A stretch of DNA of 64,000 nt from SAR86 cluster bacterium (lineage in GTDB: Bacteria; Pseudomonadota; Gammaproteobacteria; Magnimaribacterales; Magnimaribacteraceae), in NCBI GenBank assembly GCA_029268615.1, contig JAQWNM010000017.1:1-64000 (forward strand), in the 5' to 3' direction. Under the pieces are notes generated by a model. That model searched no databases, was not told the origin of the DNA, and was given only the letters and a program-made list of their open reading frames with translations. This document shows, one piece after another, positions 1 through 64,000 of this stretch. Made by a program: the position numbers and the translations under genes. The number at the start of each line of letters is the position of its first letter. The stretch's first letter is position 1.

Positions 1-50
1 GGTTATTTTTGTACCTTTAACTGTTACTTACACAATTTTAACATCTAAAT

Positions 51-701
51 TTAATCTATAGGTTCAATGGATGCTGGAATGACGCTGAAGGTTACTGTTG
101 GATTCTCTTTCATTAGTCGAGACGAAATTTTTACTTCAATGACAAGATCTGTATCAGTTTCGTAGCGATAGTTTTTTTTATTTGCTGGAATTTCAATGGT
201 AGCAGGCTGATCGAATCGAAACTTAAGAGAACTCATCTTTGGTGCAAATAAATACATCGCACCTGCCAACTTTTTGGTAACGTTATTAAAATCTTCGATT
301 ATTAAAAACAAATCTCTATATGGCATTACTGTTGACGATGGAGATTTAATACTGGCATTCAAGTTCAGTACCAATGAGTCTTTATCTTGATTCAATCGCA
401 GGGCGAGTTGCTTTGCACGCGCTTCTTTGAATACCGGCAGTTTAATGGTTCCGTTCGTCATATCCACGGGGATCTCATTAAGTATCCGGTTGTCCTCTAC
501 GATCCAAACTTTGATTTCATCATACGAAATCTCTTTACTCAATATCTCTAGTTTGATCTGACTTTCTATCAGTGGTGATTTTGACTGACTAACTGTACTC
601 AGAAGAGTGTTAATTTTTCCATATTCTATCTCACGACCTTCTGATGCTGCAGGTTGAGTTCCAACTATTACTAATAAAAACCCCAGGAGTAGTCTGCGCA
701 C
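51..701 (-). CDS. Exported protein of unknown function
   Basis: I do not recognise a family. With a GTG start at 701 the protein begins MRRLLLGFLLVIVG and runs to an AASEG cleavage-like site, a textbook signal peptide, so the mature protein should be periplasmic. The rest (about 195 residues) has no further membrane segment, no cysteine motif and looks like a beta-rich globular domain. An ATG at 743 would add 14 residues (MGSTEGF...) before the signal peptide. That ATG lies inside a glmS-end-like repeat (740-757), so I prefer the GTG. It is the outermost module of the island seen here and may belong to the accessory region or to the flanking chromosome. Confidence 0.6.
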   Translation of the reverse strand: MRRLLLGFLLVIVGTQPAASEGREIEYGKINTLLSTVSQSKSPLIESQIKLEILSKEISYDEIKVWIVEDNRILNEIPVDMTNGTIKLPVFKEARAKQLALRLNQDKDSLVLNLNASIKSPSSTVMPYRDLFLIIEDFNNVTKKLAGAMYLFAPKMSSLKFRFDQPATIEIPANKKNYRYETDTDLVIEVKISSRLMKENPTVTFSVIPASIEPID

Positions 702-739
702 AATTAATTCTCTATCGACGATAAAGCCCTCTGTAGAAC

Positions 740-757
740 CCATTCAACCGTGATAGA
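740..757 (-). repeat. glmS 3'-end-like repeat, copy E (degenerate)
   Basis: On the minus strand the 18 bases read as codons S-I-T-V-E followed by TGG where the other copies have a stop. Sequence beyond it (GTTC.ACAGAG) matches the bases following copy D with one gap: about 23 of 30 positions over both halves. It separates the DUF1272 gene from the exported-protein gene. It is the weakest copy of the series. Confidence 0.5.
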
Positions 758-819
758 ACTTTATATACTTTTCTTCCATAGTTATTTTCGAATTTTGAAA
801 AGACCAAGTTCGTCACAAA

Positions 820-990
820 CTATTGTCTTTTAGGTCTTTCTTTTAGTTCTCCTCCACAATTTTTACAGACGTGGTTATGATCTTCTGCGCATGACTGGCA
901 ATACGTGCACTCAAAAGAACAAATATGTGCCAAAGAATCGTTTAATAACTTAACGGCACAAACTAAACATTCTTCCTTCATTTCAAGCAT
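820..990 (-). CDS. DUF1272 family cysteine-rich mini-protein
   Basis: A 56-residue protein that begins MLEMKEECLVC and contains HICSFECTYCQSC and VCKNCGGEL, ending in ERPKRQ. The start MLEM, the pattern of paired cysteines (C-x2-C four times), the ICSFECT-C core and the CPNCGGEL-like tail are the signature of DUF1272. The paired cysteines suggest one or two zinc ribbons. The function of the family is unknown; it is often carried as a single small gene in variable regions. Here it lies alone between two glmS-end-like repeats (copies D and E), so it looks like a one-gene island module. The ATG at 990 is the only sensible start. Confidence 0.9.
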   Translation of the reverse strand: MLEMKEECLVCAVKLLNDSLAHICSFECTYCQSCAEDHNHVCKNCGGELKERPKRQ

Positions 991-1019
991 ATACTACCTT
1001 TCTAATTCTCTGTTCGAAC

Positions 1020-1037
1020 TTACTCAACCGTTACAGA
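1020..1037 (-). repeat. glmS 3'-end-like repeat, copy D
   Basis: On the minus strand it encodes S-V-T-V-E-stop, exactly the C-terminus of GlmS, but with different third-codon bases from the intact glmS (4636-4653). It is in frame with, and forms the end of, the MutS domain-I gene. The bases after the stop (GTTCGAACAGAGAAT) resemble those after copies B and E. Confidence 0.65.
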
Positions 1038-1460
1038 GTATTTTACAACAGTAAATAATCTTAGATTAGAATATAAGTCCATCAGCACCATCAATAGTGG
1101 AAAAAGACACAACTCTCTCAATTTATTTTCTTTACTCTTCTCTAACTGATCTAAAATACAATAATTTATATTCAAATCATCTAATAATTTTTTATATTTA
1201 CCTAATCCGCCTAAAGGAAAACCAGTCGAGTAATGATTTACTCCGAATAATTTTAAGTTAAAATTTTTGTTTAAAAATTCCGCTCCATCGTCAACTGCCT
1301 CATAAAAGGATCCGCATTGAATAAGGACTAAATCAAAATCAAAATCCTTTTTTAGGGATTCTGTGATAGTAACTTTAATACCTTTATATTTTGATTTTGG
1401 ATATCTCTTGGCTTTCTGTTGCTCCAGTCCAGTTGATCCGCCTTGATAAATTTTAATCAT
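1020..1460 (-). CDS. Stand-alone MutS domain I (mismatch-recognition) protein
   Basis: 146 residues. Residues about 40-108 match the N-terminal mismatch-binding domain of MutS: a G-x-FYE motif (Phe52-Tyr53-Glu54, the Phe-x-Glu that stacks on a mispaired base in MutS), then an acidic helix, a GVNHYSTGFPLGGL stretch equal to the GIPYHA region, and a KYKKLLDDLNINYCILDQ segment equal to the region ending VAICEQ. The connector, lever, clamp and ATPase domains of MutS are absent, so it cannot be a repair MutS. Stand-alone MutS-I proteins are known as accessory proteins of some mobile retroelements, but no reverse transcriptase is visible here. The last residues (YSVTVE) coincide with a glmS-end repeat, so the C-terminus may be acquired sequence. 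An AGGAT about 11 bases upstream of the ATG could serve as ribosome binding site. Confidence 0.7.
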   Translation of the reverse strand: MIKIYQGGSTGLEQQKAKRYPKSKYKGIKVTITESLKKDFDFDLVLIQCGSFYEAVDDGAEFLNKNFNLKLFGVNHYSTGFPLGGLGKYKKLLDDLNINYCILDQLEKSKENKLRELCLFPLLMVLMDLYSNLRLFTVVKYSVTVE

Positions 1461-1488
1461 AATAGTTATAATCCTATTAAGTTAATTT

Positions 1489-1517
1489 ACTGTTGTAAAC
1501 TATTCCACAGTAACGAA
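1489..1517 (-). repeat. glmS 3'-end-like repeat, copy C
   Basis: The minus strand reads F-V-T-V-E-stop at 1517-1500, followed by a tail. The 25 bases 1489-1513 are identical to 2108-2132 (copy B), with ACTGT/ACAGT inverted ends. It lies between the HD hydrolase and the MutS-I gene. Confidence 0.75.
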
Positions 1518-1572
1518 TTCATTTTGAGTGCAGAATTAAGAGTATGATTTTTTCTGAACTCTTTGTGAAATT

Positions 1573-2109
1573 TTAAATAAAATTCAATTTCTTTTCTACC
1601 CATTCTTCATCTTGATAAATTATTGGTTTTTCACAGGACAATCCGTCCTCCCCCAGTTCATTAAGGACTTTTATATACTTTTTTCGTAACCTGTCTTGCA
1701 AGACAGGTTCATTAATTAGAAGGTGTGCTTTTGATAGATTATGTGACGAATCTGCAATTTTCACTTGTTTCGCAATCTCATTCCTTTTTACCCTTGGTAA
1801 ATAATCATTGAAATAATCATCTGATGATAATTTCGTCATTGCATGAATTGCCTCTATCACATCATTGCCGAAAGACTTTTCTATCTGATTTGTTATCTCT
1901 TTTTTAAAATCCTCTCCATTAGGGTGCTTACTTGCGTCTTCAATTGCGTCATGGAGTAAACCAGTTATTTCGTAGCTTTCTCCAAGGTGGGAAACTCTCG
2001 AAGCAACATCTAATATATGAGCCATATATGGATATTGTTTTTTATCTGTCTGATTCCCGTGAACTTTTTTTGCTATCTCTTTTGCTTCTAATAAAGGATC
2101 CTTATTCAC
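1573..2109 (-). CDS. HD-domain hydrolase, (p)ppGpp hydrolase-like
   Basis: 178 residues with the metal-dependent phosphohydrolase pattern of the RelA/SpoT and Mesh1 HD group: HGNQTDKKQYPYMAH with His31, the GLLHDAIED motif (His53-Asp54), and VKIADSSHNLSK with Asp120. It has no synthetase, TGS or ACT domain, so it resembles a small alarmone or nucleotide hydrolase; the substrate cannot be read from sequence. The start is a GTG at 2109 placed inside the tail of repeat copy B and without a visible Shine-Dalgarno. The protein would lose its first HD helix with any later start. It is flanked by repeat copies B and C, as a single-gene module. Confidence 0.8.
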   Translation of the reverse strand: MNKDPLLEAKEIAKKVHGNQTDKKQYPYMAHILDVASRVSHLGESYEITGLLHDAIEDASKHPNGEDFKKEITNQIEKSFGNDVIEAIHAMTKLSSDDYFNDYLPRVKRNEIAKQVKIADSSHNLSKAHLLINEPVLQDRLRKKYIKVLNELGEDGLSCEKPIIYQDEEWVEKKLNFI

Positions 2110-2136
2110 TGTTGTAAACTATTCCACAGTAATGGA
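2104..2136 (-). repeat. glmS 3'-end-like repeat, copy B
   Basis: The minus strand reads S-I-T-V-E-stop at 2136-2119, then a tail containing TTTACAACAGTGAAT in which the HD gene's GTG start lies. 25 bases (2108-2132) are identical to copy C. It separates the restriction endonuclease from the HD hydrolase. Confidence 0.75.
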
Positions 2137-2216
2137 GTATCCATAACCGAATTATTTTTTTTAGTTTGTCTGTTTTGATTTTTTTCCATCCTTATGTTTC
2201 TCTTTTCAGTACAGTG

Positions 2217-3296
2217 TCAATTTGTAATAAGTATCATGTCGCTTGTGGTGGCATAGGTTTTATTTTCCCAATTAAAGTTTATATTTTTTCCAATGTTTTT
2301 GGTTTTGGAAAAATATTCTTTTAAGGATTCTTTTATTAATGGGAGCGATCTTTTCATAGTCCACCCTTCGAATAAATTTTCATTATTAATAAAAACAATA
2401 AAGAATCTATTTGCTGAATCAAACCTTCTTATTCCTTGGTTCTCGTATAACCATATCATTAAGGAATTTGGATTGCTTTGCACTTCTGCAACCAACCTCT
2501 TTCTAAATCTTTCTAGATCTAAAACTAGTTCATTTGATGAATCATATTCTTTATGTTTTATCCATAGATCTTTAAGCAAATCTGCGCTTGGGGTTGATTG
2601 ATCAAATGATATTGATAGTTCTCTTGCTGATTGTTTAAGAAGTGTTAGTTCGGGTCTTAGTCCCTCTTCTTTCCTTTTGTCTTTAATATATCCTTCTGGA
2701 AGATATGTGACTTTAAGATCAAAGGGGGTCTCATCAATAAAAAAATCTATTTTTTTAATTTGTCCAAGCGCTGGAGTGACTCTATTGAAATCTTTAAAAA
2801 TGTCTTCAATCATGATTGAAGTCCAGTGATTATACCAGGAACATCTCACGTAACCTCTAAGACTATCTTGAAGGGAATTGTTTATATGATCTTCGAGTTC
2901 ATTATAATTTGGTATCTTTTTTATATAGTTATTGACAATTGTTTGTTCTAAACTGTTTTGATAGAGACCTCCCCAATCAAACTCCTTTAATTTATATAAT
3001 TCATTGTATAGTTCGTCTTCATTTAGAAGTCTTTTTTTTCTTTCTTCAATATATTTTTGATTTATATAAGACTGAATCTCATTTTTTTTTAATGGGGAGT
3101 TAAAAATTAGGGGTAATTTCTCTTTTACTAAAAGTTTTTCTTTATCAGACAGATTGAATTGCTTTATAAGTTCATCCATATATACAGATCTGCTTAAAGA
3201 CTTAATGTATAAATATCTTAAACCCTCAGATTGATTAACAATTTCACTAATCTGATCTTTCTTGTACATTTCTTCTAGTTCTTTTAAATGACCCAT
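2217..3296 (-). CDS. PD-(D/E)XK restriction endonuclease, partner of the adjacent methyltransferase
   Basis: 359 residues from an ATG at 3296, preceded by GGGAGA six bases upstream. A TTG at 3308 is possible but less likely. No close family is recognisable by eye. Residues 182-197 (KKIDFFIDETPFDLKV) have the layout of a PD-(D/E)XK nuclease core: Asp184 or Asp188 at the end of a strand, then Asp193-Leu-Lys195, with Glu164 in the preceding helix. The N-terminal 100 residues are charged and helical. The gene overlaps the end of the methyltransferase gene by 13 bases, the arrangement of type II restriction-modification pairs with the methylase made first. The recognition sequence is unknown. Confidence 0.72.
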   Translation of the reverse strand: MGHLKELEEMYKKDQISEIVNQSEGLRYLYIKSLSRSVYMDELIKQFNLSDKEKLLVKEKLPLIFNSPLKKNEIQSYINQKYIEERKKRLLNEDELYNELYKLKEFDWGGLYQNSLEQTIVNNYIKKIPNYNELEDHINNSLQDSLRGYVRCSWYNHWTSIMIEDIFKDFNRVTPALGQIKKIDFFIDETPFDLKVTYLPEGYIKDKRKEEGLRPELTLLKQSARELSISFDQSTPSADLLKDLWIKHKEYDSSNELVLDLERFRKRLVAEVQSNPNSLMIWLYENQGIRRFDSANRFFIVFINNENLFEGWTMKRSLPLIKESLKEYFSKTKNIGKNINFNWENKTYATTSDMILITN

Positions 3297-4639
3297 GATG
3301 TCTCCCAACCTGAAATTTTAGATATATCTTTTTTGGGTCTTTGATTTTTATAGAAAACAACACACCAATCATATTTTAGTGCTCCTTCTCTATTATCTTG
3401 AACAACAGATCCTGCACTATAGTTTGCCTTAAATTTACCCTCGTAATATAGTGCTTCCGATTGATCTGACAGGTCCTTTAAAAAATTCCAGAAGTCCATG
3501 TCGGTGGTGTTAAACATTAAGATTAATCTACCGCCCTTTTTAATTTTTCTTTCACATAGGTCCCAGAAAATAGAGAAATCATTTTTATAACTGGTTTGAT
3601 CTTTATTTCTTTCAGGAGAGTTTGAAACTATCATTTCGTTATCATAATTAGGTTTCTCTCCAATAATAGCATTCCATATCTCAGATAATTCTAAGTAAGG
3701 AACTCTGTCTCCATGTGGTGGGTCAGTGATTATGTTATCAATTGTGTTATCTTCTATATTGTTAAGCATTTCTCTAAAGTCTTTCAAATGAATTTCGTTA
3801 TTTGTTTGAGTTGTATTAATAGGATTTTCTTCCATTCTTTTAAGAGCATTGATTAATCTTTTGCTTCTTCCGCTAAAAACTCTCCAAGCATTTGTTTCAA
3901 TGCTTCTATCAGGTTTCCACAAACCAATTACCCAACTTCCAACCTCATATTTAACTTTGCTTTTAGAGTTTTTATTTCTTCTATTAATTGCAAAAACCAT
4001 TTTTGACATTTGCCCGACGCTGCTTGTAAGAATAAATTTTGCAATTTCTTGATCTCCTTTGGGCATTTGACTAATGCTCCTTAAAATAAGATCAATTGAT
4101 TTGATTGCCCTGGTTGAAAACAAGGAATATAGATCTTGATTTTTTCTTACGTTTATTCTCACATTTTCTAAAAGGTTAGTATTTTTAAAATAAATGGTTT
4201 TAAAATTATGCTCTTCTTTAAAGTTCCAATCTTCCGCTTTTGCTAAATCAACTCCCCTCCCCTTAGGCACCCACACTTCTTTTATTTCACTTTTTTCATA
4301 AAGTATATGTGATGCTTCAACATTCTTACTGTTGGTATAAAAAGACCTTATTTCTTCTTCGCAGTCCTCTTTAATCTTTAAAAAAATTTTTTCGACTTGA
4401 TGCGATGTTGGAGGATTGGAGATTATTCTAGAAATAAGGATTGCGGAGGGGTTAATGTCACAACCCACAAAAGGAATATCGTTTTGCTTGCATGCTCTTG
4501 CAATAACACCTGATCCTAAAAAGGGATCAACGATTAATGAGTTAGAGTCTGCTATTCTGTCTAATATTTTTTGATATAGTTCTACGGGTTTTTTTCCCCA
4601 GTATTTATGTGCCGAGTATATGCCAGCATATCCCTTCAT
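3284..4639 (-). CDS. DNA methyltransferase (N4-cytosine or N6-adenine) of a type II restriction-modification system
   Basis: 451 residues. The S-adenosylmethionine site is DPFLGSG (residues 38-44, motif I), following an AHKYWGKKP segment typical of this methylase group. The catalytic motif IV is TDPPHGD (residues 305-311), a DPP-type motif in which His replaces the usual aromatic residue. About 260 residues between the motifs probably carry the target-recognition domain. Motif I therefore precedes motif IV. Its ATG overlaps the glmS stop codon (ATGA), so it should be translated from the glmUS message by coupling. That is unusual for a mobile methylase and means that the island begins exactly at the glmS end. 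Confidence 0.85.
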   Translation of the reverse strand: MKGYAGIYSAHKYWGKKPVELYQKILDRIADSNSLIVDPFLGSGVIARACKQNDIPFVGCDINPSAILISRIISNPPTSHQVEKIFLKIKEDCEEEIRSFYTNSKNVEASHILYEKSEIKEVWVPKGRGVDLAKAEDWNFKEEHNFKTIYFKNTNLLENVRINVRKNQDLYSLFSTRAIKSIDLILRSISQMPKGDQEIAKFILTSSVGQMSKMVFAINRRNKNSKSKVKYEVGSWVIGLWKPDRSIETNAWRVFSGRSKRLINALKRMEENPINTTQTNNEIHLKDFREMLNNIEDNTIDNIITDPPHGDRVPYLELSEIWNAIIGEKPNYDNEMIVSNSPERNKDQTSYKNDFSIFWDLCERKIKKGGRLILMFNTTDMDFWNFLKDLSDQSEALYYEGKFKANYSAGSVVQDNREGALKYDWCVVFYKNQRPKKDISKISGWETSWVI

Positions 4640-4653
4640 TCGACGGTGACGGA
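4636..4653 (-). repeat. Intact 3' end of glmS, reference copy A of the repeat series
   Basis: Codons S-V-T-V-E-stop of glmS. Four further copies with synonymous differences lie downstream at 2119-2136, 1500-1517, 1020-1037 and 740-757. The end of glmS is the sequence recognised by TnsD-type target selectors of Tn7-like elements, so it is a known insertion hotspot. Confidence 0.6.
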
Positions 4654-6471
4654 TTTTGCTAAATTTCTAGGTTGGTCTATATCGGTCCCCTTTAGAACAG
4701 CGACATGATAGGAAAGCAACTGCAAAGGTATTGTATAAAGTATTGGTGCTATTAATTCGGGAGCTTCTGGTAACGCTACAAATTTAGTTATCAAAGAATC
4801 GTGTAAAGCTTTATCGTGCCCGAATACATATAATTTTCCTCCTCTAGCCCTTACCTCTTCTAAATTAGATTTTAGTTTTTCTAGTAAATCGTCATTAGGA
4901 GCCACGGCTATAACGGGCATTTCTGAATCTACCAAGGCTAATGGGCCATGTTTCAACTCTCCGGCGGGATATGCCTCGGCATGAATATAAGAAATTTCTT
5001 TCAGCTTTAGTGCTCCTTCCATAGCAATTGGGTAATGAATTCCTCGACCCAAAAATAAAGCATGGTCTTTGTGGGCAAAATCTTCTGCCATATTAATAAT
5101 TTCTTTTTCTAACTGCATAACCTTTTCCAAAGAATCTGGCAAGGCTTCTAAAGAGGTATTAATACTTTTCTCTGCAACCTCAGATAAACCATGATGTCTA
5201 CCAAGAACTAAAGTTAACATTAATAATCCCACTAATTGAGTAGTAAAGGCTTTTGTTGAAGCCACCCCTATCTCGGGTCCAGCTTTGGTTAAAAAAACTA
5301 AGTCTGATTCTCTGGCTAAGGAGCTCGTAGGAACGTTGCATATTCCTAACTTTGCCAGATAATTAGCCGCGCTGGATGAACGTAAGCATGCCAAAGTATC
5401 TGCGGTTTCTCCTGATTGGGATATGGTTATAAACAAAGTATTTGGGGCAACCACTTTATTTCTATATCTAAATTCGCTGGCAACCTCTACGCTACAAGGC
5501 AATCCTGAGAGGCCCTCTAACCAGTATTTTGCAACCATGCCGGCATGATAACTGGTTCCACAAGCAACTATCTGAACAGCTTGAACATGTTTAAAGATTT
5601 CAGGAGCGCCTGGACCAAATATTTCTTCTTGAACGCCATTATTTGTAAACTGACCTTCTAAAAGCCCTTTAACCTTTTGCGGCTGTTCATATATCTCTTT
5701 TAGCATAAAATGACGAAAGTCACCCTTTTCTACAGTCTGACCCAAACTTTTTGCTATCACGATTGGCCTATCAATTATTTCGCTATTTTTATCCCAGATA
5801 GTGACCTTTTGAGAAGATATCTCTGCCAGATCTCCTTCCTCTAAAAAAATAAATTCTTCTGCAAAATCAGCGAGAGCCAACTGATCTGAAGCTAGAAAAT
5901 TTTCACCCTCTGCCTTTCCGAGAACTAACGGACTTCCTTTTCTTGCAGCGGCTATAACATCAGGCTGATTTGAAGACATAACGCCTATAGCATAAGCTCC
6001 TTCTAATTCAGCTACTGCTTTGCTTAACGCTTCTGTAATAGTTAAGGCGCCATCGGATAATTTTGCATGGACTAAGTGAGCTATCACTTCAGTATCTGTA
6101 TCAGAAGTAAATGCATATCCCGACTCCTTAAGCATAGTGCGAAGGGCTGAATGATTTTCTATAATCCCATTATGCACAACAAAAACATTTTCATTTGAAG
6201 TGTGAGGATGGGCATTATGCTCGGTAGGAGAGCCGTGAGTTGCCCATCTAGTGTGGGCAATACCAACCTTGCCAGAAATAGGGCTTTCAGCTATAGCTCT
6301 TTGCAATTCAGAAACCTTTCCTAGCCTTCTAAGTACGTTAACTTGGTCTTCTTCTTCATTGTAAATAGCTATGCCTGAAGAATCATAGCCTCTATATTCC
6401 TGTCTCACCAGACCCGCTAACAACTTGTCAGTAACTGGTCGATTTGATACTACTCCAACTATTCCACACAT
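4636..6471 (-). CDS. glmS: Glutamine-fructose-6-phosphate aminotransferase (isomerizing)
   Basis: 611 residues, standard length. It makes glucosamine 6-phosphate from fructose 6-phosphate and glutamine, the first step to UDP-GlcNAc for peptidoglycan and lipid A. After Met removal the N-terminal Cys of MCGIVGVV is the glutaminase nucleophile; HTRWATHG and the HNG(I/V)IEN stretch complete the class II amidotransferase domain. Two SIS sugar-isomerase domains follow (CGTSYHAG and SQSGETADT; GRGIHYPIAMEGALKLKE). The C-terminus is the conserved LAKSVTVE. The start codon overlaps the glmU stop by one base (TAATG), so the two are coupled. There is no glmS ribozyme or leader space. Confidence 0.98.
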   Translation of the reverse strand: MCGIVGVVSNRPVTDKLLAGLVRQEYRGYDSSGIAIYNEEEDQVNVLRRLGKVSELQRAIAESPISGKVGIAHTRWATHGSPTEHNAHPHTSNENVFVVHNGIIENHSALRTMLKESGYAFTSDTDTEVIAHLVHAKLSDGALTITEALSKAVAELEGAYAIGVMSSNQPDVIAAARKGSPLVLGKAEGENFLASDQLALADFAEEFIFLEEGDLAEISSQKVTIWDKNSEIIDRPIVIAKSLGQTVEKGDFRHFMLKEIYEQPQKVKGLLEGQFTNNGVQEEIFGPGAPEIFKHVQAVQIVACGTSYHAGMVAKYWLEGLSGLPCSVEVASEFRYRNKVVAPNTLFITISQSGETADTLACLRSSSAANYLAKLGICNVPTSSLARESDLVFLTKAGPEIGVASTKAFTTQLVGLLMLTLVLGRHHGLSEVAEKSINTSLEALPDSLEKVMQLEKEIINMAEDFAHKDHALFLGRGIHYPIAMEGALKLKEISYIHAEAYPAGELKHGPLALVDSEMPVIAVAPNDDLLEKLKSNLEEVRARGGKLYVFGHDKALHDSLITKFVALPEAPELIAPILYTIPLQLLSYHVAVLKGTDIDQPRNLAKSVTVE

Positions 6472-7829
6472 TACTTTTTCTTTTTGATATTAACTTGTTT
6501 TCCTCTTGCTATAGCTAAAGATTCCTCTGGCACATTCTTAGTTATAACAGAACCAGCGCCTGTATAGGCATTTTTTCCTACTTTAACAGGAGCAACCAAT
6601 GAAGAGTTAGAGCCTATAAATGCTCCTTCTTTTATTTCTGTAATTGATTTTTTCTTTCCGTCGTAATTACAAGTTATAGTTCCAGCGCCTATATTTGCCC
6701 CCTTCTCTATCCTGGCATCCCCCAAGTAAGTCAAGTGTTTAGTCTTAACATTGTTATCAATTTTGCTTCTATTTACTTCAACAAAATTTCCTACTTCTAC
6801 AGATTCATTGAGCGCGCTACCGCCTCTAACTCTGGCAAAAGGACCTAGCTTACAATCCTTGCCTAACTTTGAATCTTCAATAACAGAATTTGCATAAAGC
6901 CTACTTCCTTCGCCTATTATGGAATCTTTAATAAAACAATTCGGTCCTATATTTGTATTTTTTTCTAAAATCACCTGCCCCTCAAATACACAATTTACGT
7001 CAACGAAACAACCCTTTTCTGCCTCCAGGTGGCCCCTGACATCGAATCTATTAATATCGCCGAAGCGAACACCGCTTTTGATTAGGCTTAATGCCTGTCT
7101 TTTTTGATAAACCCTTTCAAGGTTATGCAACTCCTCTGCACTATTAGCGCCTAGGGCTTCTTCCGGAGAGCTCAAGGTGATTGCTTTAATTTTCCTTTGT
7201 TCTGATTTAGTTATTTCAACTAAATCAGTTAAATAATACTCTCCAGCTTTATTTTTTTTCTTTATTTTAGGTATCAGATCTAGTAGTAAATTTGACTTCA
7301 TTGCCATTATGCCCGTATTCACCTCAGCTATTTTCTTTTGCTCCTTTGTAGCATCCTTTTCCTCTACAATAGATTTAATTGTGCCTTTCTTATCTCTGAC
7401 GATTCTTCCATAACCTTTTGGCTTATCTAGCTCCATTGTCAATAATGCTAAATCATTACTCTGAGCAGATTTAATTAACTTCTTTAGGCTGGCCGGCTCT
7501 ACCAGGGGAACATCGCCATACAAAACAATCGCAATTGAATTGTTTCTTAATTTTTTAAGGGTTTGCTTTACGGCGTGACCCGTTCCCAACTGATCTCTTT
7601 GTTTTACCCAAGTAATGTCTTTGTAAGTTTCGAGCGAAGACATAACCTCTTTCTGTCTGTCGCCTACCACTACAAAGGATTTGGAGTTTAAAAAATTTTT
7701 AGCTGTGTCTACAACGTGCTGGACCATGGGCTTACCGCCAAGAATTTTTAATACTTTGGGGACATGGCCCGACATTCTTTTCCCCTTCCCTGCGGCTAAT
7801 ATAATGAAATCTGTCTTCATATTAAGCAT
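6471..7829 (-). CDS. glmU: Bifunctional GlcNAc-1-P uridyltransferase / GlcN-1-P acetyltransferase
   Basis: 452 residues. The N-terminal domain has the nucleotidyltransferase signature ILAAGKGKRM and forms UDP-GlcNAc. The C-terminal half is a left-handed beta helix of hexapeptide repeats with the acetyltransferase residues in NFVEVNRSKI and HLTYLGDARIEKGANIGAGTITCNYDG. Two ATGs are possible, 7829 (MLNMKTD) and 7820 (MKTDFII); neither has a clear ribosome binding site, and 7820 fits the family slightly better. It follows atpC by 46 bases and leads directly into glmS, the usual order atpC-glmU-glmS. Confidence 0.97.
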   Translation of the reverse strand: MLNMKTDFIILAAGKGKRMSGHVPKVLKILGGKPMVQHVVDTAKNFLNSKSFVVVGDRQKEVMSSLETYKDITWVKQRDQLGTGHAVKQTLKKLRNNSIAIVLYGDVPLVEPASLKKLIKSAQSNDLALLTMELDKPKGYGRIVRDKKGTIKSIVEEKDATKEQKKIAEVNTGIMAMKSNLLLDLIPKIKKKNKAGEYYLTDLVEITKSEQRKIKAITLSSPEEALGANSAEELHNLERVYQKRQALSLIKSGVRFGDINRFDVRGHLEAEKGCFVDVNCVFEGQVILEKNTNIGPNCFIKDSIIGEGSRLYANSVIEDSKLGKDCKLGPFARVRGGSALNESVEVGNFVEVNRSKIDNNVKTKHLTYLGDARIEKGANIGAGTITCNYDGKKKSITEIKEGAFIGSNSSLVAPVKVGKNAYTGAGSVITKNVPEESLAIARGKQVNIKKKK

Positions 7830-7875
7830 TTGTAAGGTAAAAAACGGCTGAGGTAAAGAAAAAAGAAATCTGAAG

Positions 7876-8289
7876 TTACTTCTTACGTAACTTTTGAATG
7901 GACTTTAAACGAGCTGCTGCTTCTGCAAGTTGAGCTGCAGCCAAAGAATAGTCTAAATCTGATTTTTGTCCTTCTAGCTCTTTTTCAGCTAACTCTTTTG
8001 CTCTTTCTGCTTCTGCTTCGTCAATATCTCCAGCCCTTTCTGCCACGTCTGTCAGAACTGTTATAGAACCTGGCTGAACTTCTAAAAATCCTCCAGAGGC
8101 ATAAAATACCTGCTCTTCTCCTCCCTCCATAGTTAATCTCAAGGGTCCTGGTTTTAGGGAAGTAAGCAAGGGTGCGTGCCTTGGAGTGATGGCAACTTCT
8201 CCAGCTCCTCCGTCAGCTATAAGCATCTCTACCTCTCCTGAAAAAAGTTCTCCTTCTGGACTTACAATGCTACATGCGATAACTGACAT
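7876..8289 (-). CDS. atpC: ATP synthase F1 subunit epsilon
   Basis: 137 residues, with the N-terminal beta-sandwich (MSVIACSIVSPEGELFSGEVEML, ITPRHAPLLTSLKPGPL) and the C-terminal helical hairpin (DEAEAERAKELAEKELEG) of subunit epsilon. It is part of the central stalk that couples rotation to catalysis and can inhibit ATP hydrolysis. It is the last gene of the atp operon, three bases after atpD. Confidence 0.97.
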   Translation of the reverse strand: MSVIACSIVSPEGELFSGEVEMLIADGGAGEVAITPRHAPLLTSLKPGPLRLTMEGGEEQVFYASGGFLEVQPGSITVLTDVAERAGDIDEAEAERAKELAEKELEGQKSDLDYSLAAAQLAEAAARLKSIQKLRKK

Positions 8290-8292
8290 TAA

Positions 8293-9687
<1,395 letters not shown>

Positions 9688-9698
9688 TTAATTAAATA

Positions 9699-10562
9699 TT
9701 AAAGTGCCGCGGCACCCCCTACAATTTCTGAAAGTTCTTGTGTAATAGCTGCCTGTCTAGCATTGTTATAAACAAGCTGCAATTCATCTATTAAATCTCC
9801 TGCATTATCAGTCGCGCTCTTCATTGCTACCATTTTTGCTGCCTGTTCGCAGGCTATGTTCTCTACCAAGCCTTGATAAACTAATGACTCTATATATCTA
9901 GACATCAGACTGTCTAATATGGCCCTTGAGTCGTCAGGTTCGTATAAATAGTCCCAGTGCTGAGGTTTTTTTTCAGTCTCTTCTCGAACTAAAGGAACCA
10001 ACTGATCAACCGTTGGATTTTGAGTCATGGTGTTTACAAACTTATTGCTGGCTAAATAAATCTGGTCTACTTCGCCCTCCACAAAGGAATCCAATAAAAC
10101 CTTTATAGCTCCTAGCAACTCCTCCAAAGAAGGGTTGTCTCCAAGCTTCTCAGTTGCTGATATTATCTTGCCTCCATATGATTTAAAAAAAGCCCTTCCT
10201 TTCGTCCCTATTAAACAGAAGCTTACTTTCTTCCCTTCCTCGGAAAGGTCTTTCGTAAATCTAGTTACCTGCCTAAACAGATTGGCATTCAAGCCTCCAC
10301 AAAGCCCCTTATCTGAAGTGATGACAATGATCGCTACATTTTTGACCTCTCTTTCATTCATAAAAGTAGGTTTATATTCTGGTTGCCCATTCGCCAAATG
10401 AGAAATAACTTCGAGCATTCTTTCTCGATATGGCCTCCCCTTAGCCATCCTAAGCTCAGTCTTCTTCATTTTACTGGCTGCCACCTTCTCCATGGCGCTG
10501 GTAATCTTTTGAGTGTTGCCAATGCTGGCAATTTGATTTCTAACTTCTTTACTGTTAGCCAT
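9699..10562 (-). CDS. atpG: ATP synthase F1 subunit gamma
   Basis: 287 residues. It is the rotor shaft of F1, with the long N-terminal helix (EVRNQIASIGNTQKITSAMEKVAASKM) and C-terminal helix (MKSATDNAGDLIDELQLVYNNARQAAITQELSEIVGGAAAL region), both diagnostic of subunit gamma. TSDKGLCGGLNANLFR is the conserved Rossmann-like core. It starts four bases after atpA stops. Confidence 0.98.
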   Translation of the reverse strand: MANSKEVRNQIASIGNTQKITSAMEKVAASKMKKTELRMAKGRPYRERMLEVISHLANGQPEYKPTFMNEREVKNVAIIVITSDKGLCGGLNANLFRQVTRFTKDLSEEGKKVSFCLIGTKGRAFFKSYGGKIISATEKLGDNPSLEELLGAIKVLLDSFVEGEVDQIYLASNKFVNTMTQNPTVDQLVPLVREETEKKPQHWDYLYEPDDSRAILDSLMSRYIESLVYQGLVENIACEQAAKMVAMKSATDNAGDLIDELQLVYNNARQAAITQELSEIVGGAAAL

Positions 10563-10565
10563 TTC

Positions 10566-12110
10566 TTAGTATGTTTGAGTACTTACAAAATTATCTAACG
10601 CCTCTTTAAATTCTGCCGCTATAGTTTCGCCATAATCTCCAGTCTCATCTACGGTTTTCATTAAATCAGCGTGCTCTGAACGCAAATAAGCCAATAAAGC
10701 CTTTTCGAAATCTTTTATTTTTTCTACTTCCACCTCTTTTAGATACCCTTCATTCGCCGCAAAAAGAACTGCGCCCATTTCGGACACGCTCATTGGTGAA
10801 TTTTGTCCTTGTTTCATAAGCTCCGTAACACGCGTCCCATGCTCTAGTTGCTCTCTAGATGCATCATCAAGATCTGACGCAAATTGAGAAAAAGCTTCTA
10901 GCTCTCTATATTGGGCCAAAGCCGTTCTAATTCCGCCACCAAGTTTTTTTATTATAGGAAGTTGCGCCGCCCCTCCAACCCTAGATACAGATATTCCAGG
11001 ATCCATGGCTGGTTTTAGGCCTGCGCTAAAAAGAGAAGTCTCCAAGAATATTTGGCCATCCGTTATAGAAATAACGTTAGTAGGCACAAAAGCAGATACA
11101 TCACCTGCCTGCGTCTCGATAATAGGAAGAGCTGTTAAAGAGCCCGTTTTATCTTTTACTTTTCCTTCTGTGAACTTTTCCACGTAATCTGCGCTAACTC
11201 TAGCAGCTCTCTCTAATAGTCTTGAGTGAAGATAAAAGACATCGCCCGGATAAGCTTCTCTGCCGGGAGGCCTCTTTAGCAAAAGTGACATTTGCCTATA
11301 GGCCCATGCTTGTTTAGTTAAATCATCATAGACTATCAATGCATCCTCACCTCTATCACGAAAATACTCACCCATTGAGCAGCCAGAAAAAGCAGCAATA
11401 TATTGCATTGGCGCTGGGTCTGCCGCCCCCGCTGCTACAACTATGGTGTTATCCATAGCTCCATATTTTTCTAGGGTTCTTACTACCCCTGCTATCGTTG
11501 ATTGTTTCTGTCCTATTGCTACATAGACACATCTAACTCCAGTATCTTTTTGATTGATAATTGCATCTATTGCTATTGCCGTCTTGCCTGTCTGCCTGTC
11601 GCCTATGATTAATTCACGCTGCCCCCTTCCTACTGGAACCATGCTATCTATTGCCTTCAACCCAATCTGCACTGGCTGATCTACGCCCTGTCTCGAAATG
11701 ACTCCTGGAGCTATTTTTTCTACTGGCGACCTAAAATCTGTTTCTATAGAACCCTTACCATCTATTGGCTCGCCTAAAGCATTAACAACTCTTCCAAGTA
11801 AAGCTTCTCCTACTGGAACTTCTAAAATTGTCCCCGTACATTTGGCAGTTTCGCCCTCTGCCAGGAGCCTATAATCTCCTAGAATGACCGCTCCAACAAA
11901 ATCTCTCTCCAAATTAAGGGCCATTCCTTGCACGCCGTGCTCAAACTGGATTAGTTCTCCATTCATCACTTCGCCCAGGCCGTGTATTCTTGCAATTCCG
12001 TCCGCCAAAAATACAATTGTTCCTTCATTGCTTGGTCTTGGCTCTGAGTCCAAGGCATCAATTTTTTGTTTTATTATTTGGCTTATTTCAGATGGGTTTA
12101 ATTCTTCCAT
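10566..12110 (-). CDS. atpA: ATP synthase F1 subunit alpha
   Basis: 514 residues. It is the non-catalytic nucleotide-binding subunit of F1: P-loop GDRQTGKTA, the arginine finger region ([17 protein letters not shown]), [27 protein letters not shown] and the N-terminal crown domain ([20 protein letters not shown]). It follows atpH by 17 bases. Confidence 0.98.
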
Positions 12111-12127
12111 TTTTAACCTTCTTATAT

Positions 12128-12643
12128 TTATGTTATTTGATTCCTGAGTTTTTCTAGCTTTCCTTTGATAGATGCATCTAAAACGTCATCTCCACTTTTT
12201 GCCAAAAAACCTCCTATTAATGATTGGTCTATCTTGGTTTTGATTGTTAAATTTTCACCAAACCTCCCCTTTAGAACCTTCGCCAAGTTTTCGTTTTGAT
12301 CTGCCGAAAGATCAAATGGAGACGTCAGTTCTACGGTCCTTTTTTTCTCCTTTTTTTCTATCAACTCTTTATATTGTTGGTATATGCTTGGTATCAAAGA
12401 AAGCCTTTTTGATTCACCCAGAACCTTTATTAGGCTTATTGATTTTGGGTCAATCTCGCCATCGAACAATGACAAAAATTTAGTTACCTTTTCTTGATAA
12501 GAAAGATGTGGTGAGTCAATTAGGCCTGCAACGCTCGGATCTTGAACTACTTTTGCCATTTGCTCTAAATTTTTTGTCCAACCTTCTGAGTGGTCAAATA
12601 AAGCGGCGGCATAGGGCCTCGAGAGAGTTTCGTTATTTGCCAT
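12128..12643 (-). CDS. atpH: ATP synthase F1 subunit delta
   Basis: 171 residues, slightly shorter than the common 177. N-terminal helical bundle with the family motif [10 protein letters not shown] and C-terminal [24 protein letters not shown] and [30 protein letters not shown]. It links the peripheral stalk (subunit b) to the alpha subunits. It sits between atpF and atpA. Confidence 0.95.
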
Positions 12644-12645
12644 AA

Positions 12646-13116
12646 TTAAAGCTCATTTGATATCTCTTCTATTAAGGCCGCATTGCTTTCTTTATCTATC
12701 TCGGCCTTTAATAGCTTTTCTGCACCAGCTACAGCCAATACAGCCACCTCAGCCCTTAGCCCTTCCCTGGCCTTATTGGCGCTTTGTATTAAATCTTTCT
12801 CAGCCGAAGCCTTTATTCTGTCTGCTTCGTCTTGAGCTTTTGATTTTGCATCTTCTACCATCTGGTTAGCTCTCAAGTTTGCTTGGTTTAAGAGTTCAGC
12901 GGCTTCTTTCTTAGCAGCCCCCATGACTTCTTCTTTTTTTAATGCAGCCTCTTCTAGCTCCCTCTTCCCCTTACTCGCTGCATCCAATCCTTCCGATATT
13001 TCCTTTTCCCTTTCTTCTAGAATTTGCAACATTGGCGGCCAAACATATTTCATGCAAAACCAAACAAATAGGATAAAGGCCAGTAATTGACCTATTAAAG
13101 TGTAATTAAAATTCAT
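12646..13116 (-). CDS. atpF: ATP synthase Fo subunit b
   Basis: 156 residues: one N-terminal membrane helix (LIGQLLAFILFVWFCMKYVWPP) and a long, charged, alanine-rich helix that forms the dimeric peripheral stalk. Only one b gene is present, as in other gammaproteobacteria. It starts 15 bases after atpE. Confidence 0.95.
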   Translation of the reverse strand: MNFNYTLIGQLLAFILFVWFCMKYVWPPMLQILEEREKEISEGLDAASKGKRELEEAALKKEEVMGAAKKEAAELLNQANLRANQMVEDAKSKAQDEADRIKASAEKDLIQSANKAREGLRAEVAVLAVAGAEKLLKAEIDKESNAALIEEISNEL

Positions 13117-13131
13117 TCGATCTTGTTGCTT

Positions 13132-13353
13132 TTAGGTAAAAAGAAATATTAAACCAAAAGCTAGCGATATAATTGGAAGCGCATCTACCAGCGCCATCAT
13201 TATAAAAAACTGACCCAATAGATAGCTTTGAAGTTCTGGCTGTCTTGCTATACCCTCTAGATACTTAGACGCGGCAACCCCGACACCGATAGCCCCTCCA
13301 ACGGCCCCCAAACCAGCCATTATGGCTCCGGCTACTAATCTTAATTCTTCCAT
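13132..13353 (-). CDS. atpE: ATP synthase Fo subunit c
   Basis: 73 residues folding as two membrane helices joined by a polar loop (ARQPE). The glycine-rich first helix (GLGAVGGAIGVGVAAS) and ALVDALPII in the second, with the proton-carrying Asp57, are typical. The absence of the Gln/Glu-Ser sodium ligands indicates an H+-driven rotor. A purine-rich GGAGAAAGAAATG leader precedes the ATG. Confidence 0.96.
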   Translation of the reverse strand: MEELRLVAGAIMAGLGAVGGAIGVGVAASKYLEGIARQPELQSYLLGQFFIMMALVDALPIISLAFGLIFLFT

Positions 13354-13371
13354 TTCTTTCTCCTTAGTTAA

Positions 13372-14307
13372 TTAATGGTGAGTTTCGTGTGCTTGGTTTA
13401 AAAACACAACAGTTAAAATCATAAATACATAGGCCTGCAACGCTATTATCAGAATATGGAATATCGCCCATCCCATATGCAAAAGTATTCCAAAGACGCC
13501 CCAAATGACTCCGGATATACTTTCAAAGAAGCTTCCAAAAAGAAGCGCTATCAAGATAAAAATCATTTCTCCTGCAAAAAGGTTTCCGTATAGCCTTAAT
13601 CCTAATGCCGCCTGTTTTGCGTAGAATCCTGGAATTTCTACTATCATGTTAAAAGGAAGGGCCCACTTTCCAAGCGGTTGTAAGGTTAATTCTGCTAAGA
13701 AGCCGCCCAAACCTTTGTTCTTTATACTGTAGTAGTGAATAAGAATTGCGACACCCAAAGCCATTCCAGCGGGGGCGTTTATATCGGCTACAGGTAAAAT
13801 TTTAAAGTAATGAACTGGTCCATATACGACAGAGGACTGAAAACCATTTGCTATCCAAGGAATTAAGTCCACCGGCAAAAGGTCCATTAAATTCATTGCC
13901 AGAACCCAAGAAATAGATGTCAGGGCTAGCGGGCCGATAATATTATTGTTTTTAGGAACAAACGTATCATTGACCGCCCCTCTGACAAAATCAAAAACAT
14001 ACTCAAAAGCATTCTGTATTTTGGATGGGTTTTTCACTGACGCCTTTCTTGCGACCAGCCAAAAAAATAAACAGACCATGGAGCCAAGAAAAACAGATAC
14101 AAGCATAGTATCTACATGGATTGCGTTAAAACCCATTTCTTTAACATCACATGTATAATTTTTTTGCTCTACATGAGCAGAGTGAGATTGGCCAATATTT
14201 ATATGTCCATCGGCAAATCTCCATTTTCCATCGGAGCACTCTCCAAAAGTTAAATTTTGAAGATGGTGTTGTATAAAATCAGTCGAGTTTAATTCTTTAT
14301 TAGCCAT
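13372..14307 (-). CDS. atpB: ATP synthase Fo subunit a
   Basis: 311 residues with five to six membrane helices. It contains the essential arginine in LGLRLYGNLFAGEM and the aqueous half-channel residues near ALQAYVFMILTVVFLNQAHE. A hydrophilic N-terminal part of about 70 residues (HIN, DVKEMGFNAIHVDTM) is longer than in E. coli but common in marine gammaproteobacteria. It is the first gene of the operon: no atpI precedes it, only 67 bases separate it from parB. Confidence 0.96.
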   Translation of the reverse strand: MANKELNSTDFIQHHLQNLTFGECSDGKWRFADGHINIGQSHSAHVEQKNYTCDVKEMGFNAIHVDTMLVSVFLGSMVCLFFWLVARKASVKNPSKIQNAFEYVFDFVRGAVNDTFVPKNNNIIGPLALTSISWVLAMNLMDLLPVDLIPWIANGFQSSVVYGPVHYFKILPVADINAPAGMALGVAILIHYYSIKNKGLGGFLAELTLQPLGKWALPFNMIVEIPGFYAKQAALGLRLYGNLFAGEMIFILIALLFGSFFESISGVIWGVFGILLHMGWAIFHILIIALQAYVFMILTVVFLNQAHETHH

Positions 14308-14326
14308 ATCATTTAAGGGCGCCGCA

Positions 14327-14332
14327 ATTATA
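14327..14332 (-). promoter_or_regulatory. Candidate -10 box of the atp operon promoter
   Basis: The 67-base gap between parB and atpB holds a perfect TATAAT on the minus strand, 20 bases before the atpB ATG. A good -35 at 16-18 bases is not visible (only TTTATT-like). It is the only plausible promoter element directly ahead of the operon. Confidence 0.35.
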
Positions 14333-14374
14333 GATTGCTATGACCTTCAATAAAAGGCTAAAAATAAAAAAACT

Positions 14375-15244
14375 TTATTTTTTTATTTTTTCTAAAACTC
14401 CCTGAAGGTGCTCTAAGTTTTTATATTGAAAGGCTACCCTGCCCTGGCCTGACTTTTTATGTGATATGGTCACCTTAGTTCCCAGGATATCTGATAGTTC
14501 TTTTTCAAGTAATGTAATATTCGGGTTGGCTGGTTGCTTATGATTTTCTTTAATTTTACCCGCGTTTGCCTGATAGTTTTTAACCAAAGCCTCTGATTGG
14601 CGAACAGACAGCTCTCCAACTACTATAAGCTCAGAAATTTCTTGTTGTGCGGACTCCGTCAAAGGGATTAATGTTCTAGCGTGGCCCATATCTAACTTCC
14701 CTTCTTCTAATAAATTTAAAACCTCGGAACAAAGGTTCAATAACCTTAAAAAGTTTGCTACAGCGCTTCTTGATATTCCCAGCGAGGAGGCCACTTCTTC
14801 CTGTGATAGGTTGAATTCTAATTTAAGCCTTTTTAGGCCCCTTGCGGTATCTAGGGGCCCTAAATCTTCTCTTTGAAGGTTTTCAATTAGGGCAATTTTT
14901 GCAGTTTCATCATTATTTAGCTCTTTAAGGATCGCCGGAACTTTATTTAGACCTGCGATCTTAGCTGCCCGCCACCTCCTTTCGCCAGCTACTATTTCAA
15001 ACCTGCCAGAAGCTAAACTTTTAACTAAAATAGGCTGAAGTACCCCCTCTTCTTTTATGCTCTCTGCAAGCTCGCTAAGGCCCTCTTTTTTAAAACTTGT
15101 TCTAGGCTGAAATTGGCCTGGCACTATATCCGCCAAGTCAATTTCTAATAAACTATTACCTTCATTTTTAATGTTCCTAGACTCGCTCATTTCTCCCAAG
15201 AGAGATCCAAGCCCAGTTCCTAAGTTTTTCTTTTCTTCATTCAT
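14375..15244 (-). CDS. parB: Chromosome partitioning protein ParB
   Basis: 289 residues. It contains the CTPase/N-terminal ParB motif ([14 protein letters not shown] preceded by QPRTSF and [16 protein letters not shown]), the central helix-turn-helix ([24 protein letters not shown]) and the C-terminal dimerisation domain ([31 protein letters not shown] region). It binds parS and spreads, with ParA, to segregate the origin. It overlaps parA by 8 bases. A near-consensus parS is present in recF at 25440-25455. Confidence 0.97.
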
Positions 15245-16019
15245 TGCCTAAAAGTTCTTGGCCTCCTTCCATTCTTCCTAAAACCTCCCCGGCTAAAGCC
15301 ATATAAGCCAAAGATCCTTTGGCCGAAGGATCATAATTCAAAATTGGCTTTCCAAAACTTGGGGATTCTGCCAGCTTGATATTCCTTGGAATAATCGTGT
15401 TGTAAAGTTCCTTCTTAAAATGCGTCGACAGCTCTTCTGAGACCTGTTGACCTAACTTGTTTCTTGAGTCAAACATAGTTCTTATTATGCCAGAGATTTT
15501 TAAATTATGACCAGTCGCCTCATTTAGTTCATTAACAGTTTGCAGCAAGCCAGTAAGCCCCTCTAGGGCAAAATACTCGCACTGCATAGGAACCAAAAGT
15601 TCACCTGCTGCCCTTAAGCCGTTAATGGTTAGAAGGTTCAAGGAGGGGGGGCAATCTATTATACAATAATCATATCTGTCCTTCCTTGCCGCCAAATTAT
15701 TCAAAAGCACCTTTTCTCTTTTATCTTTATTCCTCAGGCTAGATTCTACCGCTATCAAAGAGGGGCCCGAAGGCATTATGTCAAAACCAAAAGAGCCGGC
15801 TCTTTGCACTTGGTTTTCTCCTTCTTCAAGAAGGGCCGATAAAGTGCCGCCGGTTGTCTGAATTTTATTAATTCCTGAGTTTGTGGTGGCGTTTGCCTGA
15901 GGATCTATATCCACCAAAAGAACCCTCCTGTTGGCAGCCGCCAAAGACGCGGCCAAATTAACAGCTGTCGTGGTTTTGCCAACCCCTCCCTTTTGGTTTG
16001 CTATTACTATGGTTTTCAA
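15237..16019 (-). CDS. parA: Chromosome partitioning ATPase ParA
   Basis: 260 residues with the deviant Walker A box KGGVGKTT (residues 10-17), the DIDPQANAT motif and [12 protein letters not shown] typical of chromosomal ParA/Soj. It starts within the rsmG stop region (4-base overlap) and overlaps parB, the conserved rsmG-parA-parB arrangement. Confidence 0.97.
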
Positions 16020-16612
16020 TTTCCTTCCTGCTTGTTACATTTCGACCCAACTGTTATCAATATGTTTTGGCTTCTAAGCTCCGAGTATATATTTTCTGTT
16101 GAAATTATCTGGTATTTTTTTGAAAGTTTTTTTCCAATTTTTTGTTTTTGGCTATTAGTTTTCATGAGCCTTAAAAGTGCCCCCCTGTCTAAATAATAAG
16201 AGCTGGTTGATATGGCCCTGTCTATATCTCCAAAAGCTCTGGCTATTATTTCTACATCGGTTTTCTTTAAAAAAAAATTTTCCATCCTTTCTGAAATCAC
16301 CTCCACATTTGTTAACCCTAGCTCATGAACCGTCCTGAACAAAAAAGAAGATTTTTTATTATTACTCTCAACAAGATAAAACTTTAACTCTTTCCTCCTA
16401 ATGGCGACTGGAATCCCTGGAAACCCTGCCCCACTGCCCAGGTCTATAATATTTTTTCCTTGGATTTTTGTTGCAACGGAAAGAGAGTCATCTATGTGGA
16501 GGTCTATTTCTTGGAGGGCACTTTTAGACATTAAATTATGGGTTTTCCCCCAAGACAATATAAGTTCTTTGTAGCTATTAAAAAGAAGCTTTTCCTCTTT
16601 TTTAATGTGCAC
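16016..16612 (-). CDS. rsmG: 16S rRNA (guanine-527-N7) methyltransferase
   Basis: 198 residues, with the SAM-binding motif [17 protein letters not shown] and [21 protein letters not shown] typical of RsmG (GidB). It methylates G527 of 16S rRNA. The start is GTG at 16612, just after the mnmG stop. The C-terminus overlaps parA by 4 bases. Confidence 0.95.
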
Positions 16613-16613
16613 G

Positions 16614-18491
16614 TTAAGCAGCAGCTGAGCCCTGTTTTTTGGTTTTCTTTTTTAAATAAACTAACAGTAAAGAAATTGCAGCGGGCGTGACGCCAGATAT
16701 TCTAGACGCTTCACCCAAATCTTCCGGTTTATGTTTTTCTAATTTTTCGGCCACTTCTATGGAAAGTCCGCGCACCTCCTTATAATTGAGTTCGCGTGAA
16801 AGTTTTGTTTGGGTTTTTTTCTGAGCCCTCTTAACCTCTTTGTGTTGCCTTACAATATAGCCGGCATATTTTATCTCTGCCTCTATTTCATCTATATAGT
16901 TTTGGCTTATTTTTGGATTTTCAACAAGGTTTAAATATTTAATGGCGGGCCTTTTTAGAGCATCAAAAAATGATTTTTTTTCCGCTATCCTTTCTCCCGT
17001 CTCTTTTTCTAACTTCTTAGATTTAATAGATTCTGGAATTATAAATTTTTCTTTTAACGAAGACAGCTCTTGGCTTGTTGTTCGCTTTTTTTCTTGTGTT
17101 CTTTTCCAGGCTGCCTTGTGCAATATCCCCATGTCGTTGGCAATACCTGACAACCTTAGGTCCGCGTTATCTTCTCTCAGCAAGAGTCTGTGTTCTGCTC
17201 TGCTTGTAAACATTCTATAAGGCTCCATGGTTCCCTGGATAACAAGATCATCCACCATAACGCCCATATATGCCTGATCTCTCCTCGGCACCCATGAAAC
17301 CTTTTTTCTTACCTTTAAACTAGCATTTATTCCTGCCAGCAATCCTTGCGCCCCCGCCTCTTCGTACCCCGTGGTTCCGTTTATTTGCCCTGCAAGAAAA
17401 AGGTTGTGAATGTGTTTGCTCTCAAGGGTGTGATATAAGCCTCTTGGGTTAAAGTAATCATACTCTATGGCATAGCCGGGTTGAACAATTTTTGACGCTT
17501 CTAGGCCCTGTATACTTTGAACCATTTTTATTTGCTCTTCCAAAGGAAGGCTTGTAGATATTCCGTTTGGGTAAACTAAATCCGTATCTAATCCCTCGGG
17601 TTCCAAGAATATTTGGTGGGAGTCTTTTCCCGAATATCTTACCACCTTATCTTCGATGGACGGACAATATCTTGGGCCGATGCCCTTTATTACGCCCGTG
17701 TATAGGGGCGACTCTGCAAGGGCTCCTTTTATTATTCTGTGAGTATTTTCATTAGTTCTTGTTATATAGCAGTTAACCTGTTTGGGGTGGTCTTCTGTTT
17801 TTCCAGCAAAAGACATCACGGGCCTAGGTGTGTCTCCTGACTGGGCCGTTGTTTTGTTCCAATTGATCGAACTTCCGTCAATCCTGGGGGGTGTTCCTGT
17901 TTTCATTCTTCCGACTTCGAGTGGTAACGACCTGAGCCTTTTAGCTAAGTTGTTGCTTGCCTCGGCTCCGGCTCTCCCGCCGTCCTCCTGTTTTAATCCC
18001 GTGTGCATTACTCCGCCCAAGAAAGTTCCAGCTGTTAAGATCACACATTCGGCTTTTATCTTGTTTTTTTTCTTTGTTAATATCCCGCCCGCTCTGCCTT
18101 TGGTTATTAACAGGTCTTCTACTTCATCTTCTAAAACTGATAAATTTTTATAGTTTTTTAAGAAGCCTTGGATGGCTTTTTTGTAAAGGGCTCTGTCCGT
18201 TTGAGCCCTGGTGGCTCTGACAGCTTGACCCTTGGAAGAATTCAATACCCTAAAATGAATGCCTGACAGGTCTGTAGCCCTGGCCATTAATCCTCCCATA
18301 GCATCAATCTCCCTGGCTAGGTGGCTTTTACCTATTCCCCCAATAGCCGGGTTACATGACATCTGTCCCACGGTTTCAAAAGAGTGTGTAACTAGCAGAA
18401 CCTCTAAATTAGAACGAGCGCAAGCGGCAGCAGCTTCTACGCCAGCATGACCCCCACCTATTACAATTATTTGATAATTTGTATTGATAAT
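16614..18491 (-). CDS. mnmG: tRNA uridine-5-carboxymethylaminomethyl modification protein MnmG, with a non-canonical ATT start
   Basis: Reading from 18491 gives 625 residues, the family length. The FAD-binding N-terminus IIVIGGGHAGVEAAAACA lies upstream of the first GTG (18371), so that GTG cannot be the start. In this frame a TAA stands at 18494-18492 and no ATG, GTG or TTG occurs before 18371. The first codon after the stop is ATT, which I take as the start. The rest is normal (GQMSCNPAIGGIGKSHLAREID, AGQINGTTGYEEAGAQGLLAGINA). It acts with MnmE on the wobble uridine of several tRNAs. No Shine-Dalgarno is visible; a DnaA-box-like sequence lies 8 bases upstream. Confidence 0.93.
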   Translation of the reverse strand: MINTNYQIIVIGGGHAGVEAAAACARSNLEVLLVTHSFETVGQMSCNPAIGGIGKSHLAREIDAMGGLMARATDLSGIHFRVLNSSKGQAVRATRAQTDRALYKKAIQGFLKNYKNLSVLEDEVEDLLITKGRAGGILTKKKNKIKAECVILTAGTFLGGVMHTGLKQEDGGRAGAEASNNLAKRLRSLPLEVGRMKTGTPPRIDGSSINWNKTTAQSGDTPRPVMSFAGKTEDHPKQVNCYITRTNENTHRIIKGALAESPLYTGVIKGIGPRYCPSIEDKVVRYSGKDSHQIFLEPEGLDTDLVYPNGISTSLPLEEQIKMVQSIQGLEASKIVQPGYAIEYDYFNPRGLYHTLESKHIHNLFLAGQINGTTGYEEAGAQGLLAGINASLKVRKKVSWVPRRDQAYMGVMVDDLVIQGTMEPYRMFTSRAEHRLLLREDNADLRLSGIANDMGILHKAAWKRTQEKKRTTSQELSSLKEKFIIPESIKSKKLEKETGERIAEKKSFFDALKRPAIKYLNLVENPKISQNYIDEIEAEIKYAGYIVRQHKEVKRAQKKTQTKLSRELNYKEVRGLSIEVAEKLEKHKPEDLGEASRISGVTPAAISLLLVYLKKKTKKQGSAAA

Positions 18492-18732
18492 TTAATTTTG
18501 TGTATAACTTATAAAATAAATTTATAGTATTAATATTAACTTAATTCACTATTATAGAGCAGAAAAAAAATGTGGAAAACTAAAGTCCTTCTTATTTATC
18601 AAGCTCATTAGAGGAATCAAATATATGTATAAATAAAACACAAATTGTATTCTAAGAATTAAAGCTGTTGATACCTTTGAGGTAATAAAAAACTGCAAAC
18701 AGGTCTAAGTAGAAAATAAACAAGTTATACAC
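18492..18732. other. AT-rich mnmG-mnmE intergenic region with DnaA-like boxes (second origin candidate)
   Basis: The longest intergenic gap of the window (241 bases). It holds TGTGTATAA at 18499-18507 (a TTATACACA box on the minus strand), TGTGGAAAA at 18571-18579 (one mismatch to the DnaA box) and TTATACACT at 18725-18733 (one mismatch). In E. coli oriC lies next to mnmG. There is no strand switch here, so this is weaker than the rpmH-dnaA gap. I see no ORF or RNA gene in it. Confidence 0.4.
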
Positions 18733-20049
18733 TTATTTTCCAATACAAAAACTAGAAAAAATTTCTTCTAGTAAATCTTCGCTTGCAACAGGTCTTGTTA
18801 TTTGCCCCAAAATATCCTGACCCTCTCTGAGAAATTCCGCACACAGTTCATTTTGCCCCCTTTCTTTTAAAGCAACTCCACAACTGTAGAGTTTTTGCAA
18901 GCAACCCTCTATTAATACAATGTGTCTTCTTCTTGCCAAAATAGGAACTTGACTCTTCTCGGAAACCCCCAGCACTTTTAAAATTTCTGCAGTTAATACG
19001 TCTAAGCCCCTCTCTTCTTGCGCAGATATATATATAAAATCTTTATACGCACCAAATCTTTTCTCCTCACCCAGGTCAGCTTTAGTGTAAATTTTTATCA
19101 TAGGCTCTTCGTTGAAATCGGGATGTTTGTGGTTCGTATCAACAGAACACGTATATAAAACTAGGTCAGAATCTACTTTTTCTGAGACCGTTCTTTTTAT
19201 TCCTTCTTTTTCTATGGGGTCACTAGTTTTCTCCCTAACCCCGGCTGTATCTACAATCTCAATAACGAAGCCGTCTAAGTTTATTTTTTTTCTAATAGGA
19301 TCTCTGGTCGTTCCTGGAACGCTTGAAACAATGGCTATATTCTCCTGAGCTAATCGGTTTACAAGTGTAGATTTACCTGAGTTGGGAGGGCCGATGATGG
19401 ATACTTTAAAGCCGTCTCTTAAAAGCGCCCCCCTCTTAGAGCCCTCAAGGATAGAATTCACCTCTTGTATTATTTCTTCTAAAAGACCTTCTAATAGGGC
19501 ATCCTCCTTTTCGTCTGTTTCATCTTCTGGAAAATCTAAACCTGCTTCAATGTTTACGCGCATTTTTAAAACTTTATCTATAACCAGGTTTATTTTATTG
19601 GAAAAATCACCCTTAAGAGAGGACTCGGCAACCTTTATAGCCTCTAGTGATTCTGCAGATATAAGATCTGCAACAGATTCTGCCTGAGCCAAGTCAATTT
19701 TCTCATTTAAAAAAGCCCTCTCAGTAAACTCTCCCGGTAAGGCCATGCGAGCACCTTCTTTTATAGCTGCCCGAGTTATTAGATCTAACAAAAGGGGGTT
19801 GCCATGGCAGTGAATTTCAACAACGTCTTCTCCCGTATAGGAGTTCGGGGCCTTAAAGTAAACAACCAGTCCAGAATCTATCATTTCCTTATCAGAGTCA
19901 CTGACAGTACATTTTTTTACCTTCCAGGGCTCGGAAAGATCTCCGCAGAGAGCAGAACCTATGAGTCGCGACTTTTCACCGGAAAGCCTCACTATGCCCA
20001 CTCCCCCCTTTCCAACTGAAGTGGCGGGGGCAACTATCGTTTCCAGCAT
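18733..20049 (-). CDS. mnmE: tRNA modification GTPase MnmE
   Basis: 438 residues. N-terminal folate-binding domain (TIVAPATSVGKGGVGIVRLSG, SYTGEDVVEIHCHGNP), a GTPase domain inserted in a helical domain (G1 GPPNSGKST, G2/G3 SVPGTTRD and DTAGVRE) and the C-terminal FCIGK motif with its conserved cysteine. It forms the complex with MnmG that adds the carboxymethylaminomethyl group to wobble U34. It directly follows yidC (the yidC stop and the mnmE ATG abut). Confidence 0.97.
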   Translation of the reverse strand: MLETIVAPATSVGKGGVGIVRLSGEKSRLIGSALCGDLSEPWKVKKCTVSDSDKEMIDSGLVVYFKAPNSYTGEDVVEIHCHGNPLLLDLITRAAIKEGARMALPGEFTERAFLNEKIDLAQAESVADLISAESLEAIKVAESSLKGDFSNKINLVIDKVLKMRVNIEAGLDFPEDETDEKEDALLEGLLEEIIQEVNSILEGSKRGALLRDGFKVSIIGPPNSGKSTLVNRLAQENIAIVSSVPGTTRDPIRKKINLDGFVIEIVDTAGVREKTSDPIEKEGIKRTVSEKVDSDLVLYTCSVDTNHKHPDFNEEPMIKIYTKADLGEEKRFGAYKDFIYISAQEERGLDVLTAEILKVLGVSEKSQVPILARRRHIVLIEGCLQKLYSCGVALKERGQNELCAEFLREGQDILGQITRPVASEDLLEEIFSSFCIGK

Positions 20050-21675
20050 CTATCTATAAGGCCTAAGATAATAAAGTTGTTGTATTAAGGTAACCAACAT
20101 ATTTATAAGCCAATAGAGAACTAGGCCCGCCGGAAAGAAGCAGAACAGAGCAGAAAATGCCAACGGCATATATTTCATCATTTGGGCCTGCATGGGGTCA
20201 GCATTAGGGGGCGTGGGCGTTAGGGTTTGCGAGTAATACATACCGGCAGCATTTAACAAGGGAAGGACAAAAAAAGGATCTTTTTGAGACAAGTCAACTA
20301 TCCAGAAGAAAAAGGGCGCATGTCTAAGCTCTACCGTTTCTATTAAAACCCAATAAAAAGCAACAAAGAAGGGCATTTGTGCAACCATAGGTAAGCAGCC
20401 CCCAAGCGGATTTACACCCTCTTTTTGGTAAAGCGCCATCATCTCTTGACTAAATTTTTGCTTATCAGAACCATAAGTTGCTTGTAATTCTTGTAGCTTA
20501 GGAGAAAGGGCTCTCATTTTTCCCATAGACCTGTAGGCAGCGGCAGATAATGGCCACAAAAGAAGTTTCAAGGACACGGTTAAAAATATAATAGCCAGAC
20601 CCCAGTTCCCTAAAAAAGAAAAGCCAAAGTTTAAAACCCAATAAAGAGGCTCTCCCAACCAAAAAAGCCAACCATAATCCACGGTTAATGCTAAGTTTTC
20701 TTGAACTTCGTTTAGGTTTTTAGGTATTTTAGGACCAACAAAAAGAGTTTGAACTGATGTTTTTGTGATGCCAGGCTCAAGAAAAAAACTTTCCCCCGCC
20801 ATTCCGACTGAATATACACCATTATCTTTCCGCCTTGCTTGAAATAAGTATCTTTGATCTTGGTTGGGCACCCAGGCAGAAATAAAGTAATGTTGTATAA
20901 TTGAAGCCCAGCCGCCCTGAGACTCTTTAGAAAAACCTTCTTCATCAACATCGTCAAAACTAACTTTTTCATACTTGTCGGTGTCTAGAGAAAAAACAGG
21001 CCCTAGATATGCGTATGTCATAAAACCAGATTCCACTTCGCTGCGACTTCTTTCTATTACAGAAAAACTCGCAAGGCTTTCCGCCAGGTACCCCTCTTTT
21101 AAAGTTATCTGGTCTCTTACTTCAACATCATATTTATTCTTTTTTAAAGAAAGGGTTTTTTTGATGATGTATTTTTCGTTTTCCCCAGAAAGAACATAGA
21201 CAGGATTTTCTCCACCTTCAGACAAAATAAAAGAGGAAAATATAGGATCTAAGGCGCCCTCTTCTTGAGATAAAAAACCACTCTTAGCAAGATACTTACT
21301 TTCTCCCGAGGCATCGAAAAGTATTATGTTACTTTCCGACTTCAGCTCGTTTTTCATTAACAGAAGCTCAGCCTTCACAAGCGCCCCGTTTTTAGGATCT
21401 ACCTCTAAAGACAAAACGTTATTTTGAAGTTTATAATTTTCTAAGCCAGGCTCTACATCATCAAAAGAAGCCAAAGGCTGTGCGTTGTTAAGAGGCGTTA
21501 AACCTTTAGTAAGTGAGTCATTACTATCAATTAAAACACTATCAATATCTTTTACTACTTCATGCCCCTCCTCAAGGACTAAACTTTTAACAGGCTCAAA
21601 AGAAGACCATTGAATTAAGAGATAATAAGAAACTGTGGCAATTGACAGAATAATAAATCCTTTAATTTTATCCAT
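20050..21675 (-). CDS. yidC: Membrane protein insertase YidC
   Basis: 541 residues from the ATG at 21675 ([20 protein letters not shown]). That start gives the usual N-terminal signal-anchor helix and overlaps the yidD stop by 8 bases. An upstream in-frame start would add 15 unlikely residues. A large periplasmic domain follows (to about residue 335), then the conserved insertase core ([44 protein letters not shown] region, and the final helices). It inserts inner-membrane proteins alone or with SecYEG. Confidence 0.96.
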
Positions 21676-21928
21676 TTTTTTTATCTGTTTTATTTGTGTT
21701 TTGAACAGGGTCGTAGCCACTTCCTCCCAGAGGATGGCAACTTAAAATTCTTTTTAACGAGGCTATAATTCCCTTAAAGGGGCCGTGGATCTGGATGGCT
21801 TCCAAGGCATACTCTGAACATGTAGGTTGGTACCGGCAAGAACTTTGCGTAAGAGGACTGATAAATCTTCTATAAAAATTTATTACTAGAATTAAGAATT
21901 CTTTAGTTAACTTGTTTACTAGAGGCAT
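21668..21928 (-). CDS. yidD: Membrane protein insertion efficiency factor YidD
   Basis: 86 residues from the ATG at 21928 ([21 protein letters not shown]); an ATG at 21952 adds eight residues and is less typical. Family motifs: [28 protein letters not shown] and [18 protein letters not shown], with the three conserved cysteines. It overlaps rnpA upstream and yidC downstream, the conserved rpmH-rnpA-yidD-yidC order. Confidence 0.95.
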
Positions 21929-22250
21929 TTTCCCACAACAAATAAATTTCATGTTTAAGAGCGGGGTTTTTTATATCCAGCCCTCTTGAAGATATTATTA
22001 TATAGTCTAAATTAGGCAGCTTATCTTTTTGACACACAAACGTTTCTTTAATGAGTCTCTTCACTAAATTTCTGTGCACAGATAGCTTAATATTTTTTTT
22101 CTTTAAAGATATCCCGAGCCTAGGATTATCCTTTGAGTTTTTCTTTGCTAGCAGAGAAAACCCTTTAGATTTTAATTTAAAATCAGGACACTTAAAGACG
22201 TGTGCAAAAGTTTCTTGAGAAGATATTTTGTTTATCTTTTTAAGGGACAT
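21903..22250 (-). CDS. rnpA: Ribonuclease P protein component
   Basis: 115 residues. The RNR motif region [28 protein letters not shown] is diagnostic. It binds the RNase P RNA and helps it to mature tRNA 5' ends. It lies between rpmH and yidD. Confidence 0.95.
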
Positions 22251-22267
22251 TTTAATTAAAAGGAGGA

Positions 22268-22402
22268 TTAAGCTGATAGTTTTTTTCTACCCCTTTTTAT
22301 CCTAGAGTTCAATATGGCCCTCCCACTCTTAGAAGAATTTCTTAATCTAAAACCGTGGGTTCTCGCCCTTTTTATTTTACTTGGTTGATATGTTCTTTTC
22401 AT
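22268..22402 (-). CDS. rpmH: 50S ribosomal protein L34
   Basis: 44 residues beginning [18 protein letters not shown] and ending KRGRKKLSA. It is the complete L34 family pattern (MKRT-QPS...THGFR-R...GR-IL--RR-KGR--L), very basic. The gene is too short to stand out but is unambiguous and in its usual place between rnpA and the dnaA intergenic region. Confidence 0.98.
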
Positions 22403-22544
22403 AATTGTTTGGTATTTAGCTTAAAGGGGGTGTGAATAATAGGTTTTTTCACCAATTTTAACAAGAAAAATTAAATAATCATTTAATTAACAGTTTATTA
22501 ACAGTTTATAATCTTATTTATGCTGTGGATAAGTTAAAAAAAAA
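22403..22544. other. Probable chromosomal origin of replication (oriC) / dnaA promoter region
   Basis: This gap lies at the strand switch between rpmH (minus) and dnaA (plus), the origin position in Pseudomonas. It contains a perfect DnaA box TGTGGATAA (22524-22532), two adjacent identical 11-mers TTAACAGTTTA (22487-22497 and 22498-22508) like an unwinding element, further A+T-rich sequence, and a perfect TATAAT (22507-22512) that could be the dnaA -10 box. Only one perfect box is seen; weaker boxes cannot be scored reliably by eye. Confidence 0.6.
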
Positions 22545-22559
22545 ATGTATAATTTCGTT

Positions 22560-23924
22560 ATGCCCAATTTATATTTCTGGAACGAGTGCAAAAAAACAAT
22601 TCAAAGAGATATATCTATGGAGGAGTATTCTACATGGATTTCTCCTTTATCGCTAAAGGAAAATGAGGGATCAAAGCCTTTGTCCTATAGCGTTATAGCT
22701 CCTAATAAGTTCATTTTAGACTGGGTGGAAGAGAAATATTCTTCCTTGATACAGGAAAGGCTTGTAGCCATAACAACAAACCAGGAGTTAAATCTAACAT
22801 ATGAAGTCCAGGAGCATCCTGTGAATAACTCTATACAAGAGGAAATAACTGGAAGGTATGAAAAGAAGAGTCGGCCAGCTAAAACCAAAAAAGAACCCAA
22901 GATAGAAGAGAATTTAATCTCCTCTTTTGTTTTTGACAACTTTGTAGAAGGAAAATCTAATAGAATTGCCTTCGCCGCTTCAAAGCAAGTTTCAGAGGGA
23001 GAAAAAAATTCCTATAATCCTTTATTCATTTATGGCGGGGTGGGCCTAGGTAAAACCCATTTAATGCATGCAGTTGGAAATCATATAAAGAAATCAGATT
23101 CTAATAAAAAGGTAGTATACGTTCATTCGGAGAAGTTCGTGAATGATATGGTAAAATCGCTGCAATTAGGAGCAATATCAGAATTTAAAAGTTTTTATAG
23201 AGGCTTAGATGCTCTGCTTGTAGACGACATACAGTTTTTTGCAAATAAGGAGCAATCCCAAGAGGAGCTTTTTCATACATTTAATTCGCTTTTAGAGAAA
23301 GGAAGCCAGATGGTTCTTACTTGCGATAGATACCCTAAAGAAATAGATGGACTAGAAGATAGGCTAAAATCAAGATTAGGTTGGGGCCTGCCCGTTGTAA
23401 TAGAGCCCCCAGAACTTGAAACAAGGGTGGCTATATTGTTATCAAAAGCAAAAAGCATGGAAGTTGATTTAGACAACGAAAGCGCTTTCTTTATAGCCCA
23501 GAAGGTAAGATCTAATGTTAGAGAGCTAGAGGGCGCCCTAAAGAGGGTGGTGGCTAATTCAAACTTTACAAATAAACCCATCACCGTTCTTTCAATAAAA
23601 GAATCCCTTAAAGACCTTTTAGCGATCCAGGCAAAACAAGTAAGCGTAGAAAATATTCAAAGAATTTCTTCTGAGTATTATAATATTAGGCTAGGAGATA
23701 TGCTTTCTAAAAAAAGAAGTAGGTCTATAGCAAGACCAAGACAAATGGCAATGTCTCTAGCAAAAGAGCTTACAAATCATAGCCTTCCTGAAATAGGAGA
23801 TTCTTTTGGTGGCAGAGACCACACTACAGTTTTGCATGCTTGTAGAAAAATAAATGAATTAAGAAGCTCTAGTAACGAGATAGAGCAAGATTATAGAAAC
23901 CTGATAAGAGTATTAACGGCATGA
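22560..23924 (+). CDS. dnaA: Chromosomal replication initiator DnaA
   Basis: 454 residues from the ATG at 22560 ([15 protein letters not shown]); an ATG at 22545 adds five residues. Domain I (WISPL), a charged linker, then the AAA+ domain ([35 protein letters not shown], sensor region) and the C-terminal DNA-binding domain with the DnaA signature ([15 protein letters not shown]). It binds the boxes directly upstream and probably controls itself. It overlaps dnaN by 4 bases (ATGA). Confidence 0.98.
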
Positions 23925-25018
23925 ATTTTATAGCAAAGAAAGATCAAATTGTAGAAGCGATACAGAATGCGGCAGCAGTAGCAGAAAGAAAAAATACCAT
24001 ACCTATTTTAGCAAATATGCTTATAACCATCGTAGGGAAAAAAGCAGCTTTTTCTGCGACAGATCTAGAGATACAAATTAAAACAATAGCAGAAGTAAAG
24101 GAAGTGAAAGAAGAGGGAGAAATTACAGTATCAGCAAAAAAAATGTCGGAATTATGTAGGTCTTTGCCCGATAATGAAGAAATAAATTTTTTTCTTAACT
24201 TGGGCAAGCTGTCCATAAGGGCAAAGTCTTTTAAAGCAGATCTGTCTACTATTTCAGCGTCAGACTTTCCTGAAATAGATTGTAAGGAAGTTCTGTCCGC
24301 AACAAAAGTAGCCCCAGATTTAATTAGAAATATACTTCAAAAAACTCATTTTTCCATGGCATCACAGGATGTAAGGTACTACTTAAATGGTTTGTTAATA
24401 GAGGTTAAGGAAGGCGTTATCTCCGCCGTAGCAACAGATGGTCATAGATTGGCTATATCTAGAAAGAATTTAAAAGATGTAAATGATTTTAGCTCCATAG
24501 TCCCAAGAAAGGCAGTTTTAGAGCTTCTTAAAATTCTTCAATCTGCAAATGATGAAGTAGAGTTAGTTTTAGGGTCTAATTTTTTAAGCCTTAATTCAGA
24601 TATTTTTAAGTTTTCTTCAAAATTAATAGACGGAAAGTTTCCGGATTATAAAAAAGTTTTTCCAGAAGGGACCCCTGAATCACTAAGAATTTTGCGTGAA
24701 AACCTTTTGTCTGCCCTTAGCAGGGCCTCAGTATTATCTAATGAAAAGTATAGGGGGGTTCGTCTTTCTTTATCAGAAAATGCTTTAAAGCTTTCAGCGA
24801 ATAATCCAGAACAAGAGTCGGCAGAGGAAGACTTAGAAGCTACTTATTCTGGGGAATCTTTTGAAATAGGATTTAATATAGGTTATTTAGTAGAGGCACT
24901 TAACTCAATAGATACAAAAGAGGCTGAGATTTCTTTCTATGGGGAGGATTCAAGCTGCACAATAAATTCTACCAATGAAGATGATTCTTTATATGTGATT
25001 ATGCCCATGAGGTTGTAA
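23921..25018 (+). CDS. dnaN: DNA polymerase III sliding clamp beta
   Basis: 365 residues made of three clamp repeats (e.g. [46 protein letters not shown] and the C-terminal VIMPMRL). It tethers polymerase III to DNA. It is coupled to dnaA by an ATGA overlap and followed six bases later by recF. Confidence 0.98.
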
Positions 25019-25024
25019 TCATAC

Positions 25025-26098
25025 ATGGCTTTAATAAGAGCAGACATTTCAAACTTAAGACTATTTAATAAGAATTCTTTTACTTTCGAGCCAGGTATAA
25101 ATCTAATCATTGGAAAAAACGGTTCTGGTAAATCTAGTATCCTAGAAGCCTTAAATATAGCCTATTCAGGCAGGTCTCATAGATCTTCAAGATTAATAAA
25201 TTGTATAAAAGAAGAAACCTCTGGATTCGTTGTGTCTTTATTGGAGAATAGAGAAGGAAAAAATATAAGAATAGATGTAGAAAAGCCCCTTGCAGGAAGG
25301 GTCAGGGTTAAAATAAAAGAGGGAGAAAACAAATTAAATAAATCTTCAATAAGCGTAATACCTTCCATAATAAATGATACTTCGTTTAAATTAGTTGAAG
25401 GAGTTCCAGAGCAAAGGAGGGATTTTCTTAATAAAATTATGTTTCACGTGAAACCTGAAACTAAAAAAATATATAATTTCTATATAAAGTCTCTAAAACA
25501 AAGAAATAATCTTTTGGCATCAGGACAAAAAAATAAGGAATTAGAATTTTGGACGGAGAAGATTGTGGAATATGGGGTTTTATTAGGAAAGTCCCAGAAC
25601 GAAGTATTCAATATATTCAGAATTTCAACAGAAGAAAGTCTTCTGAAAATTTCTAAAGATTATAATTTAGATTTTTTAAAAGGTATTACTTTTAATTATT
25701 CATGGGGTTGGAAAAAAGGTAGAAGTTTAAAGGGCGAGTTAAGAAATTCATTATTTAAAGATATAGCTATAGGTAGGACAAGCGTAGGTCCTCACAGGGC
25801 GGACTTAATATTTACAAAAAACAATAAGCTTATAAACGACTTTTTATCAAGAGGACAAGTTAAGTTATTGATAATACTAGTTTTTTTATCTGTTCAAAAG
25901 ATCGTAGAAGAAATTCAAGGGCATAGAAATTTCCTTATGATAGACGATTTAGGTTCTGAATTAGACGAACAAAATTTGGATGTAGCAATTGATCTAATGT
26001 CTAAAAATAAAAGACAAGCTATATTAACTTCAACCGGCAAAGATTGGGTCAACAGCTTAAATAAAAAAAGCAAAAACATTAATAAGATTTTCATATAA
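25025..26098 (+). CDS. recF: DNA gap repair protein RecF
   Basis: 357 residues. It is an SMC-like ATPase with Walker A IIGKNGSGKSSILEAL, the EGVPEQRRDFLNKIMFHVKP segment, GQVKLLIILVFLS (ABC signature region) and Walker B LMIDDLGSELD. It loads RecA at gaps with RecO and RecR. The codons of the conserved FHVKP stretch contain a near-perfect parS site (25440-25455). Confidence 0.96.
   Translation: MALIRADISNLRLFNKNSFTFEPGINLIIGKNGSGKSSILEALNIAYSGRSHRSSRLINCIKEETSGFVVSLLENREGKNIRIDVEKPLAGRVRVKIKEGENKLNKSSISVIPSIINDTSFKLVEGVPEQRRDFLNKIMFHVKPETKKIYNFYIKSLKQRNNLLASGQKNKELEFWTEKIVEYGVLLGKSQNEVFNIFRISTEESLLKISKDYNLDFLKGITFNYSWGWKKGRSLKGELRNSLFKDIAIGRTSVGPHRADLIFTKNNKLINDFLSRGQVKLLIILVFLSVQKIVEEIQGHRNFLMIDDLGSELDEQNLDVAIDLMSKNKRQAILTSTGKDWVNSLNKKSKNINKIFI
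25440..25455 (+). promoter_or_regulatory. parS: parS centromere-like site inside recF
   Basis: TGTTTCACGTGAAACC matches 15 of 16 bases of the near-universal chromosomal parS (palindrome TGTTTCACGTGAAACA). It lies 3 kb from the probable oriC, and parA and parB are encoded in this window. The site is inside codons for the conserved RecF stretch FHVKP. Confidence 0.85.
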
Positions 26099-26109
26099 AA
26101 ATGTTGTAA

Positions 26110-29306
<3,197 letters not shown>

Positions 29307-29309
29307 TAT

Positions 29310-29864
29310 TTACAGAGGATTTTTCAAAATATATGCAGCGGCATGTTTTAGGTCTTCAAAGCAATGTTCTTCTTTTGGGCAAAAGGGGCTTTCTAGCGTT
29401 TTTTTTCCATAACCAGTTTTCACTAATAAGGGGATGCAGCCAAAATTTCTTGCTGCCAATACATCTGACTCTTTATCACCGATAAAGTATGAACCTTCTA
29501 GATTAATTTTAAGTTCATTTTCTATTTTTGTTAGAAGTCCTATTTCAGGTTTTCTACAGTTACATTTTTCTTCAGGGGAGTGCGGGCAATAAGCTATGCA
29601 ATCTACCTTCCCCCCTTTCTCTTCTATTATTTCTAACATAAAGTTATGAACTCTTTTCAACTCTTCATCAGAAATAATTCCTTTACCAATGCAGGCTTGG
29701 TTTGTGGCAACAGTAATTTTATATCCAGATTGATAAAGTGTGGCTATAGATTCTATACTCCCATGAATGGGTTTGAAATCTTCTGGCACTTTAACATAGT
29801 CCCATAAGTCTTCATTTATAACACCATCCCTGTCCAGTATAAGCACTTTATTAGGGTTCTTCAT
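29310..29864 (-). CDS. gmhB: D-glycero-beta-D-manno-heptose-1,7-bisphosphate 7-phosphatase
   Basis: 184 residues, a HAD phosphatase with LILDRDGVINE, TNQ (ATNQACIGKG), the four-residue zinc loop YCPHSPEEKCNCRKP and GDKESDVLAA. It acts in ADP-heptose synthesis for lipopolysaccharide core. The neighbourhood of glyS and plsC is the usual gammaproteobacterial one. Confidence 0.93.
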   Translation of the reverse strand: MKNPNKVLILDRDGVINEDLWDYVKVPEDFKPIHGSIESIATLYQSGYKITVATNQACIGKGIISDEELKRVHNFMLEIIEEKGGKVDCIAYCPHSPEEKCNCRKPEIGLLTKIENELKINLEGSYFIGDKESDVLAARNFGCIPLLVKTGYGKKTLESPFCPKEEHCFEDLKHAAAYILKNPL

Positions 29865-29884
29865 TTATGAGTTTCTTTGTATAT

Positions 29885-31243
29885 TTATAAGAATTTTTTT
29901 TTGAAGAATTCACCTACTTCATCTATCTTTATCCTTTCTTGCTCCATTGTATCTCTATCTCTCAAAGTTACAGTTTTATGATCTAATGATTCAAAGTCTA
30001 CAGTTATACAGAGGGGCGTCCCTATTTCATCATGACGCCTATAACTTTTGCCTATATTTCCAGAGTTTTCAAAAACAACTCTACCTAGTTGCAACTGTTG
30101 TAGTTCTTTTTTTATCTTTAAAGCTTCATTAACAAAATCTTCATTATTTCTTTTTAAAGGAATGATGGCAGCTTTAATTGGAGCTAGATGAGGAAGCAAA
30201 GAGAGCACAACCCTTTCTTTGTTATTATCTAGCTTTTCTACTTTAAATGCTTCACAAAGTATAGCCAGTATTCCCCTTTCAATGCCGGCCGAAGGTTCAA
30301 TCACAAATGGAACATTCCATTTTTTTGTTTCCATATCTTGAATCGCTAATTTAGAGTTTGAGTGCTTATTCACGATGGTATTTGAAGTTAAAGATAGTTC
30401 TTCCTGGTTTTTAGAATGTGAACCTAAATCAAAATCCGCTCTATTAGCAATTCCTTCAAGCTCTTCAACGCCATGAGGAAATTTATACATGATATCAACA
30501 GTTCTTTTAGAATAATGAGATAAATCCTCTTTAGGAACTTCATAAAGTTCTAAGTTTTCTTTATTAAGACCTTGATCTACCCACCAATCTAATCTATTTT
30601 CTATCCATGATTCATGCCACTTGTCATCTGTACCTGGTTTCACAAAAAACTCTAATTCCATTTGCTCAAATTCACGAACCCTGAAAATAAAATTCCTAGG
30701 CGTTATTTCATTTCTAAAAGCTTTACCAATTTGAGCTATTCCAAAAGGGAGTTTGTGAGATGTTGCATCCATTACATTTTTAAAATTTGTAAAAATATTT
30801 TGAGCAGTTTCTGGCCTTAAATAAGCAAAAGATTTTTCATCTTCTAGAGGACCAACATTAGTTTTAAACATTAAGTTAAAAGGTCTTGCTACGGTCAGAT
30901 CAGAAGATCCACAGTTAGGACATTTCTTTTTTTTAAGATGATCTTCTCTCCATCTACTTTTACAATTTTTACAATCTACTAAAGGGTCAGAAAAAGTATC
31001 TTCATGTCCTGAGTACTTTAGAACTTTTGGATTCGTTAAAATGGAAGTGTCCAGACCTTCTACGTCATCTCTATCGTAGACCATAGATCTCCACCAAGTT
31101 TGTTTTAGGTTATTCTTAAGCTCTACTCCCAACGGACCAAAATCATATGTTCCTTGAAGTCCTCCATAAATTTCATTAGATTGAAAAATAAATCCTCTTC
31201 TTTTACAAAGAGAAACCAGCTCATCCATTGTTTTCGCAGCCAT
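29885..31243 (-). CDS. glyS: Glycine-tRNA ligase, single-chain (alpha2) type
   Basis: 452 residues. It is a class II synthetase of the homodimeric type: [33 protein letters not shown], motif 2 [25 protein letters not shown], a zinc ribbon (CKNC...CPNCG, residues about 92-113), motif 3 [15 protein letters not shown] and a C-terminal anticodon-binding domain. Most gammaproteobacteria use the unrelated alpha2beta2 GlyQ/GlyS, so this type in this place suggests a lineage-specific replacement. The next genes (gmhB, plsC) are those that normally follow glyQS. Confidence 0.95.
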
Positions 31244-31294
31244 AGGCGTTTAATTAAATTTCTTAAAGTAAATACTTACTATCGTTAACACTCT

Positions 31295-32164
31295 TTAATT
31301 GTATGGATCTATATTTGAAGAATGTTTATATTTTTTATATTCCCAAGCGTATTGTTCAGGATAATTCATTATACATTTTTCTAGTTCTTGGTTCATGCAG
31401 TTGACGCCCTCTTCTAAGTTATTTCCAATATGTTCTAGCTTTGAACTAAAGATAATTTTAAAATGGCCTTGATTCCCCTCTCTCAAGCAAACCATAGAAT
31501 GACATGGACTATTAGTTTTCATTGCAAGGGTTGAGACTAAAGTCATGCTTAAAGCTTTTCTTCCAAAGAAGTTAGATAAAATTCCGCCACCAATATTTGG
31601 CACTTGATCAGATGCTATAGCAACTACTTCATTTTTTTTAATTGCCTTCATAAGAGTTCTTATACCTTTAAAATTAGTTTCAACCATATTAACCCCCATT
31701 TCTTCTCTAGCTTCTAAAATCATTTCATTAAAATTAGAATTTTTAATCTTCGTAAAAGGAATCGAACATACAAAGTTATGCGATAAGAAATTAATGAGAA
31801 CTTCTATGTTGCCTTGATGGGGTGTAAAAAGTATTACGCCTTTATTAAGTTTTAGACTTTCATTAATATTATCTAAGCCTTCTACTGTAATTTTAAAATA
31901 GGTATTTGCCTTGTTAGTAGAGAACCAAACTAGAATATTTTCTAAAAAGCCCTTAGAACTTTCAATAAGACTTTTTTTTAATAAGTTATGGGAGTCTTTT
32001 TTGCTTAAATCAGGGAAAGATAAAGAGATATTCAATGCAGAGATCCTTCTTGAAGAACTCTGAAGATAAAACAATAAAGAGCCTATTATCTTTGCCATAA
32101 AGTAAATAACGCTTAAAGGAGTTACTCCTATGATATTAAAAGCAATCCTATAAAAAAATTTCAT
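31295..32164 (-). CDS. Lipid A biosynthesis acyltransferase (LpxL/HtrB family)
   Basis: 289 residues with one N-terminal membrane helix, the catalytic FTPHQGNIE (H-x4-E), and ASDQVPNIGGGILSNFFGRKALSMT region typical of LpxL/LpxM acyltransferases. It should add a secondary acyl chain to lipid A. Which chain (LpxL or LpxM role) cannot be told from sequence alone. Confidence 0.9.
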   Translation of the reverse strand: MKFFYRIAFNIIGVTPLSVIYFMAKIIGSLLFYLQSSSRRISALNISLSFPDLSKKDSHNLLKKSLIESSKGFLENILVWFSTNKANTYFKITVEGLDNINESLKLNKGVILFTPHQGNIEVLINFLSHNFVCSIPFTKIKNSNFNEMILEAREEMGVNMVETNFKGIRTLMKAIKKNEVVAIASDQVPNIGGGILSNFFGRKALSMTLVSTLAMKTNSPCHSMVCLREGNQGHFKIIFSSKLEHIGNNLEEGVNCMNQELEKCIMNYPEQYAWEYKKYKHSSNIDPYN

Positions 32165-32200
32165 ATTTAAATTAAATAAGATCTATTAGTAATCCAATTT

Positions 32201-33667
32201 TCATTTTCTCCAGAAAGAAGGAGACAATATAACTAAAAGGGTAAATATTTCTAATCTTCCAAGAAGCATTGCTAAACAAAGCCATAATTTAGAAATTAAG
32301 GTAATATCAGCATAATTCTCAGAAACATTACCTAAACCAGGGCCTAAATTATTAAGTGTAGCTCCTACGGCAGAAAAAGAAGTTATAAAGTCGTTACCTT
32401 GATTTAATAATGCCATAAAAATAACAATAAAAACAACTACATATAGAGAAAAAAACCCCCAAACTGAAGCAGCTATCTTAGTTGATAATGGCTTATTACC
32501 AAGTTTAATAGATAAAATTGCATTTGGATGAATAAGCTTAATAATTTCTCCGGTACCTTGTTTAAAGAGTATCAAAGCTCTAATTACTTTAATGCCTCCA
32601 CCTGTAGACCCTGCACATGCACCCACAAAAGCAGCAGTTAGCAGCATAATAGGAACAAATGTCGGCCATTTAGAGTATTCAGTTGTAAGAAAACCTGTAG
32701 TAGTTGCTATGGATATAGATTGAAAAGCCGCTTCTTGGAATGTTTTCGACACATTCTGATCAAAATTTAAGTGCAATACTAAAGCAGAGGCTATGAATAT
32801 TGAAAGAATTATCAGAAAATATAGTTTAACTTCTGAGTCTGCTAGATAATGACCTAGATAAATCCTATTCAATTTAGTTTTTGACCAAGCTGTAAAGTGA
32901 AGGGCAAAATTCATACCAGCAATGAGCATAAAGAGCATCGCTACCCATTGCGTAGAATAATGACTAAAGAAAGCAAAACTTTCATCATGAGTAGAAAAGC
33001 CTCCAATAGAGAGGGTAGAAAAAGAATGACAGATAGAATCAAAAGCACTCATACCTGTATAATAATAAAGAACTCCGCAGGCAATTGTCATTGATAGATA
33101 AACATACCATAAGGCTTTAGCTGTCTCTGTAATCCTAGGAGTCAGTTTTGAGTCTTTCAAAGGACCAGGCGTTTCAGCTTTATATAATTGCATACCACCT
33201 ATCCCTAATAATGGTAAAACAGCGACGGCAAGAACTATAATTCCCATGCCACCTAACCATTGTAAGAATTGTCTGTAAAATAAAATAGATTTAGGCATTT
33301 CATCTAGGCCTATAAAAACAGTTGCACCAGTAGTAGTTAATCCAGAGATAGATTCAAATAGAGAATCTACAAAAGAAAAGTCGTTAAAATGCGCGAAATA
33401 GAAAGGAAAAGATCCGAAAAGTGCTAAAACTGTCCAGAAAAAGGCAGTTATAATAAAACCATCTCTAGTTTTTAAATTTTCTTTCTTATTGTTAGATAAG
33501 AAAAACAATAATATCCCAGACAGAATAGATATACAAAAAGCATAGGCAAATCCTCTTATTTCAAGAATTTCATTATATAAAAAGGCTACACCTATAGGGA
33601 TTAACTGCGTAAAGCTAAATAAAATGAGAAGAAAGCCTAAAATTCTAGAAGTATATGTTAATCGCAT
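32201..33667 (-). CDS. trkH: Trk potassium uptake system, channel subunit TrkH
   Basis: 488 residues, ten-helix membrane protein. Four selectivity-filter loops can be seen: SGLTTTGATVF, STLSIGGFSTH, SIATTTGF and SAVGATLNNLGPGLG. It forms the K+ channel gated by TrkA, encoded 11 bases upstream. Confidence 0.95.
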   Translation of the reverse strand: MRLTYTSRILGFLLILFSFTQLIPIGVAFLYNEILEIRGFAYAFCISILSGILLFFLSNNKKENLKTRDGFIITAFFWTVLALFGSFPFYFAHFNDFSFVDSLFESISGLTTTGATVFIGLDEMPKSILFYRQFLQWLGGMGIIVLAVAVLPLLGIGGMQLYKAETPGPLKDSKLTPRITETAKALWYVYLSMTIACGVLYYYTGMSAFDSICHSFSTLSIGGFSTHDESFAFFSHYSTQWVAMLFMLIAGMNFALHFTAWSKTKLNRIYLGHYLADSEVKLYFLIILSIFIASALVLHLNFDQNVSKTFQEAAFQSISIATTTGFLTTEYSKWPTFVPIMLLTAAFVGACAGSTGGGIKVIRALILFKQGTGEIIKLIHPNAILSIKLGNKPLSTKIAASVWGFFSLYVVVFIVIFMALLNQGNDFITSFSAVGATLNNLGPGLGNVSENYADITLISKLWLCLAMLLGRLEIFTLLVILSPSFWRK

Positions 33668-33678
33668 GCCTTTAACTA

Positions 33679-35043
33679 TTAAGGAGAAAAAATGCTCTTA
33701 ATTTCGGGTAGAATACTTTTATCTGTTAAAAATAGAATTAAATGATCATTTTCACAGATGATAGTGTCATGATGGGCTATATTAGCATAATTATCATGCA
33801 TAATAGCTCCAATTGTAACTCCATCAGGCACCAATACTTCTCCTAGTCTTTTGCCTATCACGCATTTTTCTTTGTCTTTATTCTTTTTAACTATTGTCTC
33901 GATGGCTTCGGCTGCTCCTCTTCTAAGAGAATAAATAGTTTCAACTCCTTCCCCAGCAACTTCTGCTAGCAAGGTTCCAATAGTTATTTGTGATGGAGCT
34001 ATAGCTATATCTATACCTTTTCCTTGAACTAAATCAACATACGCAGGGTTATTAATTAGTGCTATAAGTTTATGAGCACCCATTTCCTTTGCTAATAAGC
34101 AAGACATAATATTAGCTTCATCGTCATTAGTTAGCGAAGCAAATACATCCATACTTTCTATATTTTCTTCATGTAAAAGTAATTTATCAGAAGAGTCTCC
34201 ATGTAAAACAATAGTCGATTCAAGTTTTCCAGCTATATATTTTGCTCTTTCTTTGTTAGTTTCTATAACTTTGACTTGGTGATTATGCTCTATTGCTTTT
34301 GCTAGCCTACTGCCGACTTTTCCTCCTCCTGCTATCATAATTCTTTTATAGGCATCTTCTTTCTTTCGCATTTCATTTATAACACTCGAGATGTCATTTT
34401 TTTTTGCAATAAAAAATACTTCGTCTCCTGCTTCTATAATAGTATCGCCAGATGGAATAACAGCTTGGTCTTGTCTAAAGATGGCTGCTATCCTGGTATC
34501 TACTTTTGGCATGTGTTTCTTTAAATCAGAAATATGGTGGCCTATAAGCGGACCTCCTCTCACGGCTTTAACTCCAACTAAATTAAGCTTTCCATTGGCA
34601 AAGTCTAAAACTTGAAGAGATCCAGGTGTATCAATTAACCTTTGTATATAGTCTGTTAAAAGTTGTTCTGGACTTATTATTTTATCTACTATTTGTAGTA
34701 TTGCGCCTTTAGTATCCTTTTTGGCATAAGAAGCATCTCTTATCCTAGCTATGGTTCTAATGTTAGCGGAAAGAGTTTTTGCAATCAAACAAGCTACAAG
34801 GTTTATTTCATCGCTACCTGAAACAGCCACCACAATGTCTGCTTTTTGAATGCCGGCCTTTACTAATACGTCAGGGTGAGAACAGTGACCTTGTATGGTT
34901 TTTATATCCGCATGTTCTTCTATGGAAGAAAGGTAAGAAGGGTTAGCATCTATAATCGTAATATCATTTTCTTCACTTTCTTTAGCAAGCAGATCTGCTA
35001 AGGTGCTGCCAACGGCACCTGCTCCTAGAATAACTATTTCCAA
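33679..35043 (-). CDS. trkA: Trk potassium uptake system, regulatory subunit TrkA
   Basis: 454 residues with two tandem RCK units, each a Rossmann NAD-binding domain (GAGAVGSTLADLLAKE near residue 7 and GGGKVGSRLAKAIE near residue 240) followed by a TrkA-C domain. It controls TrkH. In most gammaproteobacteria rsmB lies between fmt and trkA; it is missing here. Confidence 0.96.
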   Translation of the reverse strand: MEIVILGAGAVGSTLADLLAKESEENDITIIDANPSYLSSIEEHADIKTIQGHCSHPDVLVKAGIQKADIVVAVSGSDEINLVACLIAKTLSANIRTIARIRDASYAKKDTKGAILQIVDKIISPEQLLTDYIQRLIDTPGSLQVLDFANGKLNLVGVKAVRGGPLIGHHISDLKKHMPKVDTRIAAIFRQDQAVIPSGDTIIEAGDEVFFIAKKNDISSVINEMRKKEDAYKRIMIAGGGKVGSRLAKAIEHNHQVKVIETNKERAKYIAGKLESTIVLHGDSSDKLLLHEENIESMDVFASLTNDDEANIMSCLLAKEMGAHKLIALINNPAYVDLVQGKGIDIAIAPSQITIGTLLAEVAGEGVETIYSLRRGAAEAIETIVKKNKDKEKCVIGKRLGEVLVPDGVTIGAIMHDNYANIAHHDTIICENDHLILFLTDKSILPEIKSIFSP

Positions 35044-35110
35044 CTGTATTTATAATAGATAAGTTTTAATGATTTATTATAGCCCTTTTATATAAATTGT
35101 TGCCTATTTA

Positions 35111-36046
35111 TTAATAGAAATTAGATTTATCAAACACCTTATGGGCCGTATTTAATAGATCAGTTTTGGTCCACTTTCTCTTACCAGGGATTTGAATTTC
35201 TTCTATTTCTATGTATTCATTACTTCGGCAACCTATAAAAAAACCTTGCTTATTTTTAATATATTCTCCAGGTTGAAGTTTAAATTGGTAGCTTTGAATA
35301 GTTCTAGCTTGGAAAAACTTAATTCTTTCTTTGTTTAGAAAACTATAAGCCCCAGGTTTGGGATTAAAAGCTCTTATTGATCTTATAATTTCCTCAGGTC
35401 TCAAGTTCCAGTTAATTCTTGCTTCCTCAGAATTTATTTTGTTTGCATAACTTGCCATCTTATTATTTTGCTTTTTAGCTTTTATTTTTTTCAAAAAAAA
35501 GTCTTCTAAAAATTCTTTTAAGTTTTCACAACTAATCATCATAAGCTTATGTTTTAAACTTTTAGCTGTTTCATTGGCTTCTATATTACATTTTATTTTT
35601 CTTAGCATTGGACCAGTATCCAAGCCTTCATTCATGTACATGAAGGTTATACCTGTTTCTTTATCACCATTTAGAAGACATCTTTCAATAGGGGCTGCAC
35701 CTCTCCATGCCGGCAATAAAGAAGCGTGAATATTGATACAACCTAGTTTAGTTATTTTTAATATTTTTTTAGGAATAATAAGACCATAAGAAACGACTAA
35801 TAAAAGATCTGCGTCTAAGTTCTTCATTTCTGCTTCAATTCTTACGTCGTCTAAAAGAGTTGGCTGAAAGACTTTTAAGCTGTTGTCATTTGCAACCTTT
35901 TTTACAGCAGAGGGTTTTTTGACCTTTCCCCTGCCTTTGAAGCTATCTGGCTGAGTAAGTACACCAACAATTTCATAATTAGTTTTTAAAAGTGAATTAA
36001 GTATAGAGGCAGCAAAGGAAGGAGTGCCAGCAAAAATTATTTTCAT
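35111..36046 (-). CDS. fmt: Methionyl-tRNA formyltransferase
   Basis: 311 residues. N-terminal catalytic domain (IIFAGTPSFAASIL, GCINIHASLLPAWRGAAPIERCLLNGD, with the NIHAS-LP-WRG-APi motif; YMNEGLDTGPML) and C-terminal tRNA-binding domain. It formylates initiator Met-tRNA. It overlaps def by 4 bases (ATGA). Confidence 0.96.
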   Translation of the reverse strand: MKIIFAGTPSFAASILNSLLKTNYEIVGVLTQPDSFKGRGKVKKPSAVKKVANDNSLKVFQPTLLDDVRIEAEMKNLDADLLLVVSYGLIIPKKILKITKLGCINIHASLLPAWRGAAPIERCLLNGDKETGITFMYMNEGLDTGPMLRKIKCNIEANETAKSLKHKLMMISCENLKEFLEDFFLKKIKAKKQNNKMASYANKINSEEARINWNLRPEEIIRSIRAFNPKPGAYSFLNKERIKFFQARTIQSYQFKLQPGEYIKNKQGFFIGCRSNEYIEIEEIQIPGKRKWTKTDLLNTAHKVFDKSNFY

Positions 36047-36546
36047 TTTTTAGTTCTTTCCTTTATTAATTTTTTTTTGATTATCTCCCTCTTCAGGTTA
36101 GATAGATAGTCTACAAAAACTTTACCATCAAGATGATCCATTTCGTGTTGAATAACAACTGATTCTAGGCCTTCCGGTTTAATTATTAGATGCTCTCCTT
36201 TAACGTTTTGGAAAGATATTTCTACATTATTATTTCTCTCTACTGGTTCATAAAATCCAGGTACAGATAAACACCCTTCCTCATATACACTTTTGATTTT
36301 ATCCAAATTCTTTTTTAAAGGATTTATTAAAATCAGTGGACGGTTCTTTTCTTCGCTAGTATCTACTGCTATTATTCTTTTATGAATATTGACTTGTGTA
36401 GCAGCTAGTCCAATGCCGTCGCTAGAGTACATTGTTTCTAATAAATTATTTGCTAAATCAACTATAGAGGAGTCTATTTTTGATATAGGTTTGGCCACTG
36501 TTCTAAGTCTGCGGTCAGGGAAAATTAAAATTTTTAGTAGTGACAT
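36043..36546 (-). CDS. def: Peptide deformylase
   Basis: 167 residues with the three metal-site motifs: GIGLAATQ, EGCLSVPG and QHEMDHLDG. It removes the formyl group from nascent proteins. It is the first gene of def-fmt-trkA-trkH, divergent from purE across 59 bases. Confidence 0.97.
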   Translation of the reverse strand: MSLLKILIFPDRRLRTVAKPISKIDSSIVDLANNLLETMYSSDGIGLAATQVNIHKRIIAVDTSEEKNRPLILINPLKKNLDKIKSVYEEGCLSVPGFYEPVERNNNVEISFQNVKGEHLIIKPEGLESVVIQHEMDHLDGKVFVDYLSNLKREIIKKKLIKERTKK

Positions 36547-36605
36547 TTAATGTTCTAAGCAAAATAGTAATTATATTAGAATAAAGATATATTTATGGAG
36601 AAAAA

Positions 36606-37094
36606 ATGAGTAAAACAATATCAATAATACTGGGCTCTGATTCGGACTTAGGTTTAGTTAAAAAATGTACTGATGTCTTAGAGTTGCTAAATATAGAATT
36701 TAGCACGAGAATTTTATCGGCTCATAGGACCCCTGACCTCCTAGAAGAGCATGTTAGTGAATGTGAAAAGGGCGAAACAAAAGTTTATATAGCTTTTGCG
36801 GGTTTGGCAGCGCATTTAGCCGGAGCTATAGCATCTAAAACTATAAAACCCGTGATAGGGGTTCCTGTAGACGCGGGACCTTTAAGCGGATTTGATGCTC
36901 TTTTATCCACCGTTCAAATGCCTAAGGGAATACCAGTTGCTACAGTGGCAATAGGTTCGGCAGGTAGTGCTAATGCCGCTTTCCTAGCCGCCCAAATATT
37001 GTCTTTATCATCTGATGAAGTTGCCAATAAACTAAATGAAATTAGGCTCGAAAACAGGGTAGTTATAAAAAAGAAGAATTCAGAATTGGCATAA
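36606..37094 (+). CDS. purE: N5-carboxyaminoimidazole ribonucleotide mutase
   Basis: 162 residues, class I PurE: ILGSDSDLGLVKKC, SAHRTPDLL, AFAGLAAHLAGAIAS and PVIGVP. It is a step in purine synthesis. The partner purK is not nearby. A GGAG stands seven bases before the ATG, one of the clearer ribosome binding sites of the window. Confidence 0.96.
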   Translation: MSKTISIILGSDSDLGLVKKCTDVLELLNIEFSTRILSAHRTPDLLEEHVSECEKGETKVYIAFAGLAAHLAGAIASKTIKPVIGVPVDAGPLSGFDALLSTVQMPKGIPVATVAIGSAGSANAAFLAAQILSLSSDEVANKLNEIRLENRVVIKKKNSELA

Positions 37095-37100
37095 CTAATA

Positions 37101-37637
37101 ATGCCGCAAATTAAAAAGGCAGTTGAGGCTTTAAAGGCAGGAGAGTGCATAGCTTATCCTACAGAAGGAGTCTGGGGGTTGGGTTGTGATCCTTTCAATG
37201 AAGAAGCTTTAATTAATTTAAGGAAACTAAAAAATAGAGACGATACAAAGGGTTATATACTTTTAGCTTCTTCGCTTATTCATTTTAATGATTTTGTTGA
37301 TACAGAATTATATAAAACTAAACTTATGGCAAAGTGGCCTGGCCCTCATACCTGGATTGTAGAAACTAGAAAGGAAGCCAACTTTCCAAATTTGCAGATA
37401 GAAAAAACTATAGCCTTAAGGTTAAGTAATCAAAAAGTTATAGTCCAGTTATGTAGTAGGTTTGGAGGGGCGATCGTTTCTACTTCCGCTAACCCCAATG
37501 GAAAAAAACCAGCAATAACAATAGAAGAAGTAAGAGAAAATTTTCCAGGAATATGTGTCTTAGAAGGAGAGCTAGGGGGCCTGAAAAGGCCAACGCCTAT
37601 TCAAAATTTATTATCCGGAGACTTTGTAAGAAGATAA
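37101..37637 (+). CDS. tsaC: Threonylcarbamoyl-AMP synthase TsaC
   Basis: 178 residues of the YrdC/Sua5 fold: IAYPTEGVWGLGCDP, KGYILLASS, WPGPHTWI and VSTSANPNGKKPAIT. It makes threonylcarbamoyl-AMP for the t6A modification of ANN-decoding tRNAs. The length is that of the short TsaC type without the Sua5 domain. It stands next to aroE as in E. coli. Confidence 0.94.
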   Translation: MPQIKKAVEALKAGECIAYPTEGVWGLGCDPFNEEALINLRKLKNRDDTKGYILLASSLIHFNDFVDTELYKTKLMAKWPGPHTWIVETRKEANFPNLQIEKTIALRLSNQKVIVQLCSRFGGAIVSTSANPNGKKPAITIEEVRENFPGICVLEGELGGLKRPTPIQNLLSGDFVRR

Positions 37638-37641
37638 ATAA

Positions 37642-38454
37642 ATGAAAAAGCTGGGAGTTATTGGTCATCCTATAGGGCACACGTTGTCACCACAAATTCA
37701 TCAAGCATTCTCTTTGCAGACCGGAATTGAATTGACCTATGAGCCTATAGATATGAAGGAATTTAATTTCACTGCAAATCTTCTAGATCTTGTTAAAAAG
37801 GGTTTTAATGGATTAAATGTAACTTTACCATTGAAGGGTTGTGCATATGGATCGGCAGATATCAAATCGGAAGAGTGCAATTTAGTTAAAGCAGCAAACA
37901 CATTACATTTTATAGATAAGCAAATATTAGCATACTCAACAGATGGCAAAGGCTTTGCTCGTGACCTAAAAGATAAGAATCTTAAAGTGCCTGGCAAGCA
38001 TATACTGATGATAGGCGCAGGAGGTTCGGCGAGGTCAATCCTTCCTTCTCTATTAAGCATGAAGCCTATGTCTCTATCCATAATAAACAGAACTAAGCAC
38101 AAAGCTGAAATTCTAGCAAAAGAGTTTTCAAATGAGCAGATATTAATAACAGGAGGAGGTTTAGATGCTGCGCATGATAAATATGACGCAATAATAAACA
38201 CTTCTTCTTTTGAAGCAGAAGGGTCTAAGTTACATATAAATAAAAATGCATTTAAATCAGTCGAATGGTCTTATGATTTAATGTATTCAAAAATAAATAA
38301 GACAAAATTTGTTAGCCTATCTAATCAATTAGGGGTAGAAGAATCCTATGATGGTTTTGGAATGTTAATCTGCCAAGCCGCCCTTAGTTTCGAAATATGG
38401 ACAGGCGTTCAACCGGAAATAACTAATGTTTCAAAAGAAATCTTTCTAGATTAA
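37642..38454 (+). CDS. aroE: Shikimate dehydrogenase (NADP+)
   Basis: 270 residues: GHPIGHTLSPQIHQAF, GLNVTLPLKGCAY with the catalytic lysine, STDGKGFARDL with the catalytic aspartate, and the dinucleotide-binding GAGGSARS. The AGAVNT motif is replaced by VKAANTLHF. It reduces 3-dehydroshikimate in aromatic amino acid synthesis. Confidence 0.95.
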   Translation: MKKLGVIGHPIGHTLSPQIHQAFSLQTGIELTYEPIDMKEFNFTANLLDLVKKGFNGLNVTLPLKGCAYGSADIKSEECNLVKAANTLHFIDKQILAYSTDGKGFARDLKDKNLKVPGKHILMIGAGGSARSILPSLLSMKPMSLSIINRTKHKAEILAKEFSNEQILITGGGLDAAHDKYDAIINTSSFEAEGSKLHINKNAFKSVEWSYDLMYSKINKTKFVSLSNQLGVEESYDGFGMLICQAALSFEIWTGVQPEITNVSKEIFLD

Positions 38455-38566
38455 TTTCATGGAAGTAAATACAAAGAAAAATTTAACAAATAAAGTTGTT
38501 GATATCGTCCGCATGTTATAAAATTCCCGCGGAATCCAAAGGCGCCTACCAAAAAAATATTAATGT
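38455..38566 (+). promoter_or_regulatory. Probable promoter/operator region of the cytochrome oxidase operon
   Basis: 112 bases between aroE and coxB. There is a TATAAA-like -10 near 38515, with TTGTTGATA-like sequence upstream at imperfect spacing, then a perfect interrupted palindrome ATTCC-CGC-GGAAT (38523-38535) and GGCGCC (38541-38546). The palindrome just downstream of the -10 is where an operator would sit; its protein is unknown. Confidence 0.35.
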
Positions 38567-39715
38567 ATGGAATTATTTAAATTTTTCTTTCACAGGTCTT
38601 TAGTTTTTCTTCTTGGGCTTTTCCCATTATCTTTGCTTGCCGAATCCCCTTACAACATGCGAAGAGGAGTAACCGAAACAAGCTTAGAGATTTTTGATCT
38701 ACACATGTTAATTTTCTGGATCTGTGTCTGGATAGGAGTCGTTGTCTTTGGAGTTATGTTTTGGTCTATCTTTAAGTACAGAAAATCAAAGGGCGCAATT
38801 GCAGCTAAGTTTGATGATAATTTTTGGCTTGAAATAGGATGGACGATTGCCGCTACTTTAATTTTAGTAGTTATGGCCGTTCCTTCAACCCAAGTTCTTG
38901 TTAAGGCGTATGATGATTCGGAGGGTGAGATTAACATCATGGTCACCGGGTATCAGTGGAAGTGGCAGTATAAATATTTAGAAGACGATATATCTTTTTT
39001 TAGTAATTTAGCAACTGATCAAGAAGCTATTTATAATAAAATTCCAAAAGGAGAGCTCTACTTAAGAGAGGTAGATGAGCCTTTAGTTATTCCTATAAAT
39101 ACAAAAGTAAGATTTCTCATAACTGGGAATGACGTAATCCATTCTTTTTGGGTTCCAGACTTTGCAGTTAAGCAAGATGCTATTCCAGGATTTATAAATA
39201 CAGCTTGGACCAATGTCCCGGAACCAGGGATTTACAGAGGTAATTGCACCGAGTTATGTGGAATTAATCATGCATTTATGCCAGTAGTAGTAAGGGCTGT
39301 AGAAAAGGATGAGTATAACGCTTGGGTAGCCGAAAAATTAGCTTTAGCAGAGTCAGAAAAACTTTTAACAGAAAAAGACTGGACTAAGGATGAATTGTTT
39401 GAAAGAGGAGAAAAAGTATATGCAAAAAATTGTGTTGCTTGCCATCAAGTTAATGGGCAAGGAATACCGCCTGTTTTTCCTGCTTTAGCAGGAAGTGACA
39501 TAGTGATGAATGACGCGTCTAGGCAAATTGAGATTTTAATGGAAGGAGTTGGGCCCACTTACGCTATGCAAGCTTTTGGCAAGCAATTGAACGAAGTAGA
39601 TATTGCGGCAGTAATAACATACTCACGCAATGCCTGGTCTAATGCTGAGAATGGGGATGGAAAAATAGTTACCCCTAAAGATATCGTGGAATATAAAAAA
39701 AGAATCAAATTATAA
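38567..39715 (+). CDS. coxB: Cytochrome c oxidase subunit II with fused cytochrome c (caa3 type)
   Basis: 382 residues. Signal peptide (LVFLLGLFPLSLLAES), two membrane helices (to about residue 110), the periplasmic cupredoxin domain with CuA ligands GNCTELCGINHAFM, and a C-terminal class I cytochrome c domain with the heme motif CVACH (near residue 292). The fused cytochrome makes this a caa3-type oxidase, which takes electrons from cytochrome c carriers such as the cytochrome c4 encoded at 57068. Confidence 0.96.
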   Translation: MELFKFFFHRSLVFLLGLFPLSLLAESPYNMRRGVTETSLEIFDLHMLIFWICVWIGVVVFGVMFWSIFKYRKSKGAIAAKFDDNFWLEIGWTIAATLILVVMAVPSTQVLVKAYDDSEGEINIMVTGYQWKWQYKYLEDDISFFSNLATDQEAIYNKIPKGELYLREVDEPLVIPINTKVRFLITGNDVIHSFWVPDFAVKQDAIPGFINTAWTNVPEPGIYRGNCTELCGINHAFMPVVVRAVEKDEYNAWVAEKLALAESEKLLTEKDWTKDELFERGEKVYAKNCVACHQVNGQGIPPVFPALAGSDIVMNDASRQIEILMEGVGPTYAMQAFGKQLNEVDIAAVITYSRNAWSNAENGDGKIVTPKDIVEYKKRIKL

Positions 39716-39732
39716 ATTTATAGGAAAAGAGG

Positions 39733-41322
39733 ATGAGTACAATAGTAGAAACCCATGAAGATCATGGGCATCACGGGCCGGCTAAAGGATTAACCAGGTG
39801 GCTTTTTACCACAAATCATAAGGACATAGGCACTCTATATCTTTGGTTTAGTTTTTTAATGTTGTTTATAGGCGGTGCCATGGCAATGGTTATAAGGGCA
39901 GAGTTGTTTGAGCCTGGCTTGCAGATCGTAGACCCAGAGTTCTTTAATCAGATGACAACTAACCACGGATTAATTATGGTTTTTGGGGTAATTATGCCGG
40001 CATTTGTGGGCCTTGCAAACTGGATGCTTCCTATGCAAATAGGCGCGCCAGATATGGCTCTACCAAGGTTAAATAATTTAAGTTTTTGGCTTCTTCCTAT
40101 GGCTTTTGGAATATTAATCTCAACCTTATTTATGGAAGGAGGAGGACCTAACTTTGGCTGGACTTTCTATGCGCCTTTATCAACCACATACGCACCAGAT
40201 ACAGTAACTTTCTTTATATTTTCGGTACATGTGATGGGAGCTTCTTCTATCTTAGGCTCAATAAATATAATAACCACTATTTTAAATATGAGGGCGCCTG
40301 GCATGACACTTATGAAAATGCCTATGTTTGTGTGGAGTTGGTTAATAACTGCATATTTGTTAATAGCTGTTATGCCTGTGCTCGCAGGAACTGTAACTAT
40401 GATGTTAATGGACATACATTTTGGTACTAGTTTTTTTAGTGCGGCAGGAGGAGGAGATCCAGTTCTATTTCAACATATCTTTTGGTTTTTTGGCCATCCA
40501 GAAGTGTATATTATGATTCTGCCGGCTTTCGGAATTGCTTCGCATATTATAGAAACGTTTTCAAGAAAACCTCTTTTTGGGTACACTTCCATGGTATATG
40601 CAATGGCCTCCATTGCTATATTGTCTTTTGTAGTTTGGGCTCACCACATGTTTACAGTTGGCATGCCTTTGGCAGGTGAACTATTTTTTATGTATTCCAC
40701 AATGCTTATAGCTATTCCTACAGGAGTAAAAGTCTTTAACTGGATTGCTACAATGTTTAAAGGATCTATATCCTTAGAGACACCTATGTTGTTTGCGATA
40801 GCTTTTGTTGCTCTATTTACGATAGGGGGTTTTTCAGGATTAATGTTAGCAATAGTGCCGGCTGATTTTCAATACCATGATACTTATTTTGTTGTTGCTC
40901 ATTTTCATTATGTTTTGGTTCCAGGAGCATTATTTGGGATCATTGCAGGTGTCTACTACTGGATACCAAAATGGACTGGTATTATGTATGATGAGACGCT
41001 TGGAAAATTGCATTTTTGGTTATCGTTTATTTCTGTAAATATCACATTTTTCCCCATGCATTTTGTTGGCTTAGCAGGTATGCCTAGAAGATATCCTGAT
41101 TACGCGCTCCAATTTGCAGATTTTAATGCCTTAATAACCGTCGGTGCATTTCTGTTTGGCCTAACTCAGCTACTATTCCTATATATTGTTTTGAAATCAA
41201 TTAGGAGTGGGAAGAAGGCTAATTCGGAAGTTTGGGAAGGGGCTGGTGAATTAGGCCTAGAGTGGACGCTCAATTCGCCTCCCGAGTATCATACTTTTAC
41301 TGTCCAACCACAGGTTAAATAG
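39733..41322 (+). CDS. coxA: Cytochrome c oxidase subunit I
   Basis: 529 residues, twelve helices. Heme a ligands are in TTNHGLIMVFG and AHFHYVLVPG. CuB and the crosslinked His-Tyr are in FWFFGHPEVYIMILPAFG and WAHHMFTVG. The glutamate of GHPEVY is the D-channel Glu of A1-type heme-copper oxidases. A His-rich N-terminus (ETHEDHGHHGPAKG) precedes the first helix. Confidence 0.98.
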   Translation: MSTIVETHEDHGHHGPAKGLTRWLFTTNHKDIGTLYLWFSFLMLFIGGAMAMVIRAELFEPGLQIVDPEFFNQMTTNHGLIMVFGVIMPAFVGLANWMLPMQIGAPDMALPRLNNLSFWLLPMAFGILISTLFMEGGGPNFGWTFYAPLSTTYAPDTVTFFIFSVHVMGASSILGSINIITTILNMRAPGMTLMKMPMFVWSWLITAYLLIAVMPVLAGTVTMMLMDIHFGTSFFSAAGGGDPVLFQHIFWFFGHPEVYIMILPAFGIASHIIETFSRKPLFGYTSMVYAMASIAILSFVVWAHHMFTVGMPLAGELFFMYSTMLIAIPTGVKVFNWIATMFKGSISLETPMLFAIAFVALFTIGGFSGLMLAIVPADFQYHDTYFVVAHFHYVLVPGALFGIIAGVYYWIPKWTGIMYDETLGKLHFWLSFISVNITFFPMHFVGLAGMPRRYPDYALQFADFNALITVGAFLFGLTQLLFLYIVLKSIRSGKKANSEVWEGAGELGLEWTLNSPPEYHTFTVQPQVK

Positions 41323-41324
41323 TT

Positions 41325-41876
41325 TTGATTCAAGAAAAGAATAAAACAGTAAAATCTCTATTTTTGACCACAGTCGGAATGTTTGCATTTGGTTTTTTAC
41401 TTGTACCAATTTATGACGTATTTTGTGACATAACTGGGTTGAATGGAAAAGTAACAGGTCCTTCATTCTTGAGCAAAGAATCGCAAGAAATAATAAACCA
41501 TAGAGAAGTTTTGGTGCAATTTGTTACTCATAATAATGCATCTATGCCTTGGACATTTAAATCAAGGGTTAATCAAACAAGGGTTATGACAGGAGAGCAA
41601 AAAGAAGTTTTCTTTGTTTTTAAGAATACAACAGATGAAGATATGGTTGCTCAAGTTATACCAAGTGTTTCTCCTGGAAGAGGCGCGAAATATTTTCATA
41701 AGACGGAATGTTTCTGCTTTGAAAGTCAACTCTTACATGCAGGAGAGTCAATTGAATTGCCAGTTCGTTTTATCGTTGATCCTGCAATACCTAATGATAT
41801 TGGCTCTTTAAGTTTGGGGTATACTATTTTTGATATAACTGATTTAGCTGCTAATAAGCTCTTAGCAGAGCTCTAA
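41325..41876 (+). CDS. ctaG: Cytochrome c oxidase copper chaperone CtaG (Cox11)
   Basis: 183 residues: one N-terminal anchor helix and a periplasmic Ig-like domain with the copper-binding CFCF motif (FHKTECFCFESQ) preceded by VSPGRGAKYF. It delivers copper to CuB of subunit I. The start is TTG, two bases after the coxA stop; there is no ATG before the membrane anchor. Confidence 0.95.
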   Translation: MIQEKNKTVKSLFLTTVGMFAFGFLLVPIYDVFCDITGLNGKVTGPSFLSKESQEIINHREVLVQFVTHNNASMPWTFKSRVNQTRVMTGEQKEVFFVFKNTTDEDMVAQVIPSVSPGRGAKYFHKTECFCFESQLLHAGESIELPVRFIVDPAIPNDIGSLSLGYTIFDITDLAANKLLAEL

Positions 41877-42835
41877 TGGAGAATAAAATGTCGTCAGAAC
41901 AAGCTTATTATGTTCCTGAGTCAAGTAAATTGCCATTTTTAATGGCTCTTACCATGCTTACTTTAATCATAGGAGCTTCAAATACTGTAAATAATATGGG
42001 TACAGATTCAAATGCCTATATTATTTTATTAGTAGGTTTTGGAATGATGTGGACCACTATGTTTGTCTGGTTTAGACAGACTATAAAAGAAAATCATGCG
42101 GGCTTGAATAACCCCATGCTTAATGAATCTTATGTATTTGGTATGGCATGGTTTATTTTTTCTGAAGTGATGTTCTTTTTTGCTTTCTTCTTTGCCTTAG
42201 CCTACATAAGAAACTTTTCTGTTCCTTGGCTGGGGGGTGAAGGAGAGAAGGCTATAACAAACATTCTCTGGTCTGGTTTTGAGGCACACTGGCCTTTAAT
42301 GATAACTCCAGAACAGGCTCTTGCTAACTCACAAGGTGGTGGAGATGTTATTTTTAAAGGACCTGACGAAGAAATGTCTGTAGTTACAGCTTATTCGCAT
42401 GGTGGACTAACAGGTGTACTTGGATGGATTCCTTTATGGAATACTGTTCTTCTATTGTCATCAAGCGTGACAGTGCATTTTGCTCACACTTGCTTAAAGA
42501 ATGATAATAGAAAAGGTTTTAATATTTGGTTAGGCTCTACTTTGATCTTAGGTTATTTATTTGTGGCTTTACAAGCAGTGGAATACTATGAGGCGTATAA
42601 TCATATGGGGCTAACTTTAAATTCTGGAATTTATGGGACAACTTTTTTTATGCTAACCGGATTCCATGGCTTTCATGTTTGTTTAGGCGCCATAATTTTA
42701 ACTGTTATGCTTCTTAGAAGCCTTAATGGTCACTTTACTACAGATAATCATTTTGGCTTTGAAGCGGGTTCTTGGTATTGGCACTTCGTAGACGTCGTTT
42801 GGGTTTGTCTTGTAGCTTTTGTTTATGTAATGTGA
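41876..42835 (+). CDS. coxC: Cytochrome c oxidase subunit III
   Basis: 319 residues, seven-helix protein with the conserved FGMAWFIFSEVMFFFAFF, HLxH-type region VTVHFAHTCL, and EAGSWYWHFVDVVWVCLVAFVYV end. The ATG at 41876 overlaps the ctaG stop (TAATG). A second ATG at 41888 has GGAG seven bases upstream and would start MSSEQAYYVPESS, the family's usual beginning; I consider it more likely. Confidence 0.96.
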   Translation: MENKMSSEQAYYVPESSKLPFLMALTMLTLIIGASNTVNNMGTDSNAYIILLVGFGMMWTTMFVWFRQTIKENHAGLNNPMLNESYVFGMAWFIFSEVMFFFAFFFALAYIRNFSVPWLGGEGEKAITNILWSGFEAHWPLMITPEQALANSQGGGDVIFKGPDEEMSVVTAYSHGGLTGVLGWIPLWNTVLLLSSSVTVHFAHTCLKNDNRKGFNIWLGSTLILGYLFVALQAVEYYEAYNHMGLTLNSGIYGTTFFMLTGFHGFHVCLGAIILTVMLLRSLNGHFTTDNHFGFEAGSWYWHFVDVVWVCLVAFVYVM

Positions 42836-43036
42836 CTATTGTGCATTCGGACCAATTTGCCCAGTTAAAAATCCAAAAACTAAGGTCGCGAATAAAACGA
42901 CCGCTATAGTCACTCTAATGCCCAGACTATAGGCGGCCCTTTTAGTAGTGCCTCTATCTTTGATAAGAAAAAAAGCGCCACTGAATAAGCTAATTAGCAT
43001 GGCTAGAATAAGGAAAATAATTAGAGCTTTGTACAT
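42836..43036 (-). CDS. Small two-helix membrane protein, DUF2909 family
   Basis: 66 residues from the ATG at 43036 (MYKALIIFLILAMLISLFSG), two membrane helices joined by KDRGTTKRAAYSLGIR. It lies on the opposite strand between coxC and surf1, ending immediately against the coxC stop. The same inverted small gene occurs at this position in pseudomonad cox loci, so the arrangement is conserved. Its function is unknown; a role in oxidase assembly is only suggested by context. Confidence 0.85.
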   Translation of the reverse strand: MYKALIIFLILAMLISLFSGAFFLIKDRGTTKRAAYSLGIRVTIAVVLFATLVFGFLTGQIGPNAQ

Positions 43037-43041
43037 ATTGA

Positions 43042-43803
43042 ATGATGCAACAGTATACATATATGGTTATTAAAAATCTTAATTTTTTAGGACATTTAAC
43101 TTTTAAGCCAGGCGGTCTCATGACAACCTTTTTTATGATTTTCTTCCCTATACTAATTTATTTGGGAATGTGGCAAATTGACAGAGGATTTGAAAAACAA
43201 GAAGTTTGGAAAACTTATGAAGAAAGGAAGGTAATGGTCCCTTTTGAAGAATTAGAATTTGAGAGAAAACCTTTGGAAGAGTTGTGGTACAGAACAATAA
43301 TTTTAAAAGGAAAATATAAGCTTAAATCCTATATTTTAGATAATAGAATTTATAGAAATAAAAAAGGGTATGAAATATTTACTTTATTTGAAACTGTTCA
43401 AGGTAAAAATATTTTAATAAATAGAGGATGGGCTGATGAAGACGCTTTAAGTAAAATTTACGAAGAAAAATTATCTACAAACCCTGTTATTATTCAGGGA
43501 ATAATAAGCCCTTTTAATAGATTTGGATTAAATTTAAAAGAAGAGCCTAAAACTGAAAGCTGGCCTAAAAAAGTTCAAGAGTTAACATTTGATCAGGCTT
43601 TTAATGATTTAAAAAAATATGGGTTGAATAATTCTATTGTTCAGCTTTCCGCAGCTTCAAATATGGCACTTGAACCAATCTGGAAGCCCTATCAATTTAA
43701 ATCAAGTAGGCATTTTGGTTATGCGCTTCAATGGTTTGGTCTAAGCCTTGTTTTGATCATATCTTTTATATATTTTGGAGTAAAAAAGAAATATGAAAAT
43801 TAG
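43042..43803 (+). CDS. SURF1 family cytochrome oxidase assembly protein
   Basis: 253 residues with membrane helices at both ends (GLMTTFFMIFFPILIYLGMWQ; FGYALQWFGLSLVLIISFIYFG) and the SURF1 motifs LGMWQIDRGFEK, YILDNRIYRNKKGYEIFTLFE and ILINRGW. It assists heme a insertion. The start may be 43042 or the ATG at 43063 (MVIKNLNFLG). Either way it is almost back-to-back with the DUF2909 gene, so both promoters must overlap or lie inside genes. Confidence 0.93.
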   Translation: MMQQYTYMVIKNLNFLGHLTFKPGGLMTTFFMIFFPILIYLGMWQIDRGFEKQEVWKTYEERKVMVPFEELEFERKPLEELWYRTIILKGKYKLKSYILDNRIYRNKKGYEIFTLFETVQGKNILINRGWADEDALSKIYEEKLSTNPVIIQGIISPFNRFGLNLKEEPKTESWPKKVQELTFDQAFNDLKKYGLNNSIVQLSAASNMALEPIWKPYQFKSSRHFGYALQWFGLSLVLIISFIYFGVKKKYEN

Positions 43804-44377
43804 TTTGCAAAATATTCAAAGGGTTAAAGCTATGACAATCTTCTTTCTCCCTATAGCTGTTCTTTTTATAAGTACTTATTTTTTTTATAGTGGTTTCTCA
43901 CCTGAGGGAAGGACAAATAATGGGATTCTTCTAGAGGAGCCTATTGATATAGGCTTATTAAATCTTAAAGCTCAAGAAGGCCCTTTGATTTCTAAAGTGC
44001 CAAAAAAATGGTTAGTTTTGCACATGCTTAATGAAGGTTGTAAAGAATCTTGTTGGAGCTCTTTGTATAAGGCAAGACAAGTAAATACTAGATTGTCTAA
44101 AGATAGAAATAGGCTTGCTAGATATTTAATTACAACTGAGAAAACAAAACTAAGTAAAAAAGATTTAGAAAAAATATCTTCTGAGTATCCAAAACTAATG
44201 ATAGCTTCCATGGCTTCATTGAACTTACCTGATATCGTAAAAGAATTAAATCAAGATGGAGTTTATATATTATTTGATCCTTTGGGGAACGGGCTGATGG
44301 TCTACACACCTGACTTGCCAGGTGGTGAATTACTAGAAGATCTAAAGAAATTATTAAAAAACTCTAAGATTGGATAA
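43793..44377 (+). CDS. Membrane-anchored thioredoxin-fold-like protein of the cox locus
   Basis: 194 residues: one N-terminal anchor helix (IFFLPIAVLFISTYFFYSGF), then a periplasmic domain. The strand WLVLHMLNEGCKESCWSSLYKARQ carries a C-x3-C pair placed as in Sco proteins, and GVYILFDPLGNGLMVYTP resembles the last strands of a thioredoxin fold, but the Sco copper histidine is absent. It overlaps surf1 by 11 bases and precedes ctaA, the position of an uncharacterised conserved gene in pseudomonad cox clusters. A thiol role in CuA assembly is plausible but unproven. Confidence 0.75.
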   Translation: MKISLQNIQRVKAMTIFFLPIAVLFISTYFFYSGFSPEGRTNNGILLEEPIDIGLLNLKAQEGPLISKVPKKWLVLHMLNEGCKESCWSSLYKARQVNTRLSKDRNRLARYLITTEKTKLSKKDLEKISSEYPKLMIASMASLNLPDIVKELNQDGVYILFDPLGNGLMVYTPDLPGGELLEDLKKLLKNSKIG

Positions 44378-44382
44378 TTAAA

Positions 44383-45357
44383 TTGTTTACAAAAGCTTTA
44401 ACATTATTTTCAGGCGTATTTGCTTTTATGGTTGTGGCTTTGGGTGCGTGGACTAGATTAGCTGATGCAGGTTTAGGATGTCCTGACTGGCCAGGGTGTT
44501 ATGGGTTTATAACCATTCCTATAAATCAAGAAGATATATCTTTGGCTAATGAAAGATTTCCTGACAGTCCCTATGAATTAGCAAAAGCTATACCAGAAGT
44601 AATTCATAGATACTTTGCTGCTTTTTTAGGACTTTTCATTATAGGAATATATCTATCTATTATAAAAAAACATGATTTCCCCAAACACATTAGGACCCTT
44701 TCAGGGTTTCTAGTGCTTTGGGTTTGTATGCAAGGACTTTTTGGATATTTAACAGTTAGTCTTAAATTGTGGCCCCAAGTAGTGACCAGCCATCTTTTAG
44801 CTGGCTTTGTTGCAACAGTAATATTGTGGGTTTTATTTTTTAAAATAAAAGACTTTTATGGTCAAGCTCGGAAAAAATGGAATTTATCTAATTCGATTCT
44901 AAAATTAATTTCTATAGGAATCTTCTTGGTCACTTTTCAGATTTTTTTAGGGGCTTGGACAAGCACAAACTACGCAGCTCTATCCTGTCCAGATTTTCCT
45001 ACTTGCCAAGGAGTATTTTGGCCTGAAGCTGACTTTAAAAAGGGATTTAATTTATTTCAAGTTTTTGGTCCGAACTTCTTAGGAGGCTTGCTTGATCATG
45101 AATCAAGAGTTGCTATTCATTTAGCGCATAGATATGGAGCTATTGTTATTACCCTATATCTTTCCGGACTGGCTTGGGTATTCTTCTCCAATGGCTACCT
45201 TTTGTTGAGTCTAGGCCTTCTGCTAGCATTGATATTTCAATTGGTCTTGGGCATTTCTAATGTTCTATTTAGCTTACCTTTATTGGTAGCTGTAGGGCAT
45301 AATCTAGGTGGCCTTTTTCTTATAAATTATCTATCTGTGTTAAGGTTTAGGGAATAG
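44383..45357 (+). CDS. ctaA: Heme a synthase
   Basis: 324 residues, eight membrane helices. Paired cysteines GLGCPDWPGC and ALSCPDFPTC in the two loops and the heme-ligand histidines in EVIHRYFAAF, TSHLLAGF, HLAHRYGA and VGHNLGG show the Cox15/CtaA type. It converts heme o to heme a. The start is TTG at 44383; the next ATG would remove the first helix. Confidence 0.95.
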   Translation: MFTKALTLFSGVFAFMVVALGAWTRLADAGLGCPDWPGCYGFITIPINQEDISLANERFPDSPYELAKAIPEVIHRYFAAFLGLFIIGIYLSIIKKHDFPKHIRTLSGFLVLWVCMQGLFGYLTVSLKLWPQVVTSHLLAGFVATVILWVLFFKIKDFYGQARKKWNLSNSILKLISIGIFLVTFQIFLGAWTSTNYAALSCPDFPTCQGVFWPEADFKKGFNLFQVFGPNFLGGLLDHESRVAIHLAHRYGAIVITLYLSGLAWVFFSNGYLLLSLGLLLALIFQLVLGISNVLFSLPLLVAVGHNLGGLFLINYLSVLRFRE

Positions 45358-45359
45358 AA

Positions 45360-46244
45360 ATGAGTGTAATTTCAAATAATGCTGCTATCTGGAGATCTTA
45401 TCTAGAGCTTACTAAGCCAGGAGTTCAGGCCCTACTTTTTGTGTCTTGCATCACCGGTATGCTGATTGCAGATAATTTTCTATTAAAACTTAGCACTTTG
45501 ATTTTTGGGCTTTTAGGAATTAGTTTAATAGCAGCCTCGGCTGCAGTTATTAACCATATTCATGATGTTTTAATAGACGCCAAAATGCTACGCACGTCTG
45601 AAAGGCCTATAGTAAAAGGAGAAATTTCTCAATCATCGGCTATTTATTTTTCTATTATTTTATATGCTTTGGGAACTTTCTTGCTTGTTTATTATATAAA
45701 TCTTTTAACTTGGGCTTTGACTTCATTAACATTCATATTTTATGCTTTTATTTATACAAGATATTTAAAATTTTTGACTAGTCAGAATATAGTCATTGGA
45801 GGTATAGCAGGCGCGATGCCTCCATTACTGGGCTGGACAGCAGTAACTGGAGAGCTAGATCAAGAAGCTTGGTTACTTGTACTCATTATTTTTGCTTGGA
45901 CACCTCCTCATTTTTGGGCTCTAGCAATAAACAGGGTAGATGAATATAAGGAAGCTGGAATACCTATGTTGCCAGTTCAAAGAGGTATAAAATTTACTAA
46001 ACAACATATAGTTTTATACACACTGCTTCTCATTGTCTCAACACTACTTCCTTTCAGTATAGGCATGTTTGGAATTTTTTATCTCATTAGTGCATTAATA
46101 ATGGGAGTATTATTTTTATACCATTCCTTAAAGCTCTATTTTGATAATTCTAACGAACACGCCATGAAGACATTTGGGTTTTCTATCATATATTTAGCCC
46201 TACTTTTTATTGTAATGCTCATAGATAGGGTGCTCTTAATATGA
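45360..46244 (+). CDS. ctaB: Protoheme IX farnesyltransferase (heme o synthase)
   Basis: 294 residues, UbiA-type membrane prenyltransferase with the aspartate-rich NHIHDVLIDAKMLRTSERP, GGIAGAMPPLLGW and WTPPHFWALAINRVDEYKEAGIPMLPV motifs. It makes heme o for CtaA. It overlaps the sco gene by 4 bases (ATGA). Confidence 0.96.
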   Translation: MSVISNNAAIWRSYLELTKPGVQALLFVSCITGMLIADNFLLKLSTLIFGLLGISLIAASAAVINHIHDVLIDAKMLRTSERPIVKGEISQSSAIYFSIILYALGTFLLVYYINLLTWALTSLTFIFYAFIYTRYLKFLTSQNIVIGGIAGAMPPLLGWTAVTGELDQEAWLLVLIIFAWTPPHFWALAINRVDEYKEAGIPMLPVQRGIKFTKQHIVLYTLLLIVSTLLPFSIGMFGIFYLISALIMGVLFLYHSLKLYFDNSNEHAMKTFGFSIIYLALLFIVMLIDRVLLI

Positions 46245-46873
46245 GAAAGAGTTTTATGTGGACCATATTTAGCTGTATAGGCATTATGGCCCTCATCTTG
46301 GGCTTGTTTGTTAACAGGATGACCATTGACAAGGAGTTAAGCATAGAGGACTTTAAAGATTTAGGTCTATATTTAATTTCTCCTAATAGAGAGTTAGAAG
46401 GGTTTATCTTGGTAGATTCGAATGAAAGCACATTTCTTCCTGATCAGTTTCTGGGCCAATGGAATATTCTTTTCTTTGGGTTTACTTTTTGCCCAGATAT
46501 TTGCCCAATAACTATGAAAATGTTGTCTGGGATTGAGGAGGATCTTATAGGAGGCCATGAAGGAAAATTTAAAATTTTTATGATTTCAGTAGACCCTAAA
46601 AGAGATTCGCCGAACAAACTTAAAGAGTATTTAGCTAATTTTAGTAAAAATATTACTGGATTGACTGGTGATTTAGATCAAATATATACTCTGGCTACTC
46701 AAGTTAATGCCCCTTTCATGCCAGTAGCCGATACAGCAGATCCTTTTTATACTGTTGATCATTCAGGGAGTATCGTAATAATAAGTCCTAATGCAGGTTA
46801 TGCAGGGTTTTTTAGGTCGCCGCATAATAAAGATAATATTACGACAGCCATGAGAGCTATTTTCAAGCAGTAA
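46241..46873 (+). CDS. SCO1/SenC copper chaperone
   Basis: 210 residues: N-terminal anchor helix and a thioredoxin fold with the copper motif FTFCPDICPITM (C-x3-C) and the distal histidine in YTVDHSGSIVIISP. It delivers copper to the CuA site of subunit II. It is the last gene of the oxidase locus and convergent with typA. Confidence 0.95.
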   Translation: MRKSFMWTIFSCIGIMALILGLFVNRMTIDKELSIEDFKDLGLYLISPNRELEGFILVDSNESTFLPDQFLGQWNILFFGFTFCPDICPITMKMLSGIEEDLIGGHEGKFKIFMISVDPKRDSPNKLKEYLANFSKNITGLTGDLDQIYTLATQVNAPFMPVADTADPFYTVDHSGSIVIISPNAGYAGFFRSPHNKDNITTAMRAIFKQ

Positions 46874-46885
46874 GAAACGGTGTAG

Positions 46886-48664
46886 CTAAGATTTTTTTCT
46901 TAGTCTGATAGACTTAGGGGTCACTTCCACAAGCTCATCTTCTTCTACAAATTCGAGAGCTTGTTCTAATGTGTGGACTATGTGTGGAGTCAGTATAAGG
47001 TTCTCATCAGTACCAGAAGCTCTGACATTAGTTAATTGTTTTGCTTTTGTTGGGTTAACAGGTAGATCATTATTTCTTGAGTGAAGTCCTACTATTTGGC
47101 CTATGTATATATCTAGCCCATGCCCGACAAACATTTTCCCGCGTTCTTGGAGATTGAACAAAGAATAAGCTAAGGTTTTTCCTGATGCCATAGAGACAAG
47201 TACCCCGTTTTGCCTTTTAGAAATCTCGCCCTGTTTTATTGGTCCATAGTGATCAAAGATGCTTGTCATGACACCTGTTCCACTTGTTAATGTTAGGAAA
47301 TGAGATCTGAAACCGATCATTCCTCTAGAGGGGGCTATAAACTCAAGTTTTGTTCTTCCTTTGCCGTCAGGTTCCATATTTCTTAAGTCAGCTTTACGTT
47401 GTCCCATTTCTTCCATAATAGGGCCTTGATGCTTTTCTTCTATATCTATCACTATCTCTTCAAAGGGTTCATGGGCTTGTCCATTTATCTCCTTTTGTAT
47501 GACTTCAGGTTTTGAGACTCCTAATTCATAATTTTCTCTTCGCATGTTTTCTATCAACACTGATAGATGAAGTTCGCCTCTTCCTGAAACTATAAATTTG
47601 TCTGGGCTATCACCTTTTTCAACTCTTAAAGCAACATTATGTTTTAGTTCTGTTTCTAACCTCTCTTTCAGGTTTCTAGATGAAATATATTTACCTTCTC
47701 TGCCTGCAAAAGGAGAATCATTGACTTGAAAAGTCATACTTACGGTGGGTTCATCTACATTTAGAGGAGGAAGAGGTTCTACCATTTCAGGATCACAAAT
47801 GGTATCAGATATATTTAATTTATCTATTCCCGTAATGCAGACAATGTCGCCAGCTTGTGCTTCTGCCACTTCAACCCTGTCAAGTCCGTTATAACCCATT
47901 ACTTGAAGTACTTTAGCTCTTTTCTGAATTCCATCAGAACCAGCGACCACGATCTGTTCATTAGGTTTAAGTTTTCCTCTTGTTATTCTTCCAATGCCTA
48001 TAACTCCTACATAACTGCTGTAGTCTAAAGCGCTTATTTGCATTTGAAGAGAGCCTTCAGCATTTACTCTAGGATGATTTACTTCTTTTACGATCAATTC
48101 TAATAAGGGTGTCATATCTTCAGCCAATTTATTTTCATCTAGTCCAGAAACACCATTTAATGCCGAGGTATAGATAACTGGGAAGTCCAGCTGACTATCA
48201 TTACCTCCTAATCTATCAAAAAGATCAAATACTTGATCTAAGACCCAATCAGGTCTTGCTCCAGGCCTGTCAATTTTATTGATTACCAGTATAGGATTAA
48301 GGCCTTGATCAAACGCTTTTTGAGTTACAAACCTTGTTTGTGGCATTGGCCCATCTACAGCATCTACTAATAAAAGAACAGAATCTACCATTGAAAGAAC
48401 TCTTTCTACTTCTCCTCCAAAATCAGCATGCCCAGGAGTATCTACAATATTTATTCTATGATTTTTCCAACTTATAGAAGTATTCTTTGCAAGAATAGTT
48501 ATTCCTCTTTCCTTTTCCTGGTCATCAGAGTCCATAATCCTTTCTGTAGACATATTTTTTCTATTAAGAGTGCCTGTTTGTTGAAGTAACTTGTCAACAA
48601 GAGTTGTTTTTCCGTGATCTACATGGGCAATAATTGCAATGTTACGTAAATTGTCGATAGACAT
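46886..48664 (-). CDS. typA: Ribosome-associated GTPase TypA/BipA
   Basis: 592 residues. GTPase domain ([49 protein letters not shown]), then elongation-factor-like beta and alpha/beta domains and the TypA-specific C-terminus ([28 protein letters not shown] region). It is involved in ribosome assembly and stress adaptation. Confidence 0.97.
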
Positions 48665-48759
48665 TTGATTTCCTTAAAAAGGGCGAGATTATACGAGAAT
48701 TATTGAGAAGTTCTATTTATCTTTTAAGAAATTTAATTTTTTGAAGAGAATAAAGGTAT

Positions 48760-49755
48760 TTATTCCATTGAGACTACAACCTTACCTAGAACTTTTCTAT
48801 CTTGAAGTAATTTAATGGCTTTCGCAGTATCTTCAATCTTAAACGTTTCACTTATGAAAGGTTTGATTTTACCTTGGGCATGAAGTAGAAATAGATCCTG
48901 GAAGTTCTGAGCATTTAATTCTGATTCTACTCCAGTAAAGTGTCCCCAAAAAACACCAACGATTTGACAACCTTTAAGTAGCGCAAGATTAAGAGGAATT
49001 TTTGGAATATTTGAAGTAAATCCTATAACTAGATATCGTCCTTTCCAATTAATTGCTCTTAATGATGGTTCAGCATAGTCTCCCCCAACAACATCATAAA
49101 CAACATCTACACCACCTCCTGAAATATTTTTTATTTCTTCAGAAAATAATTTTTGTTCTTCTCGGCTCATATCATGACTAGGGTAAAGCAGAACCTCATC
49201 TGCACCTTCCCTTTTACAAAGGTCTAACTTTTCTTGGGACGAAGCCGCTGCTATAACCCTTGCACCTAGCGCCTTGCCAAGATGAATAGCAGTCATGCCT
49301 ATGCCTCCCCCTGCGCCAAGTACTAACAAAGATTCGCCGGATTGAATATTAGCCCTTTGCTTTAATGCGTGGTAAGTGGTTCCATAATTCAGAGGAAATA
49401 TAGCTCCTGTTTGAAAGTCCATTGATTCAGGAAGGGGCATTAGTTGGTTTTCAGAGTAGACAGCTTTCTCTGCTAAACCTGCAAATCCCGTAGTCCCTAT
49501 GATCCTATCACCTACTTTCCACTTAGTTACACCTTCTCCAATCGAGCTTACAATTCCAGCAATTTCGCCACCTGGAACAAAAGGAAAAGGAGGTTTGAAC
49601 TGGTAAAGACCTTGAACTATTAAAACATCAGGGAATGCCACGCCAGCTGCTTTTACATCAACAACAACTTGTCCTTGCCCAGCCGTAGGGTCTTCTATTT
49701 CTTCTACATTATGAGATTCTATTGGTCCAAACTCTCTACATATATATGCTTTCAT
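48760..49755 (-). CDS. Zinc-free medium-chain dehydrogenase/reductase, quinone oxidoreductase type
   Basis: 331 residues. GroES-like N-terminus (MKAYICREFGP, GVAFPDVLIVQGLYQFKPPFPFVPGGEIAG) and NADP-binding LGAGGGIGMTAIHLGKALGARVI. The structural zinc cysteines are missing, as in quinone oxidoreductases. The exact substrate is open; an acyl-CoA or enone reductase is possible. Confidence 0.87.
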   Translation of the reverse strand: MKAYICREFGPIESHNVEEIEDPTAGQGQVVVDVKAAGVAFPDVLIVQGLYQFKPPFPFVPGGEIAGIVSSIGEGVTKWKVGDRIIGTTGFAGLAEKAVYSENQLMPLPESMDFQTGAIFPLNYGTTYHALKQRANIQSGESLLVLGAGGGIGMTAIHLGKALGARVIAAASSQEKLDLCKREGADEVLLYPSHDMSREEQKLFSEEIKNISGGGVDVVYDVVGGDYAEPSLRAINWKGRYLVIGFTSNIPKIPLNLALLKGCQIVGVFWGHFTGVESELNAQNFQDLFLLHAQGKIKPFISETFKIEDTAKAIKLLQDRKVLGKVVVSME

Positions 49756-49806
49756 AATTTCACTTCCATAATCTTAATAAATACATTACTTATTCTTTTA
49801 TTCAGG

Positions 49807-51369
49807 TCAAGAGGTCTGGCTTAAAAAATCTTTAAGGAATTCTTCAAATGGCTCTTCGTCTTTTTTTTCTAACTGCTCTTGCTCTGTGAGAGAAAAGATT
49901 GCAGCTTCTCTCAATTTTACTTCATTTTTAATTTCAACGTCATTAAAATAATTTTTATGTTTTCTTGACATTTTCATTCCAAATTCACTAAATGAATCTT
50001 CATTTTCTTTTACAGCGAGGATACTTTTAGCGCTAGGAGAAGTTTCTGGGTTTAATATTTTATTTTTTTGGAAATCTAGACTTATTTTCCAATAGTTTTC
50101 CCCCAATTGGAATAATGGCTTCTCCACTAATTCAACTATTTCACTTAATTCTTCAAGTACTTCCAGGGCCTGGGCTTTGGCCCTTACTTTTTTTCCTCTA
50201 TGCGTTATCTCCAGTTCTGAACTTCTTCCCATATTTATAATATTTTTATGATTATTGAGAATAATTTTATTTTCTTCTTTATCAATAGGAGGGCTATCTT
50301 TAACCAAACAGTAAACCAAAAGTAAATCTAAGAAATCTATTTGTTTTCTTTCAATGCCCAGGGGTTCAAAAGGGTCTACATCTATACATCTCAGCTCAAG
50401 ATATTCAATACCTTTATTCTCTAAAATATTTACAGGTCTTTCACCGGAAGGGCAGATTCTTTTTGGTCTAATGGTGCTGTAATATTCATTCTCGATTTGG
50501 ATTATTGAGGTATTTAATTGAACTCTTTTATCTTCTTTAAACTCACCTATTTTCTGATAATCAGGATAAGGTTCCTTCAAGGCTCTCCTTAATTCAGAGC
50601 AATATTCTTTAAGAGAATTTATAGAAATACTTAAGTTGTCTTGAGCGGCACTAATATAACCAAGATCTCCCATTCTTAAAGATGTAGCTTCTGGTTTATA
50701 TAGACCATCTTGTGAAAATTCTTTAAAACCAGATTTATTTTTGCCAACAAAAGATTCGCTTGCACTAGGCGAAGCTCCGAATAATATAAAATATAGCCAG
50801 CTATACCTTCTAAAATTCCTAGCTATTCCTAAATAAGAATCATTTTTTAAAGATTGAATATTATTGAAGTCCTCTTTAAGGCCAAGTATTCTTCTAAAAA
50901 AATTATCAGAGAATGAGAAGTTATAATGAATTCCAGATATCGCTTGCATCATACTGCCATACCTTTGTGCCAACCCTCTTCTGTATATAGTTTTTAGCTT
51001 GCCAGCATTAGAAGATCCATATTTACCAATAGATATATCATTAACTGAATTAATTTGACATGGCATACTCAAGGACCAGAGCAATTCTTCATCTAAATTT
51101 TTATATACAAAAGCATGTATATCAGAAAGAAAATTCAGACACTCTTGAGGTTCATGAAAAGTAGGTGTTATGAACTCTAAAAGAGATTCCGAAAAATCAG
51201 TTGTAATATAAGGGTTAGTTAAAGCCGAACCTAAAGATGGATTATGTAATTTTTTTGAAATATTACCATTAATATCCACTCTGAGGCTTTCCTTTTCCAA
51301 TCCCCTATTTGAAAGTCTTAATTCATTTAACGCCCCAGAACTTTCTAGTTCTGAAAGAGGTATATTCAT
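49807..51369 (-). CDS. gshA: Glutamate-cysteine ligase (gammaproteobacterial type)
   Basis: 520 residues matching the E. coli family: GLEKESLRVD, the TTDFSESLLEFITP stretch, LYFILFGASPSASESF, TSLRMGDLGY and YLELRCIDVDPFEPLGI. It catalyses the first step of glutathione synthesis. gshB is not in this window. It is 14 bases downstream of pckA in the same direction. Confidence 0.95.
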   Translation of the reverse strand: MNIPLSELESSGALNELRLSNRGLEKESLRVDINGNISKKLHNPSLGSALTNPYITTDFSESLLEFITPTFHEPQECLNFLSDIHAFVYKNLDEELLWSLSMPCQINSVNDISIGKYGSSNAGKLKTIYRRGLAQRYGSMMQAISGIHYNFSFSDNFFRRILGLKEDFNNIQSLKNDSYLGIARNFRRYSWLYFILFGASPSASESFVGKNKSGFKEFSQDGLYKPEATSLRMGDLGYISAAQDNLSISINSLKEYCSELRRALKEPYPDYQKIGEFKEDKRVQLNTSIIQIENEYYSTIRPKRICPSGERPVNILENKGIEYLELRCIDVDPFEPLGIERKQIDFLDLLLVYCLVKDSPPIDKEENKIILNNHKNIINMGRSSELEITHRGKKVRAKAQALEVLEELSEIVELVEKPLFQLGENYWKISLDFQKNKILNPETSPSAKSILAVKENEDSFSEFGMKMSRKHKNYFNDVEIKNEVKLREAAIFSLTEQEQLEKKDEEPFEEFLKDFLSQTS

Positions 51370-51383
51370 TTTAAGGTTTTAGT

Positions 51384-52931
51384 TTAAGAAGATGGCCCTG
51401 CAGCGATTATCTCGGGCGACACTTCGAATTTATCAAAGTTTTTCACAAATTTAGAAATTAACTTTTCCTTTTGTTCTTCATAAAGAATTGAATCTTCCCA
51501 GCATTTAATAGGATTTAATAATTTTAAATCAACTCCTTTTACAAAAGTAGGAACGGAAAGATTCATGCCTTCTATAGATTCAGTTTCAGCGTCTTTAAGT
51601 GCGCCAGATTGAATGGCATGGATAACTGCTCTTGTCACGGGTATATCAAATCTCTTACCTGTTCCATATGGGCCACCTGTCCAGCCAGTATTCACAAGGT
51701 AAACTGTACTTCCAAAAGACTCTACTCTTTTCATTAGCAAGTTGGCATATACGCTTGCTGGCCTTGGAAAAAAAGGAGCACCAAAGCAAGTAGAAAAAGT
51801 TGATTTAAAGGGTTCAGTTGAGCCTATTTCTGTTGATCCTATTACTGCCGTGTATCCACTTAAGAAATGATAAGCTGCAGCTTCCTTAGATAAGATAGAA
51901 ACAGGAGGTATAACTCCAGTTAAGTCACAAGTTAGGAAGATGACTGCTTTTGGTTCGCCGCCTTGATTTTCTTGCACCCTTTTTTGAATATGTTCTCTAG
52001 GATAAACCACCCTAGTATTTTCTGTTTTGGATGTATCTGAGTAATCTGGCACTTTTGTAGTTTGGTCAATGACAACATTTTCCATCACACTACCTCTCTT
52101 AATAGCATCCCATATTACTGGCTCATTCTTTTGAGATAAGTCTATGCATTTTGCATAACATCCTCCCTCAAAATTGAATACTGCCCCAAGACCCCATCCA
52201 TGCTCATCATCACCTATGAGGTCTCTTTCTGGATCTGCAGATAATGTTGTTTTCCCAGTACCTGAAAGACCAAAAAAAAGACAAACATCTCCTTCTTCAG
52301 AAGCATTAGCAGCGCAGTGCATGGGTAGAACTTCTTTTTCAGGGAGAATAAAATTCTGCACGGCAAACATAGATTTCTTAAGTTCTCCCGCATAGGTCAT
52401 ACCAGCTAGTAACACTTTTTTTTGACTAAAATTTATAATTACTACGCCATCTGAATTTGTTCCATCTTCTTCCGGAATACATTCATATTCAGCTGCACTC
52501 ATAACTTCCCATATATCTTGATTATTGGGGTTATAATTTTTTGGCCTTATAAACATTTGCTTGCCAAATAGATTATGCCAAGCCCACTGGGTTGTTACCT
52601 TAACTGGAATATAATGATCAAGGTGATCTCCTACATGAAGATGAGATATAAAATTGTCTTTTGTAGATAAAAAATTAGAGACTTTGCTCCATAAAGCATT
52701 AAATTTTTGTTCTGTAATTGGCCTATTAATAGCGCCCCAGTCAACTGAATCTTTTGTAAGAGAGTCCTCTACAATAAATCTATCATTTGGACTTCTTCCA
52801 GTTCTCTTGCCAGTATTTACAAGCAAAGCTCCATTGGCAGCTATCTCTCCTTCATTCCTTTTTAGCGATTCTTCGATTAATTCTTCTGTAGATAAATCTT
52901 CAAAGGATTTTACTTTATTATTATTTTCCAT
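51384..52931 (-). CDS. pckA: Phosphoenolpyruvate carboxykinase (ATP)
   Basis: 515 residues. [16 protein letters not shown], the kinase P-loop [23 protein letters not shown], and [17 protein letters not shown] are all diagnostic. It converts oxaloacetate to phosphoenolpyruvate in gluconeogenesis, fitting a heterotroph that lives on acids and CoA esters. Confidence 0.97.
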
Positions 52932-53004
52932 ATAAATTTTTTACCTCTAACTTACTAATTATTATCCTTTGAAAAAAGACCATTATAAATTAACTTTTTA
53001 TTCT

Positions 53005-53517
53005 TTAAACAGAAGTTTTAACCTTTTTTATCCCCACTATAAGATATAGCATCATTACAGAAAGGAAGATTAGAACCCATCCGGGTAAACTAATACCAAA
53101 GAATTGCCATACTACTTCTGCGCAATTTCCGTCACCCTGAATAGCAATGAAAAATAATTCTGCAATGGGCATTGTCTCAATCAGATAACTAAAATCTGGA
53201 GCACAGCTTGGAACAAGGTCTGCTGGCAGGTTTTGGAGATATAATTGTCTCATAGCTAAGAAAGCACCTATAGCTATAAATATCAAAGAAAAGATAATAT
53301 AAATCTCAAAAGATTGGGTACTTTTTTTTCTATGAACTAACCCTATTAAAGAAATGATCCCAAATAGACCTACGCACACCCTTTGCATATGGCAAAGAAT
53401 GCAAGGCTCTAAGCCTAGAAAAATTTCCATAGAAAAGGCTATAGATAATGAAGAAAATGAAGCAATTAACGCTAAAATAAGTACTCTATCTTCATTTTTA
53501 TAAAGAAGTTTATTCAA
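53005..53517 (-). CDS. dsbB: Disulfide bond formation protein DsbB
   Basis: 170 residues from a TTG at 53517 whose last two bases are the first two of the polA stop (TTGA), suggesting translational coupling. Another TTG at 53532 is possible. Four membrane helices, the quinone-proximal CILC pair in LGLEPCILCHMQRVC, and the second pair in VPSCAPDF and GDGNCAEVVW. It re-oxidises DsbA with ubiquinone; a DsbA-like protein is encoded at 57672. Confidence 0.93.
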   Translation of the reverse strand: MNKLLYKNEDRVLILALIASFSSLSIAFSMEIFLGLEPCILCHMQRVCVGLFGIISLIGLVHRKKSTQSFEIYIIFSLIFIAIGAFLAMRQLYLQNLPADLVPSCAPDFSYLIETMPIAELFFIAIQGDGNCAEVVWQFFGISLPGWVLIFLSVMMLYLIVGIKKVKTSV

Positions 53518-56216
53518 TGTGCTTGGTCCCAATTAGATCCGACCCCAATTTCTACATCCAAAGGTACGGTTAAATCTGCAGCATTTTTCATAGAGTTAAT
53601 AAGGCCATCAGAGGTTTCTTTAATATCAGACTCTTTTACTTCTAGCACAAGCTCATCATGGACTTGCATGATAATTTTTGCATCCAGATTAGATGTTTCT
53701 AGCCATTGATAGAGTTTAATCATAGCCAACTTCATGATATCTGCAGCTGTACCTTGAACGGGTGCATTGATAGCAGCTCTTTCTGCAGCCTTCCTCCTCA
53801 TTCCATTATTTCCATTAATTTCAGGCACATAAAGTCTTCTATTGTATAAAGTTTCAACAAAGCCTTTCTCTTTAGCTTTATTTTTTGTTTCTTCCATGTA
53901 CTCTCTCACTCCAGGGTATCTCGAAAAATAGGTTTCAATGTAGTCAGATGCTAAATTTCTATTAATTCCTAATTGTTTCCCGAGACCGAAAGCAGAAATA
54001 CCATATATCAAACCAAAGTTTATAGCCTTTGCACTTCTTCTCTGATCAGAAGTTACTTTATCTAGTTTTGATCCAAATACTTCGCTAGCTGTTGAAGTAT
54101 GAATATCTTCTCCATTCTTGAAGGCCCCTATTAAATTTTGATCTTTAGACATATGGGCCATTATTCTCAGTTCTATTTGAGAATAATCAGCAGAAACAAG
54201 AGAGAATCCATTAGGGGCTTCAAATGCTTGTCTTATTCTACGACCATCTTCTGTTTTTATAGGAATATTTTGTAAATTTGGGTCTGAAGAAGAAAGTCTT
54301 CCTGTTGTAGTAACTGCCTGATGATAGGAAGTATGAACCCTATTAGTAGATTTTGAAATTTGCAAAGGTAATTTATCTGTGTAAGTTTGTTTGAGTTTAT
54401 TTAAAGATCGATGCTCTAGGATTACCTTCGGTAATTCAAAATCTTCAGCAAGAAGTTGCAAAACATTCTCCGCTGTGGAAGGTTGCCCGCCAGGAGTTTT
54501 TTGTTTAACAGGGTACTTTAACTTTTCATAGAAAATCTCCTGAAGCTGTTTGGGCGACCCTAGATTAAATTCTTCTCCAGCCATTTCAAAAGCTTTATGA
54601 CTTAGAACTTCGATTCTCTTAGCTAAATCTTTTGACTGAGCATCTAAGATTTTTGAGTTAAGATTTGTACCAGTCAGTTCCATATCCGAAAGGACTGGAA
54701 CTAAAGGAAGTTCAATTTCTTCAAGTAAGTTATTAAGAGCAGGTTCTTTTTTTAATTTACTTTTTAATTTTTTATAGAGCCTTAAGGTAATATCTGCATC
54801 TTCAGCTGCGTATGTTTTTGCTTTCTCTATGGGTATTTCACCAAAAGTTTTTTGCTTTACTCCCTTACCAGCTATCTCTTCAAAAGTAATAGTTTTATGT
54901 TGAAGATATAGACCTGATAAAGCGTCTAAATTATGTCTAGAAGCAGTACTATTGTATATATAGCTCATGAGCATAGTGTCATTTTCTATTCCATTAATTT
55001 CTAAGCCATATCTAGAAAGGATATTCATATCGAACTTAATATTTTGACCTATGATTTTCTTCGAATTAATAAGAGGTTTAAGTTTATTAATAACTAGATC
55101 GCGATCTAGTTGCAAAGGCGCTGAATCCACAGTATGACCAAAAGGTATATAAATAGCTGAACCTTTTTCACCTGATAGAGAAATACCAACTAAGCTAGCC
55201 GTAGTGTAATCAAGGCCTGAAGTTTCTGTATCTAGAGCAATTACTTTATATTTTGAAAGTTTATTAATCCATTGGTCTAATTTCTTTTCTTCCACTATTA
55301 GTTCATATTCATTAGTAGAATTTTTTGAGTTTGAATAGTTAAGGCCTGCATTATTTTTTTCATCAAGCCACACTTTAAATTCAAGCTCAGAGAAGATTTT
55401 CTGTAAAGTATTATTATCAGGTTTTTGAACTCGAAGGTCGTTTATTCCAATATCAAGGTTCACATCTGTTTTTATAGTTACTAGCTCTTTGGAGAGCTTT
55501 AGTTGACTTATTCCGCTGCGCAGATTCTCGCCAACTTTGCCTTCTATTTTCTCGGAGTTATTGATAATACAATCTAGATCATTGTATTCATTTATCCACT
55601 TCACAGCAGTCTTAGGGCCAACCTTATCAACTCCCGGTACGTTATCAGATGTATCTCCTACAAGAGCAAGGTAATCAATTATTTGATCAGGCCTGACTCC
55701 AAATTTATTCTTTACACCTTTTTCATCAAGAAGCTCATCTTTCATTGTGTTAACAACTACAACATTTTTACAAACTAATTGAGTCATATCCTTATCTCCG
55801 CTTGAGATTACAGTATCCTTTTTACTATTTTTGGCTTGATCAGCTAATGTGCCAATCACATCATCAGCCTCTACTCCCTCTATAACCAGAATTTTTATTC
55901 CCATCGCTTGAATAATTTCATGAAGTGGATTTATTTGGAGCACTAGGTCTTCTGGCATTGGCGGTCTATTGGCCTTATATTCTGAATACATTTCGTGACG
56001 AAAATTTTTTCCTTTCGCATCAAAAATAACTGCTATTGGGCTTGCTGGATGATCTGTAAGAATCTTTTTTATCATATTGATGACACCTTTAATAGCTCCA
56101 GTAGGTTGGCCTTTCGAAGAAGTCAAAGGAGGCATAGCATGATAAGCTCTGTAGAGATAAGAAGATCCATCTATAAGGATAATGGGATCTTTTTCTAGCG
56201 ATTTATCTTGAGACAT
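53514..56216 (-). CDS. polA: DNA polymerase I
   Basis: 900 residues. 5' nuclease domain (ILIDGSSYLYRAYHAMPPL, VIEGVEADDVIGTLA, VGDTSDNVPGVDKVGPKTA), 3'-5' exonuclease domain with intact DTETSGLD (about residue 330), and polymerase domain (VSADYSQIELRIMAHM, RRSAKAINFGLIYGIS, IMQVHDELVLEV). Motif B carries Phe in INFGLIYG, so dideoxynucleotides should be discriminated against as in E. coli. Used for Okazaki fragment processing and repair. Confidence 0.98.
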   Translation of the reverse strand: MSQDKSLEKDPIILIDGSSYLYRAYHAMPPLTSSKGQPTGAIKGVINMIKKILTDHPASPIAVIFDAKGKNFRHEMYSEYKANRPPMPEDLVLQINPLHEIIQAMGIKILVIEGVEADDVIGTLADQAKNSKKDTVISSGDKDMTQLVCKNVVVVNTMKDELLDEKGVKNKFGVRPDQIIDYLALVGDTSDNVPGVDKVGPKTAVKWINEYNDLDCIINNSEKIEGKVGENLRSGISQLKLSKELVTIKTDVNLDIGINDLRVQKPDNNTLQKIFSELEFKVWLDEKNNAGLNYSNSKNSTNEYELIVEEKKLDQWINKLSKYKVIALDTETSGLDYTTASLVGISLSGEKGSAIYIPFGHTVDSAPLQLDRDLVINKLKPLINSKKIIGQNIKFDMNILSRYGLEINGIENDTMLMSYIYNSTASRHNLDALSGLYLQHKTITFEEIAGKGVKQKTFGEIPIEKAKTYAAEDADITLRLYKKLKSKLKKEPALNNLLEEIELPLVPVLSDMELTGTNLNSKILDAQSKDLAKRIEVLSHKAFEMAGEEFNLGSPKQLQEIFYEKLKYPVKQKTPGGQPSTAENVLQLLAEDFELPKVILEHRSLNKLKQTYTDKLPLQISKSTNRVHTSYHQAVTTTGRLSSSDPNLQNIPIKTEDGRRIRQAFEAPNGFSLVSADYSQIELRIMAHMSKDQNLIGAFKNGEDIHTSTASEVFGSKLDKVTSDQRRSAKAINFGLIYGISAFGLGKQLGINRNLASDYIETYFSRYPGVREYMEETKNKAKEKGFVETLYNRRLYVPEINGNNGMRRKAAERAAINAPVQGTAADIMKLAMIKLYQWLETSNLDAKIIMQVHDELVLEVKESDIKETSDGLINSMKNAADLTVPLDVEIGVGSNWDQAH

Positions 56217-56283
56217 ATATTTAGTATTTTATATTTTTTATTCCATTTGAACTTTTTTAAATTCTCAATGTCCTAATTAGTAT

Positions 56284-56372
56284 CATACATGTTTGTTTGT
56301 ATGACTCCTTGGAATAAGTAAGGAGCCAAAGAAAACCCCAAATGTTAACCCCAAGGCATTTGGGGATTTTTC
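56284..56372 (+). ncRNA. Candidate structured small RNA between polA and engB (Spot 42/ErsA-like position)
   Basis: Three consecutive hairpins: CATACA/TGTATG (56284-56289 with 56298-56303), CTCCTT/AAGGAG (56305-56310 with 56320-56325) and the terminator CCCCAAATG/CATTTGGGG (56336-56344 with 56357-56365) followed by ATTTTTC. In enterics Spot 42, and in Pseudomonas ErsA, are encoded beside polA-engB. I see no sequence match to either, nor a convincing -35/-10 pair. The strand is chosen by the better T-run on the plus strand. Confidence 0.4.
56336..56372. terminator. Rho-independent terminator, usable in both directions
   Basis: Nine-base perfect stem CCCCAAATG / CATTTGGGG with a 12-base loop (56345-56356), T-rich on both sides: ATTTTTC on the plus strand, TTTTCTTT on the minus strand. 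It stands 6 bases after the engB stop, so it ends engB transcription and may also end the small RNA on the plus strand. Confidence 0.85.
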
Positions 56373-56982
56373 ATTTTGAATTGTCCAGCCAATCATTTAA
56401 CTTGTCTTGTAATAAATTAAGGCCATATTTTTTTTTAGCAGAAAATACTATGACATTAGTATTTATTTTGAAATCTTCAAGAGCTTTAAGTATCTGAGTT
56501 TTAACTAACGAGGATTGACCTTTAGAGATTTTATCTGATTTATTTAAGACAATTTGTACAGGCGTATTTGTTTGTTCACACCAATTTATTAATATTAAAT
56601 CAGATTCTTTTAAAGGATGTCTTATATCCATTATAATTACTAAGCCCTTTAGAGATTTTCTTTTACTAAGATAATTATTTATTAAAAAACCCCACTTCTT
56701 TCTTTCTTGTTTTGAGACTTTAGCAAACCCATAACCGGGTAAGTCTATGACCCTAATTGCATGATTTTCTTCGAGACTAAATACATTTAAACTCTGTGTC
56801 CTGCCGGGTGTCTTACTAGTCCTAGCTAAGTTTTTATTATTAGCGAGCGCGTTCAAAACACTAGATTTTCCTGAATTAGATCTTCCGCATAGAGCAACTT
56901 CACTTCCAGTATCTTTTGGAAGAGAAGCAACTTCTAGAGCGCTCAATAGAAAATTTATGTTAACAAAGATATTTTTTTCCAT
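56371..56982 (-). CDS. engB: Ribosome biogenesis GTPase EngB (YsxC/YihA)
   Basis: 203 residues. GTPase with G1 GRSNSGKSSVLNAL, TPGRTQSLNVF, G3 DLPGYGFAKVSK and G4 LNKSDK. Required for large ribosomal subunit assembly. It is divergent from the cytochrome c4 gene, the order polA-engB-cytochrome c4-dsbA being that of pseudomonads. Confidence 0.96.
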   Translation of the reverse strand: MEKNIFVNINFLLSALEVASLPKDTGSEVALCGRSNSGKSSVLNALANNKNLARTSKTPGRTQSLNVFSLEENHAIRVIDLPGYGFAKVSKQERKKWGFLINNYLSKRKSLKGLVIIMDIRHPLKESDLILINWCEQTNTPVQIVLNKSDKISKGQSSLVKTQILKALEDFKINTNVIVFSAKKKYGLNLLQDKLNDWLDNSK

Positions 56983-57067
56983 CGTTTTTAAAGTAAATGA
57001 AAGAAACTGCTAGAATGTTAGTATATAATTCTTGTTCCGCTCAATGTGATTTTTATAAACTTATTGT

Positions 57068-57664
57068 ATGTTGTTAAGAATTTTAATACTCATAGTTCTC
57101 TCTTCAAGTGTTCTTGGAGAGGGCGTTGCTTCAAATGGAAAAGAAAAGGTAGCAGCTTGTGTTGCTTGTCACGGGGCTGATGGAAATAGTCTAGTAGGAA
57201 TTTGGCCAACTTTAGCAGCTCAAAATGAGAAATATTTACTAGGTCAATTAAGGAACATCCAATCAGGAAAAAGAGTGATAATAGAAATGACAGGTCTACT
57301 AGACGATCTGAACGAACAAGACTTGGCAGATATCTCTGCATATTTTGCTAGTCAAAATAATATAAATGGAACAACAAGCGAAAAGTATCTTGATTTAGGG
57401 TCAAAATTATATTATTCAGGTAGTATAGAAAAAGGTATTCCTGCTTGTACTGCTTGTCATTCACCTTCAGGAAAAGGAAACGCCCTTGCAGGGTACCCTT
57501 CGTTGGGCGGACAGAAAAAAGAGTATTTGGATAAAACATTAAAAGAATATAGATCTGGAAAAAGATCAGGTAATGAACAAGCCCTGATAATGCAAAGTGT
57601 TTCTTCTAAATTAAATGACGCAGAGATCGAAGCTCTAGCAAACTTTATACATGGCTTATACTAA
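57068..57664 (+). CDS. Diheme cytochrome c4
   Basis: 198 residues: signal peptide (LLRILILIVLSSSVLGEGVAS) and two class I cytochrome c domains with CVACHGADGNS (about residue 33) and CTACHSPSGKGN (about residue 130). It is a periplasmic electron carrier and the likely donor to the caa3 oxidase encoded 20 kb away. A perfect TATAAT lies at 57024-57029, 38 bases before the ATG. Confidence 0.95.
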   Translation: MLLRILILIVLSSSVLGEGVASNGKEKVAACVACHGADGNSLVGIWPTLAAQNEKYLLGQLRNIQSGKRVIIEMTGLLDDLNEQDLADISAYFASQNNINGTTSEKYLDLGSKLYYSGSIEKGIPACTACHSPSGKGNALAGYPSLGGQKKEYLDKTLKEYRSGKRSGNEQALIMQSVSSKLNDAEIEALANFIHGLY

Positions 57665-57671
57665 TAATAAG

Positions 57672-58355
57672 ATGATTTCGTGTAGATTTATTTTTTTTGT
57701 ATCTTTATTTTTGTTGATGTCATGCAATGACAATCAAGTTAAAAATACTTCAATCATTCAATCTAGCCTAGATAATAAGAGTCCTTATCAGGAAGGAATC
57801 CATTATGAGTCACTAGATAAACCTTTTGCCACTAGAGATCCTTCCAAGGTAGAAATAATTGAATTTTTTTGGTTTTCATGTGGGCATTGTTATAACTTTG
57901 AGAGATATATAAAAGCTTGGAAACAAGGATTGGCAGAAGATATAGATTTTTATAGATCTCATATTACTTGGAATGCTCAAGCAGAGACTCAAGCTAGGAT
58001 TATGTATGCAGCTAGGGCTTTAGGGGTTGAAGAGGAGGCTGTTGCAGGTGTTTTTCATTCTATACATATAGAAAATCAATTGATGACTGGTCAGTCAGAG
58101 GTAGAAAGTTTTTTTAGAGGCTTAGGAATTTCAACAGAAAAATATAGAGCTATTAATTCTTCTTTTGGTGTAAATAATGCTTTAAGCCAAGCCAATAAAA
58201 GAATGAGAGGTTATGATCTAAGAAGTGTTCCTGCATTTACAGTAAATGGTAAATATAAAGTTGTCCCTACAAATGATTTAAGTTCGACAGAACTATTGAA
58301 AGTTTTAGATTTCTTAATTGAAAAAGAGAAGCTTTATTTAGCAAAAAAAGATTAG
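57672..58355 (+). CDS. dsbA: Thiol:disulfide interchange protein, DsbA family, predicted lipoprotein
   Basis: 227 residues from the ATG at 57672. The N-terminus MISCRFIFFVSLFLLMSC ends in a lipobox (LLMSC), so it should be lipid-anchored, unlike soluble E. coli DsbA. The active site is FFWFSCGHCYNFE: C-G-H-C instead of C-P-H-C. The cis-proline loop is RSVPAFTVNGKY. It oxidises periplasmic thiols and is recycled by DsbB (53005-53517). An ATG at 57651 would overlap the cytochrome gene. Confidence 0.9.
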   Translation: MISCRFIFFVSLFLLMSCNDNQVKNTSIIQSSLDNKSPYQEGIHYESLDKPFATRDPSKVEIIEFFWFSCGHCYNFERYIKAWKQGLAEDIDFYRSHITWNAQAETQARIMYAARALGVEEEAVAGVFHSIHIENQLMTGQSEVESFFRGLGISTEKYRAINSSFGVNNALSQANKRMRGYDLRSVPAFTVNGKYKVVPTNDLSSTELLKVLDFLIEKEKLYLAKKD

Positions 58356-58368
58356 AGAATTTATCCGA

Positions 58369-59190
58369 ATGGGCTTTCCAATTTCTCCTATCTTTATACC
58401 GGCTAATCGCTTGGAATGGGTAGAAAAGGTAAATAACTCTAATGCAGATGGTATTATCTTTGATTTAGAAGACGCCATTCCTAACGACGAAAAGGATTCA
58501 GCAAGAAATGATCTTTTTAAATTTTTAGAACAACATAATACTGAAATCACTTATATCATCCGCATAAATGATTTAAAAACTGAAGCAGGCGTAAAAGATT
58601 TAGACCTTCTAAGAAGTTCTTCTCTTATAAACCCTTTAATAATGGTTCCGAAAATAGAAGGGCCGGAAGATTTATCGAAAATTAATTTAACCTTAAGATT
58701 TATTGCATTAATAGAATCCCCTCTAGGATTGAGAAACTTAAAAAGTATAGCCGATGAAATTAAGGTAGAAGCATTTGCTTTTGGGCCTGCCGATATGAGT
58801 AAATCTTTAGGGAGTTCAATGGACTGGTCTTCGTTGTTATTTTACAGAACAGCAATTATCCTAGAAAGTAGCATTAAAAATATACACCCTATTGATGGTC
58901 CTTTCATGGATGTCTCTTCAGAAAATGGTTTAAGGGAAGAATGCAAACTCTCAAAATCATTAGGTTTTAAAAGTAAAATAGCAATTCACCCAAGTCAAGT
59001 AGATATCATCAGAGAAATCTTTCTGCCTTCAAGTCAAGAAATAAGAGAAGCCAAAGATCTGATCAAGAAGTTTTATGATTCTGGAAAGGGAGTAATTTCT
59101 ATAGACGGCCAAATGATTGATAAACCCCTAGTAGAAATTATGGAAAAAAAATTAATATTAGCTGGTTTAGATCCAAAAAAACTTATTTAA
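58369..59190 (+). CDS. HpcH/HpaI aldolase / CitE-like CoA-ester lyase
   Basis: 273 residues of the CitE/malyl-CoA lyase fold: SPIFIPANRLEWVEK, DGIIFDLEDAIPNDEKDSAR with the metal ligands, VPKIEGPEDL, ALIESPLGLRN, FGPADMSKSLG and KIAIHPSQVDIIREIF. It probably cleaves or forms a beta-hydroxyacyl-CoA (malyl-, methylmalyl- or citramalyl-CoA). The MaoC gene immediately downstream would supply the hydratase of such a pathway. True citrate lyase partners (CitD, CitF) are absent. Confidence 0.87.
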   Translation: MGFPISPIFIPANRLEWVEKVNNSNADGIIFDLEDAIPNDEKDSARNDLFKFLEQHNTEITYIIRINDLKTEAGVKDLDLLRSSSLINPLIMVPKIEGPEDLSKINLTLRFIALIESPLGLRNLKSIADEIKVEAFAFGPADMSKSLGSSMDWSSLLFYRTAIILESSIKNIHPIDGPFMDVSSENGLREECKLSKSLGFKSKIAIHPSQVDIIREIFLPSSQEIREAKDLIKKFYDSGKGVISIDGQMIDKPLVEIMEKKLILAGLDPKKLI

Positions 59191-59205
59191 AGATAGAGGT
59201 GTTTA

Positions 59206-59724
59206 ATGGTTAAAAAGACAAAAGAAGTAGGCCCAAGAAGATACAGAGAAAGTTTTGGTAGATATTTTGAAGAGTTTACAGTTGGAGATATTTATGAGCA
59301 TAGGCCAGGCAGAACTATTACACAGTCAGATAACACTTGGTTTACTCTGCTTACAATGAATCAGCACCCAATTCATTTTGACGAAGAGTTTGGTAAAGGT
59401 TCAGAATTTGGCAGAACTCTCGTTGTCAGCCCATTTACAATAGCACTCATGGTAGGTATGAGTGTAAGTGATATTAGTCAAAAAGCAGTAGCAAATTTAG
59501 GATGGACAGATATCGTACTTCCTCACCCTCTATATGTTGGAGATACATTGTATGCTGAGTCTGAAGTTATAGAACTTAGAGAATCAAAATCAAGAAAGGA
59601 TGATGGAATAGTAACAGTTAAAACATTAGGAAAAAATCAAGATGATATTCTTGTTGCGTCATTTCTTAGATCTGCATTAATTCCTAAAACTGGAAAGGCA
59701 GTTGAGGATAAAATTAACTACTAA
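59206..59724 (+). CDS. MaoC-like enoyl-CoA hydratase
   Basis: 172 residues, hot-dog fold with the MaoC hydratase segment ITQSDNTWFTLLTMNQHPIHFDEEF (catalytic Asp/His region). It resembles hydratases acting on branched C4-C5 dicarboxyl-CoA such as mesaconyl-CoA. AAAGATAGAGGTG precedes the ATG, giving a GAGG ribosome binding site. It is 15 bases after the CitE-like gene, so the two are probably coexpressed. Confidence 0.88.
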   Translation: MVKKTKEVGPRRYRESFGRYFEEFTVGDIYEHRPGRTITQSDNTWFTLLTMNQHPIHFDEEFGKGSEFGRTLVVSPFTIALMVGMSVSDISQKAVANLGWTDIVLPHPLYVGDTLYAESEVIELRESKSRKDDGIVTVKTLGKNQDDILVASFLRSALIPKTGKAVEDKINY

Positions 59725-59759
59725 TATACTTAAATAATAAAACTATAGTCAGGAGAAAT

Positions 59760-61379
59760 ATGGATATGCAATTTGCGTCACTTTGGGAGTCTACAGCAGA
59801 TCAACTGGGAGATCATCCTGCTTTGGTTTGTGGTGATGTTGTTACAAGCTGGAAAGATTATGACGATAGAGCTGCAAGATTGGCAATGCTCTTGACTGAG
59901 AAAGGTCTTGGAGATGATTCAAAGGTAGGTATTTATCTTCATAATTGTAATGAATATTTGGAAGCCCAGTACAGTATTTTTAAAATAAAGGGAGTTCCTA
60001 TTAATGTAAATTATCGTTATAAGGCCGATGAACTAACTTATTTATTAGATAATTGTGATGCTGAGGCAGTATTTTATCAGGCTTGTTACTCAGACCAGAT
60101 TGATTTAATAAAATCTAATTTACCCAAAGTTAAGGTTTTTATTCAACTTGATGATAATACAAATCCATTACTAAGCGGCTCTGTGGATTACGATGAAGTG
60201 ATAGCTGGCTATGAGCCTATGGAAAGGATAAGAAGATCGGGAGATAATATTTATATGTTGTACACCGGAGGCACAACAGGAATGCCTAAAGGTGTTATGT
60301 ACCAACATGGCCCTTTTATTAATTCTATGTGTAAGACTCTTAAGGGAATGGGTTTTGATATGCCAGAAGATCCTAAAGATATAGGTAAAACCATTGACTC
60401 CTTAAAAGAGGCAAAAGCTTTACCGGTAAGCTTAGTTGCCTGTCCATTAATGCATGGGACTGGAATGTGGTTAGGTTCTTATCTTCCGTTGATTATGGGA
60501 GGATCAGTTGTCACTACTTCTAATTTAGGTTTAGATTCTAACTTGTTATGGAAAGAAGTTGAGAGAAATAAAGCTACAAACATGACTATTGTAGGTGATG
60601 CTTTTGCCAGGCCATTATTAGATGAACTAGAATCCGCTAAGAATAAAGGGCAGCCTTACGATATATCTTCTCTTCAGTTAATGATTTCTAGCGGAGTTAT
60701 GTGGAGTTCAGAGGTGAAAGATGGACTACTTTCGCATCATGACATGGTCCTGATGGATGCTTTTGGTTCTACAGAAGGAGGCATGGGCAGTTCGATGTCC
60801 TCTAGAGATTCAAAACCTAAAACTGCTAAATTTTCTATAAACCCTGGAGTTATTATTATTAATGATAAAGGGGAGTCTGTAGAGCCAGGTTCTGGTGAAC
60901 GCGGTAAGCTGGGATTAAGTGCAATGGTACCTCTGGGTTACTATAAAGATCCCATTAAATCAGCGGAAACTTTTAAAGAACACAATGGAGTAAGATATAG
61001 TTTTCCTGGGGACTACGCCACAGTTGAACTTGATGGAACCATAAATCTTTTGGGGAGAGGAAGTAATTGTATAAATACAGCTGGAGAAAAAGTTTATCCA
61101 GAAGAAGTAGAAGAGGCTATAAAACTCCATCCCAATATTTATGATTGTTTGGTAGTGGGACTTGAAGATAAAAGGTTTGGGCAGAAGGTAGTGGCCTTAG
61201 CTTCTTTCTCTGGAGAACAAGAGATTTCTGAACAAGATCTCATCATCCACACTAGGGAACATTTAGCAGGATATAAACTTCCAAAAGATATAATCTTTGT
61301 AACAGAAGTTGAAAGGGCGCCTAATGGCAAGGCTAACTATAAATGGGCTAAAGAGGAAGCTGAGTCTACTTTAAGCTAA
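59760..61379 (+). CDS. Acyl-CoA synthetase (AMP-forming ligase)
   Basis: 539 residues. ANL superfamily motifs: P-loop YTGGTTGMPKGVMY (about residue 170), LMDAFGSTEGGMG (A5), FPGDYATVELDGTINLLGRG (A7/A8) and NGKANYK with the catalytic lysine. The closest visible resemblance is to fatty-acid/steroid-type CoA ligases of actinobacteria and marine bacteria. The substrate is unknown. An AGGAGAAAT precedes the ATG. Confidence 0.92.
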   Translation: MDMQFASLWESTADQLGDHPALVCGDVVTSWKDYDDRAARLAMLLTEKGLGDDSKVGIYLHNCNEYLEAQYSIFKIKGVPINVNYRYKADELTYLLDNCDAEAVFYQACYSDQIDLIKSNLPKVKVFIQLDDNTNPLLSGSVDYDEVIAGYEPMERIRRSGDNIYMLYTGGTTGMPKGVMYQHGPFINSMCKTLKGMGFDMPEDPKDIGKTIDSLKEAKALPVSLVACPLMHGTGMWLGSYLPLIMGGSVVTTSNLGLDSNLLWKEVERNKATNMTIVGDAFARPLLDELESAKNKGQPYDISSLQLMISSGVMWSSEVKDGLLSHHDMVLMDAFGSTEGGMGSSMSSRDSKPKTAKFSINPGVIIINDKGESVEPGSGERGKLGLSAMVPLGYYKDPIKSAETFKEHNGVRYSFPGDYATVELDGTINLLGRGSNCINTAGEKVYPEEVEEAIKLHPNIYDCLVVGLEDKRFGQKVVALASFSGEQEISEQDLIIHTREHLAGYKLPKDIIFVTEVERAPNGKANYKWAKEEAESTLS

Positions 61380-61390
61380 TTCATACTTTA

Positions 61391-62047
61391 ATGAAGGTAT
61401 CTGAAGCAATTAAATCTAGAAAGACAATTCGCTCTTTCTTGGATACTGCCGTAGAAAATTCTCTTATTAAATCTATTCTAGAAAAGGCGGCTAGAGCTCC
61501 TTCAGGAGGAAATCTGCAACCTTGGAGAATCTTTGTCCTTAATAAAGATTCCATGAGTAGATTTAAAGTCTATTTAAATAATAATTCTGAGCCAGATATT
61601 CCTGCCTATGATATTTATCCAAAACAGCTAAAAGAGCCATATAGATCTTCAAGATATAAGGTCGGAGAAGATATGTATTCTTTGTTGGGAATAAAAAGAG
61701 AAGATAAAGCAGGTAGATTTGCTCAATTAGCAGAGAATTATAATTTTTTTGGCGCACCCGCAGCTTTTTTCTGTTTTATAGATAAACAAATGGGACCTCC
61801 GCAATGGTCAGACCTCGGCATGTTTTTACAGACATTTATGCTGTTAGCAAGAGAGGAAGGTTTAGATACATGTCCTCAAGAAGCCTGGGCAGTTAGACCA
61901 AAAGTAGTCACTGATTTTGTGGGTGCCGCCGAAGAGTTAATGTTATTTTGCGGCATGGCAATAGGCTATAGAAATAATAAAGCAAAGATAAACGATCTCA
62001 AGACTGAAAGAGAGCCCATCAACGATTGGGCATATTTTATAGATTAA
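61391..62047 (+). CDS. Nitroreductase family FMN flavoprotein
   Basis: 218 residues: AIKSRKTIRSFLD, AARAPSGGNLQPWRIFVL (FMN site), and LMLFCGMAIGYRN near the C-terminus. NAD(P)H-dependent reduction of nitro groups, quinones or an enoyl intermediate. It follows the CoA ligase by 11 bases in the same direction and may take part in the same catabolic pathway. Confidence 0.92.
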   Translation: MKVSEAIKSRKTIRSFLDTAVENSLIKSILEKAARAPSGGNLQPWRIFVLNKDSMSRFKVYLNNNSEPDIPAYDIYPKQLKEPYRSSRYKVGEDMYSLLGIKREDKAGRFAQLAENYNFFGAPAAFFCFIDKQMGPPQWSDLGMFLQTFMLLAREEGLDTCPQEAWAVRPKVVTDFVGAAEELMLFCGMAIGYRNNKAKINDLKTEREPINDWAYFID

Positions 62048-62053
62048 ACCGTT

Positions 62054-63214
62054 CTATTGATTGAGATACTTTCTCGCTACAACCCACTTATGTATTTCAT
62101 CAGGACCTTCATATATTCTCATAGTTCTAAGGTCAGCAGCCATTAATTGCAAAGGCAATTCTTTAGTTACTCCCATAGCTCCGTAAGATTGCATTGCATT
62201 ATCAATTATTTCTGAAGCCATATCTGTTCCATATACTTTAACCATACTAGCTTCAGTTCTTATATCAATTCCTTTATCTTGTTTTATTGCAGCATCTAAG
62301 ACCATTAATCTCAGCGCATGGATTTTAGTTGCTGCGTCTGCTACCCACCATTGTATGGTTTGTCTTTCAGCAAGCTTAACTCCAAATGTTTCTCTTTGAT
62401 TTGATTGTTCTATCATCATAGAAAGAGCTCTTTCAGCCATTCCTATGCACCATGCAGCCATTTGCAGTCTTCTAATAATTAATCTATTTTGCATAGGCGC
62501 AAACCCTTTTCCTTCCTCTCCTAATAGTTGATCATTCGGAATTCTGCAGTCTTCTAAGACTATTTCAAAATTACTTGCCCCTCCAATTAATGGAATTTCT
62601 CTTTCTAGAATATAACCAGGAGTATTCTTATCTATTATAAAAGCTGACATACCTCCTCTAGTTCCTTTTTTTGAATCTGTAACAGCTATTAATATAGTGA
62701 AATCAGCTTCATCAGCTCTTGTTATCCAAATTTTTCTTCCATTTAATATCCAGTCAGAGCCATCTTTAACTGCTTTTGTTGACATGGAAGATGGATCAGT
62801 TCCAGCTCCGGGTTCAGAAATAGCTATAGCAGATGACATTTCTCCTCTTGCATATGGCATTAGGTATTTCTGTCTTTGCATGTCATTTGCAGTTTCAATC
62901 AACATATGGAGATTAGGTGAATCAGGAGGAAAAGTGAATGGAACTGGTGTAGAGCCCATAGCCTCATTTACTCCTACCATGGCAATTGCCGGCAAATTCA
63001 TTCCGTCATATTCTTCCGGAACATCTAGACCCCATAGGCCCAATTCTTTGCATTTCTCTAATAAAGGAGTTTTTTCTTCAATATTTAATTTACAAACACC
63101 TTCTTTTGCTTCTCTTGCTAATATAGTTGGCTCTAGAGGAATTAACTCTTCTTTTACAAATCTACTGACCGTATCTTTTATCATTTGATATTCTGACGGT
63201 AATTGAAAGTCCAT
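62054..63214 (-). CDS. Acyl-CoA dehydrogenase
   Basis: 386 residues. FAD-binding AISEPGAGTDPSSM and WILNGRKIWITRAD, and RIYEGPDEIHKWVVARKYL at the C-terminus with the glutamate in the position of the catalytic base. It introduces the alpha-beta double bond in an acyl-CoA. Convergent with the nitroreductase (six bases between), downstream of the Rieske oxygenase gene. Confidence 0.94.
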   Translation of the reverse strand: MDFQLPSEYQMIKDTVSRFVKEELIPLEPTILAREAKEGVCKLNIEEKTPLLEKCKELGLWGLDVPEEYDGMNLPAIAMVGVNEAMGSTPVPFTFPPDSPNLHMLIETANDMQRQKYLMPYARGEMSSAIAISEPGAGTDPSSMSTKAVKDGSDWILNGRKIWITRADEADFTILIAVTDSKKGTRGGMSAFIIDKNTPGYILEREIPLIGGASNFEIVLEDCRIPNDQLLGEEGKGFAPMQNRLIIRRLQMAAWCIGMAERALSMMIEQSNQRETFGVKLAERQTIQWWVADAATKIHALRLMVLDAAIKQDKGIDIRTEASMVKVYGTDMASEIIDNAMQSYGAMGVTKELPLQLMAADLRTMRIYEGPDEIHKWVVARKYLNQ

Positions 63215-63229
63215 TTTGTCTCCTTATAG

Positions 63230-64000
63230 CTAAAAAAGTTTATTCAAGTCTTTATTTTTTGTTTTAATCAATCTTTCTACCCAGTCATGAAAGATCTGAC
63301 CACCTCTTTCATTTCTTCCAAACAAAACTTTTTCTAATTTTCCAGTTTTTAGTCCTTTTTGTAGTCTAAGCCCTGTTGCATAATCTTCTTCTTGAACAAC
63401 AAATTCTAGAAATTTAAATTGTTCTTCTGCTTCTTTTATTTGTTTTTTATTAGGCTTTTTTTCCATTAAGTAATACTGCATGGTAAATGATTCTTCAGGG
63501 GATTCCCCTGGCATTAGTTGGGAAAGTAAAACGCTTCTTCCCCCTGCGTTAAATGAAGCAATAGAGATATGCGGAAAAATTGTCCATACACCAGTCATTA
63601 GAATAGAAGTAGGCACTTCAGAAACTGGAGAATTAGTATAATCTTTACCATCGCCAGCAAAATCATCCTGATCAGGCAATCTTGAAGGAGAAATAACTCT
63701 TTGATGAGGACCCCATTGGTAGAACATAGCTTTATTTGATATCTCCGTTCCAAAGGTTTCACTATGAAGAACTGGTAGATGATAAAGATCTAAATATCCG
63801 TCATAGGCAACTTTCCAATTAGGACCTTTCACCATTCGTGTATCAAATATATGCCAATTTTCTAATCCAAAATGTGCCAGCATTTCATCATATCCGGACA
63901 AAAAATCTTGTGTTGAAAGAGTTGTTTTCTCATCTAAATTAACCCAAATTATGCCAGCTTTCTCAAGAACATTTAATTTTAAAAGACCATTACATTCCTT
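63230..64000 (-). CDS. Aromatic ring-hydroxylating (Rieske-type) oxygenase, large subunit, C-terminal part
   Basis: 256 residues are visible; the frame stays open to the end of the window, so the N-terminal part (including the Rieske 2Fe-2S domain) lies outside. The catalytic domain shows the mononuclear iron ligands DGYLDLYHLPVLH (D-x2-H-x4-H) and the preceding KVAYDGYLD segment, with GIIWVNLD upstream at the domain border. It probably oxidises an aromatic, or a hydrophobic or amine substrate; no partner reductase is visible. Confidence 0.9.
   Translation of the reverse strand, partial: KECNGLLKLNVLEKAGIIWVNLDEKTTLSTQDFLSGYDEMLAHFGLENWHIFDTRMVKGPNWKVAYDGYLDLYHLPVLHSETFGTEISNKAMFYQWGPHQRVISPSRLPDQDDFAGDGKDYTNSPVSEVPTSILMTGVWTIFPHISIASFNAGGRSVLLSQLMPGESPEESFTMQYYLMEKKPNKKQIKEAEEQFKFLEFVVQEEDYATGLRLQKGLKTGKLEKVLFGRNERGGQIFHDWVERLIKTKNKDLNKLF

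Follow-up and report, generated by a model that had tools for sequence, protein, structure and literature searches.

The window (the whole stretch of 64,000 nucleotides that was analyzed) carries a glmS gene on its reverse strand (4636–6471), followed on the same strand and in this order by a DNA methyltransferase gene and its partner, an HD-domain gene, a gene encoding a stand-alone MutS domain I (hereafter MutS-I), a 280-bp unit and a DUF2987-like gene. Copies of the end of glmS (NTNACNGTNGARTRR), each followed by an AT-rich arm, stand between these units. The window includes five such glmS-end sites, all on the same strand, with cores starting at 4650, 2133, 1514, 1034 and 754. The first one consists of the last codons of glmS itself (4636–4650), the putative attachment site. 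Three others separate the restriction-modification (R-M) and HD cassettes (core 2119–2133), separate the HD and MutS-I cassettes (core 1500–1514) and close the MutS-I cassette (core 1020–1037, TCTGTAACGGTTGAGTAA). Four cassettes are delimited in this way: (i) c1 (2119–4635), encoding the methyltransferase and a 363-aa partner that is perhaps its restriction enzyme, (ii) c2 (1500–2118), carrying the HD-domain (RelA/SpoT-like) gene, (iii) c3 (1020–1499), the complete MutS-I cassette of 480 bp, and (iv) c4 (740–1019), the 280-bp unit. The 5′ arm of the MutS-I cassette (1486–1499, TTTACAACAGTAAA) and its 3′ arm (1042–1055, TTTACTGTTGTAAA) match perfectly as a 14-bp inverted repeat; a 15-bp stem forms when the two ends of this cassette are joined again. 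The sequence-only reading of this DNA had missed that the glmS-end repeat builds an array and that the MutS-I ORF is carried by a complete cassette of this array. Two other descriptions, a 27-bp repeat considered as a simple palindrome or transposon end and an ordinary island with a glmS end on either side, were dropped in favor of the array.

The last array bases of the window, i.e., the 280 bases of c4 (740–1019) and 740 further bases (1–743), are 100% and 99.9% identical, respectively, to part of an array from another genus (G008). This identity could result from a recent transfer or from a binning error (mis-binned contig).

As annotated, the MutS-I ORF (1020–1460, reverse strand) encodes 146 residues and, as proposed from the sequence alone, matches the Pfam domain MutS_I (PF01624) above its cut-off (22.5 bits compared to 20.6, E = 1.4e-4, residues 36–113). 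The expected Phe-x-Glu motif (FYE at residues 52–54) is present, and MutS_I is the only domain matched in this ORF, in agreement with the initial claim that it encodes neither ATPase nor clamp. No second MutS_I match was found in the rest of the genome, which also has no match to the MutS ATPase domain (MutS_V). An AlphaFold model built from six related sequences (mean pLDDT 64) was compared with the PDB using Foldseek: ranks 1 to 32 are all occupied by MutS/MSH chains with probabilities of 0.95–1.0, although the corresponding E-values are weak (0.015–0.34). VIA-align gave Z-scores of 8.4 to MSH3 and 8.2 to Escherichia coli MutS, compared to 6.3 for XPB, the best non-MutS row. The sequence-only reading had named structure prediction as a check and an unrelated fold as a reason for abandoning the assignment; the best PDB matches of the model are domain I of MutS/MSH. 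The predicted MutS domain I fold is an assignment of moderate strength, and a sequence search against PDB chains returned only noise. The N-terminal stretch of the protein is conserved, yet disordered in the model.

Only residues ~1–113 of the annotated ORF are native. A frameshift after codon ~113 puts residues ~114–146 out of frame. Read in the −1 frame, the sequence from base 1122 encodes IERVVSFSTIDGADGLIF, with a stop codon at 1068–1066; this segment (1066–1122, reverse strand) is assigned as the native C-terminus from the gain in Pfam score and from comparison with the C-termini of homologues. Joining it to the protein raises the MutS_I score from 22.5 to 24.5 bits. Against homologue C-termini, it outperforms shuffled sequences (P = 0.0005, 0.003 and 0.053), whereas the annotated in-frame tail (LRELCLFPLLM..KYSVTVE) is no better than shuffles (P = 0.85–0.97). 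Furthermore, IERVVSFSTIDGADGLIF resembles the strand that closes MutS domain I. The last residues had initially been attributed to a glmS-end repeat. KYSVTVE is indeed encoded by a glmS-end copy, but it is an out-of-frame run-on and not the native end: since the frameshift hides the latter, the glmS-like residues reflect reading into the adjoining repeat and not the design of the protein. The frameshift near 1122 may be either a true mutation (decay) or an assembly slip. A frameshift, located in a run of T, also affects the nearest homologue (from genome G177).

The MutS-I family is rare, with matches in only three of 199 relatives, namely the window's own genome, G177 and G032. Five of 369 matched in the wider class, including the window gene, one reverse transcriptase of a diversity-generating retroelement (DGR) and two open frames of full-MutS length. 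No homologue was found in the viral contigs, phages, plasmids or named genome contigs searched. G177 belongs to another family of the same order, and its protein shares with that of the window the N-terminal motif GGxxGLxQQ..YPxS and ~40% identity. Its gene lies outside any glmS array (no site within 12 kb). The G032 protein is longer, scores below the Pfam MutS_I cut-off and is encoded next to a PD-(D/E)XK nuclease. The Phe-x-Glu position is not fixed among relatives (FYE, TFD, YFN, YFE and FYE). Given the frameshifts of the window gene and of G177, and the absence of FYE from some relatives, selection may no longer maintain a function.

This rarity and these two frameshifts would fit a dead relic, i.e., a fragment of mutS or of a MutS-I gene drifting in a hypervariable island and devoid of present function. 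However, the MutS ATPase domain (MutS_V) is absent from all 61 genomes of the order tested, 26 of which are at least 90% complete, while the same search detected it in 11 of 14 control genomes. As the whole order appears devoid of mutS, the window gene is not a local decay product, and the possibility envisaged by the sequence-only reading, that homologues are all remains of decayed full-length mutS genes, does not hold here. The motif and identity shared with G177 and the intact ends of the MutS-I cassette also argue against a relic, and the frameshift of the window gene is perhaps an assembly error. Taken as a whole, we consider a relic rather unlikely, although it retains some weight. The absence of the MutS ATPase domain from the order also implies that the MutS-I protein cannot work with a resident MutS.

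A link with DGRs had been raised, and MutS-I has been reported as a DGR accessory domain (PMC10053308). This link is valid for the domain in general: a gammaproteobacterium (G272; L015, 8009–10519) harbors a true DGR in which MutS-I is fused to the reverse transcriptase, with a 139-bp pair of template and variable repeats in which 19 of 20 changes are located at A. MutS-I can therefore be found in mobile DNA as an independent module. Accessory proteins of the MSL type consist of MutS-I either fused to the reverse transcriptase or alone, as here, and the protein of the window could in principle serve a DGR whose other parts lie elsewhere in the genome. However, the link does not extend to the window gene. 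No reverse transcriptase was found in its 96% complete genome, and no repeat pair of at least 60 bp, hence no template or variable repeat, was found in the window by a search that recovered the G272 pair as a positive control; the initial remark that neither a reverse transcriptase nor such repeats are visible is borne out across the genome for the former and across the window for the latter. Since the genome lacks a reverse transcriptase, the MutS-I protein is not a DGR factor, and we give this alternative almost no credence.

The array of the window is far from isolated. Among family members sampled by glmS alone, 14 of 20 carry at least two glmS-end sites in the stretch read. A stricter pattern (TCNGTNACNGTNGARTA) searched in 199 genomes of the order gave clustered same-strand matches, up to ten per genome, whereas matches to its reversed control were rare in the same genomes. 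We then considered 40 arrays, 20 found by glmS alone and 20 chosen for having several sites. These 40 stretches behind glmS (539 kb) include 148 sites in the orientation of glmS and none in reverse. They comprise 108 cassettes with a median size of 662 bp, whose largest ORF is oriented with glmS in 93 cases and against it in 11. The ORFs in glmS orientation start at a median distance of 37 bases from the cassette boundary. The same cassettes are located at different positions in different species: unit 1 of G014 corresponds to unit 2 of G025, unit 1 of G006 is found as unit 4 of G028 and unit 3 of G006 matches unit 2 of G028. Arrays are also found beyond the order, since the marine single-cell genome AG-333-A13 of an uncultured Woeseiaceae (L038, 2892–10904) carries seven glmS-end sites in 7.4 kb and a Pseudohongiella genome carries two. 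Parts of their units match units of the order at up to ~90%, and L038 units have ends in common with cassettes of the order. On the other hand, 71 of 80 named glmS loci have a single site, the end of glmS itself, and the site pattern was not found in the viral contigs searched. The cassettes carry restriction and methylase genes, genes encoding HNH and other nucleases, MORN repeats, HIT proteins and sulfotransferases, a cargo much like that of integrons. MutS_I does not recur within the 25 commonest Pfam families of cassette proteins. Two cassette proteins match IscB.

The ends of a cassette match each other. The first ~24 bases of a cassette pair with the bases preceding its own closing core better than with the ends of other cassettes (9.40 compared to 5.65, sd 0.16, when ends are swapped, with none of 5000 permutations reaching the observed value), and re-joined ends fold at −10.0 kcal/mol compared to −6.2 kcal/mol for swapped joins. 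A strong arm match is absent from 61 of the 108 cassettes, perhaps because of missed sites or decayed ends. In 45 of the 47 cassettes with strong arms, the dyad centre is located between A and C of the glmS Thr codon. Synonymous variation within the core points to the same place, although pairs taken inside one cluster are not independent. Cassettes sharing their 3′ end differ at core positions −1 and +2 in only 0.33 and 0.17 of pairs (0.71 and 0.73 for random pairs) but differ at +5, +8 and +11 as often as random pairs. Conversely, cassettes sharing their 5′ end are near random at −1 and +2 (0.75 and 0.58), keep +8 and +11 (0.38 and 0.07) and keep +5 only partly (0.51). This contrast places strand exchange beside the AC of the Thr codon, its right-hand limit being less well defined. 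It should be emphasized that the pattern used to find sites fixes AC; its invariance is therefore no evidence in itself, unlike the codon contrast and the dyad. Sequence comparison thus suggests a quasi-palindromic site of ~50 bp with exchange at its central dinucleotide.

The position of the exchange bears on Tn7-like transposition, since Tn7 is also known to target the end of glmS. However, exchange occurs here inside the Thr codon and not ~25 bp past the stop codon, every unit closes with a full glmS-end copy, and the 25 Pfam families most frequent in the cassettes include no transposase. On these observations, such a transposition into the glmS end appears very improbable.

Large serine integrases use a palindrome of ~50 bp with exchange at its central dinucleotide, whereas tyrosine recombinases need 6–8 bp of identity. 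Movement of the arrays could nevertheless depend on a tyrosine recombinase (XerC/XerD or an enzyme resembling integron integrases), perhaps acting on folded single strands. This would be consistent with the cassette-specific arms that keep pairing, as in integron attC sites, with the folding of re-joined ends and with the presence of XerC and XerD throughout the family of the window, where other tyrosine recombinases are scattered. On the other hand, no tyrosine integrase (PF00589) was found beside glmS in 35 genomes, and exchange maps beside the 2-bp centre of a symmetric site, silent differences being tolerated on either side. Furthermore, one glmS element encodes a serine enzyme. This element, found in Rhodospirillaceae bacterium SI053_bin63 (L078, 9809–15158), extends from behind glmS to a second glmS-end site and starts with the same kind of arm (TAGTTCACAACAGTGAATTAAG). 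It contains a gene for a large serine recombinase of 566 aa, whose end lies 33 bases short of the far glmS-end site; the ends of the element show no clear inverted repeat. We consider a tyrosine recombinase unlikely and regard the L078 serine recombinase as the strongest candidate for a founding enzyme of such arrays. No serine recombinase was detected above the cut-off in the family of the window, and no L078-like one was found in the 40 arrays or in the viral contigs searched; the enzyme is therefore deduced from one distant genome. Our preferred reading is that a large serine recombinase would act in trans on the cassettes. The glmS arrays also repeatedly encode short proteins similar to a portion of the serine Recombinase domain (PF07508), in L078 (10469–10735), L146 (321–539) and L147 (2174–2374); they are perhaps recombinase remnants or helpers.

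The fold, the matched ends, the orientation bias, the presence of cassettes at different places across species and the position of the exchange point lead us to propose that the stand-alone MutS-I gene is probably the cargo of a mobile cassette, moved by a recombinase, in an array growing at the 3′ end of glmS. Each cassette would carry a palindromic attachment site of ~50–60 bp in two parts, one at each end; the arms of this site flank the final codons of glmS and, although matched within a cassette, differ from one cassette to another. Circularization of the cassette, which we infer, would reunite the two parts. Strand exchange, at AC in the Thr codon of ..SVTVE*, would be catalyzed by a site-specific recombinase provided from elsewhere and most probably belonging to the large serine type. 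Insertion would put the cassette after glmS, which would gain a new synonymous end while its old end would shift to the far side of the cassette. Cassette genes, mostly in the direction of glmS, would probably be read from the glmS transcript by read-through. Whether this extends to a general gene-capture platform, with rows of small cassettes inserted at the end of glmS through cassette-specific palindromic sites centred on a glmS codon, moved in trans by a large serine recombinase and shared across genera and probably classes of marine bacteria, and with MutS-I as one cargo among others, appears to us evenly balanced.

These arrays resemble two known systems. Like integrons, they are rows of small one-gene cassettes in one orientation, and in both systems the arms of a site pair within a cassette while differing from one cassette to the next. 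However, their core is the 3′ end of glmS, they have no integron integrase alongside and no separate attI site; moreover, attC is a complete site at one cassette end, whereas here the arms are split over both ends around the central AC. With elements moved by large serine integrases, they share the quasi-palindromic ~50-bp site, its central dinucleotide and, in L078, the serine recombinase beside the glmS-end site. They differ from these elements by units of mostly 0.2–2 kb, devoid of recombinase and arranged in rows of up to eight. We found no published description of glmS cassette arrays in the literature searched, whose coverage left out most subscription papers. We rate the glmS array as a variant of integrons or serine-integrase islands for which no description was found, and the MutS-I gene as belonging to a known kind. 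If this proposal is true, small-genome marine bacteria would possess, at the end of glmS, a predictable locus for the integron-like trading of single genes, among them restriction systems, nucleases, genes for small membrane proteins and many genes of unknown function. Mobile genes could then be collected from ocean genomes simply by means of the glmS-end repeat, and the site and candidate recombinase would be directly testable.

The role of the MutS-I protein itself can only be approached tentatively. Compared to the MutS family, it has the domain I fold, FYE and an above-cut-off Pfam match, but lacks the connector, lever, clamp and ATPase domains, has an additional N-terminal motif and is found in an order devoid of mutS. 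Domain I of MutS provides the base-specific contacts, although the clamp is needed for binding. Free domain I could be a weak reader of distorted DNA that perhaps recruits a partner via its conserved N-terminal stretch. A guess from the fold, which we favor but hold with some reserve, is that the protein may be a passive binder of bent, mispaired or looped DNA, perhaps involved in defence and not in mismatch repair. The sequence-only reading had suggested that it works with the neighboring R-M genes or with the mobility of the island. The array indeed looks mobile, but the R-M neighbors are separate cassettes, so adjacency is weak evidence of a shared function. As a counterpoint, the G177 gene is likewise located beside a type II R-M pair, which includes a MutH/Sau3AI-type enzyme. 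Three cassette proteins match the C-terminal domain of NucS (mismatch endonuclease family) in this order without mutS. Since domain I travels alone where the order appears to lack mutS, its role without the rest of MutS can be asked. A prophage of G299 (L014, 6230–6811) encodes a 193-aa protein that associates DUF3553 and MutS-I, with an intact frame and close to a repressor-like gene; this protein is a better bench candidate than the MutS-I gene of the window.
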